Shown: one piece after another, positions 1 to 64,000 of the stretch
Numbering within the stretch: the stretch's first letter is position 1
Layout: every line of letters starts with the position of its first letter
Origin: Arachidicoccus sp. BS20
GTDB taxonomy: Bacteria; Bacteroidota; Bacteroidia; Chitinophagales; Chitinophagaceae
DNA: 64,000 bases
Reading direction: 5' to 3'
NCBI RefSeq assembly: GCF_001659705.1
Contig: NZ_CP015971.1
Location: forward strand, 1,240,001-1,304,000
Position numbers and translations under genes: made by a program
Notes under the pieces: generated by a model
Seen by the model: only the letters and a program-made list of their open reading frames with translations
What the model was told of the DNA's origin: nothing
Database searches by the model: none

Positions 1-1790
1 GAAGAGCCATCGGAACGAAGTGTTGCGCTTATCATATAGCGGCTGTCATACGAATACATTACGCGCCCCATATACGACAATAATCCACTTACCGAATAGC
101 CCTGATTAGCTGGATTTATTGTTATGTCGTCATTTAAACTGGTGGAGCTCTGTCCAAGGTTAAAATATTGGAACTGGTCAGAAGCAATATTTTTTCTAGA
201 AATAGATGAACTGTTGTAATAATCCTGTTCGGCAGAATACAACGCAACAGCATCTATCTGATGTTTTCCAAATGTACGGTCATACATCACCAAGTTTTCA
301 TCCGTCCAGCTATATGTGGTCGAGTTACCGATAGACGCATTACTTGGATTTAGGGGATTATTACTAAATACGCCCTCACCAGTATAATTTCCGCTGTTAC
401 TTTGCCGATATTCTCCACCGAGGTTAACACGGACTTTTAAACCTTGTACTCCCGGGATTTCAACTTCAGCATACGCAGAGTTGTATGAAGCAAATCCTTT
501 GTTCAAATCGGCAAACCTGTCGCCTAAGGCATCTAGCGTTGACCGTGTATAAGTCCAATATTGATCGTGATTAGAAGAAATATCCAGAACTGGCTTTATA
601 GCGCCAGTCGAATCGTACGGATTTGCCAGAGGACTCATTGCCAATACATTGTATAATCCAATGCTTGCTCCATTTGTAAAACTAAAGTTATTGTTGGTAG
701 TAAAGCCCAGCCGAAATATACCAATCTTCTGATCAACAGATCCACGCAAAGAATAACGTTTGTACCAAGACAAAGGAACTACCGATTGATCGTTATAGAA
801 CCCCGCACCAAACTTATAACTTCCATTCTGAGTACCACCTATAATACTTAGATCATGACTATTTACAAGTCCGGTTTTAAAAAAGAGGTCTTGCCAATCC
901 GTACTGGTCGTATAATTGCCGGCGCTGTCCGTAGGTTCGTCCGCACCTGCGTTATTCATATTCGCCTCTGCACGAAGCGCAGCGAATTGAGTAGCATTCA
1001 TCATAGGGAATTTAACGGCTTTATTCATACCAAAATATCCACTATAACTTATTTGTGCTTTTTGATTTCTACCCCCCGAATTAGTAGTTATCAAAATAAC
1101 GCCATTAGCGCCACGCGAACCGTAAATAGCCGTTGCCGAAGCGTCTTTCAGAATGTCGATGCTTTTAATATCATCCGTGCTAATATCTGAGATACTTCCC
1201 TGAAAAGGAATACCATCAAGCACTATCAACGGATCATTAGTGGCATTGATTGAACGTGTACCGCGAATACGGATTTGCATGGTAGCCCCCGGCTTTGTAG
1301 AGGTTTGTGTCATAGTTACCCCTGCTATACGCCCTTGCAAAGCAGATGTAAAATTGGCTGACGGCACTTCCCGGAGGGCGCTTCCTCCTATTGATGCTAC
1401 CGATCCTGTAACCGCTTCTTTGCGTTGCGTACCGTAACCAATTACAACTACATCATTAAGATTTGTTGCAACAGCAGAAAAAAGTACTACAGAAACATTT
1501 GCTTCTCCGGAATAAGTAATTTTTTTAGTCTGGTAGCCAATGTAGGATACCTCCAAAACCTGCCCTTTTTCAACGTCGATGGAAAAACTGCCACTCTGGT
1601 CTGTAAAAGTTCCTTTACCTGTATTCACATTTAATACGGAAGCAGCGTTTATAGCTGTTCCGCTTGAATCGGTTACAACCCCGTGCACCGCATGACCTTG
1701 TTGGGCAAACAGCGGTGAAGAGTCAAACAGACTTATTGCCGTCATGAACATCACAGCAATAAGAACGTTTCGAAAATTGAATTTTTGCAT
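1..1790 (-). CDS. SusC/RagA-type TonB-linked outer-membrane transporter, N-terminal part (runs off left edge)
   Basis: Reading the minus strand from the ATG at 1790 gives 596 open codons up to the window edge, so only the N-terminal part is present. It starts with a signal peptide ending near SSPLFAQ, followed by a carboxypeptidase-regulatory-like domain (HGVVTDSSGTAINAASV) and a TonB plug with the SusC signatures VIGYGTQRKEAVTGSVA, IRIRGTRSINATNDPLIVLDG and DILKDASATAIYGSRGANGV, then the start of the beta-barrel. Such proteins import glycans or peptides across the outer membrane with a SusD lipoprotein, which should lie beyond the left edge. No secretin/STN signalling domain precedes the plug, so FecR-type control is unlikely. 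It is divergent from two LacI-type regulators and has LacI-like palindromes in its upstream region, so repression by them is the likely control. Function certain at family level, substrate unknown. Confidence 0.93.
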   Translation of the reverse strand, partial: MQKFNFRNVLIAVMFMTAISLFDSSPLFAQQGHAVHGVVTDSSGTAINAASVLNVNTGKGTFTDQSGSFSIDVEKGQVLEVSYIGYQTKKITYSGEANVSVVLFSAVATNLNDVVVIGYGTQRKEAVTGSVASIGGSALREVPSANFTSALQGRIAGVTMTQTSTKPGATMQIRIRGTRSINATNDPLIVLDGIPFQGSISDISTDDIKSIDILKDASATAIYGSRGANGVILITTNSGGRNQKAQISYSGYFGMNKAVKFPMMNATQFAALRAEANMNNAGADEPTDSAGNYTTSTDWQDLFFKTGLVNSHDLSIIGGTQNGSYKFGAGFYNDQSVVPLSWYKRYSLRGSVDQKIGIFRLGFTTNNNFSFTNGASIGLYNVLAMSPLANPYDSTGAIKPVLDISSNHDQYWTYTRSTLDALGDRFADLNKGFASYNSAYAEVEIPGVQGLKVRVNLGGEYRQSNSGNYTGEGVFSNNPLNPSNASIGNSTTYSWTDENLVMYDRTFGKHQIDAVALYSAEQDYYNSSSISRKNIASDQFQYFNLGQSSTSLNDDITINPANQGYSVSGLLSYMGRVMYSYDSRYMISATLRSDGS

Positions 1791-1833
1791 AATAGCAATG
1801 TTTAACTTGTGAAAAAAAATTAAGTCTAAAATT

Positions 1834-1857
1834 TTGAATGCAATCGATTGCATTCAA
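1834..1857. promoter_or_regulatory. LacI-family operator, perfect 24-bp palindrome
   Basis: A perfect 24-bp palindrome with core TGCAATCGATTGCA and the central CG typical of LacI-family operators. It lies 43 bp upstream of the susC start codon, so a bound repressor would block susC transcription or early elongation. Two more copies of the core lie nearer the regulator gene. Binding by the adjacent LacI proteins is inferred from position and symmetry. Confidence 0.8.
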
Positions 1858-2059
1858 TTAAAAATTACTAATGTCCGTATTTTATCTATGATGAATTCAT
1901 TGCTTTACTCTTTTTTGAAAGACAAAAATGACTAAATATTTATAGGAAATGACACTGATAAACAAATCGACGAAACATTATTCAAACTTTCTCAATGACT
2001 TTATAACTTATGTTCGTAAGCTGTTTCAGGTGCTAAAGTAAATATTTTTTCTAAACAAT

Positions 2060-2073
2060 TGCAATCGATTGCA
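2060..2073. promoter_or_regulatory. LacI-family operator, 14-bp palindrome
   Basis: Second exact copy of TGCAATCGATTGCA in the susC-lacI intergenic region. It is shorter than the copy at 1834 because the flanks do not pair. It sits about 213 bp from the first copy (centre at 1845.5 versus 2066.5, about 221 bp), a spacing compatible with looping between operators. Confidence 0.75.
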
Positions 2074-2135
2074 TATTTTTTTTCAAAAAATATTTGTTTG
2101 TTCCCGGCAATAAATTTTATAAATATTCTGTAAAT

Positions 2136-2149
2136 TACAATCGATTGCA
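2136..2149. promoter_or_regulatory. LacI-family operator, imperfect third copy
   Basis: Third copy with intact core CAATCGATTG and one mismatched pair outside it. It ends 18 bp before the start codon of the first lacI gene, where binding would repress that gene, so autoregulation is likely. Confidence 0.65.
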
Positions 2150-2167
2150 TAAATCAAGCAATAACAA

Positions 2168-3187
2168 ATGCATAAAGAAATTACGATATACGACATTGCT
2201 CAAAACCTGAATATTTCCGCCAGCACAGTTAGCCGCGGGCTTAACAACAACCCGCTTATCAGTAAAGAAATACGTGACAAAATACATCATACAGCCAAAG
2301 AGCTTGGTTATCGCCATAATACAATCGCAAGCAATTTGCGCAGACAACAGTCCAAAACTATTGGCTTGCTGTTACATGAGCTGAACAGCAATTTTGTAAC
2401 ATCAGTGCTTGCAGGCATTGAAAAAATTGCTACAAAGGAAGGTTATGATTTGCTTATTGCGCATTCCGGCGAAGACGGGCAGCGCGAGATTGCCAACGCG
2501 AAAAACTTATTGAGCAAAAGAGTGGACGGTATCATCGCATCCATGTCGTTGGGTGCTAAAGGCACAGAGCATTTTAATCCATTTTTTGAAAGAAAAATCC
2601 CGGTAGTTTTTTTCGACCGCGTACCAAGAAATATAGACTGTGTAAAAGTTGTCATAGACAATTATAAAAACGGTTATGAAGCAACCGCCCATTTGATACA
2701 GAACGGATACAAAAACATTGCACACATTACCGCAGACTTGTCGCGCAATGTGTACAACGACAGGTTTAACGGTTACAAACAGGCTTTAACTGATAACGGC
2801 ATTATCTTTAAAAAAAAATTAATGAAAATATGCAGCCGTAGTGAAAAAGACATTATCAAAGTCATAAATCAATTACTGAAGCACAAGCCGGATGCCTTTT
2901 TTATAACAAACGATTTTGCCGCAGCAGTATGCATTGAAGAACTGCGGGAAAAAGGATTTCACGTTCCTAATGATATAGGAGTTTTCGGTTTCAACAACGA
3001 TACATTAGGAAATCTTATTTCGCCCAAACTCTCAACTATCAATTATCCGGGCATAAAAATGGGAGAATCGGCGGCTAAAGAACTTTTCAGCCTGCTGAAA
3101 TCAAAAGGCAAAACAGGGCATAGTAAAACAATAGTTATTCCTTCCAGACTTATTATTCGTGAATCAAGTGTCAGAGATAAAGTGTAA
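2168..3187 (+). CDS. LacI-family transcriptional regulator, first of a tandem pair
   Basis: 339-residue LacI/GalR-type repressor. Residues 1-60 hold the helix-turn-helix (IYDIAQNLNISASTVSRGLN) and hinge helix (HNTIASNLRR), and the rest is the periplasmic-binding-protein-like sugar-binding domain (KTIGLLLHELNSNFVTSVLAGIE, PVVFFDRVP, DAFFITNDFAAAVCIEELREKG, VFGFNNDTLGN). It should bind the TGCAATCGATTGCA palindromes upstream and release them on binding a sugar or phosphosugar. The next gene is a close paralogue with almost the same DNA-recognition region (48 of the first 60 residues identical). Divergent from the susC gene, which is the probable target. Effector unknown. Confidence 0.93.
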   Translation: MHKEITIYDIAQNLNISASTVSRGLNNNPLISKEIRDKIHHTAKELGYRHNTIASNLRRQQSKTIGLLLHELNSNFVTSVLAGIEKIATKEGYDLLIAHSGEDGQREIANAKNLLSKRVDGIIASMSLGAKGTEHFNPFFERKIPVVFFDRVPRNIDCVKVVIDNYKNGYEATAHLIQNGYKNIAHITADLSRNVYNDRFNGYKQALTDNGIIFKKKLMKICSRSEKDIIKVINQLLKHKPDAFFITNDFAAAVCIEELREKGFHVPNDIGVFGFNNDTLGNLISPKLSTINYPGIKMGESAAKELFSLLKSKGKTGHSKTIVIPSRLIIRESSVRDKV

Positions 3188-3259
3188 TATTAAAAACATA
3201 AGCTTTTCAGTCCGTAACCGGTTTTTGTTCTAAATATTTCTATTTTTGAACAACAATAT

Positions 3260-4306
3260 ATGCACAAAGAAATTACAATATACGACATTGCAAAAAAACT
3301 CGGCATTTCTGCAACTACCGTCAGCCGCGGTCTGAACGATAATCCACTTATCAACAAAAAGACACGCGAAAAAATTCATCAGACAGCAAAAGAACTGGGC
3401 TACCGGCACAATACAATTGCCAGTAATCTGCGGAAGCGTCATTCAAAAACCATTGGCATTTTACTGCACGAAGTGAACAGTTATTTTGTTACCGCGGTTC
3501 TCGCAGGCATTGAAAAAGTCGCTACTGCCGAACAATACGATTTACTGATTACGCATGCCGGAGAAGACAGCATCCGCGAAATTGCCAACACTAAAAATCT
3601 TTTAAACAAAAGAGTGGACGGCGTCATTGTTTCTCTTACGTTAAGTACGAGAGATATTGCGCACTTCAATCCTTTCTTTGAAAGAAATATTCCTGTTGTA
3701 TTTTTCGACCGCGTACCCGGCGATGCAAATTGTAGCAAAGTGGTGATCGATAATTTTAAATGCGGCGAACTTGCCACCAAACACTTAATAGAACAAGGTT
3801 GTAAAAAAATTGCGCACATTACCGCAGACCTTACGCGCAACGTGTATAACGACCGTTTTGAAGGATATAAAAAAGCACTGGAAGAACATCATATAAAATT
3901 CAACAAAAAACTATTGCAAATATGCAATGTGAGCAACAAAGAAGAAACAATTGCAGCCGTCGATAAATTGTTGGGACAAAAGCCCGACGCATTCTTTATT
4001 ACCAATGACTTTGCCGCCGCCGTGTGCATAGATGTTTTGCACAAAAAAGGTTTGCGCGTGCCGGAAGATATTGCCGTGTTTGGCTTCAATAACGACTTAA
4101 TCGGCGATTTGATAACGCCAAGACTTTCGACCATAGATTATCCCGGAAAACAAATGGGCGAGGTAGCCGCACATGAATTGATTAAGCAACTAAAATCAGT
4201 GGACAGACATAAAAAAACTTCGTTTAAATCAATTGTAATTCCTTCTAAAATGATTATCAGAGAGTCTTCTTTGAAGAAAGAGAAAAATAAGAACCCTCTT
4301 GAATAA
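3260..4306 (+). CDS. LacI-family transcriptional regulator, second of a tandem pair
   Basis: 348-residue LacI-type regulator, paralogous to the gene 72 bp upstream along its whole length: same helix-turn-helix (ATTVSRGLNDNPLI), same RHNTIASNLR hinge and same effector-domain motifs (VVFFDRVPGD, AFFITNDFAAAVCID, VFGFNNDLIGD). It has a longer Lys-rich C-terminus. The near-identical recognition helix suggests it reads the same operators, while the diverged effector domain may sense another ligand. A TATTTTTG box at 3241-3248 could be a -7 element for its own transcription, but no well-spaced -33 element was found. The pair looks like a local tandem duplication. Confidence 0.93.
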   Translation: MHKEITIYDIAKKLGISATTVSRGLNDNPLINKKTREKIHQTAKELGYRHNTIASNLRKRHSKTIGILLHEVNSYFVTAVLAGIEKVATAEQYDLLITHAGEDSIREIANTKNLLNKRVDGVIVSLTLSTRDIAHFNPFFERNIPVVFFDRVPGDANCSKVVIDNFKCGELATKHLIEQGCKKIAHITADLTRNVYNDRFEGYKKALEEHHIKFNKKLLQICNVSNKEETIAAVDKLLGQKPDAFFITNDFAAAVCIDVLHKKGLRVPEDIAVFGFNNDLIGDLITPRLSTIDYPGKQMGEVAAHELIKQLKSVDRHKKTSFKSIVIPSKMIIRESSLKKEKNKNPLE

Positions 4307-4429
4307 TCAAAACTTCGCGAAACTTTGTGTTTGCTTCACGGCTCTTTGCGGAATAGCTTTAGCACAGCGTTACACAAAGGTTTTACACAGAGTTGCACGA
4401 AGCTTTTAAAGCAAACTCTTGCCTCAGTT
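4307..4429. repeat. Degenerate intergenic repeat between convergent genes
   Basis: Short non-coding stretch between the convergent lacI2 and GH2 genes. It is made of degenerate phrases built on CTTTGTGT/CTTTGCGG and ACACAAAGG/ACACAGAG in both orientations, the kind of low-complexity intergenic repeat common in Bacteroidota. No gene or clear rho-independent terminator was seen. Confidence 0.4.
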
Positions 4430-7207
4430 TTATTTCACATCAACAGAATTTTCTTGACTATTCCAGCTTGAAATTTTTATAACAATCGGTACATTTTTCA
4501 GTTCTTTAACCGGAACTTTTACAGTAAGCGTTTCTTCTTCATTCGGTTCAAGAGAAAAATAATTATCGCTCCAGAAGCTGGGCATAATTTCTTCGCCGTT
4601 TTGTACTAATTGTGTTCGGGCAAAGAAAGCAATTTGATTACCTGTATTTTTTACTTTTATGATAACAACTTTTTCAGTTCCTCGAATAGAAGAGTTGATA
4701 ATTGTTGTTTGCAATTTTGTTTGCGGCATTTCGTTCAAAGCCTTGTAATCATTTCCTTTCGCAGTCCAATAAATATTTTTGGAAACTTCTTCGCCTTTAT
4801 TATTTTTCAACGAAAGAATAATGAAATTAAAATCCGAATGCTGTTGCAAAACATCTTTCAATGATAGCGCATTTGCAGCATTCATATCATCAATAGATTT
4901 TACGCTTGCCGATTTTTCAAAAATTCTTTTTCCATCTATTGAATAAATTTTTGCAGTCACCGTTAAATCACTCGCATCAAATCTTGAACGATTAATAATC
5001 GCTACACTTGAATCATCCTGATTAAATTGCACGTGCAAAGGCTCGCACGCTTTTTTGATAAAATAATATCCCGCGTTCGGATTGAGATAGTAATCATAAA
5101 TCTGCCATACAACACTTGGAAACGCAGGGTTTAATTTCCACAACATTACGCCGCCAGTTGTATTAATTTTAGAACCTGCCGCCTCAAAAATTCCCTGATA
5201 ACCGGTTGCATCCATCAACTGCATTTTATTGGCGAAGCTGTCCAAATCCATTGGCTGTCCGTAACGTTGAACCATGTCTTTGTAATAATTATCATACTGC
5301 GCCGCGCCTGTGCAGGCATCATGATAACCCCAAGAATTGTTGAATGGGAAAGGCAAAGTTTTATCCCACCAAAGATTGGGAATAATTTTTTTCAACGTAT
5401 TCAAAGGTGGCATCGACGGAATGCCTGTTTCATCTTTAAAGCCCCAGTCTTTTGCATGGTCTGCCAAATCGTAATACACTTTCGGGTCTTTCCAAGCGTA
5501 AGGACCGCCGCTGAAAACGCCGGGCGTTTCGTTATCGGGATATGCGCCGTCCCAGCCTTGCTGCATTTTTGCAAAACCCGAAGAACTCGGAATAAACGGA
5601 CGAGTTCCGTCCATGTCAATCACAAGTTGGCGCATGGCATCGTATAATTCTTTACGCGCATGGCCTTCATTGCCGCCTGTCCAAACCAACAGACTCGGAT
5701 GATTGCGAATGCGTAAAATTGAACTCTTTACATTATCGATAAACACATTGCTTTGATACGGATAATCGGGCGAGCCTTTGAACTCGCCTTGCGTATCGCC
5801 CGTTACCCAAAAGTCGTTCCAAACCAGCAAACCGTAACGGTCGCAGGCTTGCCAAAAAGGTTCTTCGGGTGTAACGCCGCCGCCCCAGATTCTGATTAGA
5901 TTAAGGTTTGCATTCTGGCATAAATGTAATTCATAATCGTTGCGCAGCGAATCTCTGTTTAGCAGAAAATCGGGAACCCAAGCGCCACCGACAAGATGTA
6001 TTTTTTTGCCGTTCACATAAAACTCTCTTCTGAATCTTCCGTTCTCAGTAAATGTTTTTGTACTTACGGAGCGAATACCAAACACAAAACTTGTATCGTC
6101 GGAAACGGAATTATTATTCAATAATTGGATTCTTATTCTGTACAAATTCGGATTACCGTAGCCGTTGGGCCACCAAAGTTTCGGATGATTGATGATGAAT
6201 TGTTTGACGGAAGAAGCATCTAATTGCACGGTTTTATTTTCCGAAGCATTCAGCAGAACAGATTGATTAACTACGATAGAATTTTCGGTACTTTTTTCGG
6301 GCGAAATAGTGATTTTTAAATTGCCATTTACAGAACTATTTGAATGATTATTTATAGATAACGATAAATTTAGTTTTGCTGTATTTGTATCGGGAAGATT
6401 GGGCAAATCTGTAACCAATTTAATATTGCTCAAAGTAGCACCGCCTGTTTTACGAATATAAACCGGTTGCCAAATACCTATATTTCTATCGCGCGCTGCC
6501 GGCACCCAATCCCAACCTACGCTGCAAAGTTCTGTTACATTTTTACCAATATCGCCAGTTGGTCCGCCGTTTAAATAAAAAGGACCGAAAGCCTTGAGCT
6601 GTGCACTATCCGGCAAGCCGGCATAATCCAAAGGATAAATTTTTACGGCTAAATAATTTTTCATGCCATAGTTTACAAACTTGCTCACATCAAAATTGTA
6701 ACCGCGAAACATACCGACCATTTGCGAAGAATCGGCAACGAGATTTCCGTTCAACCAAACTTCTGCGCGGTAATTGATTCCGTCGAAAATGAGTTGAATG
6801 GTTTTGCCTTTGTCCGCACCCGAAGCGTCAAAACTTGTGCGATACCAATACGGGTCTTTCCACGGATTTTTTACATTGGGCAAATAAGAATATTTTTCCA
6901 AATCGTACATTGCATTGAATGTGTCCGAAGCATCGGGAATCAACATATTATTTAATCCGACATAAGGGTCGGGATAAATATTATTCTTGACCAAAGTTGT
7001 GAGAACTGTGCTTGGGACTTCTGCTTTGTACCACAAAACATTGGGGCGATAATCCGGCGAAGAAAGCATTTTACCATCGTTCGGGACTTGCGTCGAAGAC
7101 TGAAGTTGGAAAGATTTTAATTCTGTTTGTTCTACTTGTGCAGACACAAAAGCATTCGTGCAAAGCACAACTATAATCGATGAGAAAAGAAATTTATTGA
7201 TTCGCAT
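4430..7207 (-). CDS. Glycoside hydrolase family 2, beta-mannosidase / exo-beta-glucosaminidase-like, secreted
   Basis: About 925 residues. I chose the internal ATG at 7207 over one 13 codons upstream because it puts a normal signal peptide (MRINKFLFSSIIVVLCTNAFVSAQ region) at the N-terminus. The order is GH2 sugar-binding jelly roll (DPYWYRTSFDAS, LNGNLVADS), immunoglobulin-like domain (PKLWWPNGYGNPNLYRI) and TIM barrel (GGAWVPDFLLNRDSL, IRIWGGGVTPEEPFWQACD, NHPSLLVWTGGNEGH). The acid/base glutamate is in GGNEG (about residue 514) and the candidate nucleophile is in KDETGIPSMP (about 593). The arrangement resembles the CsxA/mannosidase branch, not beta-galactosidase. It probably trims beta-linked mannose or glucosamine from glycans in the periplasm or at the surface. 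It is convergent with the LacI pair. Confidence 0.88.
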   Translation of the reverse strand: MRINKFLFSSIIVVLCTNAFVSAQVEQTELKSFQLQSSTQVPNDGKMLSSPDYRPNVLWYKAEVPSTVLTTLVKNNIYPDPYVGLNNMLIPDASDTFNAMYDLEKYSYLPNVKNPWKDPYWYRTSFDASGADKGKTIQLIFDGINYRAEVWLNGNLVADSSQMVGMFRGYNFDVSKFVNYGMKNYLAVKIYPLDYAGLPDSAQLKAFGPFYLNGGPTGDIGKNVTELCSVGWDWVPAARDRNIGIWQPVYIRKTGGATLSNIKLVTDLPNLPDTNTAKLNLSLSINNHSNSSVNGNLKITISPEKSTENSIVVNQSVLLNASENKTVQLDASSVKQFIINHPKLWWPNGYGNPNLYRIRIQLLNNNSVSDDTSFVFGIRSVSTKTFTENGRFRREFYVNGKKIHLVGGAWVPDFLLNRDSLRNDYELHLCQNANLNLIRIWGGGVTPEEPFWQACDRYGLLVWNDFWVTGDTQGEFKGSPDYPYQSNVFIDNVKSSILRIRNHPSLLVWTGGNEGHARKELYDAMRQLVIDMDGTRPFIPSSSGFAKMQQGWDGAYPDNETPGVFSGGPYAWKDPKVYYDLADHAKDWGFKDETGIPSMPPLNTLKKIIPNLWWDKTLPFPFNNSWGYHDACTGAAQYDNYYKDMVQRYGQPMDLDSFANKMQLMDATGYQGIFEAAGSKINTTGGVMLWKLNPAFPSVVWQIYDYYLNPNAGYYFIKKACEPLHVQFNQDDSSVAIINRSRFDASDLTVTAKIYSIDGKRIFEKSASVKSIDDMNAANALSLKDVLQQHSDFNFIILSLKNNKGEEVSKNIYWTAKGNDYKALNEMPQTKLQTTIINSSIRGTEKVVIIKVKNTGNQIAFFARTQLVQNGEEIMPSFWSDNYFSLEPNEEETLTVKVPVKELKNVPIVIKISSWNSQENSVDVK

Positions 7208-7322
7208 AAACTTAAGAAAATTGAGTGCCAAAGTTAAAACATCCAAAAGTTGAAAGATAATACTTATTTAACCAATTAGTTACATTTTTTGAATATATCC
7301 GGAAGCGACAGAAAATAAATAA

Positions 7323-7352
7323 TGCTGTGCGGCGAGGACATCGTACACAGCA
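7323..7352 (-). terminator. Possible terminator after the GT9 gene
   Basis: Seven-bp inverted arms (TGCTGTG / CACAGCA) just downstream of the minus-strand GT9 stop codon, followed on that strand by TTATTTATTTTC. The loop is long (16 nt) and the T-tract imperfect, so this is tentative. Confidence 0.4.
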
Positions 7353-7354
7353 AA

Positions 7355-8359
7355 TTAACTCAAACAGTTTCTTCTTTTTAATTCGTCAATTATTAAAGAA
7401 ATTTTTTGTTGATTCATACAATTGAAATGTCTCTTCGGGCAAGCCTTTGTCCCAAAATTGGAGCAGGGCTGACAAGAAAGGTTTGCAACAATAAAATTTT
7501 TATACAAAGGCTCGTTCATTGTGCCGTAATAAGGCTCTACCGCAAGTTTCGGCGAAGTGCCGCCCCAAACAGCCATTACCGTTTTTTGAAATGCGCAAGC
7601 AATGTATTGCAAGCCCGTATCGTGCGAAATAACCCAGGAAGATTTTCTTACAAGGTCGGCAGACTGATTGAGATTAAATTTTCCGCAAGCGTTCCAAACA
7701 TTTTTATTTTTTGTTTTTGTAATAATCTCCATCGCTTCTTTTTCATCTTCTTTTCCTCCAAGTAAAACAAGCGGAAAGTCAATATTGTCGCACAGTTCAA
7801 CCAATTTATAAACCGGTAATTTCTTGGTAAAATAAGATGCACCTATAACGATTGCGCCGAAACCGTTTTGATGCGTTAAAGGCAAATCGCTCTTGTACAA
7901 TTCGTCTTCTTTAGGAATAAAATAATCCAAACCCAAGCCATCGTCTTTCACGCCAAGCGGCAACAAAGTTTGCAAAGAACGTTGCGTGATATGCGTTCGG
8001 GGCATTACATCGATGTGAAATTTTGTAAGCAGAAATTTCTGAACGCTTAGTTTTTTATAAGCAAGCCATTTGCTTCGCAAAGAGAATCGCAAACGAAGCG
8101 TACGAAGATTTTTATGCAAGTCAATGATGTAATCAAAACGTTCGGCTTGCAGTTCTTTTTTCAGTTCTGAAAAATTATCATCATAATAATGAAATTTATC
8201 AATGTACGGGTTAGCAACCGTAACCGCTTTGAATTTTTTCTTTGTAAGAAAATGTATTTCCGCATTCGGGTATTGAAGTTTTAAACATCTGACAGCCGGC
8301 GTCATCAATACAATATCGCCGATAGATGAGAAGCGGATTACAAGAAACTTTTTCTTCAC
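7355..8359 (-). CDS. Glycosyltransferase family 9 (ADP-heptose:LPS heptosyltransferase-like)
   Basis: 334 residues with the GT9 pattern: an N-terminal Rossmann domain (LVIRFSSIGDIVLMTPAVRCLK) and a C-terminal donor-binding domain (IVIGASYFTKKLP, PLVLLGGKEDEKEA, SWVISHDTGLQYIACAFQKTVMAVWGGTSP). Family members add heptose or a related sugar to the lipopolysaccharide core at the cytoplasmic face of the inner membrane. Its ATG overlaps the stop of lgt by 4 bp (ATGA), so the two are translationally coupled. The C-terminus carries a Cys-rich segment (CQPCSNFGTKACPKRHFNC) common in Bacteroidota members. Acceptor and exact sugar cannot be read from sequence. Confidence 0.88.
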   Translation of the reverse strand: MKKKFLVIRFSSIGDIVLMTPAVRCLKLQYPNAEIHFLTKKKFKAVTVANPYIDKFHYYDDNFSELKKELQAERFDYIIDLHKNLRTLRLRFSLRSKWLAYKKLSVQKFLLTKFHIDVMPRTHITQRSLQTLLPLGVKDDGLGLDYFIPKEDELYKSDLPLTHQNGFGAIVIGASYFTKKLPVYKLVELCDNIDFPLVLLGGKEDEKEAMEIITKTKNKNVWNACGKFNLNQSADLVRKSSWVISHDTGLQYIACAFQKTVMAVWGGTSPKLAVEPYYGTMNEPLYKNFIVANLSCQPCSNFGTKACPKRHFNCMNQQKISLIIDELKRRNCLS

Positions 8360-9651
8360 GAAGTTTGTGTATATGCAATATTAACAGGCTTGAAAATTTT
8401 TCTTGCCATCGTAACCAAAACAATTCCTATGATTATCAGGCATAAAGAAATAATTTCTGCCTGCGAAGGATGAAAAGGAATATCGTATTTCGTATTTACA
8501 CGGATATGCTCAATCAAAAACCTTTCCGTTCCGTTTAAAATTAAATACCATCCGAACAATATACCGGGATATGATATTTTTTTGCGAATGCTCCACAGCA
8601 CACCAAACAAAATCACACACGTAATAATTTCGTAAAGAGGTGTCGGAAAAACCGGCAAAGGCAAATAATTACAATATTCGCCCCAGTTGCAGTTTGCCAA
8701 CGGCACGCCTTCGCTACCTACATTATGCGGATAAGAATAAGCGAACAACCAATCGGGCAGCCAACTTACACCTTTAAATGCAGCGTGCTGAATTTCGCCC
8801 ACAATGCCGAATTGCTCTGTATGGTCTTTAAAAATAACTGCCGCTTGCTGAAATTGTTGCGGCGTACATAAATGCACTTTTCCGTCTGCATTTGAAAGAT
8901 ACGCGCTGTTGATAATGCCCCAGTCGCCATCGCCCGCTACCTGACAACCGATTCGCCCTAAACCATAAGCCAGCATTAATGAAGGAGAAAATGCATCCGC
9001 CACATTAATAAAGCTGATGTTGTTTTTCTTAAAATAAATATATAAAGCAATAATAGCGAAAATCAAACCACCGTAAAAAGTAAGTCCGCTCGCCGAAAAC
9101 AAATTCCCAATGGGGTCTTGAATAAATCTGTCCCAGTTTTCAAGGTTGTCAAAAACCTTTGCACCTGCAAACCCGGCAACTGCGCAAATAATCACAATAT
9201 CCCCCAAACGGTCGCTGGGCCAGATGCGTAATGTACGAGTCTCGGGCGTTGCGAGCTTTACTTTGTTTTTTTCTCTCCATTTAAAAAAGGCAAAAACGGC
9301 TCCGAGTAAAATACCAATCAGCCAGTTTCCATCCAGCGAAAAAATAAATTGCTGCGGGTTGCTCAACGCATCTTTGATGAAAAAAATACCGACAATCTTA
9401 TAACCCAAAACAAACCCGACCAAAAAATTAGAAACAAGCTCGCCAACACCTGCCGGCTCTCCTACCGTAATTTTTCTTTCCGAATAAGTAAAATAGCCGA
9501 GCAACTGTCTTCTTTTAAATTCTTTGGAAGCAAACCATGCCGATACCAAAAATGCAATGGCTACAAAAAAACCGAACGAATTGAATACTTTTAAAACGGG
9601 GATTTTTATTCCGAATACATCAAAAAAGAAATAATAGAGGTTCGGGTACAT
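8356..9651 (-). CDS. lgt: Prolipoprotein diacylglyceryl transferase
   Basis: 431 residues, multi-spanning inner-membrane enzyme that transfers diacylglycerol from phosphatidylglycerol to the lipobox cysteine of prolipoproteins. Recognisable are the transmembrane block GLTFYGGLIFAII (about 189-201) and the diverged Lgt signature GRIGCQVAGDGDWG (232-245), followed by the C-terminal FPTPLYE and GTERFLIEHIRVN motifs. It is longer than the proteobacterial enzyme because of inserted loops, as is common in Bacteroidota. It serves the many lipoproteins in this window (SusD, DUF4302, DUF4136, DUF1573). Translationally coupled to the GT9 gene downstream. Confidence 0.93.
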   Translation of the reverse strand: MYPNLYYFFFDVFGIKIPVLKVFNSFGFFVAIAFLVSAWFASKEFKRRQLLGYFTYSERKITVGEPAGVGELVSNFLVGFVLGYKIVGIFFIKDALSNPQQFIFSLDGNWLIGILLGAVFAFFKWREKNKVKLATPETRTLRIWPSDRLGDIVIICAVAGFAGAKVFDNLENWDRFIQDPIGNLFSASGLTFYGGLIFAIIALYIYFKKNNISFINVADAFSPSLMLAYGLGRIGCQVAGDGDWGIINSAYLSNADGKVHLCTPQQFQQAAVIFKDHTEQFGIVGEIQHAAFKGVSWLPDWLFAYSYPHNVGSEGVPLANCNWGEYCNYLPLPVFPTPLYEIITCVILFGVLWSIRKKISYPGILFGWYLILNGTERFLIEHIRVNTKYDIPFHPSQAEIISLCLIIIGIVLVTMARKIFKPVNIAYTQTS

Positions 9652-9819
9652 TGAGTTTGTTTATTTTTCAATATAGAGAAACGCAATTTTAAGCAAAAAA
9701 AATGAAATGAAGCAGAAGAATCTTATATATCAGAAGCAATATTAATTGCAGGATTGCCATACAGTAAATAAAAGCAATAAAAAATGCGCAATAAGACAGA
9801 TGTGTCTATATAAAAAATA

Positions 9820-9841
9820 TTCCCGCATGGAAATGCGGGAA
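9820..9841 (-). terminator. Rho-independent terminator downstream of lon
   Basis: Perfect 9-bp stem (TTCCCGCAT / ATGCGGGAA) with a 4-nt loop. On the minus strand it is followed by TATTTTTTATA, a good U-tract. It lies about 147 bp after the lon stop codon and before lgt. The same palindrome on the plus strand precedes a 6-codon mini-ORF. Confidence 0.65.
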
Positions 9842-9863
9842 CTTAACCCTTAAAACAACCAAC

Positions 9864-9884
9864 ATGAAAAAAGTTTATATCTAA
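9864..9884 (+). other. Orphan 6-codon mini-ORF after a hairpin (leader-like)
   Basis: On the plus strand the 9820-9841 hairpin is followed by AACTTAACCCTTAAAACAACCA and ATG AAA AAA GTT TAT ATC TAA (MKKVYI then stop). The context resembles the 5' leader and first codons of an exported protein gene, but nothing follows on this strand until lgt's antisense region and lon. It may be the remnant of a deleted gene. Speculative. The rest of 9652-9987 shows no other gene. Confidence 0.25.
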
Positions 9885-9987
9885 CCAATAGAATTTGTCG
9901 TACTTCAGACACAAGAAAAAATTGCTTCCCTGTCAACGTTCACAAAAGTAAATAAGCGAAATAATATAACCAAATTTTATGGAAAAT

Positions 9988-12387
9988 TTATTTACCTAAA
10001 GCAAAGTTTACCACATCATCCATTAAGTTTACATATCTAAATTTCATACCTTTAATAAACGCAGGGTCAATCTCTTGCACATCTTTTTCGTTTTCTTCGC
10101 ACAAAATCAGCTCTTTAAGTCCCGCACGCTTTGCTGCCAAAATTTTTTCTTTGATTCCACCTACAGGCAATACTTGCCCCCGTAGCGTGATTTCGCCAGT
10201 CATACCAAGGTAAGGTCTCAGCTTTTTCCCGGTAAATGCCGAAACAATTGCAGACAACATGGTAATGCCCGCGCTTGGTCCGTCTTTAGGCACAGCGCCT
10301 TCTGGCACGTGAATATGAATATTTTTATTTGCAAGTTTATCTGCGGGAATGTGCAGTTTTTCAGCATTTGCTTTTACATAAGTCAAAGCCGTAACGGCAC
10401 TTTCTTTCATCACATCGCCGAGATTTCCCGTAAGTTTCAATTCGCCTTTACCTTCGCTCAATACGGCTTCGATAAATAAAATATCGCCGCCGACCTGTGT
10501 CCAAGCCAAGCCCACTGCAACACCGGGCATATTTGCCGTTTTATAAATTTCGTTGGAATATTTTTGCTTACCGAGAATTTGTTTGATGAATTCTTCGGAA
10601 AGATTTGCCGGCACTTCTTCATTCATCGCAACGAGCTTTGCAATGTGGCGCATCACGCCGGCAAGCTGCCTGTCAAGTTCGCGCACACCGCTTTCGCGCG
10701 TATAGCTTTCAATTATTTTTTCCAAAACCTTATCACTGATTTTGAACTTTGTTCTACTCAAGCCATGGGCTTCTTTTTGTTTAGGAACAAGGTATTTTTT
10801 TGCAATTTCCACTTTCTCTTCAATAGCATAACCGTTTAGGTTTATTATTTCCAAACGGTCGCGCAGCGCAGGTTGTATGCTTTGTAAATTATTCGCTGTC
10901 GCAATGAACAACACTTTACTCAAATCATACTCAAGCTCTAAATAATTATCGTAAAAAGCGCTGTTTTGTTCCGGATCAAGCACTTCCAGCAACGCCGATG
11001 AAGGGTCGCCGCGATATTCATTTCCGACTTTGTCAATTTCATCTAAAATAATTACGGGATTGGAAGTTTTTGCCTTGCGGATACTTTGTAAAATTCTTCC
11101 GGGCATCGCGCCGATGTATGTTTTGCGATGACCGCGAATCTCACTTTCGTCGTGCAAACCGCCGAGACTCAAGCGAATATATTTACGACCAATCGCACTT
11201 GCAATACTTTTCCCTAACGAAGTTTTTCCGATACCGGGCGGACCAACAAAGCACAAAATCGGGCTTTTCAAATCGCCTTTCAGTTTCAGCACGGCAAGAT
11301 ATTCGAGAATGCGCTCCTTTATTTTTTTCATGCCGTAATGGTCTTTATCCAATACATTTTGCGCACGTTTTAAATCATAATTATCTTCCGAAAACTCTTC
11401 CCAGGGAAGGTTCAAAATAAAATCGGTATGATTATACAACACGGAATAATCGGGTGTGCTTGGATGCATTCTTTCAAGCTTCCCGATGTTGGCATAAAAC
11501 AATTCTTTCGCAGCTTCCGACCACTTTTTGGTTTCGGCTTTTTTCTTCATTTCAGCGATTTCCAAATCGTTGTCGCCGCCAAGTTCTTCCTTGATGCTTT
11601 TTAATTGCTGTTGCAAAAAATATTCGCGCTGCTGCTTGTCAATTTCGGTGCGTGCATTATTGGTTACTTTATTTTTCAGTTCTTCAAACTGCAATTGTTT
11701 TTGCAGCAAAGCAATCAATCTCAAAGAACGGTCTTTGATGGAATCCATTTCCAGCAACTCTTGTTTTTCGGGCAATTCGCTGTTGAGATTGCTGCTCACG
11801 AAATTGATGAGAAAGCCCGCGTTTTCTATATTTCGCAAAATAATAGACGCTTCCGTTGGCAGTTGCGGCGAAAGCTGAATTATCTGCGTAGCTAAATCGC
11901 GGATGCTGCCGAGATGCGCCAGAAAATCGTCGTCTTCTACAATTTTTTCTTCTGTCAAAACATTGATGGATGCTTTGAAAAAAGGCTCGCTTTGCAATAC
12001 TTCTTTGAGCTGAAAACGTTTCTTTCCCTGAATAATTACCGTTGTTCCGCCATCGGGCATTTTGATTAAACGGATGATTTGCGCCACAGTTCCCGTTCGG
12101 TACAAGTCGTTCGCTCCGGGTTCTTCCACATTCATATCTTTTTGAGCGAGAACACCAATCAATTTGTCGCCTTTATAAGCTTCATTTACCGCCTGAATGC
12201 TTTTGTCGCGACCAACAGTGATAGGAATCACCACGCCGGGAAACAACACCATGTTGCGTAAAGGAAGTAAATTGATTGTGTCCGGAACGACCAGGTTTTC
12301 CGCCGCCGCATCTTCTTCATTCATCGGGAGAATGGGTAAAAACTCACTGTCGTCTGTATTTTGAAAGAAAAATTTATTTTGTGCCAT
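9988..12387 (-). CDS. lon: ATP-dependent protease Lon
   Basis: 799 residues from the ATG at 12387, preferred because it begins with MAQNKFFFQNTDD and lies just after a leader hairpin; an upstream in-frame start adds 31 unlikely residues. Domains in order: LonB-type substrate-binding N-domain (LLPLRNMVLFPGVVIPITVGR), AAA+ ATPase with Walker A GPPGIGKT (382-389) and Walker B VIILDEID, and the serine protease domain with catalytic Ser in KDGPSAG (705) and Lys in GGIKEK (748). It degrades misfolded and regulatory proteins in the cytosol and is the usual protease for type II antitoxins, relevant to the cassette-rich island in this window. Length and all motifs are normal. Confidence 0.97.
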   Translation of the reverse strand: MAQNKFFFQNTDDSEFLPILPMNEEDAAAENLVVPDTINLLPLRNMVLFPGVVIPITVGRDKSIQAVNEAYKGDKLIGVLAQKDMNVEEPGANDLYRTGTVAQIIRLIKMPDGGTTVIIQGKKRFQLKEVLQSEPFFKASINVLTEEKIVEDDDFLAHLGSIRDLATQIIQLSPQLPTEASIILRNIENAGFLINFVSSNLNSELPEKQELLEMDSIKDRSLRLIALLQKQLQFEELKNKVTNNARTEIDKQQREYFLQQQLKSIKEELGGDNDLEIAEMKKKAETKKWSEAAKELFYANIGKLERMHPSTPDYSVLYNHTDFILNLPWEEFSEDNYDLKRAQNVLDKDHYGMKKIKERILEYLAVLKLKGDLKSPILCFVGPPGIGKTSLGKSIASAIGRKYIRLSLGGLHDESEIRGHRKTYIGAMPGRILQSIRKAKTSNPVIILDEIDKVGNEYRGDPSSALLEVLDPEQNSAFYDNYLELEYDLSKVLFIATANNLQSIQPALRDRLEIINLNGYAIEEKVEIAKKYLVPKQKEAHGLSRTKFKISDKVLEKIIESYTRESGVRELDRQLAGVMRHIAKLVAMNEEVPANLSEEFIKQILGKQKYSNEIYKTANMPGVAVGLAWTQVGGDILFIEAVLSEGKGELKLTGNLGDVMKESAVTALTYVKANAEKLHIPADKLANKNIHIHVPEGAVPKDGPSAGITMLSAIVSAFTGKKLRPYLGMTGEITLRGQVLPVGGIKEKILAAKRAGLKELILCEENEKDVQEIDPAFIKGMKFRYVNLMDDVVNFALGK

Positions 12388-12413
12388 AAGAAAATTTACA
12401 AAGTCAATATGTC

Positions 12414-12434
12414 GCCTCAAACCTATTTTGAGGC
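12414..12434 (-). promoter_or_regulatory. Hairpin in the lon 5' leader
   Basis: Perfect 8-bp stem (GCCTCAAA / TTTGAGGC) with a 5-nt loop, ending 26 bp upstream of the chosen lon start codon. A CATCTTTG sequence farther upstream on the minus strand (about 12467-12474) could be the -7 promoter box, which would place the hairpin in the transcript leader. It does not match the CIRCE element. A regulatory role is inferred only. Confidence 0.35.
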
Positions 12435-12732
12435 AGGTTCTTTTATTTTCAATTAATATACCAAGCGCAAAGATGAACACAAATTGGCGGAAATAACGAT
12501 TTGCAGTAAGATAAAATGACTTATTGTCTGAACCATGATTTGTGGGATTTTAAGGATTGTGAGGAAATTGTAAATTTATTTTTCGCTTAAAAAAAACCTT
12601 AGTGACCTGCGTAACATTGTCGGAAAATACCTTATTACACTACTGCTACGCAAATAAAATAATAAGGTTAAGCCAAAAGTTAATAGTTGTTTTACTAAGA
12701 TTTGAAAATTAATACAAAATAAAACGGTAAAA

Positions 12733-12764
12733 TAATTCGTGTAATTTGCCGTAATTCGTGTAAT
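12733..12764 (+). repeat. Two direct 13-bp repeats upstream of rsmE
   Basis: TAATTCGTGTAAT occurs at 12733-12745 and again at 12752-12764, 19 bp apart, ending 18 bp before the rsmE start. Spacing of about two helical turns could suit a protein binding site, but the motif also resembles degenerate intergenic repeats of Bacteroidota. The remaining sequence of 12481-12732 shows no gene. Confidence 0.35.
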
Positions 12765-12782
12765 AAATTTCTGTTACAACAA

Positions 12783-13484
12783 ATGCAACTTCCCTATTTC
12801 TACGAGCCAAATATCGATACAGCAATCAGGCAATTTTCTTTAAGCGAAACTTCCGCAAAGCACGCCGTGCAAGTATTGCGCATGAAAACGGGCGAGCGGT
12901 TGCAACTCACGGACGGCAATGGTTTGCTGGCAACGGCAACCATTATTTCTTCAGGCAAAAAAAATTGCGTAGTGCAAATTGATGCAACAGAAAATTTTCC
13001 TTATATGAATAAAAATATTTGTCTTGCCGTTTCGCCTACAAAAAACAATGCTCGCCTGGAATGGCTATTAGAAAAAGTAACGGAAATCGGTATGAGAAAA
13101 ATTATTCTGCTCAATTGCGAAAGAACGGAAAAAACAAATGTGAAGTATGAAAGATTACACAATATTCTTGTTTCCGCCATGCAGCAAAGCCGGCAGGTAT
13201 ATTTGCCCGAACTTATTGCCCCGACTGCGTTTGAACAAGTTGTACAAGAAAATATTTATGAAGAAAAATACATGGCGCATTGCGTGGATAATGAACAGAA
13301 AACCGGGTTAAAAACAACAGATTCCGCGAAAAGCAAAATTATTTTGATTGGTCCCGAAGGAGATTTTACAAAAGAAGAAATACAACTTGCGCTGGATAAT
13401 AAATTTCAACCTGTATCTTTGGGCAATACTCGTTTAAGAACGGAAACTGCAGGCATCGTAGCTGCAACTTTATTAACCATGTAA
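12783..13484 (+). CDS. rsmE: 16S rRNA (uracil1498-N3)-methyltransferase
   Basis: 233 residues, SPOUT-class methyltransferase. The N-terminal PUA-like domain starts at LPYFYEPNID, and the SAM-binding trefoil knot is seen as IILIGPEGDFTKEEI (around 187-201) and SLGNTRLRTETAGIVA (around 212-227). It methylates uracil 1498 in 16S rRNA. Only 18 bp separate it from the L,D-transpeptidase gene, so the two are probably cotranscribed although unrelated in function. Normal length. Confidence 0.94.
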   Translation: MQLPYFYEPNIDTAIRQFSLSETSAKHAVQVLRMKTGERLQLTDGNGLLATATIISSGKKNCVVQIDATENFPYMNKNICLAVSPTKNNARLEWLLEKVTEIGMRKIILLNCERTEKTNVKYERLHNILVSAMQQSRQVYLPELIAPTAFEQVVQENIYEEKYMAHCVDNEQKTGLKTTDSAKSKIILIGPEGDFTKEEIQLALDNKFQPVSLGNTRLRTETAGIVAATLLTM

Positions 13485-13502
13485 AACAGTTGTAAATTAC
13501 CA

Positions 13503-15107
13503 ATGAGCATCAAAAACTCTTTCTGTTTAATAATTTCACTTATCGCCGTTATTGCAATCGCAAGTTGCGGCGGCGGCGAACAGCAAAAAGTTGAAATTGA
13601 CACCACCATTACGCAGGAAACATCGTATAACAATATGTTTCTGGACAGCAATGCTATTGAGGCTTTTATCAACAGCGACACCAGTTATAAACCTTTTGAA
13701 AAAGATTTTATCAACTTTTACCGCCAGCGCAATTTTGAATTTGCATGGTTCGATACAAGCGGACTTGTAGAACAAGCGAGTAACTTCATTAATCTTTTGA
13801 GCAATGGCAGACAAAGCGACTCCACCGCTGCCGAGAAGAAACTGACGACCTTAGAAGATTATTTTAAAAGCGGCATCAAAAATGAATCGCACGCGACTAT
13901 TACCAACGGAGAACTGACGCTTACGGGCGAATTTTTCAAGCATGCTCAGGAAATTTTTAAAGGTAGAAAAGATATTAATGCTGAAGATTTGGGTTGGTTT
14001 ATCCCAAGGAAAAAAGTAGATTTTTCAGGCTTGCTCGACTCCGCAATTAATGGTAAACAACTTGTAGAGTCGGAATTGCTGAATCCTCAGTTCAAACAAC
14101 TACAAAACTATTTGCAAAAATATATAGACGTAAAAAAGAGCGGCGAAAGCTGGGACAGCATTGCACTTGCACAATCCAAACTCAAGCTCCACGATTCGGG
14201 CGAAGATGTAGCCGCCATTCAGCACCGCCTGTATCTGCTTGGCGATTTAAGCGACGATACGCACAATGGCGTTTTTGATAAAGAAACAAAAGCTGCCGTA
14301 CAATCTTTCCAACAAAGAAACGGCTTGTCTGCCGACGGCGTGGTTGGTCCGGCATTTATGCGTACTATCAATATTCCGCTCGATTCCATTATCAAAACGC
14401 TGGCAGTTAATCTTCAACGCGCACGCTGGATTCCCAAAGAATTTCCGCAAAATTATGTATGGGTAAACATTCCAGATTACAAATTAACAGCATATCAAAA
14501 CGACACCATTGCTTTTACTATGCGTGTAATTGTGGGCGCCGCAGGACATAACACCACTATTTTCTCTGGCAACATCAAATATGTTGTGTTTGCACCATAC
14601 TGGAATGTGCCGGAGAGTATTGTAAAAAAAGAAGTAATGCCCGGCATCAAAAACAATCCGAACTATATCGCCAATCATCATATGCAGATAACCGGCTACA
14701 ACAAAGGAATTCCTGTTGTACGACAATTGCCGGGACCCGACAATGCACTTGGACGTGTAAAATTTTTGTTTCCAAACAGTTACAATATTTACCTGCATGA
14801 CACCCCGAATCATGATTTGTTCAACTCCGGCAACAGAGGCTTGAGTCATGGCTGCGTACGGCTTTCCGACCCGGAAAAAATGGCAAACTGGTTGCTGCGC
14901 GATGAAGACACAACCGTTTATTCTCCAGTAGTTGTCGATTCTTTAATGAACAAAAATGTGAAAGAAAAATGGGTTACGCTCAATCACACAACGCCTGTAT
15001 ATTTAGTATATTTTACCGCTTGGGTGGATAACGATGGAAAACTCAACATCCGTAAAGATATTTATGGGCACGACGCTGAAATCGCACAAAAGTTATTTGC
15101 ACAATAA
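13503..15107 (+). CDS. Murein L,D-transpeptidase, YcbB/LdtD-like lipoprotein
   Basis: 534 residues. A lipoprotein signal ends in the lipobox IASC (Cys22). A scaffold domain (about 50-210) is followed by a peptidoglycan-binding domain (LKLHDSGEDVAAIQHRLYLLGDL ... GVFDKETKAAVQSFQ) at about 225-285 and a YkuD catalytic domain with HDTPNHDLF and the SHGCVRLSD motif, catalytic Cys451. It makes or exchanges meso-DAP-type crosslinks in periplasmic peptidoglycan. It lies close behind rsmE and is followed by other envelope genes (PorW/SprE-like, PBP1A). Confidence 0.92.
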   Translation: MSIKNSFCLIISLIAVIAIASCGGGEQQKVEIDTTITQETSYNNMFLDSNAIEAFINSDTSYKPFEKDFINFYRQRNFEFAWFDTSGLVEQASNFINLLSNGRQSDSTAAEKKLTTLEDYFKSGIKNESHATITNGELTLTGEFFKHAQEIFKGRKDINAEDLGWFIPRKKVDFSGLLDSAINGKQLVESELLNPQFKQLQNYLQKYIDVKKSGESWDSIALAQSKLKLHDSGEDVAAIQHRLYLLGDLSDDTHNGVFDKETKAAVQSFQQRNGLSADGVVGPAFMRTINIPLDSIIKTLAVNLQRARWIPKEFPQNYVWVNIPDYKLTAYQNDTIAFTMRVIVGAAGHNTTIFSGNIKYVVFAPYWNVPESIVKKEVMPGIKNNPNYIANHHMQITGYNKGIPVVRQLPGPDNALGRVKFLFPNSYNIYLHDTPNHDLFNSGNRGLSHGCVRLSDPEKMANWLLRDEDTTVYSPVVVDSLMNKNVKEKWVTLNHTTPVYLVYFTAWVDNDGKLNIRKDIYGHDAEIAQKLFAQ

Positions 15108-15206
15108 AACCCGGTATTACAAATACATCCGGATTTCAGGCATTACAATATCTTTTCCTGCTACACGTTTTAGTTAAGTAAATTTAATACTTAGCTTTAT
15201 CGCTTT

Positions 15207-18200
15207 ATGAAGCGGCGTTTTTTTCTTTTCATACTTGAGTGTTGCATCTGCGCAATACCTGCATTTTCGCAGGTAGGCACTACTATTAGTTTAAAAGGAA
15301 ATAAACCGCCCGAATACGCCAACAAACCATTGCCTGCAGAACGAACGCCTTACGGCAAAATAGGCAAAGCAAAAAAGTTTATCCAAAACACATTTGTTCA
15401 TTATAATTTTCTCTTCAACGCCAACCGGATTTTCAACGACATTATGCAGCAAGCTGTTGCATCCAATGTGGACGACTATGCCAGACTGCTCCGTTTTTAT
15501 CCATACGACGAAAAAGCATTGGCTGCTGACAAGCGGTTTGATTCCGTAATCCAACACGCGACAGCCGGACTTTTGTTACACGATTTAAGAAACGATTACG
15601 TGGACGAATTATACTTTATTACCGGTAAGAGTTATTTCTTTGAAAAAAAATATGACAGCTCGCAATACACATTTCAATACCTCAATTATGCTTTCGCACC
15701 GAAAGACGATGGTTACGACATTCCGATTGGCAGCAATAGCAGTAGTGCAGACAAAAGATTCAGCATTTCCAACAAAGAGAAAAGCGGAATAGGAAAAAAT
15801 AACCTGAAAAACATCAATCGCCGCAACGATGCTTTGGTATGGCTCGCACGAAATTTCATAGAACAAAAAAATTATGTGCAGGCGCAAATTCTTCTAAACA
15901 ATTTGAGCCGCGATGTTCATTTTCCCGAACGTTTACAACCTTTACTAAACGAAACCAAAGCCTATTATTTTTATCAACAAAACATTTACGACAGCGCCGC
16001 ATATTATTTATCGCGAAGCCATTTTAACGATGATTCCAAAACACTCAAAGCACGGCGCCATTATCTCACAGCGCAACTGTATCAGCTTTCCGGCGCAGAC
16101 AGTGCAGCACTTCATTTTTACGAAGCGGCAAAAAAATACTCTACCGACCCGCAATTAGATATTTATGCAGAAAAAAATATTGCTGCACTAAACAACCGGT
16201 CCGATGCAAATGACCTGAACACCTTACTTAGGAAGAATAAATATTTTCTCTACAAAGATTTGATTTATTATCAGCAAGCGGAAATTGCCCGCGCCAATCA
16301 TGACGACAAAAAAGCAATCGACTTGCTGCAACAAAGCGTCATTGCCAACAGAAGCATACAACCTCAAAATGGACAACAACGCAGCAAAACATTTTTCTTA
16401 TTGGCAAACACAGAATACGACAATAATCTTTTCGCATCCGCAAGCGCCCATTATGACAGCGTTTCAGCCAATTTCATTACAGACAGCATAGATAAACATA
16501 CGCTTCAACACCGCTCTCATCCATTACATTTATTCGCTGTTAATGCCGATTCTATGCACGTGCAGGATAGCTTACTGACATTGGCCAATATGCCGGAAAA
16601 AGACCGCACGGCAATATTGAAGCAGGCTGCACGCCGCATACGTAAAAGCATTGATAAACGAGAAGATGAAGCAGAAAATAATTCTCCGCTTGCCAACCGG
16701 TTAATACAAAGACAGCAACAAACTACTCCTACAACATCCGATTTGTTCAGCCAAGGCGCTTCTGCCGCCGCGTGGTACTTCAACAATCAACCCCTGAAGA
16801 GCAGCGGCTATCAGCGTTTTAAACAAAAGTTCGGCAACCGACCAAACGTGGATAACTGGCAACGGTTAAGCGCTATCAGCGGAACAGCAAATATCCGCAA
16901 CACGCCGCAAACTGCGGAAGACATACCGGACGCTTTTAATGCAGACAGCACATTAAAATTGGACAGTTCAGAAATTACCGCGCAAGACCTTCTCGCCGGT
17001 TTGCCAATGACATCGGCGCAAAAAGCAAACGCGAATAATATTATTTCGCAAGCAATTTTGGACAATGGCAAAATTTTGCAAAACAGTCTGGAAAATTTCA
17101 GAGGTGCTATTTTTGTGTATGATTCGCTGCTGCAAACATTCCCCAAATCACGGCAAGTGCCGGAAGCATTGTACAATATTTTCGTTTGTTACACTTTGCT
17201 CGGCGATTCTGCAAATGCCTTACAGGTAAAGAATAATTTGCTGAATAATTATCCGTCGGATAGTTGGAGTAAGAAACTATTCGCAAAGCAAAATCGTTTT
17301 GCCGTTTCCGCCACAAGCCTTGCCGACAGCGCTACAAAAACATACAACGATATTTACAATTTGTTTCTTTCGGGAAAATTTGAAGAGGCTGTGCAGCAAA
17401 AAAATATTGCCGACAAAAAATACGGAAGTTTCTACTGGACACCGCAATTACTCTACATTGAAGCCATTTATCATGTATCAAAAAATGAAGATTCCACAGC
17501 CATCGGAAAGCTGAATTATCTTATAAAAACATTCGCCTCATCGCCAATGCTTCCGCAGGCAAAAACAATGATTGACGTATTGAAGCATCGCAAAGAAATT
17601 GAAGCATATTTGCGAAGTCTGCATATTTCGCCGGAAGATTATTTACAGAATAATATACTTGCAAGACTGGAAGAAGCATCACAAAAAATGAATCAGCCCG
17701 AACGCAGAGTCGCATTATACCGGGATGGCAACCTCGTGGATATGCCGGAAGAAAAAATTAGTACAAACTCGCCCACGCAGTTAAATGCGCCGGACAAAAC
17801 ATTTGCAATACAAAACGCCGCAACAGATACTGCACAGCAACAAACACAAAGCAATCAACAACAAACGGCAAACAATAATATTGTAACTACACAAGATAAT
17901 GCCATTGAAAAACCCGACTCCGATAAAATCGCAGTAAACATAAATGTTCCGAACACGCCGCCAACCGATTCTGCGAAAACGCTGAAACCCGCGCAGTCAA
18001 AAGATTCAGCAATTGTAAAGCCACAAAAAGTGACCGTTAATCCGCCTGTAAACAATACCACTCGTGTCGTTGACGGATTTACGTTTAATAATAATGCGCC
18101 GCAATATGTAACTATAGTGCTGGACAATGTTGCTCCCGTATATGCAACCGAAGCAGGCAACGCATTTAACCGCTATAATTTATTAACGTTCCCCAACAAG

Positions 18201-18443
18201 CAATACAACGTAAATTCACAGCAGATAGGCGATGAAACATTGATATTAATCGGTCCGTTTAAAAATAATGCGGAAGCACAAGATTACCAATCGAAAATTC
18301 AGCCACATGCTTCAAACGAGATTATTCCATGGATTACAACAGGATATTCGTTTATCAAAATCAGTCCCGAAAACCTCAATAAACTACACACAAAAGCAGA
18401 CGTCGAAAAATATAAATCGGCAGAAAGTAAAGCGGAGAATTAA
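15207..18443 (+). CDS. Large TPR-rich secreted protein, PorW/SprE-like (type IX secretion / gliding)
   Basis: 1078 residues with an N-terminal signal peptide (cleavage near IPAFSQ). It shows the start NTFVHYNFLFNANRIFNDIM typical of PorW/SprE proteins, a long series of tetratricopeptide-like helical pairs up to about residue 820, a low-complexity Gln/Thr/Asn/Pro-rich stretch around 860-950, and a C-terminal SPOR-like domain (YVTIVLDNVAP ... LILIGPFKNNAEAQDYQSKI). SprE/PorW is needed for type IX secretion in Bacteroidota. The sequence has a plain signal peptide, with no clear lipobox. Assignment rests on architecture, not on full alignment. It stands alone between the L,D-transpeptidase and the PBP gene. 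Confidence 0.65.
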   Translation: MKRRFFLFILECCICAIPAFSQVGTTISLKGNKPPEYANKPLPAERTPYGKIGKAKKFIQNTFVHYNFLFNANRIFNDIMQQAVASNVDDYARLLRFYPYDEKALAADKRFDSVIQHATAGLLLHDLRNDYVDELYFITGKSYFFEKKYDSSQYTFQYLNYAFAPKDDGYDIPIGSNSSSADKRFSISNKEKSGIGKNNLKNINRRNDALVWLARNFIEQKNYVQAQILLNNLSRDVHFPERLQPLLNETKAYYFYQQNIYDSAAYYLSRSHFNDDSKTLKARRHYLTAQLYQLSGADSAALHFYEAAKKYSTDPQLDIYAEKNIAALNNRSDANDLNTLLRKNKYFLYKDLIYYQQAEIARANHDDKKAIDLLQQSVIANRSIQPQNGQQRSKTFFLLANTEYDNNLFASASAHYDSVSANFITDSIDKHTLQHRSHPLHLFAVNADSMHVQDSLLTLANMPEKDRTAILKQAARRIRKSIDKREDEAENNSPLANRLIQRQQQTTPTTSDLFSQGASAAAWYFNNQPLKSSGYQRFKQKFGNRPNVDNWQRLSAISGTANIRNTPQTAEDIPDAFNADSTLKLDSSEITAQDLLAGLPMTSAQKANANNIISQAILDNGKILQNSLENFRGAIFVYDSLLQTFPKSRQVPEALYNIFVCYTLLGDSANALQVKNNLLNNYPSDSWSKKLFAKQNRFAVSATSLADSATKTYNDIYNLFLSGKFEEAVQQKNIADKKYGSFYWTPQLLYIEAIYHVSKNEDSTAIGKLNYLIKTFASSPMLPQAKTMIDVLKHRKEIEAYLRSLHISPEDYLQNNILARLEEASQKMNQPERRVALYRDGNLVDMPEEKISTNSPTQLNAPDKTFAIQNAATDTAQQQTQSNQQQTANNNIVTTQDNAIEKPDSDKIAVNINVPNTPPTDSAKTLKPAQSKDSAIVKPQKVTVNPPVNNTTRVVDGFTFNNNAPQYVTIVLDNVAPVYATEAGNAFNRYNLLTFPNKQYNVNSQQIGDETLILIGPFKNNAEAQDYQSKIQPHASNEIIPWITTGYSFIKISPENLNKLHTKADVEKYKSAESKAEN

Positions 18444-18560
18444 TAAAATAACAGTAATCGATAAACCAAGAATACATAGCGCAAACAAAACGGATAGATT
18501 CTTTTCCTTACCGAGCAGAAAAACATTCCGGAATTTTTATATTATCTTTCGGCAAGTTTA

Positions 18561-18568
18561 TATTTTTG
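18561..18568 (+). promoter_or_regulatory. Candidate -7 promoter box for the PBP1A gene
   Basis: TATTTTTG fits the Bacteroidota TAnnTTTG -7 consensus and lies 28 bp upstream of the ATG at 18597. No TTG at a good distance upstream was seen, so the call is tentative. Confidence 0.35.
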
Positions 18569-18596
18569 ACAAAAGAATTGACGAATCAATATACGA

Positions 18597-21065
18597 ATGA
18601 ATACAACATCCACACAAGAAAAACGACCTAAAAATATAGCTGTACGCATACTCTGGATGATTTTTTTCGCGGGTATCATCGGCGTGGTTCTTTTATTGCT
18701 TATGGCAAACTATGGTTTGCTGGGCGAAATGCCATCCATAGAACAATTACAAAACCCAAGTGCATCTGAAGCAAGCCAGATTTATGCCGACGACGGTTCC
18801 CTGATGGGCAAAGTATTTCAGCAAGACAGGGTCAATGTATCTTTTAACGACATTAGTCCGAATGTAGTACATGCTTTGGTAGCTACCGAAGATGAACGTT
18901 TTTACAGCCACAACGGCGTGGATCCCCATGCCTTGGCAAGAGCATTTTTTTCGCTGGGAGGCGAAGGCGGTGCCAGCACCATTACTATGCAGACGGCAAA
19001 AAACCTGTTTACCAATTATAAGCGCAACACACTTATTCGCATTTTCCAAAAAATAAAAGAAGCGATTATTGCCGTTAAGCTCGAACGTAATTTCACAAAA
19101 AACGAAATACTCACTTTATATCTTAACACCGTCCCCTTTGGCGACAATGTTTACGGCATCAGAAACGCTGCCCGCACTTTTTTCCAAACCGACCCGTCGC
19201 AACTGAGCGTAGCTCAGGCTGCCGTACTCATTGGAATGCTGAAAGCTTCTACTGCATACAATCCGCGCATACATCCCGACAGAGCCTTAGCCAGAAGAAA
19301 TGTGGTAATAGGACAAATGGTACGCAACGGTTTTGTTTCCCAAAGTGAAGCACAGCAAATAAAAGCCACTCCCATTGTTCTTAATTACCATAAACTAAAC
19401 GAAGCCAACGGTTTGGCGCCGTACTTCAGAATGATTTTAGTGGAACAACTAAAAAACTGGTGTAAGAACAATCCAAAGCCCGACGGCACGCCGTACGATT
19501 TATATACCGACGGGTTGAAAATATATACCACCATTAATCCCCATTTACAAAAATACGCCGAGGAAGCAGTAGCCAAGCACATGAGCTATATGCAACAGAT
19601 ACTTAATGCGCAAAGCGATATTAAAAACGGCAGTGTATGGAAAGCGCATCAGCGTACGCTTGACTGGGCAATGCGCCATTCCATTCGTTGGAACAATGAA
19701 AAGAATGACGGTTTGTCTGACAACGAAATCGTTAAAACATTCAACGTAAAAACTAAAATGACGGTTTTTGCCTACAACTATTATCGCCACAAAGACACGG
19801 TAATGACACCGCTTGATTCTATCAAATATATGCGGCAAATGTTACAAGCCGGCTTCATGGCGATGGACCCGCTAAGCGGCGAAGTAAAAGCCTGGGTCGG
19901 CGGCATTGATTACAGGCACTTTAAGTACGACCACGTAAACATCAATACAAAACGGCAGGTAGGCTCAACTATTAAACCGCTGCTCTACAGTCTTGCAATC
20001 GAAAAAGGCGGCTTCACGCCCAATACGCCGGTACAAGATGAACGACAATATTTCAACGGTTACGGCTACGTGCCTGCCACAGGTGCAAGTTGCACAGGAC
20101 GTACGATGCCAATGTCCGAAGCTTTGGCAGAATCGCGCAACTGTGCCACAGCTTACATAGAAAAGCAACTTGGTCCGAATAGCAATGAAGGTGCGGTAAA
20201 ATTTGTAGATTTTCTGCAACAATGCGGCATATCTTCTAAGCTCGAACCTTATCCTTCTATTGTTTTGGGTTCGGAAGAAATTTCTTTATACGAGATGATG
20301 CAGGCATTCTCCATGTTTCCCGGTCGCGGCTTTAATGTACAGCCGATGCTCATTACGAGAATTGAAGATGCACACGGTAATGTATTGTTTACAAGTACAC
20401 CAAAACGCAAACAAATCATCAGTGATATTACGGCAAGCTCTATGGTATCAATGATGCAGGACGTTATCAATTACGGAACGGGCAGAAGATTGAACAACTA
20501 CGATGTGCAGGGCGATATTGCCGGAAAAACCGGAACAACCAACGATAACAGCGATGCATGGTTCATTGGATACACACCTCAATTACTGGTAGGCATCTGG
20601 ACCGGCTGCGACGACCGTTTTATCCATATTCAAAGCGAATCCGAAGGACAAGGTGCTGCCGTAGCTTTACCGATATGGGCATATTTTTTCAATAAAGCCG
20701 AAAATGACCCAAGTACAGGTTTGAATGTCCATCAAAAATTTGACAACAACTTCAATAGCGATAGTGGTGGACAATCGCTTATTTATGACTGGGCAAATAA
20801 TATTCCCGATTCAACCGACAGCATTCAAAACAAATTACTTCCAAATAATATCAAGCCGCAGGACATTGGTCCGGAAAGCGACTCGGGCGATAATATTAAC
20901 GATAATCAAGCACCGGTAGGAGGAGATAATTCTTCGCTTCCGGCAAAAAAACCACAGACCAAACCCAAAGCAGTAATGCCGGCTCCTTCACAAAAGCAGC
21001 CCGAAAAGAAAAAAGAAGGACTTTTAAAAAGAATCTTCGGCGGGAAAAATAAAAATAAACAGTAG
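18597..21065 (+). CDS. Class A penicillin-binding protein 1A (transglycosylase/transpeptidase)
   Basis: 822 residues. One N-terminal membrane anchor (about 16-38), then a GT51 glycosyltransferase domain with catalytic Glu98 in ATEDERFYSH and the GGASTITMQTAKNL motif, a linker, and a transpeptidase domain with STIK (Ser457), SRN (513-515) and KTGTT (from 644). The C-terminus is Pro/Lys-rich and unstructured (KPQTKPKAVMPAPSQKQ). It polymerises and crosslinks peptidoglycan in the periplasm. All catalytic motifs are intact. Confidence 0.95.
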   Translation: MNTTSTQEKRPKNIAVRILWMIFFAGIIGVVLLLLMANYGLLGEMPSIEQLQNPSASEASQIYADDGSLMGKVFQQDRVNVSFNDISPNVVHALVATEDERFYSHNGVDPHALARAFFSLGGEGGASTITMQTAKNLFTNYKRNTLIRIFQKIKEAIIAVKLERNFTKNEILTLYLNTVPFGDNVYGIRNAARTFFQTDPSQLSVAQAAVLIGMLKASTAYNPRIHPDRALARRNVVIGQMVRNGFVSQSEAQQIKATPIVLNYHKLNEANGLAPYFRMILVEQLKNWCKNNPKPDGTPYDLYTDGLKIYTTINPHLQKYAEEAVAKHMSYMQQILNAQSDIKNGSVWKAHQRTLDWAMRHSIRWNNEKNDGLSDNEIVKTFNVKTKMTVFAYNYYRHKDTVMTPLDSIKYMRQMLQAGFMAMDPLSGEVKAWVGGIDYRHFKYDHVNINTKRQVGSTIKPLLYSLAIEKGGFTPNTPVQDERQYFNGYGYVPATGASCTGRTMPMSEALAESRNCATAYIEKQLGPNSNEGAVKFVDFLQQCGISSKLEPYPSIVLGSEEISLYEMMQAFSMFPGRGFNVQPMLITRIEDAHGNVLFTSTPKRKQIISDITASSMVSMMQDVINYGTGRRLNNYDVQGDIAGKTGTTNDNSDAWFIGYTPQLLVGIWTGCDDRFIHIQSESEGQGAAVALPIWAYFFNKAENDPSTGLNVHQKFDNNFNSDSGGQSLIYDWANNIPDSTDSIQNKLLPNNIKPQDIGPESDSGDNINDNQAPVGGDNSSLPAKKPQTKPKAVMPAPSQKQPEKKKEGLLKRIFGGKNKNKQ

Positions 21066-21101
21066 CGATTCTCATTTATTTGAAGCTCTTACATATATAA
21101 A

Positions 21102-21140
21102 AAACGGAACTGTCCGCAAATATTGCGACAGTTCCGTTTT
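21102..21140. terminator. Bidirectional terminator between PBP1A and fumC
   Basis: Perfect 14-bp inverted arms (AAAACGGAACTGTC and its complement) with a small secondary stem in the loop. A-rich on the left and T-rich on the right, so it can work for both convergent genes. Confidence 0.85.
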
Positions 21141-21156
21141 CAATAATACAACACTC

Positions 21157-22554
21157 TTAAATATCTCCCACCATTTTACTTGGCACAACCCATTCATCAA
21201 ATTGTTCGGGCGTGAGATAACCCAAAGCCACTGCCGTTTCTTTCAACGTGCTTCCGTTTTTATGTGCAGTCTGCGCAATTTCCGCAGCTTTATAATAACC
21301 GATTTTCGTGTTCAAAGCTGTTACAAGCATCAAAGAATTATCTACGTGTTTTTTAATATTTGCTTCTATCGGCTCAATACCTTCGGCGCATTTATCGTTG
21401 AACGAAACACAACCTTCGCCTATCAAACGAGCGCTGTGCAGGAAGTTATAAATCATCACAGGTTTGAAAACATTTAATTCAAAATGCCCTGTCGCTCCGC
21501 CGATGTTAATCGCAACATCATTGCCCAACACCTGCGCGGCAATCATCGTCAAAGCCTCGCACTGCGTGGGATTTACTTTGCCCGGCATAATAGAACTTCC
21601 CGGCTCGTTATCCGGAATATGAATTTCGCCGATGCCGCTGCGCGGACCGCTGGACAACATACGAATATCATTCGCAATTTTCATCAGGCTTACGGCAACG
21701 GTTTTCAATGCGCCGTGCGCTTCTACAATCGCATCGTGTGCAGCCAATGCTTCAAATTTATTTGAAGCGGTAATGAAAGGTAAACCTGTGAGTTCCGCAA
21801 TTTTTTTCGCCACCAATTCGGAATAACCTCGTGGTGTGTTGATGCCCGTACCAACTGCCGTTCCGCCCAAAGCCAGTTCTGACAAATGTTTCAGCGTATT
21901 CTTAATCGCATTCAATCCATGATTTAACTGTGCAACATAGCCACTGAATTCTTGTCCCAAAGTCAATGGTGTAGCGTCCATAAAATGCGTGCGACCGATT
22001 TTTACCACGTGCATAAAATCTTTCGATTTTTTTGCCAAAGTATCGCGCAACTTTTCAATTCCCGGAATGGTTGTTTCCATTAAAATTTTATACGCCGCAA
22101 TGTGCATCGCGGTAGGGAATGTATCGTTGGACGATTGCGATTTATTGACATCATCGTTCGGATGCAATACTTTTTCTTTATCCGTCAAAGCGCCGCCGTT
22201 GAGTACGTGCGCGCGATAAGCGATTACTTCATTCGCATTCATATTGCTTTGCGTACCGCTGCCTGTTTGCCAAACAACCAAAGGAAACTGGTCGTCCAAT
22301 TTTCCATCCAGAATTTCATCGGCAACTTTACCGATTAAGTCTGCTTTTTCTTTTGATAAAACGCCCAATTCTTCATTGGTTAAAGCCGCTGCTTTTTTGA
22401 GATAAGCAAATGCCTTAATGATTTCTTTCGGCATTTTATTAATATCCTGCGCAATTTTAAAGTTCTCGATGCTGCGCTGCGTTTGCGCGCCCCAATACAT
22501 ATCAACAGGCACTTTCACTTCGCCCATCGTGTCTTTTTCTATACGAAATTCCAT
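21157..22554 (-). CDS. fumC: Fumarate hydratase, class II
   Basis: 465 residues of the fumarase/aspartase superfamily. It shows the class II fumarase patterns [47 protein letters not shown] and the mobile catalytic loop signature [16 protein letters not shown]. It interconverts fumarate and malate in the cytosolic TCA cycle without an iron-sulfur cluster. A TATCTTTG box on the minus strand at 22583-22590, 29 bp upstream of the start codon, fits the -7 promoter element. Single gene, convergent with PBP1A. Confidence 0.96.
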
Positions 22555-22582
22555 AGTAATAAATTGATTTTTTGAAGTATGG

Positions 22583-22590
22583 CAAAGATA
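22583..22590 (-). promoter_or_regulatory. Candidate fumC -7 promoter box
   Basis: Minus-strand TATCTTTG, an exact TAnnTTTG match, 29 bp upstream of the fumC ATG. The expected TTG at -33 is not evident, and a palindromic repeat begins 12 bp farther upstream. Confidence 0.45.
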
Positions 22591-22601
22591 ATTCTTTTGC
22601 T

Positions 22602-22625
22602 GAGGTTCGTGCGGACACGAACCTC
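22602..22625. repeat. Palindromic element, 10-bp arms around a CGGA/TCCG loop
   Basis: Perfect 10-bp arms (GAGGTTCGTG / CACGAACCTC) flank a 4-nt CGGA loop, which reads TCCG on the other strand. This is the same GTG-TCCG-CAC core that heads the repeats of the island after 50.7 kb, here in the chromosomal backbone with different arms. A degenerate relative follows at 22668-22682 and phrases of the adjoining sequence recur near 22875-22930 and 25800-25860. Confidence 0.7.
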
Positions 22626-22705
22626 TATTTTATTTTGGCAAATGAAGACACTTACCGAGGCGGTGGATTCGTGTCCGCACCACAGATGTGCGAAAAATTG
22701 GCTTT

Positions 22706-22774
22706 CACTCCGAAGGAGTGATATTTTAATAGAAATTTGATGATGATAAAATGAGTTCGACCCCTTCGGGGTCG
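22706..22774. repeat. Pair of small palindromes in the fumC-kinase intergenic region
   Basis: CACTCC-GAA-GGAGTG at 22706-22720 and CGACCCC-TTC-GGGGTCG at 22758-22774, followed by a weaker TCCC-GTT-GGGA near 22823. Such Bacteroidota intergenic palindromes usually come in clusters and are probably repeat-derived or transcript-end structures. The whole stretch 22555-23053 carries no other gene. Confidence 0.6.
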
Positions 22775-23053
22775 TATGTAAAATCTACGACATCTTTTCT
22801 ATTAACATATTATCCCGTTGGGAGTAAAAGCCTAGATACATCATACAAATATTATTACTTTTTCACGAACATCTATTGTGCGACACGAACCTTTATTTAT
22901 TTCGGCACGTGCCTTCACGCAACGAGGCGTAATACATTCTATCCAAATTCTATGCAAAAAGAATAACATACTAATCGAAACAAGCCATTTACTATGTTCA
23001 TATTTTTTCTCGGCGCGTTGGATTATACCTTAGCTTTAAATAATTCAAAAGAT

Positions 23054-24883
23054 ATGAAACAATTTATCACACTTATACTTTTATTAAGTTGCGGTGTTGC
23101 ATCTGCACAACATTTCGACACATCCAAATATGTGCATATAGGAAATTTCTTTGTTGATAAATCAAATCCCGATTTAAAATATTTGCGAACTGATGGTATA
23201 AGCATAGGCTTAATCGACATTCGCAAAGCAACACCGCAACAATTGGAAAGCATAAAAAAATATGACCGCATCGAAGCGATTTATAATGAACATACATGGT
23301 ACAATGTGTATGAGGCTTTATTTAATTTCCATGATGCGATTGTGCCGAGATTTGAAACAGGTTTGAATGATACAATTTACAATGGCAGCAACAATCAGAC
23401 TTGGGGAAATATTCCCATAACATCGACAGTCATCGATGGCAAAAATTATGTAGAGTTTGCCGATGTGCTGATTGATAAAAGTAATGCAAAAAATTATCGT
23501 TATCATGTCATTCAAAACGATAACAAAGAAATTGTTGCATGGACAACACCGGATAATTTTTTAAAAACAAAAGATGGAAAATACAGTTATGCCTATCTCG
23601 GGAAATTTAATTACACACCAAATCAAACATTAAGAATTGAAATTTATAATGTCAATAATTATGCAGACAGGTCGGCTTATATTGCAGACTGGCGCGGGTT
23701 TCAGGCATTTCAGCTGAGAGCATTTCTTCAATACAAATCAAATATTAAAGGCTTTGACCATAATATATTGTTTTCTGCAAATCTTGATGAAACGGCAAAA
23801 CCTCAATTTTATAATTGCATCGAAACAAAAAATTTGAACAATAAATTAATCAGATTATCTGATTCTATTTACACCATCCAATTCTCCAATAAAAACTATA
23901 ACCTCAATTATGATTACCGACTTACGTTGAAAAAAACAATCAATGGGAAAACAGCAACCATTGATTTAGGAACTTGTGCAGACACATACAATCTTGATAA
24001 AACTTATTGGAACGAACCGGGAAAATATGAAATCATTTTTACGCCAACAGCCGTAACAATGGCCACTCCAAAACCTTCCTATGGCAAATGGGTTTTGTTC
24101 AACAATCTTGCTAAACATTATTCGTTTACTGTGCTGCCCGATTTGCATAATAAAATTTCTTTTTCCTTAAGAGATATGTTGTTGCTTATTGGTTTGTTAT
24201 TACTGCTGTTTCTCGTCATTTATTATTTTATCAAAACAAAAAATGCAAGAAAAATTGCGCTTGCCACGCAACAAAAAGAAACATCCAAACTGCAACTCGA
24301 AGCTGTAAGAAACCAGCTCAATCCGCACTTTATGTTCAATGCTTTGACAGGCATTCAAAACCTGATGAATAAAAATAAAACCGATAAAGCCAATGAATAT
24401 TTAAGCAGCTTTTCACGCATCACAAGAAATATACTCGACGGCTCAAAATCAACACTCATCAGCATTTCAGAAGAAAAGAGCTTATTGGATGATTATTTAA
24501 AAATGGAACAGCTTCGTTTTAATTTTCATTATTCCATTATCATTGATAAAAATATTGATGCAGACAATATAGAAATTCCTGCGATGCTTTTACAACCTTT
24601 GATTGAAAACGCCGTGAAGCATGGCATCAGCGATTTGAACAAAGAAGGCAATATCGAAATCCGGTTTTCATCCAAAGAAAAAAAACTGTTGCTCGAAGTT
24701 GTTGATGACGGCGAAGGTTTCGACACAACAAAAAGCTACGACGGTTACGGATTACAATTGACGAGGAAAAGAATATCTTTACTCAACGCAATTTACACAC
24801 ATACAAAAATTGAAATGAATAGTACATCCAACAACAACGGAACAACTATTCAAATCGTTTTAAACAACTGGCTCGAACAATGA
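23054..24883 (+). CDS. LytS-type sensor histidine kinase with extracytoplasmic sensor domain
   Basis: 609 residues from the ATG at 23054, chosen because it starts a signal peptide (MKQFITLILLLSCGVASAQ); an upstream start would add 20 residues ahead of it. A roughly 350-residue extracytoplasmic domain of unknown ligand precedes one transmembrane helix (about 374-393), then a His_kinase (LytS/YehU) domain with QLNPHFMFNAL (His425) and an HATPase domain (LLQPLIENAVKHG, Asn519; DDGEGF; GYGLQLTRKRI). It phosphorylates the response regulator whose gene overlaps its end by 4 bp. Signal unknown. Confidence 0.92.
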   Translation: MKQFITLILLLSCGVASAQHFDTSKYVHIGNFFVDKSNPDLKYLRTDGISIGLIDIRKATPQQLESIKKYDRIEAIYNEHTWYNVYEALFNFHDAIVPRFETGLNDTIYNGSNNQTWGNIPITSTVIDGKNYVEFADVLIDKSNAKNYRYHVIQNDNKEIVAWTTPDNFLKTKDGKYSYAYLGKFNYTPNQTLRIEIYNVNNYADRSAYIADWRGFQAFQLRAFLQYKSNIKGFDHNILFSANLDETAKPQFYNCIETKNLNNKLIRLSDSIYTIQFSNKNYNLNYDYRLTLKKTINGKTATIDLGTCADTYNLDKTYWNEPGKYEIIFTPTAVTMATPKPSYGKWVLFNNLAKHYSFTVLPDLHNKISFSLRDMLLLIGLLLLLFLVIYYFIKTKNARKIALATQQKETSKLQLEAVRNQLNPHFMFNALTGIQNLMNKNKTDKANEYLSSFSRITRNILDGSKSTLISISEEKSLLDDYLKMEQLRFNFHYSIIIDKNIDADNIEIPAMLLQPLIENAVKHGISDLNKEGNIEIRFSSKEKKLLLEVVDDGEGFDTTKSYDGYGLQLTRKRISLLNAIYTHTKIEMNSTSNNNGTTIQIVLNNWLEQ

Positions 24884-25629
24884 ACGTAATTTTAATTGAT
24901 GATGAAACCGGAAACTCGGAAAACCTGCAATCCTTGCTGGCAAAGCATTTCAGCGGAATCAATGTTTTGTGCGCCTGCTCTCAGGTTGATGAAGCCGTGT
25001 CAAAAATTGAACAACTGGAACCCGATTTAATTTTCCTCGATATTCAAATGGGAAAGCAATCCGGCTTTGATTTGTTGGGCAAAGTGACAATAAGAAATTT
25101 TGAAGTGATTTTTGTAACGGCTTATGATAAATACGGCATTCAGGCAATCAAATTTGCGGCATTGGATTATTTATTAAAACCGATTGACATCAACGAACTA
25201 AAAGAAGCTGTTGCCAAAGCCGAAAAGAAAATTACCGAAAGAAAAACGAATACACAGCTCGATTTTTTAATTCAAAACTTAAAGCAAACAGAACGCAGGC
25301 AACCGAAAATTGCATTACCGCAATTGCAGGAAATCCGCTATGTTCAGGTAAATGACATCGTTCGTTGCGAAGCGGAAAATTCTTACACATTTTTCCATCT
25401 TTCCAACGGCGATAAAATTTTAGTTTCCAAACCTTTGAAAGAATATGCTGAAATGCTGCAACCTTATGGCTTTATAAGAACGCATCAATCGCATCTGGCA
25501 AATCCGGCTTTTGTAAAAAGCTGGCTGAGAGAAGATGGCGGAAGTTTGTTATTGAATAATGGAATAAAAATACCTGTTTCCAAAATGAATAAAGATTCTG
25601 TGAAACAGGCATTGACTTCAAATGCCTAA
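24880..25629 (+). CDS. LytTR-family response regulator
   Basis: 249 residues. The N-terminal receiver domain has phosphoacceptor Asp54 (LIFLDIQMG), with acidic residues at the start (LIDDE) and the Lys in LLKPI. The C-terminal LytTR DNA-binding domain (about 145-245) shows IRYVQVNDIVRCEAENSYTFFHL and FIRTHQSHLANPAFVKSW. The ATG overlaps the kinase stop (ATGA), so the pair forms a translationally coupled two-component system. LytTR proteins bind paired short direct repeats. No target is evident nearby. Confidence 0.94.
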   Translation: MNVILIDDETGNSENLQSLLAKHFSGINVLCACSQVDEAVSKIEQLEPDLIFLDIQMGKQSGFDLLGKVTIRNFEVIFVTAYDKYGIQAIKFAALDYLLKPIDINELKEAVAKAEKKITERKTNTQLDFLIQNLKQTERRQPKIALPQLQEIRYVQVNDIVRCEAENSYTFFHLSNGDKILVSKPLKEYAEMLQPYGFIRTHQSHLANPAFVKSWLREDGGSLLLNNGIKIPVSKMNKDSVKQALTSNA

Positions 25630-25717
25630 TTGATAAATAACTGACAATTAGTGTCTCAAAGGGCTTTTGAAAGCTCTAAGAATCGCGTATTTGATTTTTC
25701 ACTCCATTACCTTACCG

Positions 25718-25766
25718 AAACAAAAGAGGCTGTCTCGGAGTTTTGAGAAAACAGCCTCTTTTGTTT
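25718..25766. terminator. Strong bidirectional terminator between response regulator and DUF4302 gene
   Basis: Perfect 16-bp arms (AAACAAAAGAGGCTGT and complement) with a 17-nt loop, A-rich on the left and T-rich on the right. It lies between convergent transcripts. The rest of 25630-25908 contains only a degenerate relative of the repeat sequence near 22.6 kb (TATCCGCACAAGCCCC, GAAGACACATAC). Confidence 0.85.
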
Positions 25767-25908
25767 CTTCAAACTTTAGTTTTTATCTGCTGCAGCCTCG
25801 ATACATATCCGCACAAGCCCCTTTATTTTGATACATGAAGACACATACAGAAGCGTTAAAATAACCCAGTAGTTACACTAAGTTATTTACTCAAAAATCA
25901 TAATCAGA

Positions 25909-27252
25909 TTAAAAGGTTCCGGTAAATACAAATGTTGGGTTATCTACACTTGTAAATCGCATATATGCAACATTGGTATCAGGATCAATATAATAATCAA
26001 GTGCAAAATTATCTGTATTAATACGCTCCTGTAGCAATGGAGACAAAGTACTATATAATGCATTTGCATTACCTGAAGATGTCCTATATGTAAACTTAAG
26101 CGTATTGTCGCTGTTAACTTCGTATGAATATGAATAATCAAGATTTAAATAAGAGGAAGAGCCATAAGGTGTAACAACCCTTAATGTAAATGTTTTTGCT
26201 GCCCCGTTTATGCTCATAAATGATATTTCTCCTAAAGATAGTTGCGATCCACCGACATTCCATCCATTTATGCCAGCATTGGTAGAGGCTCTTCTTGTTA
26301 CAAAATCGCTACCCCAGCCGGATGCACTGGTCTCATTTGCGACTGTAATAACACTACCTCCACCAGTAAAAACATTTACAGCTGGAATAAGTGGAACCGG
26401 GCTTTGCAATATTGGATATTTTCCACCAGTAGATGTGTACACTGCTAACGTTTGTGCATCTTTCCACGCAATTTTTTTGAATTGCAAGCCGGCTATATTC
26501 ACGCCACTATCCAACAAAGACATTTCATCTACCGTATAAGCAAATTTTGCTGTACTGGACACTAAATCTCCATTGCCATCTACAGTAGTAAACGTTACTC
26601 TTTTTCCTGCATCCAAATCGTTAGAAGCATTTGGTACTATGGCAATATTCGTCCCATCATCCAATGCAATATATGCATTACTGTTTGCGGTAAAGAAATC
26701 TCTGAATGCCTGAATAGCCGTAAGATATCCGCCTGAAGTATATATTGCTTTTTGTGCTGCGGTGGCTTTCACAAAACTTAACGGCATCCGATACCGCTTA
26801 CCTAAAAATACGATACTGTCTCCATTGGTATGGTCATAGATATAATCTACATCTCCCCCATAACCGTTTCGAACATTATTATCCGGGTCATTCAGTTCTG
26901 TAATATAGTTATAGGTATCAAAAGTTAAAGCCGCCCCCATGTCAGCCCTCAGACGCGTTTGAGATTGCTTGGACGTACTTGCGAACTGGTCTAATAAATC
27001 TGAATACATAGTAACCTGCAATGAATCGTCGAAACTCATATAAAATCCATAACCACCACCGAAATAAACAGGTGTCGTTACTATCCAACCGTCAGGTGCG
27101 GATGTCAGTGTCTTTTTAACGAAGTTAATAGTGTCAGACATCCTAGCTTCCGGGCTTTTATCAAATTTTGCGACATAGGAGTCTTTTTTGCAACTGCTTA
27201 TAAAGAAAACTATTGCAAATAAACTAAACAGAAAAGAAGATATTTTTTTCAT
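25909..27252 (-). CDS. DUF4302-family lipoprotein of the SusCD locus
   Basis: 447 residues with lipobox FISSC (Cys21), so an outer-membrane or periplasmic lipoprotein. The sequence (SDTINFVKKTLTSAPDGWIVTTPVYFGGGYGFYMSFDD) matches the DUF4302 family, which accompanies SusC/SusD and a zinc metallohydrolase lipoprotein in many Bacteroidota loci. Molecular function is unknown. It is the last gene of the minus-strand cluster that begins with the sigma factor or farther upstream. The preceding gap of 287 bp (27253-27539) holds no gene and no clear signal. Confidence 0.82.
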   Translation of the reverse strand: MKKISSFLFSLFAIVFFISSCKKDSYVAKFDKSPEARMSDTINFVKKTLTSAPDGWIVTTPVYFGGGYGFYMSFDDSLQVTMYSDLLDQFASTSKQSQTRLRADMGAALTFDTYNYITELNDPDNNVRNGYGGDVDYIYDHTNGDSIVFLGKRYRMPLSFVKATAAQKAIYTSGGYLTAIQAFRDFFTANSNAYIALDDGTNIAIVPNASNDLDAGKRVTFTTVDGNGDLVSSTAKFAYTVDEMSLLDSGVNIAGLQFKKIAWKDAQTLAVYTSTGGKYPILQSPVPLIPAVNVFTGGGSVITVANETSASGWGSDFVTRRASTNAGINGWNVGGSQLSLGEISFMSINGAAKTFTLRVVTPYGSSSYLNLDYSYSYEVNSDNTLKFTYRTSSGNANALYSTLSPLLQERINTDNFALDYYIDPDTNVAYMRFTSVDNPTFVFTGTF

Positions 27253-27539
27253 CTGTGAATATACATTATGCTGACACTTAAACAGCGGTTAAAAATATTT
27301 ATGGTTTTATAATTGTGCCTAAACGCCTTTGTTGAAAAGTTGTCTTACTTTGAAATAAAATAATACATACAACATAATAGATTTAAAAGATAATACCCAA
27401 AAAGTTGCCATTTGGTTAAAGGCTTTGTCATTCCAATTTTGTCAATTAACCCTTTGGGAAATATCAATCCAAGAATTCGCAAAAATGATGTTCCCGCAGA
27501 AAACAATACGAGGATTTTTAACATTCAAATTTGTAATTT

Positions 27540-28922
27540 TTATTCAGATAATGGTCCATAAAAATAATTGTCCGGGTCGGATTGCACGTAGAAGCCCCCT
27601 GTCTTTGTAAACATATTCGCAGGCACATTATATTGAGGCTTATATTGCAACCAATCTCCTATGAAAACATTGCTTGTTAAATACGCTTGTATTGTATTAG
27701 TAACCGAACTGGCAAAGTAACTGCCGTTACTATAAGTTGTTCCCGTTTTGTTAGTAACCTTTGCAAATTGAACAGTACCGGTGGTTTCATTGATACTCAT
27801 AGAAAAGTCAAAATCGCCAAGAAAATTACCTGTTCCGTCCCCGTAAGTAAAAGGAATACGAAGCGTCATGGTATTTTTACTGGTAAACAATAACTGTATG
27901 CCAGTGGCTAACCAGCCTGTCTGTACCTTTATAGCATCTTGTAACGCTTTATACTCCTCTGCAAATGAAGTTGATTGTCCATACAAATTATACATATTAT
28001 CAGTCAAATTAACTGTTAATGAAGTATATGGTGTACCTCGATTTAACCAATAAGGGAATGTTACTGATGGGTCTTTCACAGTATCTTTTATATATAACTG
28101 CACTTCTTTTTGCAAAGCTCTGTAATCAATACCCATGTTATTATAGTAATTCACGATACTTGATTCTTTTTCCCTCAATCCGGTAGCGCCGGCGCTCGAG
28201 GTTTTGACCCAATAATCGAACCATGATGGTCCAGACACAAGCATATAAGCATTTGTCTCTGCCATGTCTTCCACCGGATTTTCACTCGCATAGCTGCTTA
28301 CAAAACCGTACTTGTGAGAAGTATCTGCCGGAGTTTGCGTCCAGTTAGCATTATAGTATGCAGCAGTAAATTGTTGAAAATCAGACGGCATTGTGTATGT
28401 CTGCTGTAAAATATGTGTATATTCATGATGAATAAGGTGTAACATACCCGGGACAAAACTGGGACCCGTGGAAAAACCATCCAAACCAAAAATATTAACG
28501 CGGATTCCTCCTGAAGCTGTACCCGCATATCCCACCAAAGAGCCATCATAAGAAGTGGACCCCCAAAGCACTAACTGCTTAAACCCATACTTTTTTAGAA
28601 ACGACTCTCCAGCCACTTTGTTATAAGGCGCATAGTATCCGCTTAATACAGTCTGCATACTTGGCTGAACAACGCTCGGGTCTGGCGGCGTTACATTTCT
28701 GTCATATTCGTGGAAATAAGAATTAGTATGATAAATAACATCCACATTGTACGGGTCTAAAAAATTAGCTTTTAACCATGCATCTAAAGCTGTATTACTT
28801 GCGGTGCTATCAGCATTCAGGCTGCTCATATCAACTGGTGTAAAATCTTCTTTTTTACAAGAAAAAAATAACGCCGCCACAGATACTAGTAATAATGACT
28901 TGATTATAAATCTTTGCAACAT
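27540..28922 (-). CDS. Substrate import-associated zinc metallohydrolase lipoprotein
   Basis: 460 residues with lipobox LFFSC (Cys22) and a gluzincin-type HEYTH motif at 166-170; a third ligand is probably in NPVEDMAETNAYM. This matches the putative zinc-binding metallopeptidase lipoproteins encoded next to SusC/SusD in Bacteroidota. It probably acts at the cell surface on the imported substrate, suggesting a peptide or glycoprotein component. Located 38 bp after susD in the same direction. Confidence 0.85.
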   Translation of the reverse strand: MLQRFIIKSLLLVSVAALFFSCKKEDFTPVDMSSLNADSTASNTALDAWLKANFLDPYNVDVIYHTNSYFHEYDRNVTPPDPSVVQPSMQTVLSGYYAPYNKVAGESFLKKYGFKQLVLWGSTSYDGSLVGYAGTASGGIRVNIFGLDGFSTGPSFVPGMLHLIHHEYTHILQQTYTMPSDFQQFTAAYYNANWTQTPADTSHKYGFVSSYASENPVEDMAETNAYMLVSGPSWFDYWVKTSSAGATGLREKESSIVNYYNNMGIDYRALQKEVQLYIKDTVKDPSVTFPYWLNRGTPYTSLTVNLTDNMYNLYGQSTSFAEEYKALQDAIKVQTGWLATGIQLLFTSKNTMTLRIPFTYGDGTGNFLGDFDFSMSINETTGTVQFAKVTNKTGTTYSNGSYFASSVTNTIQAYLTSNVFIGDWLQYKPQYNVPANMFTKTGGFYVQSDPDNYFYGPLSE

Positions 28923-28960
28923 GAACTTATAGTTTTTAATAAGTAAATAATAGTTTTCTT

Positions 28961-30418
28961 CTAACGAGGATTAAGTTCTAATCCTGCTAATTTCGCTTCT
29001 TCCGGCAACTGAAATAATCTCCGTGGGTCATCGGGCTTTAATTCTATAAAAGTCTCTACACCTCTACTGTCAATCACATTATGTCTTACCGTTATTCCGG
29101 TTCTGACGATATCCAACCAACGCAATCCCTCCTGTAAAAACTCCGCCTTTTTAGCATCTAATATCGCTCGGATAACGCCTTCTTTCTCATCTGATATGGA
29201 ATAGTAAGCCATAATTTTGGAAAATGTAACAGCATCATTTATCGGATTATAATAAGACATTCTTACACTATAAAAAGTATTCAAATCCTGCAAAGCAAGG
29301 TCAAACTGACCTAATTGTGCATAGGCTTCTGCCCTGTTTAACAAAGCTTCATCCACTGTAAACAAAATCATAGGCAAATACGGATAGCCTGTGTTTGCCG
29401 TAGCATAGTAGAAATACTCTTTCCATTTATATGTTGTATAGTTTGGGAGCCCATAGTTAAATACCTTATTGTCCAACGCCTTTCCGATACAGTTACCTCC
29501 ACTCAAAAACATATTTGACAAGGTAGAACCATAACCATACTCCGGTGTCGTATATACTCTTTGGTATGTGGAATAAGAACTGTTCATCAGCAAAGTTGCC
29601 TTAACGTCGGTTTTGGTAAATGCATTATTAAAATCCTGGGGACTTAAAGGTTTAAATACTGATGTCCATTGTCTTAGATTATCTTTAATGTCGCCGGACG
29701 GAATAATCTGAGCGACCTGGTCAATTACTTTTTGCCATTCTCCCTTGAACAAATAAAATCTCGCTGCAAATGCATGAGCCGCAGCAGGCGTAAAATGATA
29801 CTTGGGAACATCATAAGCATTTGCAGAAAGCAACTTCATACCTTCGGTTAAGTCAGCCTCGATACTGTCATAAGTTGACTGAACCGTTCCTCTTGTATAT
29901 TTTCCCAAAAGGGTCGTTTCCGGCGTAACGGGATAAGGAACACCTGGCGAACTATTATCGCCTCCATTTACATAAGGCTTTGCGAAAAATATAGATAACA
30001 TGTGTTCTGCGTAAGCCCTGCAAACCAAAGCTTCTCCTTTATATGGGTCTGCATCTGCTCCAAAATTATTTTCTTTTATAGATTCCAAAGCCTGATTCGC
30101 TGCAGCAATTGCAGTATAGCAACCATTCCAATATGATATCGCGGTATTTGCATCGTTATTTGGATAGTCATTCCAAAAATAATAAGCTGTCAGATAATCG
30201 TTAATATCTCCCGAACCTTTATCTTCTGCATTGTCAGATGCGGTTTCTGCAAAAGTTAAATAATCAGCTTGCGGATAAGCAGTACCTACTAATTGCTTGA
30301 GTTTGTCAATCGTGTTAATCTGGGTCCTATTATCAGGATTCTTATTCAGAAATTTTTTACAGGATCCAAATAGGGTAATACTTAAACAACTATAAAGAAG
30401 TAATTTATTCGTTTTCAT
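28961..30418 (-). CDS. SusD/RagB-family nutrient-binding lipoprotein
   Basis: About 485 residues. I chose the ATG at 30418, giving a standard lipoprotein signal with lipobox LFGSC (Cys20); an upstream ATG overlaps the end of susC. SusD features: N-terminal KKFLNKNPDNRTQI, TPR helices (CYTAIAAANQALESI, YKGEALVCRAYAEHML) and C-terminal LLNRAEAYAQLGQFDLALQDLN and EFLQEGLRWLDIVRTG. It caps the SusC barrel and captures substrate at the outer surface. It directly follows the interrupted susC, so its translation could still proceed, but it would lack its partner unless the amber codon is read through. Confidence 0.93.
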   Translation of the reverse strand: MKTNKLLLYSCLSITLFGSCKKFLNKNPDNRTQINTIDKLKQLVGTAYPQADYLTFAETASDNAEDKGSGDINDYLTAYYFWNDYPNNDANTAISYWNGCYTAIAAANQALESIKENNFGADADPYKGEALVCRAYAEHMLSIFFAKPYVNGGDNSSPGVPYPVTPETTLLGKYTRGTVQSTYDSIEADLTEGMKLLSANAYDVPKYHFTPAAAHAFAARFYLFKGEWQKVIDQVAQIIPSGDIKDNLRQWTSVFKPLSPQDFNNAFTKTDVKATLLMNSSYSTYQRVYTTPEYGYGSTLSNMFLSGGNCIGKALDNKVFNYGLPNYTTYKWKEYFYYATANTGYPYLPMILFTVDEALLNRAEAYAQLGQFDLALQDLNTFYSVRMSYYNPINDAVTFSKIMAYYSISDEKEGVIRAILDAKKAEFLQEGLRWLDIVRTGITVRHNVIDSRGVETFIELKPDDPRRLFQLPEEAKLAGLELNPR

Positions 30419-30431
30419 AATTTTTAATATT

Positions 30432-33400
30432 TTACAATCCAACTTTTAAAGTAAAAGTGAAATACTTTGGCTGAGGCAATGCTACACCTCCTGAATTAAA
30501 GAACTCCGGGTCTTGTCCGTTCAATTTTTTGTCGGCATATATCGTCCAAATATTATTGGTAGTGAAAGCAAAAGATGTCGTTTTCAACCCCAGTCTTTTA
30601 CATAAGGCATTTGGCAGATTGTATGCGAGATTCACGTACCCGACTTTCACATAATCTCCTTTTGCCACACGTTCCGTAGAATAATTGTATAAATTGTATG
30701 GATAAACAGCGCTGACCAAATTACCATTGTTATCAACTATCTGTGCCTGAGATACTTGGTCCATTATTGCGGGAATGGTTGTTTTTAATTCATCGCCCGG
30801 CATTTCCCACCTGTTTGCGATGTCTTTACTCATTGCCTGCATATCTGAATAAGCAGAGCTTATGTCCGGATTTAATCTTAAAACATTGCCAGCCGAGAAT
30901 TTAATTAAGCCTGCAATTGAGAAATTCTTATATCTGAAATTTGTGTAAAAGCCTCCGGTGGTAATCGGGTCTGTGGGTCCTTCGTATTTTAGATTAGACA
31001 GGTCATCACTCTGAAGATTGACATATGTGGTTACGGGCTTATCCTCTCCTGTACCAATAAATTTCGGATATCCCAAGTAATGGTCTAAACCGGCGAACTG
31101 CACTGAGAACATACCTCTTACCGGATAGCCCAGTATCGCAGCCCCGTTTCCCGATACGGCATCCCATATTCTGGGGTCGGTTTCCAATGATGTGATTTTG
31201 TTGGTATTTTTTGCAATATTGAATCTTACAGTCCAGCCAAAATCTCTTTTCCTGATGACTTCTGCATTAAGGGAAAATTCCAATCCACGACCTTTCATAC
31301 TGGCATAGTTGCCTTGTTTTTGATATTCTCCACCAATACCGGAAGTTAATACCGGACCTATCAAACTAAATTGTTTTCTATCATAATAATCTGCCATAAG
31401 ATTTATTCGGTTACTTAAGAAAGCTATGTTTGCTCCCAAATCCAGCTCATGTTGCTTTTCCCATGTCAATTCAGAATTTGCCAAGTGGTCAATGTAAGTT
31501 AAGGTCTCCTGGTCTGTAATATATGGTCTTCTCGCAATCATGTTATAATATACAGCAGAAGAATTTGTAGCATTTCCTATATTTCCGACTAAGCCGTAAG
31601 ATGCCCTTAAAACTGCGCTTGTTATAATTTTATTTTCTTTCCAGAAGGGTTCTGCATCTATATTCCAGCTACCTGAAATATTCCATGTTGGCAGCCAGCG
31701 GGCAGTTTTGCTTTCTCCCATTTTATTGGAACCATCGTAGCGCATAGAAGGTGTAATGGTATATCTGCTTTTATAGGAATAGGTAACTTGTCCCATATAA
31801 GCTAAAAATCGGTCATATTGGGGACCCATACCAAAATATGCTTTACCTTGCTCTCCCGCTTGTTTAAAATATTTGTAATATGGATTTACAAGCCCTCCAT
31901 TGTCATATTGATAACCGACGCCATCGAAGTATTCATTTTGCCTGTCTATGCTCCTGACTTCCATAGAAGCAAAAGCCGTCAATACATGGTCATTTCCGAA
32001 GTTTTTATTAAAATTCAGAGAGTTTCTCAAATAATAGCTCTTCATAGTAGTAGCGTTAATATCGTAAAAACCTCCACTCGGCAGCACGACTTCCGGAGTT
32101 GCATTTGAAACATCGGGGTCTGTGTAGAGATAATCATTGCTTCCAACCATTAATGCATTCAGATTTGCCTGATATGCCAAAACAAGATTGGAATTTTCCA
32201 AAGCATAGGTTTGATTCTCTGTCTTTACATATCTGTACGCTGCATCCAAACTATATTGCAGTGATGGCAGTAATTGATAAGAAGCATTACCCTGAATTTT
32301 ATAATCCAATACATCCATCTACATATAGTTAGTATTCAGTTCATTCAGTATATTAAAGGGTGCATAGTTTTTGCGGAAATATTCAAGATTTCCGTTTTCA
32401 TCATAAGCGGTTAACATCCTGCTAGTACCTAAAGCATATTGATAAGGGTTTATATCAAAACCTCTGATATAGGAGCCATAAACAGGCTCAGAAACCTGGT
32501 CTTGCGTACCCGGAGCCCTTTGATTTCTGACAGAACCTACCGACAATATTTCTCCTTTAAATTTAGAACCGACTTTAAAATTCATTCTAAAATCGCCAAT
32601 TACCCTTTGTACACTGTTACCCAACGTAAATCCGTCGTCTTTTAAATAATCCAAAGAACCATAGGTTTGAAACTTATCTGTTCCGGATGACACACTCAAA
32701 GAATGTTCCTGCATCAATGAATTCTTAAACATTAAATCGAACCAGTTTGTATTAGCATTCGCATATCTCTGCAAAAAAGCGTTTCTGTGAGTATAGTCAT
32801 TTATCAAACCATATTGTCCACTGCTTTCATCATACTCTTCAATCTCTTTATACATTTGATAAATAATTCCGCCGTTGCTGCCTCCCATAACACTATTAGC
32901 CTGAAAATACCCTTTGTTAAGTTCTTCCGTTAATACACTCATTTGTTCAGCGGAGTTCATAATGTCAAAATCTGCATAGTTAGGTTTTATGTATCTCGAA
33001 AAATTACCTACATAATTTATTGAAGGAAACCCACTGGCAGTGGAACGCCCCTTTTTGGTTGTAACCACCACTACGCCATTCATGGCACGCGCTCCGTATA
33101 AAGCTGTAGCTGCTGCATCTCTCAAAATAGTAATATCCTGGATATCGCTCGGACTGATACCGGCAATAGAAGACCCTAAAAGCGTATTCATATCTCCGGT
33201 AGTTAAAGCCTCGTTAGAGATATTAACAACATCTTCTATGATTATTCCGTCAATTACCCACAGAGGCTTATTATCTCCGGAAAGAGATGTCGCTCCACGA
33301 ATTCTTAATTTAGGTGCAGCACCAAAAGTTCCTGAAACATTTTGCAAAGACACTCCCGCAAATTGACCTTCCAGCATTTTGGTAACATCAGGAGAACCAT

Positions 33401-33857
33401 CTCTCTCCAGTTCCTTAGCCGACAATGTAGATGCAGAACCGTTAAATAGTTTCTTTCTGACCGTGGTATAACCTGTAATAACCACATCTCCCAACGCACT
33501 CGAATCTTCTTTAAGAGATACTAACAATGCTGTATTACCGCCAGCTTTAAGCGTGTAACCGGATAATGTTTGCGGCTTATAACCAACACAACTAAACACG
33601 AAACTGTACGTTCCTTTTGCCTCTACACTATCAAATCTGAAAACACCTGCCGTATCTGTTGTAGTCAGGTAAGACTTTTTAGTCGAAAGATTTTTTGCAG
33701 TTACCGTGACATTTGACACATGAACACCTTTTTCATTGTTTACGACACCAGAAACTGAAGTCGGTTGCTGTGCAAAAGCTGCAAATGAAAAGAATGTACC
33801 AATGGCAAAAAAAGCTATTCGCTTGTAATGAACCTTTAATTTTAGCACCATCCTCAA
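30432..33857 (-). pseudogene. SusC/RagA TonB-linked transporter interrupted by one in-frame amber codon
   Basis: Two open stretches in the same frame make one SusC protein of about 1140 residues. The first (33857-32322) has a signal peptide ending FAAFAQ, the carboxypeptidase-regulatory-like domain (VSGVVNNEKGVHVSNVTVTA), the plug (GYTTVRKKLFNGSASTL, LRIRGATSLSGDNKPLWVIDG, ITILRDAAATALYGARAMNGV) and the start of the barrel. It stops at TAG (32319-32321) within a conserved SusC segment reading ILNELNTNYM-stop-MDVLDYKIQG. The second (32318-30432) is the rest of the barrel. A single substitution in a CAG, AAG or GAG codon explains it. An ATG follows the stop directly, but the second part has no signal peptide and could not be exported alone. 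No STN domain precedes the plug despite the adjacent FecI/FecR genes. It may be a recent inactivation, a sequencing error or suppressed in vivo. Confidence 0.85.
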
Positions 33858-34070
33858 AGATTATTTTTTAATTAAAGTATACTATTCAAATGTTAATACG
33901 ATGAAAAATGGCTTATCCCCCAAACAAATTAAAAAAATTTAAAAAAAAATTATTATTTCCCCGTTTGCTCAAACAAAATATGTTATATTAATATATATAA
34001 TATTTTATTACATCACATACAACCGTTTGTAAATAATGGATACTTGTTTTAGGCGAAGAAAAATGGGAAA

Positions 34071-35189
34071 TTATAATTTTGTTATCTTGGTAATAATAAA
34101 CTTTTGGCTATCGGTTTTATCTATGCGCAGGTTGTTCATAGAAGCAATATCTTTAAGTATTTTATCTACCGGTTGTCTTGGATTAATGGCAGCTATGATA
34201 TTAATATCCGCAACATCGGCAGGAGAATATTCAATTTGAACGTTAAACTTTTCAGCAAGCATATCCAATGCCGATGACATGGCAATATTATTCATAACTA
34301 TTGAAGAGGAAGAGGACTTTTCCGCATGAGCAATAAGTATCGACGGTTTGCTATTTTCTGGAGACAGGAAATTAATAATAGAAGAAAATTTATTCTCCCG
34401 AATATTATAAACAATTTCATTACCTGCATTCAAATAATACCGTTTATAAACCGTAGTGGCAGCATTACCCACCTTGGTAACATATTTTCTGTTGTGGACG
34501 CTTAATTCTTTCAGATTATCATCTGCTTTTTTTACGAGCACTTTACCCTCATATAAGGTTACTGCTATTTCTTTAACGCCCGTTTTTACTCGAAAACGCG
34601 TACCTAAAGCAGTTGTGGAAATTTGGTCGCTGTAAACCGTGAACGGACGTTTCGAATCTTTATACACTTTAAACACGGCTTCACCTTTCAAATGTATGTC
34701 TCTCTTCGCAGGCTCAAAATTATCAAGGTAGCTAACCGTACTTTGCGGATACAGTTCAACAACCGTACTGTCGGGCAATATCAAGTGTTCCACAGCTGTG
34801 CCCATATTACTCTTGATAATTTCTTTAGCAGCCGGAACAATAGCAACAGGAGATTCAACGGCAGGCTTATGTTCAAAATAATACCAAATTCCCATGAATA
34901 GCACAACAACAGCCGCGATACTACTTACCTTGTAGTATAATGATTTCCGGTACAATCGCTTCTTATTAATGGCATAATGAATTTCGTCAAGCATTCTTTC
35001 AGACACACAAGAATCTATTGGTTCATTCCATTTTGAATCATCATTCCATTCTACATCCGGAAAATACTTGTCCACTTCCGCAGGATGTTCCTCGAAATAA
35101 CGGGCTATCTCTTTTTTCTCTTCCACACTACAGGCTCCCGTAAAAAATTTATCTATTACTTCTTCAGTAATGTTCATACTTGTCGGCAA
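34071..35189 (-). CDS. FecR-family anti-sigma factor
   Basis: 372 residues. An N-terminal cytoplasmic sigma-binding part (about 1-85), one transmembrane helix (about 88-105, SIAAVVVLFMGIWYYF), the periplasmic FecR domain (LILPDSTVVELYPQSTVSYLD, LKGEAVFKVYKDSKRPFTVYSDQISTTALGTRFRVK) and a C-terminal DUF4974-like domain (MSSALDMLAEKFNVQIEYSPADVADINI). It should hold the ECF sigma factor encoded 16 bp upstream until signalled by the outer-membrane transporter. The neighbouring SusC lacks the usual STN signalling domain, so the trigger is unclear. The 213-bp gap to susC (33858-34070) is very AT-rich and shows no gene. Confidence 0.92.
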   Translation of the reverse strand: MPTSMNITEEVIDKFFTGACSVEEKKEIARYFEEHPAEVDKYFPDVEWNDDSKWNEPIDSCVSERMLDEIHYAINKKRLYRKSLYYKVSSIAAVVVLFMGIWYYFEHKPAVESPVAIVPAAKEIIKSNMGTAVEHLILPDSTVVELYPQSTVSYLDNFEPAKRDIHLKGEAVFKVYKDSKRPFTVYSDQISTTALGTRFRVKTGVKEIAVTLYEGKVLVKKADDNLKELSVHNRKYVTKVGNAATTVYKRYYLNAGNEIVYNIRENKFSSIINFLSPENSKPSILIAHAEKSSSSSIVMNNIAMSSALDMLAEKFNVQIEYSPADVADINIIAAINPRQPVDKILKDIASMNNLRIDKTDSQKFIITKITKL

Positions 35190-35205
35190 AATTACAATTT
35201 CTTGG

Positions 35206-35760
35206 TCAGCTTATATCGAATAGACCTACAAACAAAAGGCACATCCCCAAAAATGCTCTTATGTACCTGAGTGCCAGATTTATGTGATTCTCAACAGTCT
35301 TGGGTGCAATACTTAATTTTTCAGATATTTCTTTATTAGACATTTCATTGTACCGGCTCAATTCAAAAACCTTCCTTCTCATAGGCGGCAAAGAAGCAAC
35401 TGCTTTTTCCAGCTTCAAAGTAGTTTCTCTATAAAATACATTTTTATAAACCTCATTTATAACTTCAACATTTCTATTTTTTACCACCAGCGATGCATCC
35501 TCATTCCTTTGTGTCTTCCTGATAAAATCTATTAGCGTAGTTTTTGCAATACGAAAAATCTGTATATTCAAACCAACATCGTCCGAAAGATGTTTACGAC
35601 TGTTCCAAAGCTTAATAAATGTTAATTGCACTACTTCTTCCGCACAATAAGCCGAATTTGTACGCGCTATGATGTAATTATATAACTTCTTGTGATACTC
35701 ATTATAAACTTGATTGAATATTTCTTCATTTCCATTGCGAAGTGCATTACTATAGCTCAT
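35206..35760 (-). CDS. ECF RNA polymerase sigma factor (FecI-like, Bacteroidota group)
   Basis: 184 residues. Region 2 (FNQVYNEYHKKLYNYIIARTNSAYCAEEVVQLTFIKLWNSRKHL, about 14-60) and region 4 with a helix-turn-helix (LPPMRRKVFELSRYNEMSNKEISEKLSIAPKTVENHINLALRYIR, about 125-170) are plain. It redirects RNA polymerase to the SusCD operon downstream when released by the FecR protein encoded next to it. The C-terminal tail FLGMCLLFVGLFDIS is hydrophobic, common in this group. Confidence 0.94.
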   Translation of the reverse strand: MSYSNALRNGNEEIFNQVYNEYHKKLYNYIIARTNSAYCAEEVVQLTFIKLWNSRKHLSDDVGLNIQIFRIAKTTLIDFIRKTQRNEDASLVVKNRNVEVINEVYKNVFYRETTLKLEKAVASLPPMRRKVFELSRYNEMSNKEISEKLSIAPKTVENHINLALRYIRAFLGMCLLFVGLFDIS

Positions 35761-35921
35761 AAGACAATTATATTTTACATAAACTTTAACGAAAATAAAA
35801 AATTAAATCAATTAGTCTAAAAAATAAAATGCACCTATGTTGCAGTTTTAAGAAAGCTACATTAAAATAAAAAAGCATAAAGTTTTTGACCTTATGCTTT
35901 TTATAACTTTGTGTTCATATT

Positions 35922-37388
35922 TTATCTTCTCTTTGCCGGCGGAGCAGCAACCATTGCCACAGGTGCTTTCAGTAAGTCTTTATGCTCGCGGTACATTTTC
36001 CATATAAACTCGCCGAACAAAGTATTTGCCCAGGCAAACCATTTTCTGGTAAAATCAATCGGTGCACTTGGATTAAATGATTCGTGCATAAACCCCGTGC
36101 CCGCGTGCGACTGGCGCAGCATTTCTATACAACTTGCCATTTCCTTTGTATCCGTAGATGTCAATCCGCGCATGGTAATACCTATGCACCAAATCTTATT
36201 CAAACCCGTATGCGGACTGCCAATTCCTTCTGCGACCGTACCTTTAAAATAAAAAGGATTTTCGTCCGACAATACGTAACGGCGCGTGTTGGCATAAGTA
36301 ATATCAGTAGGAAAAACACTTTCCAGATACGGCATTGCCAGCAACGACGGTACATTCGCATCGTCCATCAGGTTAATACTTCCGTAACCGTTGATTTCAT
36401 ACGCATAAATTTTTCCGAACTTAGGATGCATTACCGTTGCCTGCTGCAAGCCTACATATACTTCTTTCGCCAAAGCTCTCACGTCTGCTGCTTTTTGCGG
36501 GTCTTTACCGATAGCTTCCCACATTTCCGCCAGCCAGCCTAACACTTTTACGGCGAAATAATTACTCGGAATAAGGTATGGGAATATAGTTGCATCATCG
36601 CTCGGACGGAACATAGAACAAATCAAACCATTTGGTTTTACGGGGTAACCGTATCCGCCTAAAGGCACACCGTCCGTAGCCCAGGAAGTTTCGCGCTGAA
36701 AGCTGTACGGACCTTGTCCGCTCATACGTTGCTGTTCACGGAAAGTCTGCACTACCAACGTCATTGCTTGTTTCCAATGCTCATCAAACGGCGCAGTATC
36801 GCCCGTTTGCTTCCAATACAAATAAGCCAGACGGATAGGATAACAAAGACTATCAATCTCCCATTTGCGCTCGTGCACGCCAGGTTTCATATCGGTAACA
36901 TCCGTTTTTTTCCATTCGCTTACTTTGGTAGCATCTTTATAAAACGCATTCGCGTAAGGGTCGATGATAATACATTTATTCTGGCGGCGGATAACACCTT
37001 CAATCATATTTTGCAGCAGCTTATCATTCTTACAAAGCGGTAAATAAGGCGTTACCTGCGCCGTACTGTCGCGCAGCCACATCGCATCAATATCGCCCGT
37101 GATTACAAATGTATCCGGCTTACCGTCAATCAAAGAATATTCAACTGTCGTATCCAGAGTATTGGGAAAACAATTTCCGAAAAGCCACGCTATCTCTTTG
37201 TTTCCGATATTTTGCTGCACTTCATTGATAAGATTATCAACGGCTGTACTTTTGAACTTTCTTTGCCCGTAAGGAACACGCACTACAGGAAATTGCTCCT
37301 GCTGCAAGCTCTTCCCTAACCCGTATTTTGACGCTAACACACCTGCACCCGCCAATGCCGTTTGCTGAATAAATTTTCTTCTTTCCAT
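35922..37388 (-). CDS. Glycoside hydrolase family 125, metal-independent exo-alpha-mannosidase
   Basis: 488 residues. The N-terminus MERRKFIQQTALAGAGVLAS looks like a twin-arginine export signal. GH125 (DUF1237) signatures: FGNCFPNTLDTTVEY, GDIDAMWLRDSTAQVTPYL (about 98-115), GVHERKWEIDSLCYP, FRPSDDATIFPYLIPSN and SPHTGLNKIWCIGI. Family members remove non-reducing alpha-1,6-linked mannose without a metal. With the GH2 and GH97 enzymes and the sugar porter it suggests a mannose-containing glycan (yeast mannan or N-glycan) as the substrate of this locus. The C-terminus is basic and Pro/Ala-rich. Confidence 0.92.
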   Translation of the reverse strand: MERRKFIQQTALAGAGVLASKYGLGKSLQQEQFPVVRVPYGQRKFKSTAVDNLINEVQQNIGNKEIAWLFGNCFPNTLDTTVEYSLIDGKPDTFVITGDIDAMWLRDSTAQVTPYLPLCKNDKLLQNMIEGVIRRQNKCIIIDPYANAFYKDATKVSEWKKTDVTDMKPGVHERKWEIDSLCYPIRLAYLYWKQTGDTAPFDEHWKQAMTLVVQTFREQQRMSGQGPYSFQRETSWATDGVPLGGYGYPVKPNGLICSMFRPSDDATIFPYLIPSNYFAVKVLGWLAEMWEAIGKDPQKAADVRALAKEVYVGLQQATVMHPKFGKIYAYEINGYGSINLMDDANVPSLLAMPYLESVFPTDITYANTRRYVLSDENPFYFKGTVAEGIGSPHTGLNKIWCIGITMRGLTSTDTKEMASCIEMLRQSHAGTGFMHESFNPSAPIDFTRKWFAWANTLFGEFIWKMYREHKDLLKAPVAMVAAPPAKRR

Positions 37389-37488
37389 TAAAAACTTGTT
37401 TTATAAAATATGTCCGCTAAAAGTAAGGCATAATTATTAATAAAAAAGTCAAAAATTAAAAGCATAACGAAAAGAAGAAAATACTTGC

Positions 37489-40400
37489 TTAACCGATGAA
37501 ATCCAATTGCCCTTTCACACCAAAATGATTATTGTCAATTTTTAATACTCTGCGGAAACATTCTTTTGCTTCTGTATTGTTGCCCAACCCCAAATTTCCA
37601 AGTCCCTTCAAATACAAACAATGCGCTTTGTTTCGCTCGTTCAGGTCTGCATCAAATATCAATAAATCGGGCAATGACACGGCGAAATAATCAATCTTTA
37701 TTTCGTCATTAATATGTTCATCCGCATACCGGACTAATTTGTTGAACATAACATTTGCTTTATCCGAGTTGCCCAATTTTTTCCAAGCCATTGCTTGGTA
37801 AAAATACTTATCGGGCTGCTGGTCGTTGTAATAAACAGCCGCCGACAATTCATCCAAACCGGCGCTTGCTTTATCGAAATTTTCTTTCGCTTTTTCCGCA
37901 CAGCCTTTACCTTCGTAAGCAACGCCGAGCCAATAATAAATATCGTTTTCCTGCGCACCGTACAATTTCCCTTCTCCTAAATTGTGCGGATAAGAATCCG
38001 CTCTTGCGGTATTTAATAACTCAATGGCTTCATCAAAATTTTTATCTTCAATCTCCTTTCTTGCAGATTGAATGAGCGCATACAAATATTGTCCCGACAC
38101 TTTTCCTTCGCCGCCTTCCCACGGATGGAATTTCCTGTGATTCAACAGTTGTAAGGATTTCGCGTGTTCGCCTTTAAAATTGTACAGCGATAATTTTTCC
38201 AGATAAACATCATCTCTTTCATTTGCAACATCCGAATTTTCTTCTAAAAACAATAATCTTTTTTCAATCGGATGATTCAATCTTTTATACAATTGGTCAA
38301 GTTCCATCAGCACACGCGCATCGGTTTTGTCCAAAGAAAATGCTTTTTCAAAATAAGCCAACGCCTTGTCCTTATCATTTCTTTTATTGAAATAGGCAAT
38401 GCCGAGATTGCGGTAAACGGTTGCGAAATCCGCATCTCGTTTTTCCGATATTTCCCAATATTTTATGGCATCGTCATACTGACGTTTATCATAAAATAAA
38501 TTACCAAGATAGTAAGGCGCTTTGTTGTCAGCAGGATTATTGTCAATAGCAAACTGCAACACATTCACATCCTGCAACCGGTCGGGAAAACAAAGATAAG
38601 CATCTGCATACGCCGCTTGCTGCAGGCATTTCAGCGATTTTTCTTTTTTATTTAACTGATGATTAAAATATGCTGAATAATAATACAGCATCGGATAATG
38701 GCTGCTTTCCAACGCAAGATTGATGAATGCAATAGCATCTTCAAACAATCCTGCATCGGCATAATCTAAAGCGTATTCAATAAAATTTTGCGCTGCATCG
38801 CGGGACAATTTTTTCAACTCATTGAGATAATTTTCATCCGTCAAACTCAATTCATAAAGCAAACCCAAATTAAATTTATCTCTTTGTAAACCCGCGTCGC
38901 ACGCAGCTTTCGCTTCATCCAACAAATTTAATTTTCTTGCAGCAGCAGCTTTCAACACATAGGCTTTGCTATTGTTTGCATTGTTATCAATCGAGGATAT
39001 TGCGTGTTCCAAAGCCAATTTATAATCGCCGCGCAGCATATCAATTTGCGCTACGGATAAATAACCGATGTCTTTCCACGCACGGCTCCAGGTTGCTTTG
39101 TAAAAAGCATCGTAGGCTTCCTCAATTTTGTTTTGATATTTCAGACTCAATCCGAGATTATAATAAGGCTCGCTGTCATACGGATTCGGATTACGTTGCG
39201 TGATGGTTTTTATCGCTGCGCGGAAATAAGGTTCGCTCTTTGCAAACTGTCCGCGCCGCAGATACCACAAGCCCAAAGCATTGTTGTTGCGGACATCCGT
39301 CGCATCTCTTTTCAGTGCTTCTTCGTAGTACGGAACAGGATTATATGTCGCATGACGATATTGTTCCAGATGCTGTCCCGTTAAAAACAATTGCTCGCAA
39401 GATGCAACTTCATTTGGCTGTAATGCAGGCTGCGCGGGCGTTGGAATATCATTTTGCTTATTCAATGCAGGTTCATATTTCAACAATTCTTTTCCTGCTG
39501 TTGAATAGATGATAATTTTTATTTTGCTTTCATCATACGCGTCATCAAGGCTCAATTCTTTTGTGAAAACATTTTCGGGAAGAATGGTTGCAACTTCATC
39601 CAATATTTTTTTATTATCAAAGTACGAAATAATTCGTACTTCTTTTTGTTTGGACGTTACATACACTTTCAGCGATAACTTTTCTCCTTCATTTTTCACG
39701 GAAACCAAAATATCTTTCGACGCGTTCTTCACTACACCAAGTTCGCGATAAGGCATAAAGTATTGCGTGAAAGTCTTGGTTTCGTAAGGCATCAGCCAGG
39801 AAAAGTCGGGTTGGTTATCGGTATAAACGCCTGTCATCAATTCAATGTACGGACCGTCTTCGTCCGTCAAATTTCTGTCCCACGCCTGCCCGAAATCGCT
39901 GTGCCCCCAAGTCCATTGTTTCTTGCCAGGCGACACATGATGATTGGCAACGTGCAATAAACCTGCCTGCGTGTCATGCTCGTAACCGCCCACAAAATCG
40001 TAGTCGGAATGAATAGCCATATACGAAGTAGGCACGGGAATATTTTTGTACATGGAAATATCCGTTCCGGGCGCATAATTGACTTTGTAATAAGTTCCCG
40101 TTGCAATCGGAAACGCTGATACATCGCGCTTTCCGTGGTCGAACACCGCATTCACATCTGAAGGAAAAACCGATTGATAATCATCATTCACCTTCACCGC
40201 AGGGTTCGCCCACCACAAAAATGTTTGCGGCAACGCAGAACGATTATAGAGCTTCGCTTTAATCTCAATGTAAGCCGTATCGGGATGCAATGTAAACGCA
40301 ACAGTTGCTTTGGTATGAAACATTCTTTCCACTTCATTTATCCAAACTGTTTTGCTGCCGTCCGCATTTTCTTCCAACGTAAAATCAACTGGCTCGAACG

Positions 40401-40782
40401 TGCTCGGACGATGATGTTGTGGCCAGTTAAATTCTATTCCGCCCGAAATCCAAGGTCCGGTCAAACCGACCAACGCAGGCTTAATGACCTGGTTGTAATA
40501 AATAAAATGACGCTCTTTAATTTTATCGTAAGCCATTTGAATGCGGCCGCCAAGCTCAGGCAGAATCAGCACTTTGAGGTATTTATTCTCTAAAAATAAT
40601 CCAATGTATTCCTTATCAATTTTCTCGTCATAAATTTTTTCAATCACAGGATTCGGATACACCACGCCGCTGCTTCCCTGGTAAACACGTTTCTCAAAAA
40701 ACATCGGATTTTTGTCGGGCTTGCCCACTTCATACGTCGGTATCGTAACTTTTTCTTCCCAAACTTTTACAGACTGATTCAT
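37489..40782 (-). CDS. DUF5107 domain protein with C-terminal TPR repeats
   Basis: 1097 residues, no evident signal peptide. The first 430 or so match DUF5107, a galactose-mutarotase-like beta-sandwich (KYLKVLILPELGGRIQMAYDKIKERHFIYYNQVIKPALVGLTG; GIEFNWPQHHRPSTFEPVDF). The remaining part is a long run of tetratricopeptide repeats (DVRNNNALGLWYLRRGQFAKSEPYFRAAI; APYYLGNLFYDKRQYDDAIKYWE). Such proteins recur in Bacteroidota sugar-utilisation loci next to sugar porters. Carbohydrate binding or processing in the cytosol is likely, but no catalytic activity can be assigned. It sits between the sugar porter and GH125 genes. Confidence 0.82.
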   Translation of the reverse strand: MNQSVKVWEEKVTIPTYEVGKPDKNPMFFEKRVYQGSSGVVYPNPVIEKIYDEKIDKEYIGLFLENKYLKVLILPELGGRIQMAYDKIKERHFIYYNQVIKPALVGLTGPWISGGIEFNWPQHHRPSTFEPVDFTLEENADGSKTVWINEVERMFHTKATVAFTLHPDTAYIEIKAKLYNRSALPQTFLWWANPAVKVNDDYQSVFPSDVNAVFDHGKRDVSAFPIATGTYYKVNYAPGTDISMYKNIPVPTSYMAIHSDYDFVGGYEHDTQAGLLHVANHHVSPGKKQWTWGHSDFGQAWDRNLTDEDGPYIELMTGVYTDNQPDFSWLMPYETKTFTQYFMPYRELGVVKNASKDILVSVKNEGEKLSLKVYVTSKQKEVRIISYFDNKKILDEVATILPENVFTKELSLDDAYDESKIKIIIYSTAGKELLKYEPALNKQNDIPTPAQPALQPNEVASCEQLFLTGQHLEQYRHATYNPVPYYEEALKRDATDVRNNNALGLWYLRRGQFAKSEPYFRAAIKTITQRNPNPYDSEPYYNLGLSLKYQNKIEEAYDAFYKATWSRAWKDIGYLSVAQIDMLRGDYKLALEHAISSIDNNANNSKAYVLKAAAARKLNLLDEAKAACDAGLQRDKFNLGLLYELSLTDENYLNELKKLSRDAAQNFIEYALDYADAGLFEDAIAFINLALESSHYPMLYYYSAYFNHQLNKKEKSLKCLQQAAYADAYLCFPDRLQDVNVLQFAIDNNPADNKAPYYLGNLFYDKRQYDDAIKYWEISEKRDADFATVYRNLGIAYFNKRNDKDKALAYFEKAFSLDKTDARVLMELDQLYKRLNHPIEKRLLFLEENSDVANERDDVYLEKLSLYNFKGEHAKSLQLLNHRKFHPWEGGEGKVSGQYLYALIQSARKEIEDKNFDEAIELLNTARADSYPHNLGEGKLYGAQENDIYYWLGVAYEGKGCAEKAKENFDKASAGLDELSAAVYYNDQQPDKYFYQAMAWKKLGNSDKANVMFNKLVRYADEHINDEIKIDYFAVSLPDLLIFDADLNERNKAHCLYLKGLGNLGLGNNTEAKECFRRVLKIDNNHFGVKGQLDFIG

Positions 40783-40891
40783 AATTGATAAAGCATTTTT
40801 TATTTTTTTTTACCATTAAGAAGTTAAGTGAATTAAGATTCCGCACCAATTACTCAAAACTTAATTTTCTCAATGCCTTTATGTTTTTATT

Positions 40892-42214
40892 TTAATGTCT
40901 CATTAAATTTTCTTCCAAATCTTCCAGCGATTTGCCTTTGGTTTCTTTTACTTTAAACAATACAAATACAAAGCCCAGCGCGCATATTGCTGCATAGATA
41001 TAAAATGTTCCGTCTTTGAATTTTTCAAACAAAGGCGGAAAGGTAAACACCAATAAAAAGTATGCCGCCCATAAAAAAATCGTTGCTATGGATATTGCCG
41101 CGCTCCTGATTTTTGTAGGAAAAATTTCTGCAATCAACACCCAGGTTACAGGCGCAAGCGACATGGCATAAGTGCCGATTGCCGCCATTAAAAACCATGA
41201 AACGGATGATGAATTCGTTGCTAATAATTGTACAATTACGATATACAAAATCGTCAATCCGCCTGCGCCAATAAGCATTAAAGGTTTTCTTCCGGCTTTA
41301 TCAACCAACAACATCGCCAGAATGGTAAACACTAAATTGATGCCTCCGATAAAAACCGTCTGCAATAATTGATTGTCCTGCGAAGCGCCGATGCTCGCAA
41401 AAATTTTAGGCGCGTAATTAAAAATCACATTGCTGCCGCACCATTGCTGAAACACCGCTAATCCAATGCCCACAATGGTTGCAGGCAAAAACATTTTGGA
41501 AAACACTTCGCTGTAATTTGCTTTTGTAATGCCTTGCAATGATTTTTTTATTTTGTTGATTGATTCACTTGCATAAACATCATCGCCGATTTTTGTCAAT
41601 ATCGTTTTTGCTTTCCCTTCTTTGTTTTCTTTCAGCAACCAACGCGGACTTTCGGGTAAAAAATACGCGCCGAGTAAAAACAATCCCGATGGAATGACGC
41701 CCAAACCGAACATCCAGCGCCAGGCATTTTCACCTGTATTTCGCAAGGTATAATTAACCAGATTGGTAATTAAAATTCCGATAACGACAGTCAGTTGATT
41801 AATGGCAACCATTCTTCCGCGAACGTGCGCGGGCGCTATTTCCGCGATGTACATGGGCGATAACATGGATGCCATTCCCACGCCGATGCCGGCTGCAAAT
41901 CTTGCGCAGATAAAAATATTTCTTGCAGGCGAAAATGCCATCAATAAAGAGGAAACGGCAAACACGGCGGCGGCTATTAACAAGCCGGAACGGCGACCGT
42001 ATTTGTCTGCAATTCTTCCTGCGAACAAACAGCCGAGCATCGCTCCTAACGCCAAACTTCCCGTTGCAAAACCTTCCCAATAAGCATCTAACATAAACTG
42101 CTTTTGCAAAAAAGGCAATGCGCCCGAAATAACCGCAAAGTCAAACCCGAAAAGATATCCGCCGAGCGCGGAAATAAAAGATATGCGGAGAATGTATTTG
42201 TTGTTGAATTTCAT
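40892..42214 (-). CDS. Sugar porter family MFS transporter (XylE/GLUT type)
   Basis: 440 residues, 12 transmembrane helices. Sugar-porter signatures are GRIADKYGRR (66-75) after helix 2, PESPRWLL after helix 6, QQWCGSNVIFNYAPKIF in helix 7, DKAGRKPLM and the C-terminal KETKGKSLEDLEE. It moves a monosaccharide, often with protons, across the inner membrane. Located 109 bp upstream of the DUF5107 gene and 165 bp after GH97, all in the same direction. The specific sugar is unknown; mannose or galactose fits the context. Confidence 0.94.
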   Translation of the reverse strand: MKFNNKYILRISFISALGGYLFGFDFAVISGALPFLQKQFMLDAYWEGFATGSLALGAMLGCLFAGRIADKYGRRSGLLIAAAVFAVSSLLMAFSPARNIFICARFAAGIGVGMASMLSPMYIAEIAPAHVRGRMVAINQLTVVIGILITNLVNYTLRNTGENAWRWMFGLGVIPSGLFLLGAYFLPESPRWLLKENKEGKAKTILTKIGDDVYASESINKIKKSLQGITKANYSEVFSKMFLPATIVGIGLAVFQQWCGSNVIFNYAPKIFASIGASQDNQLLQTVFIGGINLVFTILAMLLVDKAGRKPLMLIGAGGLTILYIVIVQLLATNSSSVSWFLMAAIGTYAMSLAPVTWVLIAEIFPTKIRSAAISIATIFLWAAYFLLVFTFPPLFEKFKDGTFYIYAAICALGFVFVLFKVKETKGKSLEDLEENLMRH

Positions 42215-42232
42215 TTACTGTTTATGTTTATT

Positions 42233-42355
42233 GAGATTCCTCACTCGTTCCTCCTTCGGAATGACGAACACGTTCTTTAATTCTATTATACAATCATGAT
42301 AACATTTGAACGAAATTGAAAACCCATGCGCCGTCATTCCGAAGTGAGGAATCTC
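42233..42355. repeat. Long inverted repeat between GH97 and sugar porter genes
   Basis: Left arm 42233-42266 and right arm 42332-42355 are complementary (GAGATTCCTCACT...TTCGGAATGACG), except for a 9-nt insertion in the left arm. The loop is about 65 nt. This GGAATGACG-type phrase is a familiar dispersed intergenic repeat in Bacteroidota. In the transcript it would form a large hairpin between two genes of the locus and could attenuate or stabilise the mRNA. Confidence 0.7.
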
Positions 42356-42379
42356 ATTTATTATTTTCTATTTAAAAAA

Positions 42380-44344
42380 TTATTCATGAATATACATCGC
42401 CATACCGCCGCCGCTCACAAAGTGAAGCGGAATGCGGGTTTCATGCGTTACCGTTATTGTTTTGTAATTATATTTTGTTGCATCCTCAGCATCATCTTTG
42501 GTGTCGGAATAAATTTCTGCCGTGAAAGTTTTTCCTTTAGGCAGAAAAGAAAAATCCATATTTAAATTTCTTTCGGTCCAGTTCGTCATGCCGCCTACAA
42601 ACCAATCGTTTCCTTTTCTTTTTGCCAATAAAGCATACTCTCCAACCCTTGCAGCCAACACTTTTGTATCATCAAAAGTTGTCGGCACAATAGATAAAAA
42701 TTTCAATACATCAGGATATTTTTCATAAACGGTCGGCGCATCGCAAAGCATTGCCAAAGGTTGGTCAAACACAACGTACATCGCGAGTTCGTGGCAGCGC
42801 GTTCCCATCACGGAAGGCAAGCCTTCGCCAATCGGCTTGAAATCAGCTTTGGTTTTGTTACGCATTCCGCCGGGCGTATAATCCAACGGACCGCCTAACA
42901 TTCTCGTAAAAATAAAAGTGAGATGATGCTCCGGGTTTGCCGTTGTGTCCCACTTATCACATTCTTGTCCGCGCACCGCTTCGTAGTTTAAGATATCCGG
43001 ATAAGCACGTTGCAAGCCTGTAGGTTTGGTACAGCCGTGAAAGTCAATCATCAAATGCCGTGCTGCTGCGGCTTTCGCGATTTGTTCCATCGAAGCGATC
43101 GCCAATTGGTCGTCGCGGTCAAAGAAATCAACTTTCAATCCTGCCGCTCCAAGGCTTTTAATATAGTCCAGATTTGCATCTAAATTTTTCAGTAAAGATG
43201 TTGCCACACACCAAAGGAAAACGCCCACGTGTTCCGACTTTGCATGACTAATCACTGCACGGATATCAATCTTAGGATTTGGTTTCTGAATGTCGTAAAC
43301 ATTCGACCAGCCGGCGTCAATCATCATATATTCTAAATGATTTTTAGCAGCAAAATCAACATAATAATTGTACAGTTGTGTTGTGCGGTTGTCCATACCC
43401 GAAGGAATATCAGCGCCGGGCAATAACGCATCGTGCCACCATTCCCACGCAGCTTTGCCGGGTTTTATCCAGTTTGTATTTTGCAATTGACATGGTGTTG
43501 CTAATTTATAAACTAATTCATTCGTCAATAAAGATTTATCGTCATTTGTAACCATGACGATGCGCCAGGGAAAACTTCTCGACCCTTTTGTGTAAGCGAT
43601 ATACGGCGCTCTTTCTTTGACAACGGAAACAAAATTTCCCCAACTGCCCATCACTGTTTTTGAAGGATAATTTGCCCAAAGCCCTTGCATTGTATTATTT
43701 GATTTTTGTAAATACATTCCGGGATAATCCAACACGTCAGACTCTGCAATTACAATTCTTGTTCCGTTTTTATCGGTAAATAATGCAGGCGTAATCGCGT
43801 GTTTGTCTTCAGGAATTTTACTGAACGAAGGATACGTGTAAGACAATTCCCAAGCTGTGTAATTGTCCGTTTCAGCAACAATTGCCGATGTAGGATGAAC
43901 AATATTAAAATCTGCCTGCTCGTGCATTACTTTAATACTGTCGGAAAAATTTGTAACGAAGCGATAGGCTATGCCTTCATCATAAGCACGAAAAATGACG
44001 GAATAATTATTGTCAAAATCAATCGTCAATTCATTGTAATTATCTTTTAGTTTATCAAATTTCCCGTTGATGAAATCAATAGTTTGGTTGACAGTTTTTG
44101 TATGTATATTTTTGATTGAACAATTTTTCCCTATAACCGCTTTGTTAAGCGTCATCGATATTCCCGAAGAATTTAAGACCAAAGAATTATTAAACCGGAC
44201 ATCATAAACAATGCTGTCACTAACGGTTATTTCGGCTTTGATTTTTTTGTCCGGCGACTGTAAAGAAAAATGTTTTATATCATTTGCATTAGCATAAAAG
44301 ATATTCGACATGATGATGCCGAGTAACAAAAAAATCTTTTTCAT
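42380..44344 (-). CDS. Glycoside hydrolase family 97, retaining alpha-galactosidase-like
   Basis: 654 residues from the ATG at 44344, which gives a clean signal peptide (MKKIFLLLGIIMSNIFYANA). N-terminal beta-sandwich (SLQSPDKKIKAEITV, EGIAYRFV), central barrel (KAAWEWWHDALLP, EYMMIDAGWS) and C-terminal domain. Asp406 in GLKVDFFDRDD is at the nucleophile position of the retaining subgroup (alpha-galactosidases), whereas the SusB-type inverting subgroup uses Glu there; Glu455 (NYEAVRGQE) is a candidate acid/base. It hydrolyses terminal alpha-linked galactose or glucose in the periplasm. First in the run GH97, porter, DUF5107, GH125. Confidence 0.9.
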   Translation of the reverse strand: MKKIFLLLGIIMSNIFYANANDIKHFSLQSPDKKIKAEITVSDSIVYDVRFNNSLVLNSSGISMTLNKAVIGKNCSIKNIHTKTVNQTIDFINGKFDKLKDNYNELTIDFDNNYSVIFRAYDEGIAYRFVTNFSDSIKVMHEQADFNIVHPTSAIVAETDNYTAWELSYTYPSFSKIPEDKHAITPALFTDKNGTRIVIAESDVLDYPGMYLQKSNNTMQGLWANYPSKTVMGSWGNFVSVVKERAPYIAYTKGSRSFPWRIVMVTNDDKSLLTNELVYKLATPCQLQNTNWIKPGKAAWEWWHDALLPGADIPSGMDNRTTQLYNYYVDFAAKNHLEYMMIDAGWSNVYDIQKPNPKIDIRAVISHAKSEHVGVFLWCVATSLLKNLDANLDYIKSLGAAGLKVDFFDRDDQLAIASMEQIAKAAAARHLMIDFHGCTKPTGLQRAYPDILNYEAVRGQECDKWDTTANPEHHLTFIFTRMLGGPLDYTPGGMRNKTKADFKPIGEGLPSVMGTRCHELAMYVVFDQPLAMLCDAPTVYEKYPDVLKFLSIVPTTFDDTKVLAARVGEYALLAKRKGNDWFVGGMTNWTERNLNMDFSFLPKGKTFTAEIYSDTKDDAEDATKYNYKTITVTHETRIPLHFVSGGGMAMYIHE

Positions 44345-44378
44345 TTTATAAAATCTCATTTATACTCTTTAATAAAAT

Positions 44379-44544
44379 AAACCACATAGAAACATAGTTT
44401 GCATAGATGAATGAAGCGAAGAAGATAAGTTCACAATAGATTTTCATCTTCGATGAAAAATGCCAAGATGTTCTTCTCGAGTAAATATTAATCAACTTCA
44501 ACAATCAACCGTTTTATAAAAATTTCTATGTGCATATGTGGTTT
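44379..44544. repeat. Inverted AAACCACATA / TATGTGGTTT arms between galM and GH97
   Basis: Exact 10-bp arms at 44379-44388 and 44535-44544, with further partial pairing inward (GAAACATAG and TTCTATG). The interior has no gene. This is another dispersed Bacteroidota intergenic repeat type, located in the 209-bp gap between GH97 and galM. Confidence 0.5.
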
Positions 44545-44553
44545 CATTCCAAT

Positions 44554-45570
44554 TTATTTTACACCAAAACTGAATTTGATAAACTCGTTATATTCTTCAT
44601 TCACATCCAAAATTGTCGATGGAAAATTTGCATGATTCGGACTGTCGGGATAATACTGACACTCTAAACAAAAGCCGTCAAATGGCTGATATTTTCTTCC
44701 GAAATAACCGTCCACACTACTTTCCAGAAAATCGCCCGTGTACAGCAACAAGCCCGGATAAGATGTAAAAACACTCATTGTTCTACCTGAAACTTTTTCC
44801 AAAACTTCACAAACAGGCGCTTCGGAATTTGGTTGAATCACATAACAATCATTCAAGCCTATTGCTTTATCATCCGTAATAATCAATTTTTCTTTTATTG
44901 AATTGTGATGAAATTTTTTATTCCCTGCGTCAACGATTTTTCCTGTCGGAATATAATGCTCATCAGTTTCCACAATTTTACCGGAAGCGATATTTAATTC
45001 ATGTGACAAAATATTTTCTCTTCCCACGGATAAATTGAAATAGCTGTGATTGGTCAGATTCACAATCGTTTTCTTATCTGTTGTGGCATTATATTCAATC
45101 AGCAATTCATTTTCATCATTCCAGGTATAAGCTACTGCAAGTTGAAGATTGCCGGGAAATCCGCCTTCGCCGTCTTTGCTCAACAATGAAAAAGAAACGG
45201 AATCGTTTTTTATTTCGTAATCGAATATTCTCTTGTGAAATCCGCTTGCGCCGCTATGATTGCTATTATTATTTTCATTCGCTTCCAAAAAATACCGTTC
45301 ATTATCTATCTTAAAACCTGCATTGGCGATGCGGTTTGCAAACCGACCGACAGTCGCACCTATGTAACATTTGTCTTTTAAATACCCTTCTAAATTTGAA
45401 AAACCGAGCACCACATTTTCTTTCATTCCGTTTTTGTCCGGTACAACAATTGAAACCACAGAAGCCCCGTAGTTCGTGAGTTGCACATAATTTTTATTTT
45501 TATTGACGAGCGTAAAAAGAAAAATATCTTTCTCTCCTAATTTTCCTAAAAACTCTTTCTGTATCAACAT
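44554..45570 (-). CDS. galM: Aldose 1-epimerase (galactose mutarotase)
   Basis: 338 residues of the galactose mutarotase family: NHSGASGFHKRIFDYEI (first catalytic His region), VNLTNHSYFNLS (second His), GLNDCYVIQ and FCLECQYYPDSPNHANFPS (catalytic Glu). It interconverts alpha and beta anomers of hexoses in the cytosol and so feeds the monosaccharides released by this locus into metabolism. It has its own well-formed promoter at 45603-45633. Normal length. Confidence 0.94.
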   Translation of the reverse strand: MLIQKEFLGKLGEKDIFLFTLVNKNKNYVQLTNYGASVVSIVVPDKNGMKENVVLGFSNLEGYLKDKCYIGATVGRFANRIANAGFKIDNERYFLEANENNNSNHSGASGFHKRIFDYEIKNDSVSFSLLSKDGEGGFPGNLQLAVAYTWNDENELLIEYNATTDKKTIVNLTNHSYFNLSVGRENILSHELNIASGKIVETDEHYIPTGKIVDAGNKKFHHNSIKEKLIITDDKAIGLNDCYVIQPNSEAPVCEVLEKVSGRTMSVFTSYPGLLLYTGDFLESSVDGYFGRKYQPFDGFCLECQYYPDSPNHANFPSTILDVNEEYNEFIKFSFGVK

Positions 45571-45602
45571 AAACCGATAACCCCTAATTAATATTTGTTA
45601 GG

Positions 45603-45633
45603 CAAAAATAACTACAGACAGAGACGCCGCAAA
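45603..45633 (-). promoter_or_regulatory. Promoter of galM
   Basis: Minus-strand TTTG at 45633-45630 and TATTTTTG at 45610-45603 with a 19-bp spacer match the Bacteroidota -33 (TTG) and -7 (TAnnTTTG) elements. The -7 box ends 32 bp before the ATG. Confidence 0.7.
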
Positions 45634-45784
45634 TAGACAAATCTTTGAAAAGGATAGATTATTGTACGAAAGGACAAAAGAATGCAATAAACAAAACAGA
45701 TAATATTTTTTTCCTCCTGCAAAGCTGTTGAAAGAGTAGCACATACGTGTCGCCTTGCTTGTTGGCAAAAGTATCCAAATAAAA

Positions 45785-45811
45785 AAAACGAGTTCTTTTC
45801 GAACTCGTTTT
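45785..45811 (-). terminator. Terminator downstream of the DUF4136 lipoprotein gene
   Basis: Perfect 11-bp stem (AAAACGAGTTC / GAACTCGTTTT) with a 5-nt loop, followed on the minus strand by eight T. It lies 26 bp after the stop codon at 45838. Confidence 0.88.
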
Positions 45812-45837
45812 ACTTTAGATTATTCTATATCACAACT

Positions 45838-46464
45838 TTACCTTAAAAGATTCTTCATTTTTAAATCGTTCACAATCGTTTTACCAAAGTCGTATCCCAA
45901 TTTCTCAGGCGAACTCGGGTCAACCGTTTCGGACTGTGCAGAATAAATCAGTTTGTTGTTATTCTGTAAATCATACAGGTTTGTTTCAAACGAATAAGAC
46001 GATGTTCTTTCGTAATAACCTGCATAAGGCGCTCCCCACATATACGGCGAATAAAAAGAATAATATCCCCAAAATGAATAATACGGTCCCCAATAACCGG
46101 GTACATACCTGTGCCCGGAATTTTTATCAATCAGCGCGATTGTAATAACACCGTCAATATCGTGCGAATGCAAACGATGCAATACTTGTTTCTCTGTCAA
46201 ACCTCTAAATGCCACAGGACCAAATACATCGGTAGCTGTTTCGGCTTTAACGCCAATGGTTGCGAGGTCTTGCGCAAGTGCATTTTCCATATTCACTTTC
46301 ACTGCTCTGTTTCTGTTGCTTAAAAGTCCGAGTACCAAAACTTTGTTGAAGTGCTTGCCTGTTTCCGTGGCTTTTGGAGAAACCCAGCTTGTTGTGAGGC
46401 GTGAAGTGCTGCAGCTTGCCAATAAGAGCATTGCAGGAATACACCATAAAAATATCTTTTTCAT
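45838..46464 (-). CDS. DUF4136 domain lipoprotein
   Basis: 208 residues with lipobox LLASC (Cys18). The sequence (STSRLTTSWVSPKATETGKHFNKVLVLGLLSNRNRAVKVNMENALAQDL) fits DUF4136 lipoproteins. An aromatic Tyr/Trp/Gly-rich stretch (VPGYWGPYYSFWGYYSFYSPYMWG) lies in the middle. Function unknown; envelope location. It has its own terminator and seems to be a single-gene unit between galM and coaE. Confidence 0.8.
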   Translation of the reverse strand: MKKIFLWCIPAMLLLASCSTSRLTTSWVSPKATETGKHFNKVLVLGLLSNRNRAVKVNMENALAQDLATIGVKAETATDVFGPVAFRGLTEKQVLHRLHSHDIDGVITIALIDKNSGHRYVPGYWGPYYSFWGYYSFYSPYMWGAPYAGYYERTSSYSFETNLYDLQNNNKLIYSAQSETVDPSSPEKLGYDFGKTIVNDLKMKNLLR

Positions 46465-46594
46465 AACCTTTTGTGTTTGTGGTTTTAAAACTATGTTTTT
46501 AGATAATTATACGATAAAAATAAAACTAATTGCGTATTTGACAAATAAGAATCGAGCAAGGATTAATCAATTTTAATATTTAACTTCTTTTTAG

Positions 46595-47176
46595 TTAAGT
46601 CGAGCTAAACCTTTCGTGCAGAAGCAATACCTGCGGCACAAGCAATTGTTGTTCATCATTCACGACCACATAATCGCAAAGACTCATTTTTTCGTCTTCA
46701 TCCATTTGCTTTACCACACGTTCCATTACTTCTTTCCGGGAAAGATTACTGCGTTGCATTACCCGATGTACGCGCAATTCGAGCGGCGCGTACACGCCAA
46801 TGATTGCATCCAAACCTGCAACGGTTCCTGCTTCAAACAGCAAAGCCGCTTCTTTAAGCACGTAAGGTGTTTTCTGCTTTTCCATCCATTCATCGGCTGC
46901 CCGGATAGTCGCCGGATGCACTATCGCGTTCAGGGTTTTTAATTTTTCTTCATCATTAAAAACAACGGCGGATAAATATTTTCTGTTCAGCGTGCCATTT
47001 TCAAAAACTTCCTTTCCGAAATTTTTCACAAGCGCTGCATGAACATTTTTATCGCCCTGCATAATATTTTTCGCTGCGGAATCTGCATCAAACACAGGAA
47101 TGCCAAACGTATGAAAGATATGCGCTACGGTGGATTTCCCGCTGCCGATTCCGCCTGTGATGCCGATTCTTAGCAT
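46595..47176 (-). CDS. coaE: Dephospho-CoA kinase
   Basis: 193 residues from the ATG at 47176, which places the P-loop GITGGIGSGKST at residues 5-16 as usual; an upstream ATG would add 13 residues. The later motifs FDADSAAKNIM, VHPATIRAADEW, YVLKEAALLFEAG and RVHRVMQRSNLSRKEVMERV are typical. It phosphorylates dephospho-CoA in the last step of CoA synthesis. It lies downstream of the yajC terminator, so probably has its own transcript as well. Confidence 0.95.
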   Translation of the reverse strand: MLRIGITGGIGSGKSTVAHIFHTFGIPVFDADSAAKNIMQGDKNVHAALVKNFGKEVFENGTLNRKYLSAVVFNDEEKLKTLNAIVHPATIRAADEWMEKQKTPYVLKEAALLFEAGTVAGLDAIIGVYAPLELRVHRVMQRSNLSRKEVMERVVKQMDEDEKMSLCDYVVVNDEQQLLVPQVLLLHERFSST

Positions 47177-47285
47177 AAGAGAATTTTTTATTCGTTGTTT
47201 GTCATATCGCTGCACTAAACCAACAAACGCATAAAACCATTTCTAGTGTTGACTATGTGTCTGTAAAATTTGTTTATATAAAAAA

Positions 47286-47323
47286 CAAAGCCGAAAATTA
47301 AAACGTGTTTAATTCCGGCTTTG
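47286..47323 (-). terminator. Terminator between yajC and coaE
   Basis: Eight-bp outer stem (CAAAGCCG / CGGCTTTG) with an inner ATTAAA/TTTAAT pairing, followed on the minus strand by TTTTTTATATA. Located 23 bp after the yajC stop codon. Confidence 0.75.
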
Positions 47324-47345
47324 CTACATTTTTTTGAAAAAAAAT

Positions 47346-47693
47346 TTATTTAGTTGCTGTTCCGCCATTGGCTTTTTGCAAAGCTGTCGTCCATTCCAGA
47401 CTGATGGCAGATTTTTCCAACTTCACGTAACTGCCGGGACTTGTTTCTAATTGAATAGTTGTACCGTCTTCATTAATTTTATTTACTGTGCCGTGAACGC
47501 CTGCAATAGTTACTATTTTATCTCCTTTCTGTAAATTATTAATAAAGTTTTTCTGGTCTTTTGCTTTTTTCTGTTGCGGACGCATCAGGAAAAAATAAAA
47601 GACTACAATAATTCCCAGCATAGGAAGCATTGTAATCCATGAACTTTGCGCATTACCCTGCGCTGCCATCATTAATACTGCGTTTGTTGTCAT
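47346..47693 (-). CDS. yajC: Preprotein translocase subunit YajC
   Basis: 115 residues: one transmembrane helix (about 20-40, TMLPMLGIIVVFYFFLMRP), the hallmark RPQQKKAKDQKNFINNLQKGDKIVTIAGVHGTV and a short cytoplasmic beta domain. It associates with SecDF at the inner membrane. Gene order nusB, DUF1573, yajC, coaE is common in Bacteroidota. Confidence 0.95.
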   Translation of the reverse strand: MTTNAVLMMAAQGNAQSSWITMLPMLGIIVVFYFFLMRPQQKKAKDQKNFINNLQKGDKIVTIAGVHGTVNKINEDGTTIQLETSPGSYVKLEKSAISLEWTTALQKANGGTATK

Positions 47694-47732
47694 TAATCTT
47701 TGTTTTGATGAAATAAAAAGTTTGAAAATATC

Positions 47733-48167
47733 TTATTTTGTTACCATTCCGGTAAAAGAAAGAACAAAATGTTTATCGTTAACGGTATTGGAACTTACAA
47801 TAATGCTTTTGTGCACTGAGCCTGTCGTGCCGTGATGACTGTCGTATTGTGCTTTTACGAAACCTTTATCGCCGGGCATCACTGCGCTTTTCGTATAATC
47901 GGCAACTGTGCATCCGCAGGTCGGTCGCACTTCGGTAATGTACAAAGGTTTGCTGCCGACATTTTTAAAAGCATATTCAACATTCACTTTGTCGCCAAAT
48001 TTTGCAGTACCGAAATTTTGGACAGAATCAATCCATTGAATGGTTGTATAATTTGAAGTATCTGCGAGAATACTTACAGGAGACTTTACGCCGGAAGTGT
48101 CATTATTGCTTTTACAAGCGCTAAATGCGGCAATTACTACGATTGCCGGTAAAGAATATTTATTCAT
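47733..48167 (-). CDS. DUF1573 lipoprotein
   Basis: 144 residues with lipobox FSAC (Cys18). The DUF1573 core is IQWIDSVQNFGTAKFGDKVNVEYAFKNVGSKPLYITEVRPTCGCTVADYTKSAVMPGDKGFVKAQYD, an immunoglobulin-like fold with the conserved PTCGC motif. Exact role unknown; periplasmic or outer-membrane location. It lies 9 bp after nusB and 39 bp before yajC, so in the same operon. Confidence 0.88.
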   Translation of the reverse strand: MNKYSLPAIVVIAAFSACKSNNDTSGVKSPVSILADTSNYTTIQWIDSVQNFGTAKFGDKVNVEYAFKNVGSKPLYITEVRPTCGCTVADYTKSAVMPGDKGFVKAQYDSHHGTTGSVHKSIIVSSNTVNDKHFVLSFTGMVTK

Positions 48168-48176
48168 AAGAAACGG

Positions 48177-49106
48177 TTATCTTTTTCTGAAATCAATTTT
48201 ATTGATTCTGTTTTGCGAAATTAAATCTTTATGAATAGAATCTAAAATTCCGTTTACGAATTGTCCGCTTTGCTTGGTGCTGTAATCTTTAGCAACGTCA
48301 ATATATTCGTTAATCGTAACTTTTGTAGGAATGGTTTCAAAGAAAAGCAATTCGCTCACGCCCATTTTTAACAATAGCATATCCACTACCGCAATTCTTT
48401 CCGGGTCCCAGTTTTTAAGCTTGGGTTTTATCAAATCCATCAGCACGTTTTCTTTTTCCAAAACCGTTACGAGTAAGTTCTTTGCAAAGGTCCATTTATC
48501 GGGCGATACCGATTCACGCAAATCCAGTGATTGCGGTTTTTGAAGGTATTGCAAAATCATCTGTTCCGCGATTTCACAATCATCATCCCAATTCTGAAAC
48601 AATTCTTCCGTTTGATATATAAACGATTCATCTGCCAATAAAATATCCGTGAAAATATATTGCAGAATTTCCGTTTCCGATTTTTTATTGCGGCTTTGCT
48701 CCGCAATATACTGTTTGTAAACATCCGATTCGCTCAATTGTAAAAACGCTTTTTTGATAAAATCGGCATCGGGCATCAATGCGATTTTATCTTGCTCCAC
48801 AATGGTACGGAAGCCTGCATTTTCCCATATTTTCCACATTACCTCATTGCCCGCAATTTTAATATTAACATTAAGGTCTTCTTCGGTTTTAATGTTTTTG
48901 GAAGCGCGCTGCCGTGCGTACGTTTCTGCGTAGCGGGCAATTTCCACAATGTTCAACAATAAATAGGCGATTAATGTGCGTGTTTGGTCAATCTGCTTAC
49001 GCAATTGTTTTTCAAGCTGTGCCGGTTGTGCATTCTCCGAACCCAAAGATTCCAGTGCATATAAAAGCTGCATTACTTTAATTCGGATGTTTCTTCTGCT
49101 AATCAT
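48177..49106 (-). CDS. nusB: Transcription antitermination factor NusB
   Basis: 309 residues from the ATG at 49106 (MISRRNIRIKVMQLLYALES), the usual NusB start. The conserved NusB core is at the C-terminus (WDPERIAVVDMLLLKMGVSELLFFETIPTKVTINEYIDVAKDYSTKQSGQFVNGILDSI). Bacteroidota NusB proteins carry a long inserted helical middle, as here. It binds boxA RNA with NusE for rRNA antitermination. First gene of the nusB-DUF1573-yajC group and divergent from the E2 gene. Confidence 0.94.
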   Translation of the reverse strand: MISRRNIRIKVMQLLYALESLGSENAQPAQLEKQLRKQIDQTRTLIAYLLLNIVEIARYAETYARQRASKNIKTEEDLNVNIKIAGNEVMWKIWENAGFRTIVEQDKIALMPDADFIKKAFLQLSESDVYKQYIAEQSRNKKSETEILQYIFTDILLADESFIYQTEELFQNWDDDCEIAEQMILQYLQKPQSLDLRESVSPDKWTFAKNLLVTVLEKENVLMDLIKPKLKNWDPERIAVVDMLLLKMGVSELLFFETIPTKVTINEYIDVAKDYSTKQSGQFVNGILDSIHKDLISQNRINKIDFRKR

Positions 49107-49304
49107 ATATCTGTATAAGAACTTTTTTCGCTGCGCAAAAGTAAGCATTAATGCGGTTAGACATATTTTTTTCAGGCAGAAGTTTTAAGCTTATTGAAAA
49201 GGTATCTAATCTCAATATTGTCCACATTTTCCCATATCGTAGTTATGTTGTACTTTTCCACCGAAAATTTTTTCAAAAAAACGACTCCATTAAAACGAAA
49301 ATTT

Positions 49305-50612
49305 ATGGCTTTAGTTGAACTGGTAATGCCCGCACTCGGCGAGGGAATAATGGAAGCGACCGTTTTGAAATGGTTGAAAAATGTGGGCGACACCGTTGAA
49401 GAAGAAGAACCGATTCTCGAAATCGCTACCGATAAGGTGGACAGCGAAGTTCCCGCTGCTGTCGGCGGCGTGATTAAAGAAGTGTTTTTTAAAGAAAATG
49501 ATATAGCGCCGATTGGTTCTAAAATTGCCTTGATTGAAACAGCTTCGGGAGCTGAAAACGAAACTTCTGTTGCGGAAACCAAAGAGCAAAAACCGGAAGA
49601 ACAAAAAGAAGAACCAACAAATGTGCCTTACGTTCCCATTCACGCTTCCGATAACAATCTCCCGTCTGCCGGAGAAAAAAATAATGGATTCTATTCTCCG
49701 TTGGTTTTGAGCATTGCGAAGCAGGAAGGAATTGGTTTTGAAGAATTGGCAAACATTCCCGGAACAGGAAATGAAGGACGCTTATCGAAGAAAGATTTAT
49801 TGGATTATTTAAAAAACAGAACAAATAAACCTGTAAACAAAATCGCTCCAAAAGAAGAAATCGCTGCTCCGGAACCTACGCCGGTCGTACATTTCGGCGG
49901 CGCCAATACAGAAATAATTGAAATGGACAGAATGCGTAAGCTGATTGCGCATCACATGAAAGAAAGCCAGAACACAAGCGCGACGGTTACAAGCTTTGCC
50001 GAGGCAGATGTAACGAATATGGTTATGTGGCGCGATAAAATAAAGCATGATTTTGAAAAGCGCGAGCAAACCAGAATCACGTTTACACCAATGTTTATCG
50101 AAGTCGTAGCGCGCGTAATAAAGCGTTTTCCACTTATCAACAGTTCTGTAGATGGCGATAAAATTATCCTGAAAAAAAATATCAATATCGGTATGGCTAC
50201 GGCTTTACCGAATGGAAACCTGATTGTTCCCGTGATTAAAAACGTTGATTACTTGAACCTGGTTGGCTTGAGCAAAGCGGTCAATTCATTTGCATACAAT
50301 GCACGCAACAATCAACTGAAACCAAGCGATACGCAGGACGGGACTTTTACCATTACAAATGTCGGAAGTTTCGGAAGCCTGACAGGAACACCCATTATCA
50401 ATCAGCCGCAGGTAGCGATTTTAGCAATCGGCACCATCAAGAAACGTCCCGTTGTTATTGAAACGCCCGGCGGCGACACCATTGGTATTCGCAGCATGAT
50501 GATTCTTTCATTGAGCTACGACCACAGGATTATTGACGGCGCTTTAGGCTCAACTTTTTTAAGTGAAGTCGTAAAAGAAATCGAAGCGTGGGACGTACAC
50601 AGAAAATATTAA
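49305..50612 (+). CDS. 2-oxoacid dehydrogenase E2 component (dihydrolipoyl acyltransferase)
   Basis: 435 residues from the ATG at 49305 (MALVELVMPALGEGIMEATV); an upstream in-frame start would add 37 residues before the lipoyl domain. The lipoyl domain has Lys44 in ATDKVDSE. After an acidic linker comes the E1/E3-binding domain (SPLVLSIAKQEGIGFEELANIPGTGNEGRLSKKDLLDYL) and the catalytic CAT domain with SLSYDHRIIDG (His407, Asp411). It carries the acyl group in a branched-chain, pyruvate or 2-oxoglutarate dehydrogenase complex. The E1 and E3 genes are not adjacent. It marks the end of the conserved backbone before the island. Confidence 0.93.
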   Translation: MALVELVMPALGEGIMEATVLKWLKNVGDTVEEEEPILEIATDKVDSEVPAAVGGVIKEVFFKENDIAPIGSKIALIETASGAENETSVAETKEQKPEEQKEEPTNVPYVPIHASDNNLPSAGEKNNGFYSPLVLSIAKQEGIGFEELANIPGTGNEGRLSKKDLLDYLKNRTNKPVNKIAPKEEIAAPEPTPVVHFGGANTEIIEMDRMRKLIAHHMKESQNTSATVTSFAEADVTNMVMWRDKIKHDFEKREQTRITFTPMFIEVVARVIKRFPLINSSVDGDKIILKKNINIGMATALPNGNLIVPVIKNVDYLNLVGLSKAVNSFAYNARNNQLKPSDTQDGTFTITNVGSFGSLTGTPIINQPQVAILAIGTIKKRPVVIETPGGDTIGIRSMMILSLSYDHRIIDGALGSTFLSEVVKEIEAWDVHRKY

Positions 50613-50716
50613 AAACATAGAACGCAGATGATACTGATTATTTAAGATTTTATTATTCAAAATCATGACTATCATACTTTATCTGCATTCTATTTTATAC
50701 AATTATGATTTTAGTT

Positions 50717-50791
50717 ATGTCATCAAAAACCATCATCATTACGGGCGGCACAGGCTTTATCGGTTCGCACGCCCGCACGCATCATAAATAA
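50717..50791 (+). pseudogene. 5' fragment of an NAD-dependent epimerase (GalE-like), cut by a repeat
   Basis: The ATG at 50717 opens MSSKTIIITGGTGFIGSH, the start and nucleotide-binding glycine motif (GGTGFIG) of UDP-glucose 4-epimerase-like short-chain dehydrogenases. After codon 18 the sequence turns into the hairpin-headed repeat (CCGCACGCATCAT), adding ARTHHK before a stop. The remaining 300 or so codons are absent from the window. The junction falls exactly in the loop/right arm of the repeat, so the gene was broken by recombination or insertion at this site, which is the left boundary of the island. Confidence 0.75.
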
Positions 50792-50980
50792 TCAGCAAAA
50801 TGCAGGTTGATGAATTTGAAAATAAAAGTGTCTGGGAGCTTAGCAAGGAAATAATCGATACAGAACAAATGGCTGTCTAATCTTGGATGGCTTGGTTTGC
50901 AGAGTGAGAATTGAGGGTTTTTGTTGAGAGAAAAGTGTGTGAGAAATTACCTAACTTTGAAAAAGATAAAAATTAGTAGT
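50772..50980 (+). repeat. Cassette-head repeat R1, left hairpin arm missing
   Basis: Begins with the loop and right arm (CCGCACGCATCAT) of the hairpin found complete in R3-R6, then continues as in R4 for about 200 bp (TAATCAGCAAAATGCAGGTT..., ...CTAACTTTGAAAAAGATAAAAA) to the start codon of an antitoxin fragment. It includes the small frame MQVDEFENKSVWELSKEII. CTAACTTTG near 50950 fits a -7 promoter box. Confidence 0.8.
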
Positions 50981-51007
50981 ATGATACGCACAATAGTTAT
51001 GTTGTAG
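50981..51007 (+). pseudogene. Antitoxin gene stub
   Basis: Right after R1, at the position where R4 leads into an antitoxin gene, ATG ATA CGC ACA ATA GTT ATG TTG TAG encodes MIRTIVML and stops. MIRTIV is a common N-terminus of short Bacteroidota antitoxins. The rest of the gene is gone, replaced by the 3' end of the minus-strand toxin-antitoxin-chaperone operon. Identity is tentative because only eight residues remain. Confidence 0.35.
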
Positions 51008-51015
51008 AAAATGTT

Positions 51016-51414
51016 TTAATCTTCCTTGAATTCTTCTTTGTCTCCTAAATTTATAAAATTTATAGAAGGTAATATTATCGGTTCGAATCCTGCTTGAAGT
51101 GTAAGATTAGAGATGAAAGCTCTTAAATAAGGAAACGCTATTGCAGGAGCATTAACTTTTGGAAATGAAGATAGTTTAAATTCTTCTGTTATTTTTTCAT
51201 CTACTAACTCAAATTGAAAAAATGCATCAAGAAGAATATCAAATGCTTTGTCCTTTATTTTAAGTCTAAAATTCACCCTAAAATCACTGCTTTCTTTATC
51301 AGAAAAATGGCTTCCTGTTTCTAAATCAAAAGAATTCTTTTCTCTTTTTGACACATCATCAAGAAGTGAAAAATTCAAATTAGCTATTTTCCAATATTTT
51401 AACTGAATTTTCAT
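51016..51414 (-). CDS. SecB-like chaperone of a toxin-antitoxin-chaperone operon (CmdC-like)
   Basis: 132 residues. The second half (FPKVNAPAIAFPYLRAFISNLTLQAG, then FEPIILPSINFINL) is the typical end of SecB-fold proteins: the NAPAIAFPYLR segment forms the last strand and helix, and the LPSINF motif the C-terminal edge. The N-terminal half (FRVNFRLKIKDKAFDILLDAFFQFELVD) fits the SecB beta-sheet. It is the third gene after an ADP-ribosyltransferase-like toxin and a 74-residue protein, 1 bp apart, the order of toxin-antitoxin-chaperone (TAC) systems. In such systems the chaperone holds the antitoxin folded; when it is diverted, for example by phage proteins, the antitoxin is lost. Housekeeping SecB is rare in Bacteroidota, which favours the TAC role. 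Confidence 0.8.
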   Translation of the reverse strand: MKIQLKYWKIANLNFSLLDDVSKREKNSFDLETGSHFSDKESSDFRVNFRLKIKDKAFDILLDAFFQFELVDEKITEEFKLSSFPKVNAPAIAFPYLRAFISNLTLQAGFEPIILPSINFINLGDKEEFKED

Positions 51415-51415
51415 T

Positions 51416-51640
51416 TTAAGCAGCTATGGATAAATTACAATCAACCTCATTTTTCTTATTATTAAACATATTATAAAAAGAGTCGTAATAAGAAATTTTA
51501 GCTGTTTCAAAATTTTCGTTTTCAAAATCAAATGTGATTTCGGAAAAACCATATTTTAAAATAGAAATTTCGTACAAATTTTCAGCGGTAATATTGTCGA
51601 AAAATTTATCGATACTATTTTTTACGTCTTCAAGTTTCAT
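51416..51640 (-). CDS. Small antitoxin candidate of the TAC operon (CmdA-like)
   Basis: 74 residues, acidic and aromatic (SILKYGFSEITFDFENENFETAKISYYDSFYNMFNN). No family recognised. Its start overlaps the toxin stop by 4 bp (ATGA) and its stop is 1 bp from the chaperone start, so it must be cotranslated with both. Position, size and partners indicate the chaperone-dependent antitoxin. TAC antitoxins carry a C-terminal chaperone-addiction segment; here the tail after the Tyr/Phe-rich region (about residue 55 on) is the candidate. Confidence 0.7.
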   Translation of the reverse strand: MKLEDVKNSIDKFFDNITAENLYEISILKYGFSEITFDFENENFETAKISYYDSFYNMFNNKKNEVDCNLSIAA

Positions 51641-52200
51641 TTTATAGTTCCCGTTTTAATAATAGAATTTGAGGATATGCTTTTAGAGGGATTATAAACT
51701 GTGCAAATTGTGCAATTATTTGTCCTTAAATTTATTTTTTCAATTCTTTCTTTTGCAAATTTAATATAAAAATTTCCTTTTACAACTTCTAACGGCAAAA
51801 TTCCTTCGTTTCTCGCAAGATTCAAAATTAATCCATCATAAAACTTTATGTTCTTGCCTATGGATTCAATTTTATCTTTGTACTTATCAACCAAATAATT
51901 CAAGATTTCAACACCATCTTCTATCGTTAAATCAAGAAATTCAGCATCCTCAACATCAATTAAAGATTGTAGAATGCAATATTCTTTATATTTATATTCT
52001 TTGTTATCATTATCCCAAGCTTGAGCTACTGCCCATTTTTCCGCTAATTCAATAGTTTTGCTACTAACACCTTGCACAAAAAAATATACACCATCACCAA
52101 GCCATTCATTGTCGCCATAAGACAATTGATAATTAGAATTGATAATTGCTTTAGCAGAAATAATGCTCGTACCATGATGCCCTTCAAATGATAAAACCAT
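51637..52200 (-). CDS. ADP-ribosyltransferase-like toxin of the TAC operon (CmdT-like)
   Basis: 187 residues. The N-terminus FEGHHGTSIISAKAIINSNYQ and WLGDGVYFFVQGVSSKTIELAEKWAVAQAW has the layout of PARP-like ADP-ribosyltransferases: His in HGT (His9), then Tyr in GDGVYFF (Tyr39), then an alanine-tryptophan helix. The third catalytic residue cannot be fixed by eye. First gene of a three-gene operon with a small protein and a SecB-like chaperone, matching the order of CmdTAC, in which the toxin ADP-ribosylates mRNA when phage infection frees it. Function inferred from fold pattern and gene order. The C-terminal 30 residues (TNNCTICTVYNPSKS) are Cys- and Ser-rich. Confidence 0.72.
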   Translation of the reverse strand: MVLSFEGHHGTSIISAKAIINSNYQLSYGDNEWLGDGVYFFVQGVSSKTIELAEKWAVAQAWDNDNKEYKYKEYCILQSLIDVEDAEFLDLTIEDGVEILNYLVDKYKDKIESIGKNIKFYDGLILNLARNEGILPLEVVKGNFYIKFAKERIEKINLRTNNCTICTVYNPSKSISSNSIIKTGTIK

Positions 52201-52334
52201 AATCTTAAGAAATATGAAGTAAATATATCAAAATTTCAATTATTTGCTTGTGTAATCGCTTTATAGATTTTGTTGTTAAGTACGAATTTTATAGATTATA
52301 GCTGTTGTTGTAGTTTACGTCATGGTGCGTGTCC

Positions 52335-52460
52335 TTCCGCCGTGGTGTGTCCGCACACCTCATAAATAATCAACAAAATGCAGGTTGGTAAAATTAAAAA
52401 TAAAAGCGGCGGGCTTTGCAAGAAAATAATTGATACAAAACAAATTGCTATCTTTGGTTT
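52335..52460 (+). repeat. Cassette-head repeat R2 with promoter, ahead of mntA
   Basis: Starts TTCCGCC and a hairpin with arms GGTGTG / CACACC around TCCG (52344-52359), then ATAATCAACAAAATGCAGG as in the other copies. A second, partial left arm (GGTGCGTGTCC) lies just upstream at 52324. The 28-codon frame at 52378-52464 (MQVGKIKNKSGGLCKKIID...) ends in TGA overlapping the GTG start of mntA. TATCTTTG at 52449-52456 is an exact -7 box, with TTG 16 bp upstream. The other part of the gap after the toxin gene (52201-52334) shows no gene. Confidence 0.75.
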
Positions 52461-52772
52461 GTGAAACAAAGTGTTAAGGATAAGGATAATTTGCTTTTCG
52501 TGCTAAAAGAAAACAGTTCGAAAATAAAGTCTTACGGCGTTGAGAGCCTAAGCCTTTTCGGGTCGTTTGCCAAAGGCGTGCCCAATGCTGAAAGTGATGT
52601 GGATTTGCTTGTGAACTTCGCCCCACACCAAAAAAGCTACGACAACTTTATGGAGCTTTCTTTTTTTCTGGAAGACCTGCTTGGCAGAAGAGTGGAAATT
52701 GTAACTCCGCAATCTTTGAACAAACACATTGGCCCGCATATCTTAAACAGCGCAGAGTATGTTGCCATCTAA
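52461..52772 (+). CDS. MNT-type minimal nucleotidyltransferase (MntA-like antitoxin)
   Basis: 103 residues, GTG start. It has the nucleotidyltransferase signature GS-X10-DXD (Gly34-Ser35 ... Asp46, Asp48 in GSFAKGVPNAESDVD). MntA antitoxins of type VII systems AMPylate the HEPN toxin HepT to silence it. The next gene, overlapping by 14 bp, is a HepT homologue with a frameshift, so the enzyme may now lack a full partner. The GTG lies only 4 bp after a TATCTTTG promoter box, so the mRNA may be leaderless or start translation slightly downstream. Confidence 0.85.
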   Translation: MKQSVKDKDNLLFVLKENSSKIKSYGVESLSLFGSFAKGVPNAESDVDLLVNFAPHQKSYDNFMELSFFLEDLLGRRVEIVTPQSLNKHIGPHILNSAEYVAI

Positions 52773-53092
52773 CCTTGAATTGCTGAAACATATTGCCGAT
52801 GAAATTTCTTTTGTGCTGAAAGCTACCGACGGAAAGGATAAAGAAACCGTGATTAATGACCCCGTTTTGTCGCGTGCAGTTATCCGCAGCCTTGAAATTA
52901 TCGGCGAAGCAAGTAATAAACGACCCTGACTTCAAAACCGAACATTCCGAAATTGAATGGCGAAAAATCATCGGTACAAGACATAAACTTATTCATGATT
53001 ATTTTGGTGTAGATTACGATATTGTTTGGGATGTTATAACCAATAAGCTCCCGGATTTGCTTGATTATATTGAGCAGATAATTGAAGAGTGA
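52759..53092 (+). pseudogene. HEPN-domain HepT-like toxin, frameshifted
   Basis: From the ATG at 52759 the frame reads LPSNLELLKHIADEISFVLKAT ... AVIRSLEIIGEASNK and stops at about 52929. The remaining two thirds continue in another frame (KQVINDPDFKTEHSEIEWRKIIGTRHKLIHDYFGVDYDIVWDVI...) to 53092. The HEPN RNase motif R-X4-H-X-Y (RHKLIHDY) is in the second part and intact. The break is at GAAGCAAGTAATAAAC, where family proteins read EASKQV; loss of 8 bp (two AAGC-type units) would restore this. The toxin is therefore probably inactive unless the frame is shifted. Confidence 0.8.
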
Positions 53093-53093
53093 G

Positions 53094-53120
53094 GGCAATC
53101 GAAAGAGTGGCTTTTTTTGT
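53094..53120 (+). terminator. T-tract-ended cassette tail after hepT
   Basis: GCAATCGAAAGAGTGGC followed by seven T just after the hepT stop. A variant of this tail (CAATCGGAAGGTTGGCTTTTTT) ends each of R3, R5 and R6. The stem is weak, so termination is uncertain. Confidence 0.4.
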
Positions 53121-53199
53121 TTATATGAAAATATGCTTAAACTTGGATAATTAAAGCAATGGTTTGTGAGAGAAATGATTGTGAGCGATGAATAAGGCT

Positions 53200-53411
53200 T
53201 TCCGCCATGATGCGTGTCCGCACGCATCATACATAATCCACAAAATGCAGGTTGATGAATTTGAAAATAAAAGCGTCTGGGAGCTTAGCAAGGAAATAAT
53301 CGGCACAAAACAAAGCGCTGTCCAATCTTAAGCCACTTGATTTGCAGAGGAACAATGTCAGTATAGAAGTCAATCGGAAGGTTGGCTTTTTTGTGATACA
53401 AAGGGAGGTTT
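53200..53411 (+). repeat. Cassette repeat R3 (212 bp, head plus tail, no gene)
   Basis: Hairpin at 53207-53230 with perfect 10-bp arms (ATGATGCGTG and complement) around TCCG, a 28-codon frame at 53245-53331 (MQVDEFENKSVWELSKEIIG...), then a tail GTCAATCGGAAGGTTGGC with six T. It has the head of a cassette and the tail seen after hepT but no gene between them. R5 and R6 are near-identical. Confidence 0.85.
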
Positions 53412-53638
53412 TTCCGCCATGATGCGTGTCCGCACGCATCATACATAATCCACAAAATACAGGTTGATGAATTTGAAAATAAAAGCGTCTGGGAGCTTAG
53501 CAAGGAAATAATCGGCACAAAACAAAGCGCTGTCCAATCTTGAATGGCTTGGTTTACAGAGTGAGAATTGAAGGTTTTTGTTGAGGGAAAAGTGTGTGAG
53601 AAATTACCCTAACTTTGAAAAAGATAAAAAGTAGAATT
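53412..53638 (+). repeat. Cassette-head repeat R4 ahead of the antitoxin gene
   Basis: Starts 212 bp after R3 with the same hairpin (53419-53442) and shares about 125 bp with it. After TGTCCAATCTTGA it switches to the R1-type sequence (ATGGCTTGGTTTACAGAGTGAGAATTG) and ends in CCTAACTTTGAAAAAGATAAAAAG before the antitoxin ATG. The small frame has lost its ATG (ATACAGG). TAACTTTG at 53612-53619 is a probable -7 box about 20 bp before the start codon. Confidence 0.82.
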
Positions 53639-53854
53639 ATGGAATTAATCATCAATATTGACGATATAAAAGAAAGCTCTAAAAGCGAATGGTTGCTTCG
53701 CACTCTTAATCTTTTGGGCATTCATTATAAAACGCAAGAAACTCCTCAAAATTTAGAGGAGTACAATAATGATTTACTTGAAGGCGACAATGAAATTGAA
53801 CAAGGACATTTTATCACGGCAGAAGACCTTAAAAAAGAATCTTTGCAATGGTAG
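53639..53854 (+). CDS. Small antitoxin-like protein preceding a decayed ParE-like toxin
   Basis: 71 residues (MELIINIDDIKESSKSEWLLRTLNLLG ... EIEQGHFITAEDLKKESLQW). The acidic, helical C-terminus with HFITAEDLKKES resembles the toxin-binding tail of Bacteroidota ParD/RelB-like antitoxins. Start chosen at 53639, after the TAACTTTG promoter box of R4. It overlaps by 7 bp a ParE-like toxin gene that carries several lesions. Intact antitoxin beside dead toxin is the expected outcome of decay. Confidence 0.7.
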   Translation: MELIINIDDIKESSKSEWLLRTLNLLGIHYKTQETPQNLEEYNNDLLEGDNEIEQGHFITAEDLKKESLQW

Positions 53855-54137
53855 TCGTATAGAGCAGCAGGGCTGCCGCAGAATTGTTGCAAGCCTATAA
53901 ATATATCTATCGGGATTCTCCGCAAAATGCTGCCAAAGTTCGTGATACCATTATTGATATGACTCTTCTCTTACCTAAAAATCTGAGGTGCATCCTCCGG
54001 ATAAGTACAAGAAAAACAACGACGATAGTTGGCGGGCGTTTGAAAAATATCAATACAGAATATCTTACCGGATTTAAAAAAATGAAATTCGTATAGTGAG
54101 AATGCGCCATACAAGCCGTTCTCTATTACAATATTAA
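53848..54137 (+). pseudogene. ParE/RelE-type toxin, inactivated by nonsense and frameshift mutations
   Basis: From ATG 53848 the frame reads MVVV, then TAG at 53860-53862 (probably TGG in the parent), then SSRAAAELLQAYKYIYRDSPQNAAKVRDTIIDMTLLLPKN, after which it shifts. The next frame reads EVHPPDKYKKNNDDSWRAFEKYQYRISYRI, then a TAA, then KNEIRIVRMRHTSRS to the stop at 54137. Together this is a complete ParE-family fold of about 96 residues with a nonsense codon, a frameshift and a second stop. Overlap with the antitoxin end is typical of the operon type. Confidence 0.82.
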
Positions 54138-54184
54138 TTTGTAATGCATACAAATGAAATGTTGGAAAACTTGTTGAATGAATT

Positions 54185-54396
54185 TTCCGCCATGATGCGT
54201 GTCCGCACGCATCATACATAATCCACAAAATGCAGGTTGATGAATTTGAAAATAAAAGCGTCTGGGAGCTTAGCAAGGAAATAATCGGCACAAAACAAAG
54301 CGCTGTCCAATCTTAAGCCACTTGATTTGCAGAGGAACAATGTCAGTATAGAAGTCAATCGGAAGGTTGGCTTTTTTGTGATACAAAGGGAGGTTT
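54185..54396 (+). repeat. Cassette repeat R5 (212 bp)
   Basis: Near-identical to R3: hairpin 54192-54215, 28-codon frame, tail with T-tract. Directly followed by R6. No gene inside. Confidence 0.88.
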
Positions 54397-54608
54397 TTCC
54401 GCCATGATGCGTGTCCGCACGCATCATACATAATCCACAAAATACAGGTTGATGAATTTGAAAATAAAAGCGTCTGGGAGCTTAGCAAGGAAATAATCGG
54501 CACAAAACAAAGCGCTGTCCAATCTTAAGCCACTTGATTTGCAGAGGAACAATGTCAGTATAGAAGTCAATCGGAAGGTTGGCTTTTTTGTGATACAAAG
54601 GGAGGTTT
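54397..54608 (+). repeat. Cassette repeat R6 (212 bp, tandem with R5)
   Basis: Same unit as R3 and R5, hairpin 54404-54427. The start of the 28-codon frame has ATACAGG in place of ATGCAGG, the same change as in R4, so R6 descends from an R4-like head joined to an R3-like tail. Confidence 0.88.
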
Positions 54609-55020
54609 CAGGAATGAGGTCGCATTTTTATTTTATCAATGAAATGAGCCATAAACATTTAGCATACCCAAAGTGATAATTATTTTGGCTCATTCCATCT
54701 CACCATTAAAAAACAATAAAAAATAAACAGATGAAAAAATGCTTGTATTTTTATACAAGCAAAACGAAACTCTTTGAGAATGTGCAGTAACATCTGCTGA
54801 CATGGCTATATCCCTGATAAAATATTTGGATAATTATATGCATCTGTGGAGATTCTTTGTTTTCTTTGTCAAAGCTCCGTATAAATTTTATAAAACAGGC
54901 GAAACCAAAAGTAATCCATTTACTCTTTCAATAAATTTGATTAAAACATTGCATTACCGTTTTGCTACAGCAAAGAACGAATATCACGTAGATATTAAAT
55001 GACCAATATGCAACCACCGG
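54609..55020. other. Intergenic stretch with an inverted repeat and a doubtful small ORF
   Basis: AATGAGCCA at 54641-54650 pairs with TGGCTCATT near 54691-54699 around a roughly 40-nt loop. Two short plus-strand frames follow: MKKCLYFYTSKTKLFENVQ near 54731 and a 66-residue frame at 54802-55002 (MAISLIKYLDNYMHLWRFF...). Neither resembles a known protein. I do not consider either an established gene. Confidence 0.3.
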
Positions 55021-56245
55021 TTACCGGCTTGTGAGCGCATTCAATTCATGTTGAAAAGTGTTCAATATTGCCTCTTTATCCAAAAACCGTTCTGCATAGG
55101 CACGGGCATTTTTACGGAAGGAATCCAAATCTGCCGACAAGGCATTTTTGATACCGGCTTTTAATGCTTCCACAGATTCCGGTTCTATCAGTATGCCTGC
55201 CCGGTATTCGTTTATAACTTCATACAGAGACGTGCCCGGTTCGGCTGCTACCAAAGCACATCCGCCGGCAGCCAAAATACCGGTAAGCTTGCTGGGCATT
55301 ACCAAATCCGCAGCAGATTTTTTCTGTAACACCAAATGGATATCGGCTACCGCCAACAATGCGGAGAGCTTTTCATACGGCTGCAACGGCAGAAAACGAA
55401 TGTTGTTCAACTGTGCATCCTGCGCCAGCTGCATCAGCTTTTCCTTACCACCACCGGAACCACAGATCAGGAACAGCATATTCTTTTCTTCTTTAAAGTC
55501 CTTCGCCGCCTCGATAATAATTTCCAGCCCCTGTTTTTCTCCGAGATTACCCGAATACAGCACTACTCCGGCATTCATATCAATCCCCAATTCTTTCCTT
55601 AGAGAATTTTCTTTGGAAAGCGGGTAAATAACATTACTATCCACCCAATTGGGAAAGAATAATACCTGCGCATCGCTGATACCTTTGGCTTTTATTTTAT
55701 TGAGCATACCTTCGCTAATGGACGTAACCCTCTCGCTTTTTTTCATCAACCGCCGTTCCGTGGCAAACATCAGACTGAGGAACGCTTTGTTTTGAATCAT
55801 GCCTAAATCTTTTGCCGCATCCACCTGCAAATCCTGTATGTGATAAATCAGCTTGGTCCTCTTAAAAAACTTATAAAAGACAGGCAGATAGTTCAGGTGG
55901 AAAGGCGGTGCTACACAGAACACCACATCGGCTTTTTTGGCAAACAACTGCCTTAACCAGGCAAAAGACGATGACAATACAAAAGAAAACTCGTGGATAA
56001 TTCTTTTCTTACTATTTACCACCTGAGGTACATATAACGGACAGCGATGTACCTGCACGCCATTCAGCATTTCGGTAAACCATTTCCTGCCTTTGTATTT
56101 ACCATGAATCTGCCATTCGGGATAATAAGGCATTGCCGTAATCACATGCACTTCGTGCTCCTGTTTTGCAAGCCATTTCGCCTGTATATTTCCCTATGCA
56201 GGTCAGTTCCGGTGCGTAATTAATACCGTAGATGATGATTTTCAC
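55021..56245 (-). pseudogene. WcaI-like group 1 glycosyltransferase, frameshifted near the N-terminus
   Basis: The main frame (56151-55021, 376 codons) is a GT4/WcaI-type glycosyltransferase: HVITAMPYYPEWQIHGKYKG, NYLPVFYKFFKRTKLIYHIQDLQVDAAKDLG, GVVLYSGNLGEKQGLEIIIEAA, LFLICGSGGGKEKLMQLA, MPSKLTGILAAGGCALVAAEPG. Its natural beginning lies upstream in another frame from the GTG at 56245: MKIIIYGINYAPELTCIGKYTGEMA. Family proteins continue AKWLAKQEHEVHVITAMP; here 8 bp are missing at GGCGAAATGGCTTGC (about 56172-56182), consistent with loss of one copy of a GCGAAATG direct repeat. The truncated product lacks the first strand and loop of the acceptor domain and is probably inactive. It would act in capsule or exopolysaccharide synthesis. 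Confidence 0.82.
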
Positions 56246-56341
56246 AACTTACTATTTCGTTATATGAATATACCCGACGAAGATAAGGAACATAATCGTT
56301 GGAGAGCCATACCTCCAACCAAGCCGGCACTTATAGCCCGG

Positions 56342-56887
56342 TCAATACTGACGGTTTAGCATTAAAGTATTTAAGCAGCCGGCCAATGCTGTAACGAGCT
56401 CATCAAAGCGGGCATCATACTTTGCCATGTCGGCAGGATTGTCGATAAAGCAAACTTCCAGCAGCACTGCCGTGCCCCGCTGATGCAGAAACGCCAACCG
56501 CTTCCTGTTGCTTTCGCTTTCGGGCTTTGCACCACGACATTTCAGCTGCAGGGCAGCCGCCGCGCTGGCAGCTAGCCGGGCGGCAACAGACCTGCTCCGT
56601 CCATTTACGTCGTTTTTATAAAATGCCGTACAGCCGGAGGCGTTACCGCCGGCAGCATCAAAATGCAGTTCCAGCAACAGGCTGTCTTCACCGGGATGAA
56701 TACGGCTCAGGTATTCTGCCAAAGATTCCGTATCGTCATCGACCGTGAGGCAGATACCTGCCTCCAGACGAGCAATAATTGCATTACGCAGGCGTATTGT
56801 TTCATTATTTTCACATCTGCCATTGATACCTGCCGCCCCACTGTCGCCCCAAAAATGACCTGCACTCAAAAAAAGCTTCCTATTCAT
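56342..56887 (-). CDS. N-acetylmuramoyl-L-alanine amidase (Amidase_3)
   Basis: 181 residues covering just the catalytic domain. Zinc ligands are visible as His11 (LSAGHFWGDSG), Glu29 (NNE) and His75 (LELHFDA), with catalytic Glu144 (LLEVCFIDNP). It cleaves the amide bond between MurNAc and the stem peptide. There is no signal peptide, so access to the wall would need a holin-like partner or lysis. It follows two small membrane-protein genes and a 251-residue gene in a GC-richer block, which looks horizontally acquired and possibly phage-derived. Gap of 96 bp to the glycosyltransferase remnant shows nothing. Confidence 0.88.
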   Translation of the reverse strand: MNRKLFLSAGHFWGDSGAAGINGRCENNETIRLRNAIIARLEAGICLTVDDDTESLAEYLSRIHPGEDSLLLELHFDAAGGNASGCTAFYKNDVNGRSRSVAARLAASAAAALQLKCRGAKPESESNRKRLAFLHQRGTAVLLEVCFIDNPADMAKYDARFDELVTALAGCLNTLMLNRQY

Positions 56888-56919
56888 ATTCCAAAGTGTA
56901 AAAAAGTTATTTATGTATG

Positions 56920-57453
56920 TTATCCCCTACCGTTGCGGCGGCGGTACAGCCAATACAGGATGCCTGCTATGGTTATTATCCCCGGTATGGAAAGCGCCGG
57001 TAATGAACGCCTTACCCGCTTTGTCATGACAGCTTTCTCTTTGTATACCGCGCCGCTGTCTTTCAAAACACCCAGGGCAATGCGATTTTCCTTTTCTTCC
57101 CTACTGCCGGATGAGCGGCTCCGCCTCATTCGCTCACGGCTGTTCGCGACAGCCCGTAATCCATGTATGCTATATGTTATTTTCCCTGTATTACCGGGTA
57201 AGACTTCTACCGCTGCGGTAAGCGAGTCTATTTCCGTCCATGCCGACCGGCGCCGTTGCCCGGCCGCCAGTTCCCCGGTTGCAGATTCTTTCATCAGCCC
57301 CAGTTCCCGGTACAGTAGTTTTCTGTGCGACACCTCGATACTATCCGTTAACAGCTTACTGCGCTGTACTTCTTTTTTTACCCTGCATGCCATAAAACCG
57401 ATATAGCATAACAAGACTACTTCGAGTGCGAAATATTTATATTTGTTCATCAT
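56920..57453 (-). CDS. Uncharacterised protein with two terminal membrane helices
   Basis: 177 residues. An N-terminal hydrophobic helix (about 8-23, FALEVVLLCYIGFMAC, possibly with a lipobox-like Cys) and a C-terminal helix (about 148-168, ALSIPGIITIAGILYWLYRRR) flank a charged, Arg/Ser-rich middle. No family recognised. Encoded between the 95-residue membrane protein and the amidase, same strand. In a lysis-type cassette it could be the holin or spanin-like partner, but this is inference from topology and neighbours. Confidence 0.6.
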   Translation of the reverse strand: MMNKYKYFALEVVLLCYIGFMACRVKKEVQRSKLLTDSIEVSHRKLLYRELGLMKESATGELAAGQRRRSAWTEIDSLTAAVEVLPGNTGKITYSIHGLRAVANSRERMRRSRSSGSREEKENRIALGVLKDSGAVYKEKAVMTKRVRRSLPALSIPGIITIAGILYWLYRRRNGRG

Positions 57454-57483
57454 TTTAAACAGTCTATAAGTTTTAAAATATAA

Positions 57484-57771
57484 TTAGCGTTCAGCCGCAT
57501 CCGTATGGGCAGCCCAACAGCTATCCAGCCTGTCTGTCAGTAACCGTATAACAAGCGTTTTGTTTTCATTGTCTTTTTCGATGTACTGCAGCTCGGCATT
57601 CCCGGCGTCGAGCACCATCCGTAGTTTGTCATTGTTTGCGTTTACATAGAGTGTAAACAACAGCGAAACAGCCGCAGCAAGCGACAACAACACCCAGGCG
57701 AGGAACCTGCCTGTTTTAAAATCGCCGGCGGCATCTGTCAGCTGTATATCATGAATAGACATAACTTCCAT
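57484..57771 (-). CDS. Small single-pass membrane protein
   Basis: 95 residues: a short cytoplasmic start, one membrane helix (about 22-44, FLAWVLLSLAAAVSLLFTLYVNA) and a heptad-like charged helix (DAGNAELQYIEKDNENKTLVIRLLTDRLDSC). Resembles in layout the membrane-anchored coiled-coil proteins of phage lysis modules. No family identified. It lies 30 bp before the 177-residue gene. Confidence 0.6.
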   Translation of the reverse strand: MEVMSIHDIQLTDAAGDFKTGRFLAWVLLSLAAAVSLLFTLYVNANNDKLRMVLDAGNAELQYIEKDNENKTLVIRLLTDRLDSCWAAHTDAAER

Positions 57772-57847
57772 ATTTTAAGGTTATTAAATACCGGGCACCG
57801 GCCCTTTTTCCACTATTTTTACTGTTATACGCCCTTTGCCGGTAAAT

Positions 57848-57869
57848 GAGGGACGCCCGGGCGCCCCTC
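57848..57869 (-). terminator. GC-rich hairpin after the 251-residue gene
   Basis: A 22-nt near-perfect palindrome (arms GAGGG.CGCC with one G-T pair) 11 bp after the stop codon on the minus strand. There is no T-tract, so it may be a transcript-stabilising or pausing hairpin instead of a terminator. Confidence 0.4.
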
Positions 57870-57879
57870 TGTATCCTGC

Positions 57880-58635
57880 TTAAGCCGCCGGCTCAATATC
57901 CAACAGATTGAGTACATTGTATCCTCCATTGTTCAGCGGATATTGCGTACCGTTTACCTCCTGAAAAAATTCGACCAGCAGTAAGAGCATTAAAAAGCCG
58001 GTGCCGCCGGGCATTGTTTCCGGCTGCAACGTCACCGCGCCGGGAACGGCATCGAGCGACATATTGACCGCCTCACTCTGCACCGACTTAAATACGCCCG
58101 AAGCGAAGTCCATGACTACTGCCACCGATTGCAGACTCACATGCGTTGCACCTGCCGGCGCCTCCACCTGCCCGGCGGGGTCAAAAGCGTCTATATCCAC
58201 CTTGCCCTCGGCGACGGAGAAGGTGTAAGGAGCATGCAATACCGATGACAATGAAGCATTACTGTTAAAGTCGAATCCCCGTAAAAGGTTTAATGCATCC
58301 TCCTCTGCGAGTCCGAGCGTTACCTGCCTGGCTCCGCGGGCAGAGACGGTGTCCATATTCTTAATCTTACCGAATAACCGGAACAGTCTTCTCCCCAAAC
58401 GATAGTCTTTTGTTTTTTTCAGTACGTCGGCAAGCGCCACGCGGAAGTAATGCGTCGCCGCCGAAATCGTCTTGAACTCATTCATGTTCTCTCTCGTACG
58501 TTCAAAATCGGGGCTTGTGAGGATACGCTGCCTGTCAATACCTCCGGCTTTGCGTACGAGGTGCCCGTCTTTGGTCCGGTAAAAAGTGAGGTCGTCAATA
58601 GTACCTCTGAGCTTCAGGAAACTTTTCTGTTTCAT
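57880..58635 (-). CDS. Uncharacterised 251-residue protein at the head of the amidase cluster
   Basis: Starts MKQKSFLKLRGTIDDLTFYRTKDGHLVRKAGGIDRQRI, a pattern I associate with a Bacteroidota-specific uncharacterised family found next to amidase genes, but I cannot name it. The C-terminal half is beta-rich and hydrophobic (PYTFSVAEGKVDIDAFDPAG, VSLQSVAVVMDFASGVFKSV). A structural or secreted particle component is conceivable. It has its own promoter at 58674-58704 and begins a run of four minus-strand genes of higher GC than the surrounding DNA. Confidence 0.65.
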   Translation of the reverse strand: MKQKSFLKLRGTIDDLTFYRTKDGHLVRKAGGIDRQRILTSPDFERTRENMNEFKTISAATHYFRVALADVLKKTKDYRLGRRLFRLFGKIKNMDTVSARGARQVTLGLAEEDALNLLRGFDFNSNASLSSVLHAPYTFSVAEGKVDIDAFDPAGQVEAPAGATHVSLQSVAVVMDFASGVFKSVQSEAVNMSLDAVPGAVTLQPETMPGGTGFLMLLLLVEFFQEVNGTQYPLNNGGYNVLNLLDIEPAA

Positions 58636-58673
58636 CTTTTCTGTTTTTTAAAGTAAAAAAATTATTAACGCAA

Positions 58674-58704
58674 CGAAGGTAGCCGGACGGGCAAGCGGAG
58701 TCAA
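58674..58704 (-). promoter_or_regulatory. Promoter of the amidase cluster
   Basis: Minus-strand TTG (58704-58702), a 20-bp spacer and TACCTTCG (58681-58674), close to TAnnTTTG. The -7 box ends 38 bp before the ATG at 58635. Farther upstream (58705-58887) is non-coding, with tandem TGCACTTTGAT units near 58828-58850 and TACATTTTG twice near 58760. Confidence 0.55.
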
Positions 58705-58887
58705 TAAGGCGGTTCCGAAAGACAACAAAAAAGTGCGCAACGGACATCACAGTCACTCCTGATACATTTTGTACATTTTGACCATATTTGAACACCACAG
58801 CCTGTTTGCAGCCATTAACCTGCACTTTGATTGCACTTTGATTGCGCTTTGCCTGCGGCGGGCTCTCAGAAGCGAGCATGAGGATTT

Positions 58888-59248
58888 TTCCGCCGTGGTG
58901 CGTGTCCGCACGCAACATATATAATCAATAAATGCAGGTTGAGAAAATTGGAAATAAAAGTGTAACTTTGCATTAGCAAAATAAATTAATTATAGCTATT
59001 ACAATTAAATCAGTACCTGTACTTAAAGATAAAGCGGCAGTTGCTTTTACAAAAAAAGTAGCCGAAAGTTCCGCGAACAAATCTTCGGTAAAATTTACCA
59101 AGCAAATCAGCATTTCAACTAAAATTTTAGCTAAAGCAAAAATCTAAATTTATTTGAATTGGGCTTTTTACTTGATAAATGTACTCTTCGTATATATAAT
59201 GAAGAAATTTTAAAGTCTTGTGAACCTTTCGATTGCGGCAACAAAGAC
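58888..59248 (+). repeat. First copy of a 361-bp tandem duplication (cassette head R7)
   Basis: Starts TTCCGCC with hairpin TGCGTG-TCCG-CACGCA at 58899-58914, then promoter TTG (58939-58941) N21 TAACTTTG (58963-58970), an antitoxin-like frame and the first 30 or so codons of a GNAT gene, which is cut at GACTTC by the second copy. It differs from the copy at 59249-59609 at only two positions that I could see. Confidence 0.88.
58992..59147 (+). pseudogene. Antitoxin-like frame, copy 1, without a usual start codon
   Basis: 51 codons reading (I)AITIKSVPVLKDKAAVAFTKKVAESSANKSSVKFTKQISISTKILAKAKI. The expected ATG reads ATA, and no other ATG, GTG or TTG lies in frame after the preceding TAG; only ATT/ATA are available. 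It sits about 22 bp after a good -7 box and before a GNAT acetyltransferase, as antitoxins of GNAT toxins do. Sequence is Lys/Ser-rich and unlike DUF1778, so family identity is open. Confidence 0.5.
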
Positions 59249-59609
59249 TTCCGCCGTGGTGCGTGTCCGCACGCAACATATATAATCAATAAATGCAGGT
59301 TGAGAAAATTGGAAATAAAAGTGTAACTTTGCATTAGCAAAATAAATTAATTATAGCTATTACAATTAAATCAGTACCTGTACTTAAAGATAAAGCGGCA
59401 GTTACTTTTACAAAAAAAGTAGCCGAAAGTTCCGCGGACAAATCTTCGGTAAAATTTACCAAGCAAATCAGCATTTCAACTAAAATTTTAGCTAAAGCAA
59501 AAATCTAAATTTATTTGAATTGGGCTTTTTACTTGATAAATGTACTCTTCGTATATATAATGAAGAAATTTTAAAGTCTTGTGAACCTTTCGATTGCGGC
59601 AACAAAGAC
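59249..59609 (+). repeat. Second copy of the 361-bp tandem duplication (cassette head R8)
   Basis: Hairpin at 59260-59275, promoter TTG (59300-59302) N21 TAACTTTG (59324-59331), antitoxin-like frame and GNAT start. It joins the rest of the GNAT gene at GACTTC. The shared TTC at both ends (TTCCGCC and GACTTC) is microhomology at the duplication joint. Confidence 0.88.
59353..59508 (+). pseudogene. Antitoxin-like frame, copy 2, without a usual start codon
   Basis: Same 51-codon frame as copy 1 with A-to-T and N-to-D changes (KAAVTFTKK, SSADKSS). Start codon position again reads ATA. This is the copy directly ahead of the GNAT gene. Either translation starts at a rare ATT/ATA, or both copies were inherited from an already inactive parent. 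Confidence 0.5.
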
Positions 59610-60589
59610 TTCAACGATTTTTTGCCAATGATGCTTTGAATTATTCCTCCGAACTTTTGGGCAAAAGCTGTTGTTTTACATTAGATGAGCATCCAGAGAT
59701 TATTGTTTGTGCATTTACCATTTCAAACGACAGCATTAAAACCTTACTTCTTCCGCGTTCCAGAAAAGACAAAGTAATTAAAGCTATTCCCCGGCAGAAA
59801 CATATGCGCAGCTATCCAGCAGTTTTAATTGGGCGGTTAGGTGTACATAAAAATTACAGGCAGTTTGGTGACGATGAGCAAAGAGTTGGAGACCAATTGA
59901 TGGATTTTATAAAAGCGTGGTTTGTAGATAACGCTAATAAAACAGGGTGCCGCTTCATTGTAGTAGATGCTTACAATGAACAGAGGCCATTGCACTATTA
60001 TAAAAAGAATGGGTTTGTAGAATTATTTAGCACCGAAGAACAGGAAAAAGAATATACAGACTTACCTAAAGAAAAAGAAATTGATGATTTAGATTATGGA
60101 ATGCAAACATATTATATCCTTGAATGTTGTGGTTGTGAATCAATTTCTTTTAGAACTGAATATATTGATTATTTAAAGGCTCAGTACGAGGAAACGGACG
60201 TAAATGCAGACAGTAATAAGACAATAGCAATATATCCCAAGCAATTAAAAAATAGAAAGGAGCTCTCGTCCATATATTATCTACCCGCAAGAATTCAGGA
60301 TGTTTATGAGCAAACAATTTTGGCATTAAAAGGTGATAGCAGATTATTAGCAGCTGTTGGATTTAGGGCAATATTAGAAGCCATATGTATTGAAGAGAAA
60401 ATTAAGGGACAAAACCTAGAGCAAAAAATAAACAACTTGGTAAAAAATAGGCTTATAACAGAGAAAGAAGCCGAACGATTACATACAATCAGATTTTTAG
60501 GAAACGACTCTGTTCACGAAATGGAAATTCCATCCGATAAAAGGTTATATCTAGTTTTGGATATTATTGAACATTTGCTTAATAATTAA
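59520..60589 (+). pseudogene. GNAT acetyltransferase fused to DUF4145, frameshifted in a T-run
   Basis: The N-terminus is in one frame (LGFLLDKCTLRIYNEEILKSCEPFDCGNKDFNDF) and the rest in another (FFANDALNYSSELLGKSCCFTLDEHPEIIVCAFTISNDSIKTL...). The switch is at GATTTTTTGCC, which has six T where DFFAND needs seven, so one T is missing. The GNAT domain (SYPAVLIGRLGVHKNYRQFG, CRFIVVDAYNE, YYKKNGF) is followed by a DUF4145-like helical domain (YLPARIQDVYEQTILALKGDSRLLAAVGFRAILEAICIEEKI) at the C-terminus. GNAT toxins with an upstream antitoxin acetylate aminoacyl-tRNA, but a resistance or modification role is also possible. The tract could be phase-variable. A TTG start within the second frame would give 331 codons with an unnatural beginning. 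Confidence 0.78.
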
Positions 60590-60601
60590 TATCTAATTGA
60601 C

Positions 60602-60880
60602 ATGAATGCTAAATATGTCTTAGATACCATTATAAAAGAGTATTCGGATTTCGAGGACTTAGTTTTAGATTGTTTGGACAAATTCAAAATTGGTGATCAA
60701 AAAACCATTACTGAAATACTTGGTAAACATATTAGGAGAATTAATTCCAATTTACAAGATTTAGAAAAGAGCTTAATAAATAAGATTAAGAATTCAAATT
60801 TCGATTACTTGAGAATTGTTTTAGAAAACGCAAATCCTATTTACTCAATCGAAAAACATAAAGATTTATTACCATTTTAA
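60602..60880 (+). CDS. Hypothetical helical protein after the GNAT gene
   Basis: 92 residues (MNAKYVLDTIIKEYSDFEDLVLDCLDKFKIGDQKTITEILGKHIRRINSNLQDLEKSL...). Predicted all-helical by its heptad-like hydrophobic pattern. No family recognised. It lies 12 bp downstream of the GNAT-DUF4145 gene in the same direction, so probably belongs to that cassette. Confidence 0.6.
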   Translation: MNAKYVLDTIIKEYSDFEDLVLDCLDKFKIGDQKTITEILGKHIRRINSNLQDLEKSLINKIKNSNFDYLRIVLENANPIYSIEKHKDLLPF

Positions 60881-61064
60881 TGGCTAGCACATTATTTGTA
60901 TTGTGTGAATATTTGATAATCTTACTATTCAAGATTTGCATTTCCGAATTCTCAATAGACAAATAAAATACACGGCATATAAAGCAATGGTTGCTTTTTG
61001 GGGAGCGGCATTTGCGGTAAGTTTCACAGAGAGCGAGCAGAGGAAAAGAGAAAATAAATTTTAA

Positions 61065-61083
61065 ATACTAAATATTTTAGTAT
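61065..61083. promoter_or_regulatory. Dyad operator upstream of the DUF488 operon
   Basis: Perfect 8-bp inverted arms (ATACTAAA / TTTAGTAT) with a 3-nt centre, ending 1 bp before the -33 element of the following promoter. Position suggests a repressor or autoregulator site. The rest of 60881-61064 shows no gene. Confidence 0.55.
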
Positions 61084-61084
61084 A

Positions 61085-61113
61085 TTTGGGCAAATAAAAA
61101 GACTTTACCTTCG
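61085..61113 (+). promoter_or_regulatory. Promoter of the DUF488 operon
   Basis: TTTG (61085-61088), a 17-bp spacer and TACCTTCG (61106-61113), near the TTG/TAnnTTTG consensus. The transcription start should fall near 61120, so the ATG at 61142, not the one at 61118, is the likely start of the first gene. Confidence 0.6.
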
Positions 61114-61141
61114 CACTATGTTTTACAGGAGAAAAATCATA

Positions 61142-62005
61142 ATGGCATTGTTGCAGGTGTTTAACGGGGAGCTTGAAAAAATACCGTTGCAGAAATTGCT
61201 TTTCCTCTTTACACAAAGACAAAACACGGAAAAAGTATATGATTTTATTCCGTACAAGTTTGGCGGTTTTTCTTATTCCGCCAATGCGGATATGACTGCG
61301 ATGGCAGGCAAAGGATTGCTGCAAGAAACCGACCATACTTTTAAGAAGCAAGATAGTGTTGATTACCTGCTCCAATTAAGAGATAGCGACCGTAGAAGCC
61401 TGCAAGAGATAAAGCAATTGTATGGCAACATGAGCAACAATACGCTAATACGGCATACTTATACCAACTTTCCCTACTTAGCTATTAACAGCTTAATGGC
61501 GAAAAATCTTTTGTCTGCCGAAGCGCTAAAAAAAGTAGAGGATGCGAGACCGAAAAGCGATAAGACTGTTTTGTTTACCATAGGCTATGAAGGTATTTCT
61601 TTGGAAGAATATTTAAACCGCCTGATTAAAAACGATGTGCGTATATTGGTAGATGTACGCAACAACCCAATGAGCATGAAATACGGTTTTAATAAAAACC
61701 AGTTGAATCGATATTGCGAAAATCTTGGAATAAAATATATACATTTTCCGGAAGTGGGCATACAATCGGAACAGCGCCAATCTTTGCAAGCGCAAACTGA
61801 TTATGATAAACTGTTTGCCGCTTACCGTAAAGACAACCTTACGAAAACACAAGACACCCAAAACGCTATTTTAGAACTACTCATACAACATCAACGGATT
61901 GCTTTGACCTGCTTTGAAGCGAACATTTGCCAGTGCCACAGAAAACATTTAGCTGAAGCGATTACAAAGCTGCCCGGTTGGCGTTTTGAGCTAAAGCACA
62001 TATGA
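61142..62005 (+). CDS. DUF488 protein with an N-terminal winged-helix-like extension
   Basis: 287 residues from ATG 61142, chosen because the upstream promoter leaves the ATG at 61118 outside or at the edge of the mRNA. Residues 1-130 (IPLQKLLFLFTQRQ, YDFIPYKFGGFSYSANADMTAMAGKGLL) look like a small helix-turn-helix/Panacea-type domain. DUF488 follows from about 145 with TIGYEG, DVRNNPMSMKYGFN, FPEVGI and the Cys/His motif CFEANICQCHRKHLAE (257-272), possibly metal- or nucleotide-binding. The biochemical role of DUF488 is unknown. Its stop is 1 bp before the next gene, so the two are translationally coupled. Confidence 0.82.
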   Translation: MALLQVFNGELEKIPLQKLLFLFTQRQNTEKVYDFIPYKFGGFSYSANADMTAMAGKGLLQETDHTFKKQDSVDYLLQLRDSDRRSLQEIKQLYGNMSNNTLIRHTYTNFPYLAINSLMAKNLLSAEALKKVEDARPKSDKTVLFTIGYEGISLEEYLNRLIKNDVRILVDVRNNPMSMKYGFNKNQLNRYCENLGIKYIHFPEVGIQSEQRQSLQAQTDYDKLFAAYRKDNLTKTQDTQNAILELLIQHQRIALTCFEANICQCHRKHLAEAITKLPGWRFELKHI

Positions 62006-62006
62006 T

Positions 62007-62825
62007 ATGGCATTAACTAAAGTACTCATTACAGTTAAGACTTACCCGACAATTTCTACCAAATACGAGGAACTCGTATGTACTGCAGGATTTAGAGAAG
62101 ACGGTACATGGATAAGAATATATCCTATTCCATTCCGGAAAAAATCATATAACGAGCAATACAAAAAATACGACTGGATAGAAATAGACCTCGTCAAAAA
62201 TAAAAGTGATTTCCGTCCCGAAAGCTACCGCCCCGTATCTTTAGAAAACGAAATAAAAATTACGGGACACATAGATACGGCTCGAAACTGGCATGAACGA
62301 AAGAATCTTTGTTTAGGCAAAGTCTATTACAATATTACTGAATTAGTTGCAGAAGCGAAAAATAAAAATATCTGTACATCTCTTGCTGTGTTTAAACCGA
62401 GCGAAATAATTGATTTTATTGCGGAGCCTGACGAACGAGAATGGAATAAAAAAAAATTAGCAAGACTGGAAGCCGAACGCCGTCAGATGAATTTGTTTAA
62501 ACAGCCTGAAAACCCTTTCGATGTTGTTAGAAAACTTCCTTATAAATTCAGGTTCATTTTTAAAGACAGTCAAGGAAAAGAAAGTAAAATGATGATTGAA
62601 GATTGGGAAACCGGACAACTATATTGGAATTGCTTTGATAAATACCAAGATGAGAAAAAGGCAATAGCAGATGTGCGTAAAAAGTATTTTGATGATTTTG
62701 CAAAAACGAAAGATTTATACTTTTATCTTGGCACTACTCAATTGCATCATTATACATCACGAAACCCATTTATGATTATTGGTACTTTTTCTCCTCAAAA
62801 AGAAATTCAAATGGCTTTATTTTGA
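62007..62825 (+). CDS. Uncharacterised partner of the DUF488 protein
   Basis: 272 residues, no family recognised. The N-terminus ALTKVLITVKTYPTISTKYEELVCTAGFREDGTWIRIYPIPFR is strikingly regular and followed by a conserved-looking RPVSLENEIKI. The middle (DEREWNKKKLARLEAERRQMNLFKQPENPFDVVRKLPYKFRFIFKD) is charged, and the end (LYFYLGTTQLHHYTSRNPFMIIGTFSPQKEIQMALF) is hydrophobic. Coupling to the DUF488 gene (1-bp gap) implies a joint function. I have the impression that this pair recurs in bacteria, but cannot verify it here. Confidence 0.7.
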   Translation: MALTKVLITVKTYPTISTKYEELVCTAGFREDGTWIRIYPIPFRKKSYNEQYKKYDWIEIDLVKNKSDFRPESYRPVSLENEIKITGHIDTARNWHERKNLCLGKVYYNITELVAEAKNKNICTSLAVFKPSEIIDFIAEPDEREWNKKKLARLEAERRQMNLFKQPENPFDVVRKLPYKFRFIFKDSQGKESKMMIEDWETGQLYWNCFDKYQDEKKAIADVRKKYFDDFAKTKDLYFYLGTTQLHHYTSRNPFMIIGTFSPQKEIQMALF

Positions 62826-62874
62826 ATGAGAAATTAAGTCAATAAATTCAAGTTAAAATAAAACAATCAAAACA

Positions 62875-63888
62875 ATGAGCAACAAAGAAAACCCAAAAAC
62901 TTGTTTCGTCATATCTCCAATTGGGGAAGAAGGTTCTACAACAAGAGAACGTTCTGATCAAGTATTAAAACACATCATTACCGAAGCTGTTAATCCTTTG
63001 GGTTATGAAGTAATTAGAGCAGATAAAATTTCGGAGCCGGGTATCATAACTACTCAGATAATTGAACATATTGTCAATGCCGAATTAGTAATCGCAGACC
63101 TTACAGAAAAGAATCCCAATGTTTTCTATGAATTGGCGATTAGACACGCGATTAGAAAACCTCTTGTGCAGATGATAAAGAAAGGAGAAATTATTCCTTT
63201 TGACGTTGCCGCTACAAGAATAATACAGTTTGATATACATAATTTAGACAGTGTTGCGGAGGCAAAGCAAGAAATTATTTCTCAAGTAAAATCACTCGCG
63301 ACAACCAATGCAAAGATTCATAATCCGATTTCGGTTTCCCTTGATTTAAAGATATTAAAAGAAAGCGGCAATATTGAAGAACGTTCTTTTGCCGACGTAG
63401 TTGAAGCAATATCTGATTTACGACGTACTATTACATCGCCAGACAAAAGCATTTCCTCATCGAAAGTTTTTGAAGAATTAAAAACATTATTAGATAATTT
63501 TTCCTCAAAAATTGATGAAAGATTAGATTCTGCCACCATAAGGCGTAAAAGGAGAATGTTCCATCCAATGATGCTCGAGGAAATGATTCATGTGGATATG
63601 CAAGAAAACGAACCGAATATTGGTTTTCTAATTGCAATCAGTTATCTAAAAGATGATTTTCCCTGGTTATATGAGATTGGACTGGAGACGTACAGAGAAT
63701 TGAAATCATTTAAAACCAAGCCAGAAAAGAGAAAATTAATAGAACGATTCAATAGAATGTTGGAAATGCTTGACAGACCCATTTTGAGAGAGCATTATGG
63801 GAAATCTGAAGAGATGTATATGTTTTCTAAAAATATTCATTACATTATTCATGATTATATTGATAAATATTTGAGTGATACAAAGTAA
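62875..63888 (+). CDS. Nucleoside 2-deoxyribosyltransferase-like / TIR-related sensor protein
   Basis: 337 residues. The first 145 form a Rossmann-like domain (CFVISPIGEEGSTTRERSDQVLKHIITEAVNPLGYEVIRADKIS ... ADLTEKNPNVFYELAIRHAIRKPLVQMIKKGEIIPFDVAATRII). The motif NPNVFYELAIRHA (80-92) with its Glu fits the nucleoside deoxyribosyltransferase / STALD-like superfamily, which includes NAD-handling defence proteins. The C-terminal half is charged and helical (residues 160-337), no family recognised. It lies 49 bp after the DUF488 partner, probably in the same operon. Enzymatic activity is inferred from fold only. Confidence 0.72.
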   Translation: MSNKENPKTCFVISPIGEEGSTTRERSDQVLKHIITEAVNPLGYEVIRADKISEPGIITTQIIEHIVNAELVIADLTEKNPNVFYELAIRHAIRKPLVQMIKKGEIIPFDVAATRIIQFDIHNLDSVAEAKQEIISQVKSLATTNAKIHNPISVSLDLKILKESGNIEERSFADVVEAISDLRRTITSPDKSISSSKVFEELKTLLDNFSSKIDERLDSATIRRKRRMFHPMMLEEMIHVDMQENEPNIGFLIAISYLKDDFPWLYEIGLETYRELKSFKTKPEKRKLIERFNRMLEMLDRPILREHYGKSEEMYMFSKNIHYIIHDYIDKYLSDTK

Positions 63889-64000
63889 AAGAATATGTGC
63901 TTTCGCCTTAACGCAATCTTTTCTATTTTGCGATTGACACAATATTACAAACATCCAATGAAAAGTGCTTGCGGATTAAGTAAAAATATTATTTACCAAT
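63889..64000. other. Window end, no gene seen
   Basis: The last 112 bp after the deoxyribosyltransferase-like gene show no open reading frame with a recognisable product and no hairpin of note. The island probably continues beyond the window. Confidence 0.5.

Follow-up and report, generated by a model that had tools for sequence, protein, structure and literature searches.

The window analysed here is a 64,000-nucleotide stretch of the genome of Arachidicoccus sp. BS20 (contig NZ_CP015971.1). Gene A (61118–62005, plus strand, 295 aa) encodes a protein in which a predicted winged-helix N-terminus resembling the C-terminal domain (CTD) of DarG is fused to DUF488. Gene B (62007–62825, plus strand, 272 aa) begins 1 nt past A, as the earlier note had described for a coupled protein of unknown function, and encodes a predicted tandem OB-fold protein that may be DuOB-like. 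A third gene (62875–63888, 337 aa), 49 nt past B on the same strand, encodes a TIR/deoxyribosyltransferase-like protein, and a perfect dyad lies upstream of A. We found that A and B together make up a two-gene module that is conserved, and that the TIR-like gene and the dyad lie outside it, which shows which genes of the three-gene locus to clone.

The PADLOC-DB profiles PDC-M19A and PDC-M19B match A and B over their full length (E = 6.8e-127 and 4.1e-127), and the two genes adjoin, as they do in the PADLOC-DB candidate. The system had been called undescribed in the earlier note. The pair is already a PADLOC-DB candidate, PDC-M19, for which that database holds names only, and the fold, the wider distribution and the promoter are added here. 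The earlier description is thus only partly right, although the accessible portions of the literature searched contained nothing usable on the function of DUF488, DuOB or PDC-M19. PDCs are mostly unvalidated candidates (PMC12988326, available text), and DUF488 is named without a biochemical function in the available parts of PMC10667639, PMC9674854 and PMC9740157.

Conservation of the gene pair

B directly follows A in 78 of the 80 related loci (A is only partial in four of these), and the contigs of the remaining two start 23–30 nt 5′ of B. The gap between the genes is 1–3 nt in 63 of 74 cases, our own copy counted. A DUF488 protein adjoins B in all 20 B-holding genomes of a 395-genome sample (own genome counted), and DUF488 pairs with B in 16 of 17 plasmid and phage records and in eight of nine IMG/VR contigs; on pSOG2 (Sulfolobus), B is present and a DUF488 neighbour was not detected. 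B was not detected in three of the 22 genomes with full-length A (G300, G360 and G278, the last on a contig that stops 0.5 kb past A), and in five of 20 genomes its reading frame is interrupted by stop codons. One alignment (A1) held 75 relatives and our own copy, leaving out L040, L052, L058, L064 and L072, which have no full-length uninterrupted B ORF; the other (A2) held 74 relatives and our own copy, leaving out L014, L040, L041, L049, L066 and L076, which have no full A. Over 70 loci, the distance matrix of A is correlated with that of B (r = 0.657), a value reached by none of 999 permutations. Such a correlation is also expected from shared descent alone.

The conservation of the gene set, which the earlier note had proposed to check, thus holds for A and B, but not for the third gene. 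Not one of the 80 relatives has the latter next to A–B, and in 68 of them the sequence past B extends for 1100 bp or more. Relatives of parts of the third gene occur in 21 of the 395 genomes (E ≤ 1e-15), and their overlap with the 20 genomes that hold B (E ≤ 1e-10) consists of our own genome only, so we rejected this gene as a component of the module. When a constant third partner was sought, no neighbour cluster was seen in more than eight of 63 loci, nor did any keep a fixed position. The third protein itself is nucleoside-deoxyribosyltransferase-like, as first proposed: it matches a PADLOC TIR effector profile (E = 4.5e-9) and, in a PDB search, the c-Myc-responsive protein Rcl (E = 0.092), and has no Pfam match.

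The region upstream of A

The dyad reported in the earlier note was confirmed as a perfect 8+3+8 repeat, ATACTAAA-TAT-TTTAGTAT, at 61065–61083. Such dyads are uncommon locally (65 of 5000 shuffles of the 118-bp upstream region hold one), and the window contains 21 of that quality, above all of 30 block shuffles (mean 11.8, range 5–20). The exact dyad occurs once in the genome, with six more sites within two mismatches versus 16 for a reversed-pattern control. It is missing from all 80 relatives' loci, and any dyad of that quality is found in the 118 bp upstream in four of 74 relatives. We therefore regard the dyad as copy-specific and reject it as a conserved operator; because it is not conserved, binding of A to it, as had been suggested, is unlikely as a family trait.

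The promoter mentioned in the earlier note is probably the promoter-like box TATATTTG (61081–61088, plus strand), which starts 37 nt before the ATG of A. That box is present, but the signal conserved in relatives is instead TAnnTTTG at −12, the place of a Bacteroidota −7 box. This motif lies exactly at −12 in 43 of 75 upstream regions of A, at −14 to −10 in 49 of them compared with 17 of 819 other ORFs (a control set that leaves out A and keeps B), and within −20 to −8 in 53, compared with a mean of 0.75 and a maximum of three in 200 shuffles. The 75 regions include that of our own copy, which has TACCTTCG at the corresponding place (61106–61113, plus strand) and, with one mismatch, is not among the matches. 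TTTG at 61085–61088 ends 17 nt before this box and could be its −33 element. The position of the −7 box, 12 nt before the start codon, suggests from the sequence a leaderless mRNA, with transcription predicted to start approximately at the start codon of A. The conserved promoter signal, and not the palindrome, marks the start of the module.

Architecture of the two proteins

The reading of A as a DUF488 protein with an added winged-helix-like N-terminus was borne out at both ends of the protein. Pfam DUF488 (PF04343) matches with E = 3.7e-27 and 95.8 bits, above the curated cut-off of 22.2, and at E ≤ 0.1 the only other Pfam matches in A are DUF488-N3a and, weakly, MC5. The Rossmann-like DUF488 domain (codons 148–295; 61559–62002, plus strand) carries C265, E267 and C273-H274-R275, and this CxE...CHR set is common to 15 of 17 distant DUF488 partners. 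Judging by fold matches, DUF488 is probably related to phosphatases and rhodaneses. The start of A is the ATG at 61118 (MFYRRK), which is conserved in relatives, and an alternative start at 61142 (MALLQV) is therefore less likely.

Codons 1–139 of A (61118–61534, plus strand) form a DarG-CTD-like, SocA/Panacea-like domain. Its predicted element order (helix 3–14, strand 18–20, helices 21–33 and 53–64, strands 68–70 and 74–77) fits a winged helix in the model. VIA-align placed modelled residues 1–139 on 7yk3_B with Z = 12.2 (rmsd 3.3, 135 residues), just below 13, the value that VIA-align names for helical bundles; it covers only Foldseek-ranked chains, and families missing there may still match. 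At E ≤ 1 the DarG profile weakly matches 63 of 75 A members (best 9e-5), SocA_Panacea 43 (best 5.1e-5) and PRK08057 likewise 31, the DarG and SocA_Panacea matches falling far below curated cut-offs. Mimicry of single-stranded DNA (ssDNA) has been reported for DarG. Residues 1–145 of A are net positive in all 75 members (mean +6.6, minimum +1), and we rejected a simple model of such mimicry by A, because it would want a negative domain. A resembles the DarG CTD in fold but differs from DarTG in this charge and in having, in Pfam, no macrodomain match in A and no family match for B.

Structure prediction of the 272-residue B, which the earlier note had put forward, gave a model with a pLDDT of 86. 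Its top matches are OB-fold proteins, and B is predicted to contain two OB folds in tandem, in the manner of RPA, telomere-end-binding and HIN-200 proteins. The scores are moderate, however: VIA-align gave Z = 7.9 against RPA70 DBD-A/B (194 residues, rmsd 4.4) and 6.5–7 against HIN domains, and at Z of about 8 it warns of possibly just a common arrangement, while the first ten Foldseek superpositions were poor (query TM-score 0.25–0.33, rmsd 7–19). The modelled likeness to these proteins is one of fold only, with no sequence relationship found, and sequence searches against solved structures gave no useful link for either A or B. DuOB (PF22557) would resemble B in the predicted tandem OB arrangement, and three of ten distant B homologues match it weakly in Pfam (L108, 0.0019; L113, 0.0021; L110, 0.21), all below the cut-off; the other seven and our own B have no match. 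Residues D68-R70-E72-S73, R98 and D199-W200 are kept in all 18 distant homologues examined, and this invariance may point to a ligand or catalytic site instead of generic ssDNA binding.

A has the domain and the CxE...CHR residues of DUF488 proteins and differs in its DarG-CTD-like winged helix and its constant partner gene. N-termini vary: on plasmids and in a Gordonia phage, B pairs with a short DUF488, an XRE-HTH-DUF488 or a ParB-DUF488 protein. B of the Saccharolobus plasmid pBEU9E1 is immediately preceded by a ParB-annotated protein that carries DUF488 at its C-terminus. An archaeal ParB-CTPase-fold DUF488-HTH fusion is reported to bind CTP (PMC12704722, available text); by description, its make-up is similar to that of the pBEU9E1 protein, and that text mentions no dual-OB partner.

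Distribution and possible functions

B is patchily distributed, being present in 5% of the 395 genomes sampled. Thirty plasmid and phage records carry B, of which 17 were analysed (H4, H11–H15, H23 and H25–H30 were left out); 11 of 23 B-bearing plasmid records are typed conjugative, and B is found in seven Gordonia phages.

The neighbours of the pair were compared with control proteins (100–1200 aa, from a simple longest-ORF caller, drawn at random). PADLOC families at E ≤ 1e-20 numbered 75 in 144 neighbour proteins compared with six in 139 control proteins, where 75 counts families and not distinct defence proteins and the controls were not matched genome by genome. The scanned proteins came from 317 eligible neighbours at 62 loci and from 303 controls in 20 regions; one test ORF that had been drawn lacked a stop codon and was left out. 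Control genes also match PADLOC (mad3, mad8, RtcR and WYL), and of the 75 test families, 25 of which were listed, at least mad2, mad3 and WYL are of this kind too. One A–B pair lies beside Cas1e and a CRISPR array. The enrichment beside defence genes that the earlier note had named as a check was thus observed, along with a conserved pair, and the refutation specified in that note, a neighbourhood neither conserved nor enriched, therefore does not apply. That note had also placed a TAC-type system in the island; support was found for a single component (a PD-T4-9_C match at 51019–51414, E = 9.4e-35, PD-T4-9 being a TAC system).

A and B travel together, among genes of defence families, and have relatives on plasmids and temperate phages. 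The explanation that we favour, at slightly less than an even chance, is that they constitute a self-contained, horizontally moving conflict module, probably anti-phage or anti-plasmid, in which nucleic-acid recognition by B directs the DUF488 enzyme. B would recognize single strands or unusual ends exposed in phage replication or transfer, and nucleic-acid-bound B would dock, activate, direct or license A, whose Rossmann-like DUF488 domain with its CxE...CHR site could be a cysteine-dependent enzyme acting on nucleic acid or nucleotides. The swappable N-terminal module (DarG-CTD-like, XRE, ParB or none) would put DUF488 on DNA or control it. A broader version, which we consider doubtful, is that DUF488 and the dual-OB protein make up a cross-domain immune module of bacteria, archaeal plasmids and temperate phages, with B as a prokaryotic counterpart of HIN-200/RPA-type DNA sensors. 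B would here license a DUF488 enzyme that depends on cysteine and is recruited to DNA through an exchangeable N-terminal module, be it a ParB-CTPase clamp, XRE or a DarG-CTD-like winged helix. DUF488 is widespread and has no assigned function in the available literature, and a constant dual-OB partner with interchangeable N-termini makes it part of a testable two-protein system.

The modelled RPA/telomere-end-binding-like fold of B would also suit a module that serves the maintenance, repair or modification of the DNA of mobile elements, by protecting single-strand ends or processing bases, and is not directed against invaders. RecT, ssDNA-binding and RadC genes lie close to the pair on some plasmids, the ParB-annotated fusion is on an archaeal plasmid, and on Methanoperedens plasmids a DUF488 protein is in the neighbourhood of RadC and a Dna2-like helicase (PMC9674854, available text). 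However, defence families abound next to the fused pair in genome contigs, and the pair figures in PADLOC as a candidate for defence; we consider a maintenance role unlikely.

The N-terminus of A, which is related to the DarG CTD and shows a weak relation to the antitoxin domain SocA/Panacea, could instead be an antitoxin-type binding domain. B or DUF488 would then be toxic and neutralized by its partner, and two small coupled genes would be kept on plasmids and phages by addiction, with defence secondary. A DarG-CTD/SocA-like domain was detected in none of the 17 plasmid and phage records, yet the pairing of B with DUF488 is kept in 16, and this domain is therefore unlikely to be an essential antidote. 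Moreover, the B and DUF488 genes are convergent in 10 of the 17 records, a layout that is unusual for a toxin-antitoxin operon. We regard such a system as quite improbable. Least probable by far, and largely refuted, is the three-gene system depleting NAD or nucleotides through a TIR/deoxyribosyltransferase-like effector that the earlier note had proposed, for which the position of the third gene and its weak TIR effector match speak and which is unsupported because that gene is independent of the pair.

By eye, the gene past B on pSOG2 (P0006) appears to encode a PD-(D/E)XK nuclease-like protein (IEID...FEMKL), a reading for which no supporting match was found in Pfam or PDB sequences. A relative of this protein, also identified by eye (P0007), comes after B on pBEU9E1.

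Conservation of the A-B pair

On re-reading of the region, the coordinates in the earlier note proved correct. Gene A (61118-62005; 295 aa) encodes a protein with DUF488 at its C-terminus (Pfam, 3.7e-27), which the PADLOC candidate profile PDC-M19A covers over its full length (6.8e-127), and gene B (62007-62825; 272 aa) gives a full-length match to the PADLOC candidate profile PDC-M19B (4.1e-127). The protein of the third gene (62875-63888; 337 aa) matched a TIR effector profile in PADLOC weakly (4.5e-9), and a Pfam scan of it returned no match. A and B are a real candidate defence module, already listed in PADLOC as PDC-M19A/B and uncharacterised as far as we searched the literature, and the earlier description of it as undescribed is thus only partly right. 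A passage of PMC12988326 presents PDCs as candidates found by embedding, most of them untested. New here are the fold assignment, the wide distribution with exchangeable N-termini, and the predicted leaderless promoter.

Genome contigs scanned with B as the query gave 177 relatives, from which 80 loci were retained. Bacteroidota account for nearly all the named close relatives; Chlorobiota, Ignavibacteria, Balneolaceae, and a single contig with the label Bacilli are also represented. In 78 of the 80 loci, B is immediately preceded by a relative of A (only partial in L014, L040, L049, and L066), and the contigs of the other two start 23-30 nt before B. The two genes are 1-3 nt apart in 63 of the 74 loci in which both are readable (own copy counted). 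Of 395 genomes sampled evenly across the phylum, 20 carry B (own genome counted), with internal stops in 5 of these copies; a DUF488 protein directly adjoins B in all 20, with an N-terminal domain fused to it in 19 and short and convergent in one (G050). Full-length fused A without detected B occurred in 3 of 22 genomes (G300, G360, and G278, whose contig stops ~0.5 kb past A). The distances of A and B correlate (r 0.657 over 70 loci, reached by 0 of 999 permutations), and common descent contributes to this correlation. Of the proposed two- or three-gene set, the pair is therefore conserved but the third gene is not: none of the 80 loci, 68 of which continue for at least 1100 bp after B, gave a match to its protein, and the protein's partial matches in 21 of the 395 genomes overlap with the B-holding genomes only in the own genome.

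The perfect dyad reported for the region was confirmed (8-3-8, 61065-61083). Such a dyad arose in 65 of 5000 local shuffles, and the whole window holds 21, above all 30 block shuffles (5-20). The exact dyad was found in 0 of 80 relatives' loci, and 4 of 74 relatives carry a dyad of this kind within the 118 bp upstream; the dyad is thus locally uncommon, yet not common to relatives. Its exact pattern is unique in the own genome, where a reversed-pattern control gave more near matches. Neither the dyad nor the third gene is part of the A-B module. Four copies of another dyad, ATGATGCGTGTCCGCACGCATCAT, lie within 53207-54427 (at 53207, 53419, 54192, and 54404).

TAnnTTTG is the consensus of the Bacteroidota -7 element. 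Of 75 upstream regions, 43 have it exactly 12 nt before the start codon of A, and 53 have it within -20 to -8 (shuffle mean 0.75, maximum 3 in 200 shuffles). At -14 to -10 it was found in 49 of 75, compared with 17 of 819 other ORFs, which were begun at the first in-frame ATG, so that some of their starts are wrong. The own copy has TACCTTCG at this position, with one mismatch. A -7 element 12 nt before the start predicts that transcription begins at about the ATG of A and yields a leaderless message.

Plasmids, phages, and exchangeable N-termini

Outside the Bacteroidota set, homologues of B were found in 23 plasmid records and 7 Gordonia phages. We examined the neighbors of B in 17 of these 30 records, using profiles built in this analysis. 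DUF488 adjoins B in 16 of the 17, convergently in 10; on pSOG2 the profile search detected none beside B. In Gordonia phage Eviarto (L113 4971-6268), the pair has the immunity repressor on one side and, past two small genes, the integrase on the other, a vicinity that is typical for prophage-borne defence genes. Fused A accompanies B in 8 of 9 IMG/VR contigs, which may include host DNA.

The partners are short (~150-170 aa) in the examined Pseudomonadota, Arthrobacter, and Eviarto; an XRE-type HTH precedes DUF488 in Streptomyces canus, and on Saccharolobus pBEU9E1 a ParB-annotated protein has DUF488 at its end. The N-terminal modules are of three different kinds. Annotation or profile matches make two of these DNA-binding types, and the modules may therefore serve to deliver DUF488 to DNA or to control it there. 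An archaeal DUF488-HTH fusion of ParB-CTPase fold is described as binding CTP in a passage of PMC12704722.

Across 18 distant B sequences (the 17 records and G050), residues D68, R70, E72, S73, R98, D199, W200, and G242 are kept in all. Among 17 DUF488 partners, G156, Y157, L169, D179, R181, Y207, and G214 are kept in all, and C265, E267, C273, H274, and R275 in 15, the two exceptions being cyanobacterial matches in which the matched stretch stops before the C265-R275 site.

By eye, a small protein after B on two Sulfolobales plasmids (L108 4846-5352; L156 3358-3849) resembles PD-(D/E)XK nucleases; on pBEU9E1 its gene is the third, after ParB-DUF488 and B.

Predicted folds of A and B

Structure prediction of the 272-residue B protein, proposed earlier as a check, gave a model with pLDDT 86 and pTM 0.83. 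Foldseek matched it to a telomere-end-binding protein and Teb1 (best E 5.9e-5) and to a HIN domain (E 0.01); superposition was poor overall (query TM-score 0.25-0.33 in the first ten matches). VIA-align returned RPA, telomere, and HIN proteins, including 9a1v (Z 8.5, 193 residues) and RPA70 DBD-A/B (Z 7.9, 194 residues, rmsd 4.4). A Z of ~8 is moderate; it is the agreement among the listed matches that supports the predicted tandem OB fold. Three of 10 distant homologues match the Pfam DuOB profile, weakly.

The model of A (pLDDT 93) has two parts. Residues 1-139 resemble chain 7yk3_B of the DarTG complex (Z 12.2, rmsd 3.3, 135 aligned), with a best Foldseek E of 5.2e-4 for chain D. We read 7yk3_B as the DarG C-terminal domain on two grounds: the same stretch of A is matched by DarG sequence profiles (DarG positions 181-268 of 338), and 63 of 75 family members match that profile at E<=1 (best 9e-5); A itself scores 15.8 bits, below the cut-off of 250. 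Whereas the DarG C-terminal domain is described as an ssDNA mimic in a passage of PMC11481870, the N-terminal domain of A carries a net positive charge (mean +6.6, minimum +1), and ssDNA mimicry by it is therefore unsupported. Residues 148-295 matched Rossmann-like tetrapyrrole methylases and protein phosphatases (Z 8-10.6).

Defence neighbourhood and possible role

Enrichment beside known defence genes, another check proposed, was observed at E<=1e-20: 144 sampled proteins at most three genes from the pair (62 loci) matched 75 PADLOC families and 139 control proteins matched 6. Because the families are redundant, neither figure gives a number of systems; the control, drawn from four genomes of the phylum as 20-kb stretches (20 in all) at round coordinates, is not genome-matched. 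Among the 25 of 75 families listed are restriction-modification types I-III, DRT reverse transcriptases, KwaB, PD-T7-4, and other candidates, as well as the more general mad2, mad3, and WYL; the control families (three RtcR, mad3, mad8, and WYL) are taken to be of the general kind. At L152 4954-7980, the convergent pair of G050 is beside a CRISPR array (repeats by eye) and Cas1e. Upstream of the solitary A of G300, with one gene between, is a PDC-M66A kinase-like gene, and further upstream a type I specificity gene (Methylase_S match, assigned by eye). Two PADLOC matches lie in the window 8-10 kb upstream of the pair: PDC-S09 (52461-52769, forward strand; E 8.8e-34) and the chaperone-like PD-T4-9_C (51019-51414, reverse strand; E 9.4e-35), which we take to encode a SecB-like chaperone belonging to a TAC-type system.

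Our best explanation, held tentatively and at close to an even chance, is that A and B form a self-contained mobile conflict module, probably anti-phage or anti-plasmid. B would recognise nucleic acid, A and B may form a complex, and DUF488 would be an enzyme using the conserved cysteines. Passages of PMC10667639, PMC9674854, and PMC9740157 mention DUF488 and give it no biochemical function; the literature consulted also included PMC11514479 and PMC12170906. The poor superposition of B and a passage of PMC9674854, which places a DUF488 protein of Methanoperedens plasmids near RadC and a Dna2-like helicase, weigh slightly against a conflict module and in favor of a DNA maintenance, repair, or modification module of mobile elements, which we consider rather unlikely.

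About 1.3 kb beyond the window end, the protein at L137 9288-9851 has an ADP-ribosyltransferase-type match (PF03496, 7e-11), assigned by eye from a table of 30 scanned proteins that does not map matches to members; a PADLOC scan of it gave no match, and a sugar-transferase-like gene (by eye) follows. At 59594-60589 (forward strand), a GNAT and DUF4145 protein matched PD-T7-4 weakly (5.4e-8), and 1 of the 80 loci (L036) has a relative of this protein's C-terminal part directly upstream of the A-B pair.
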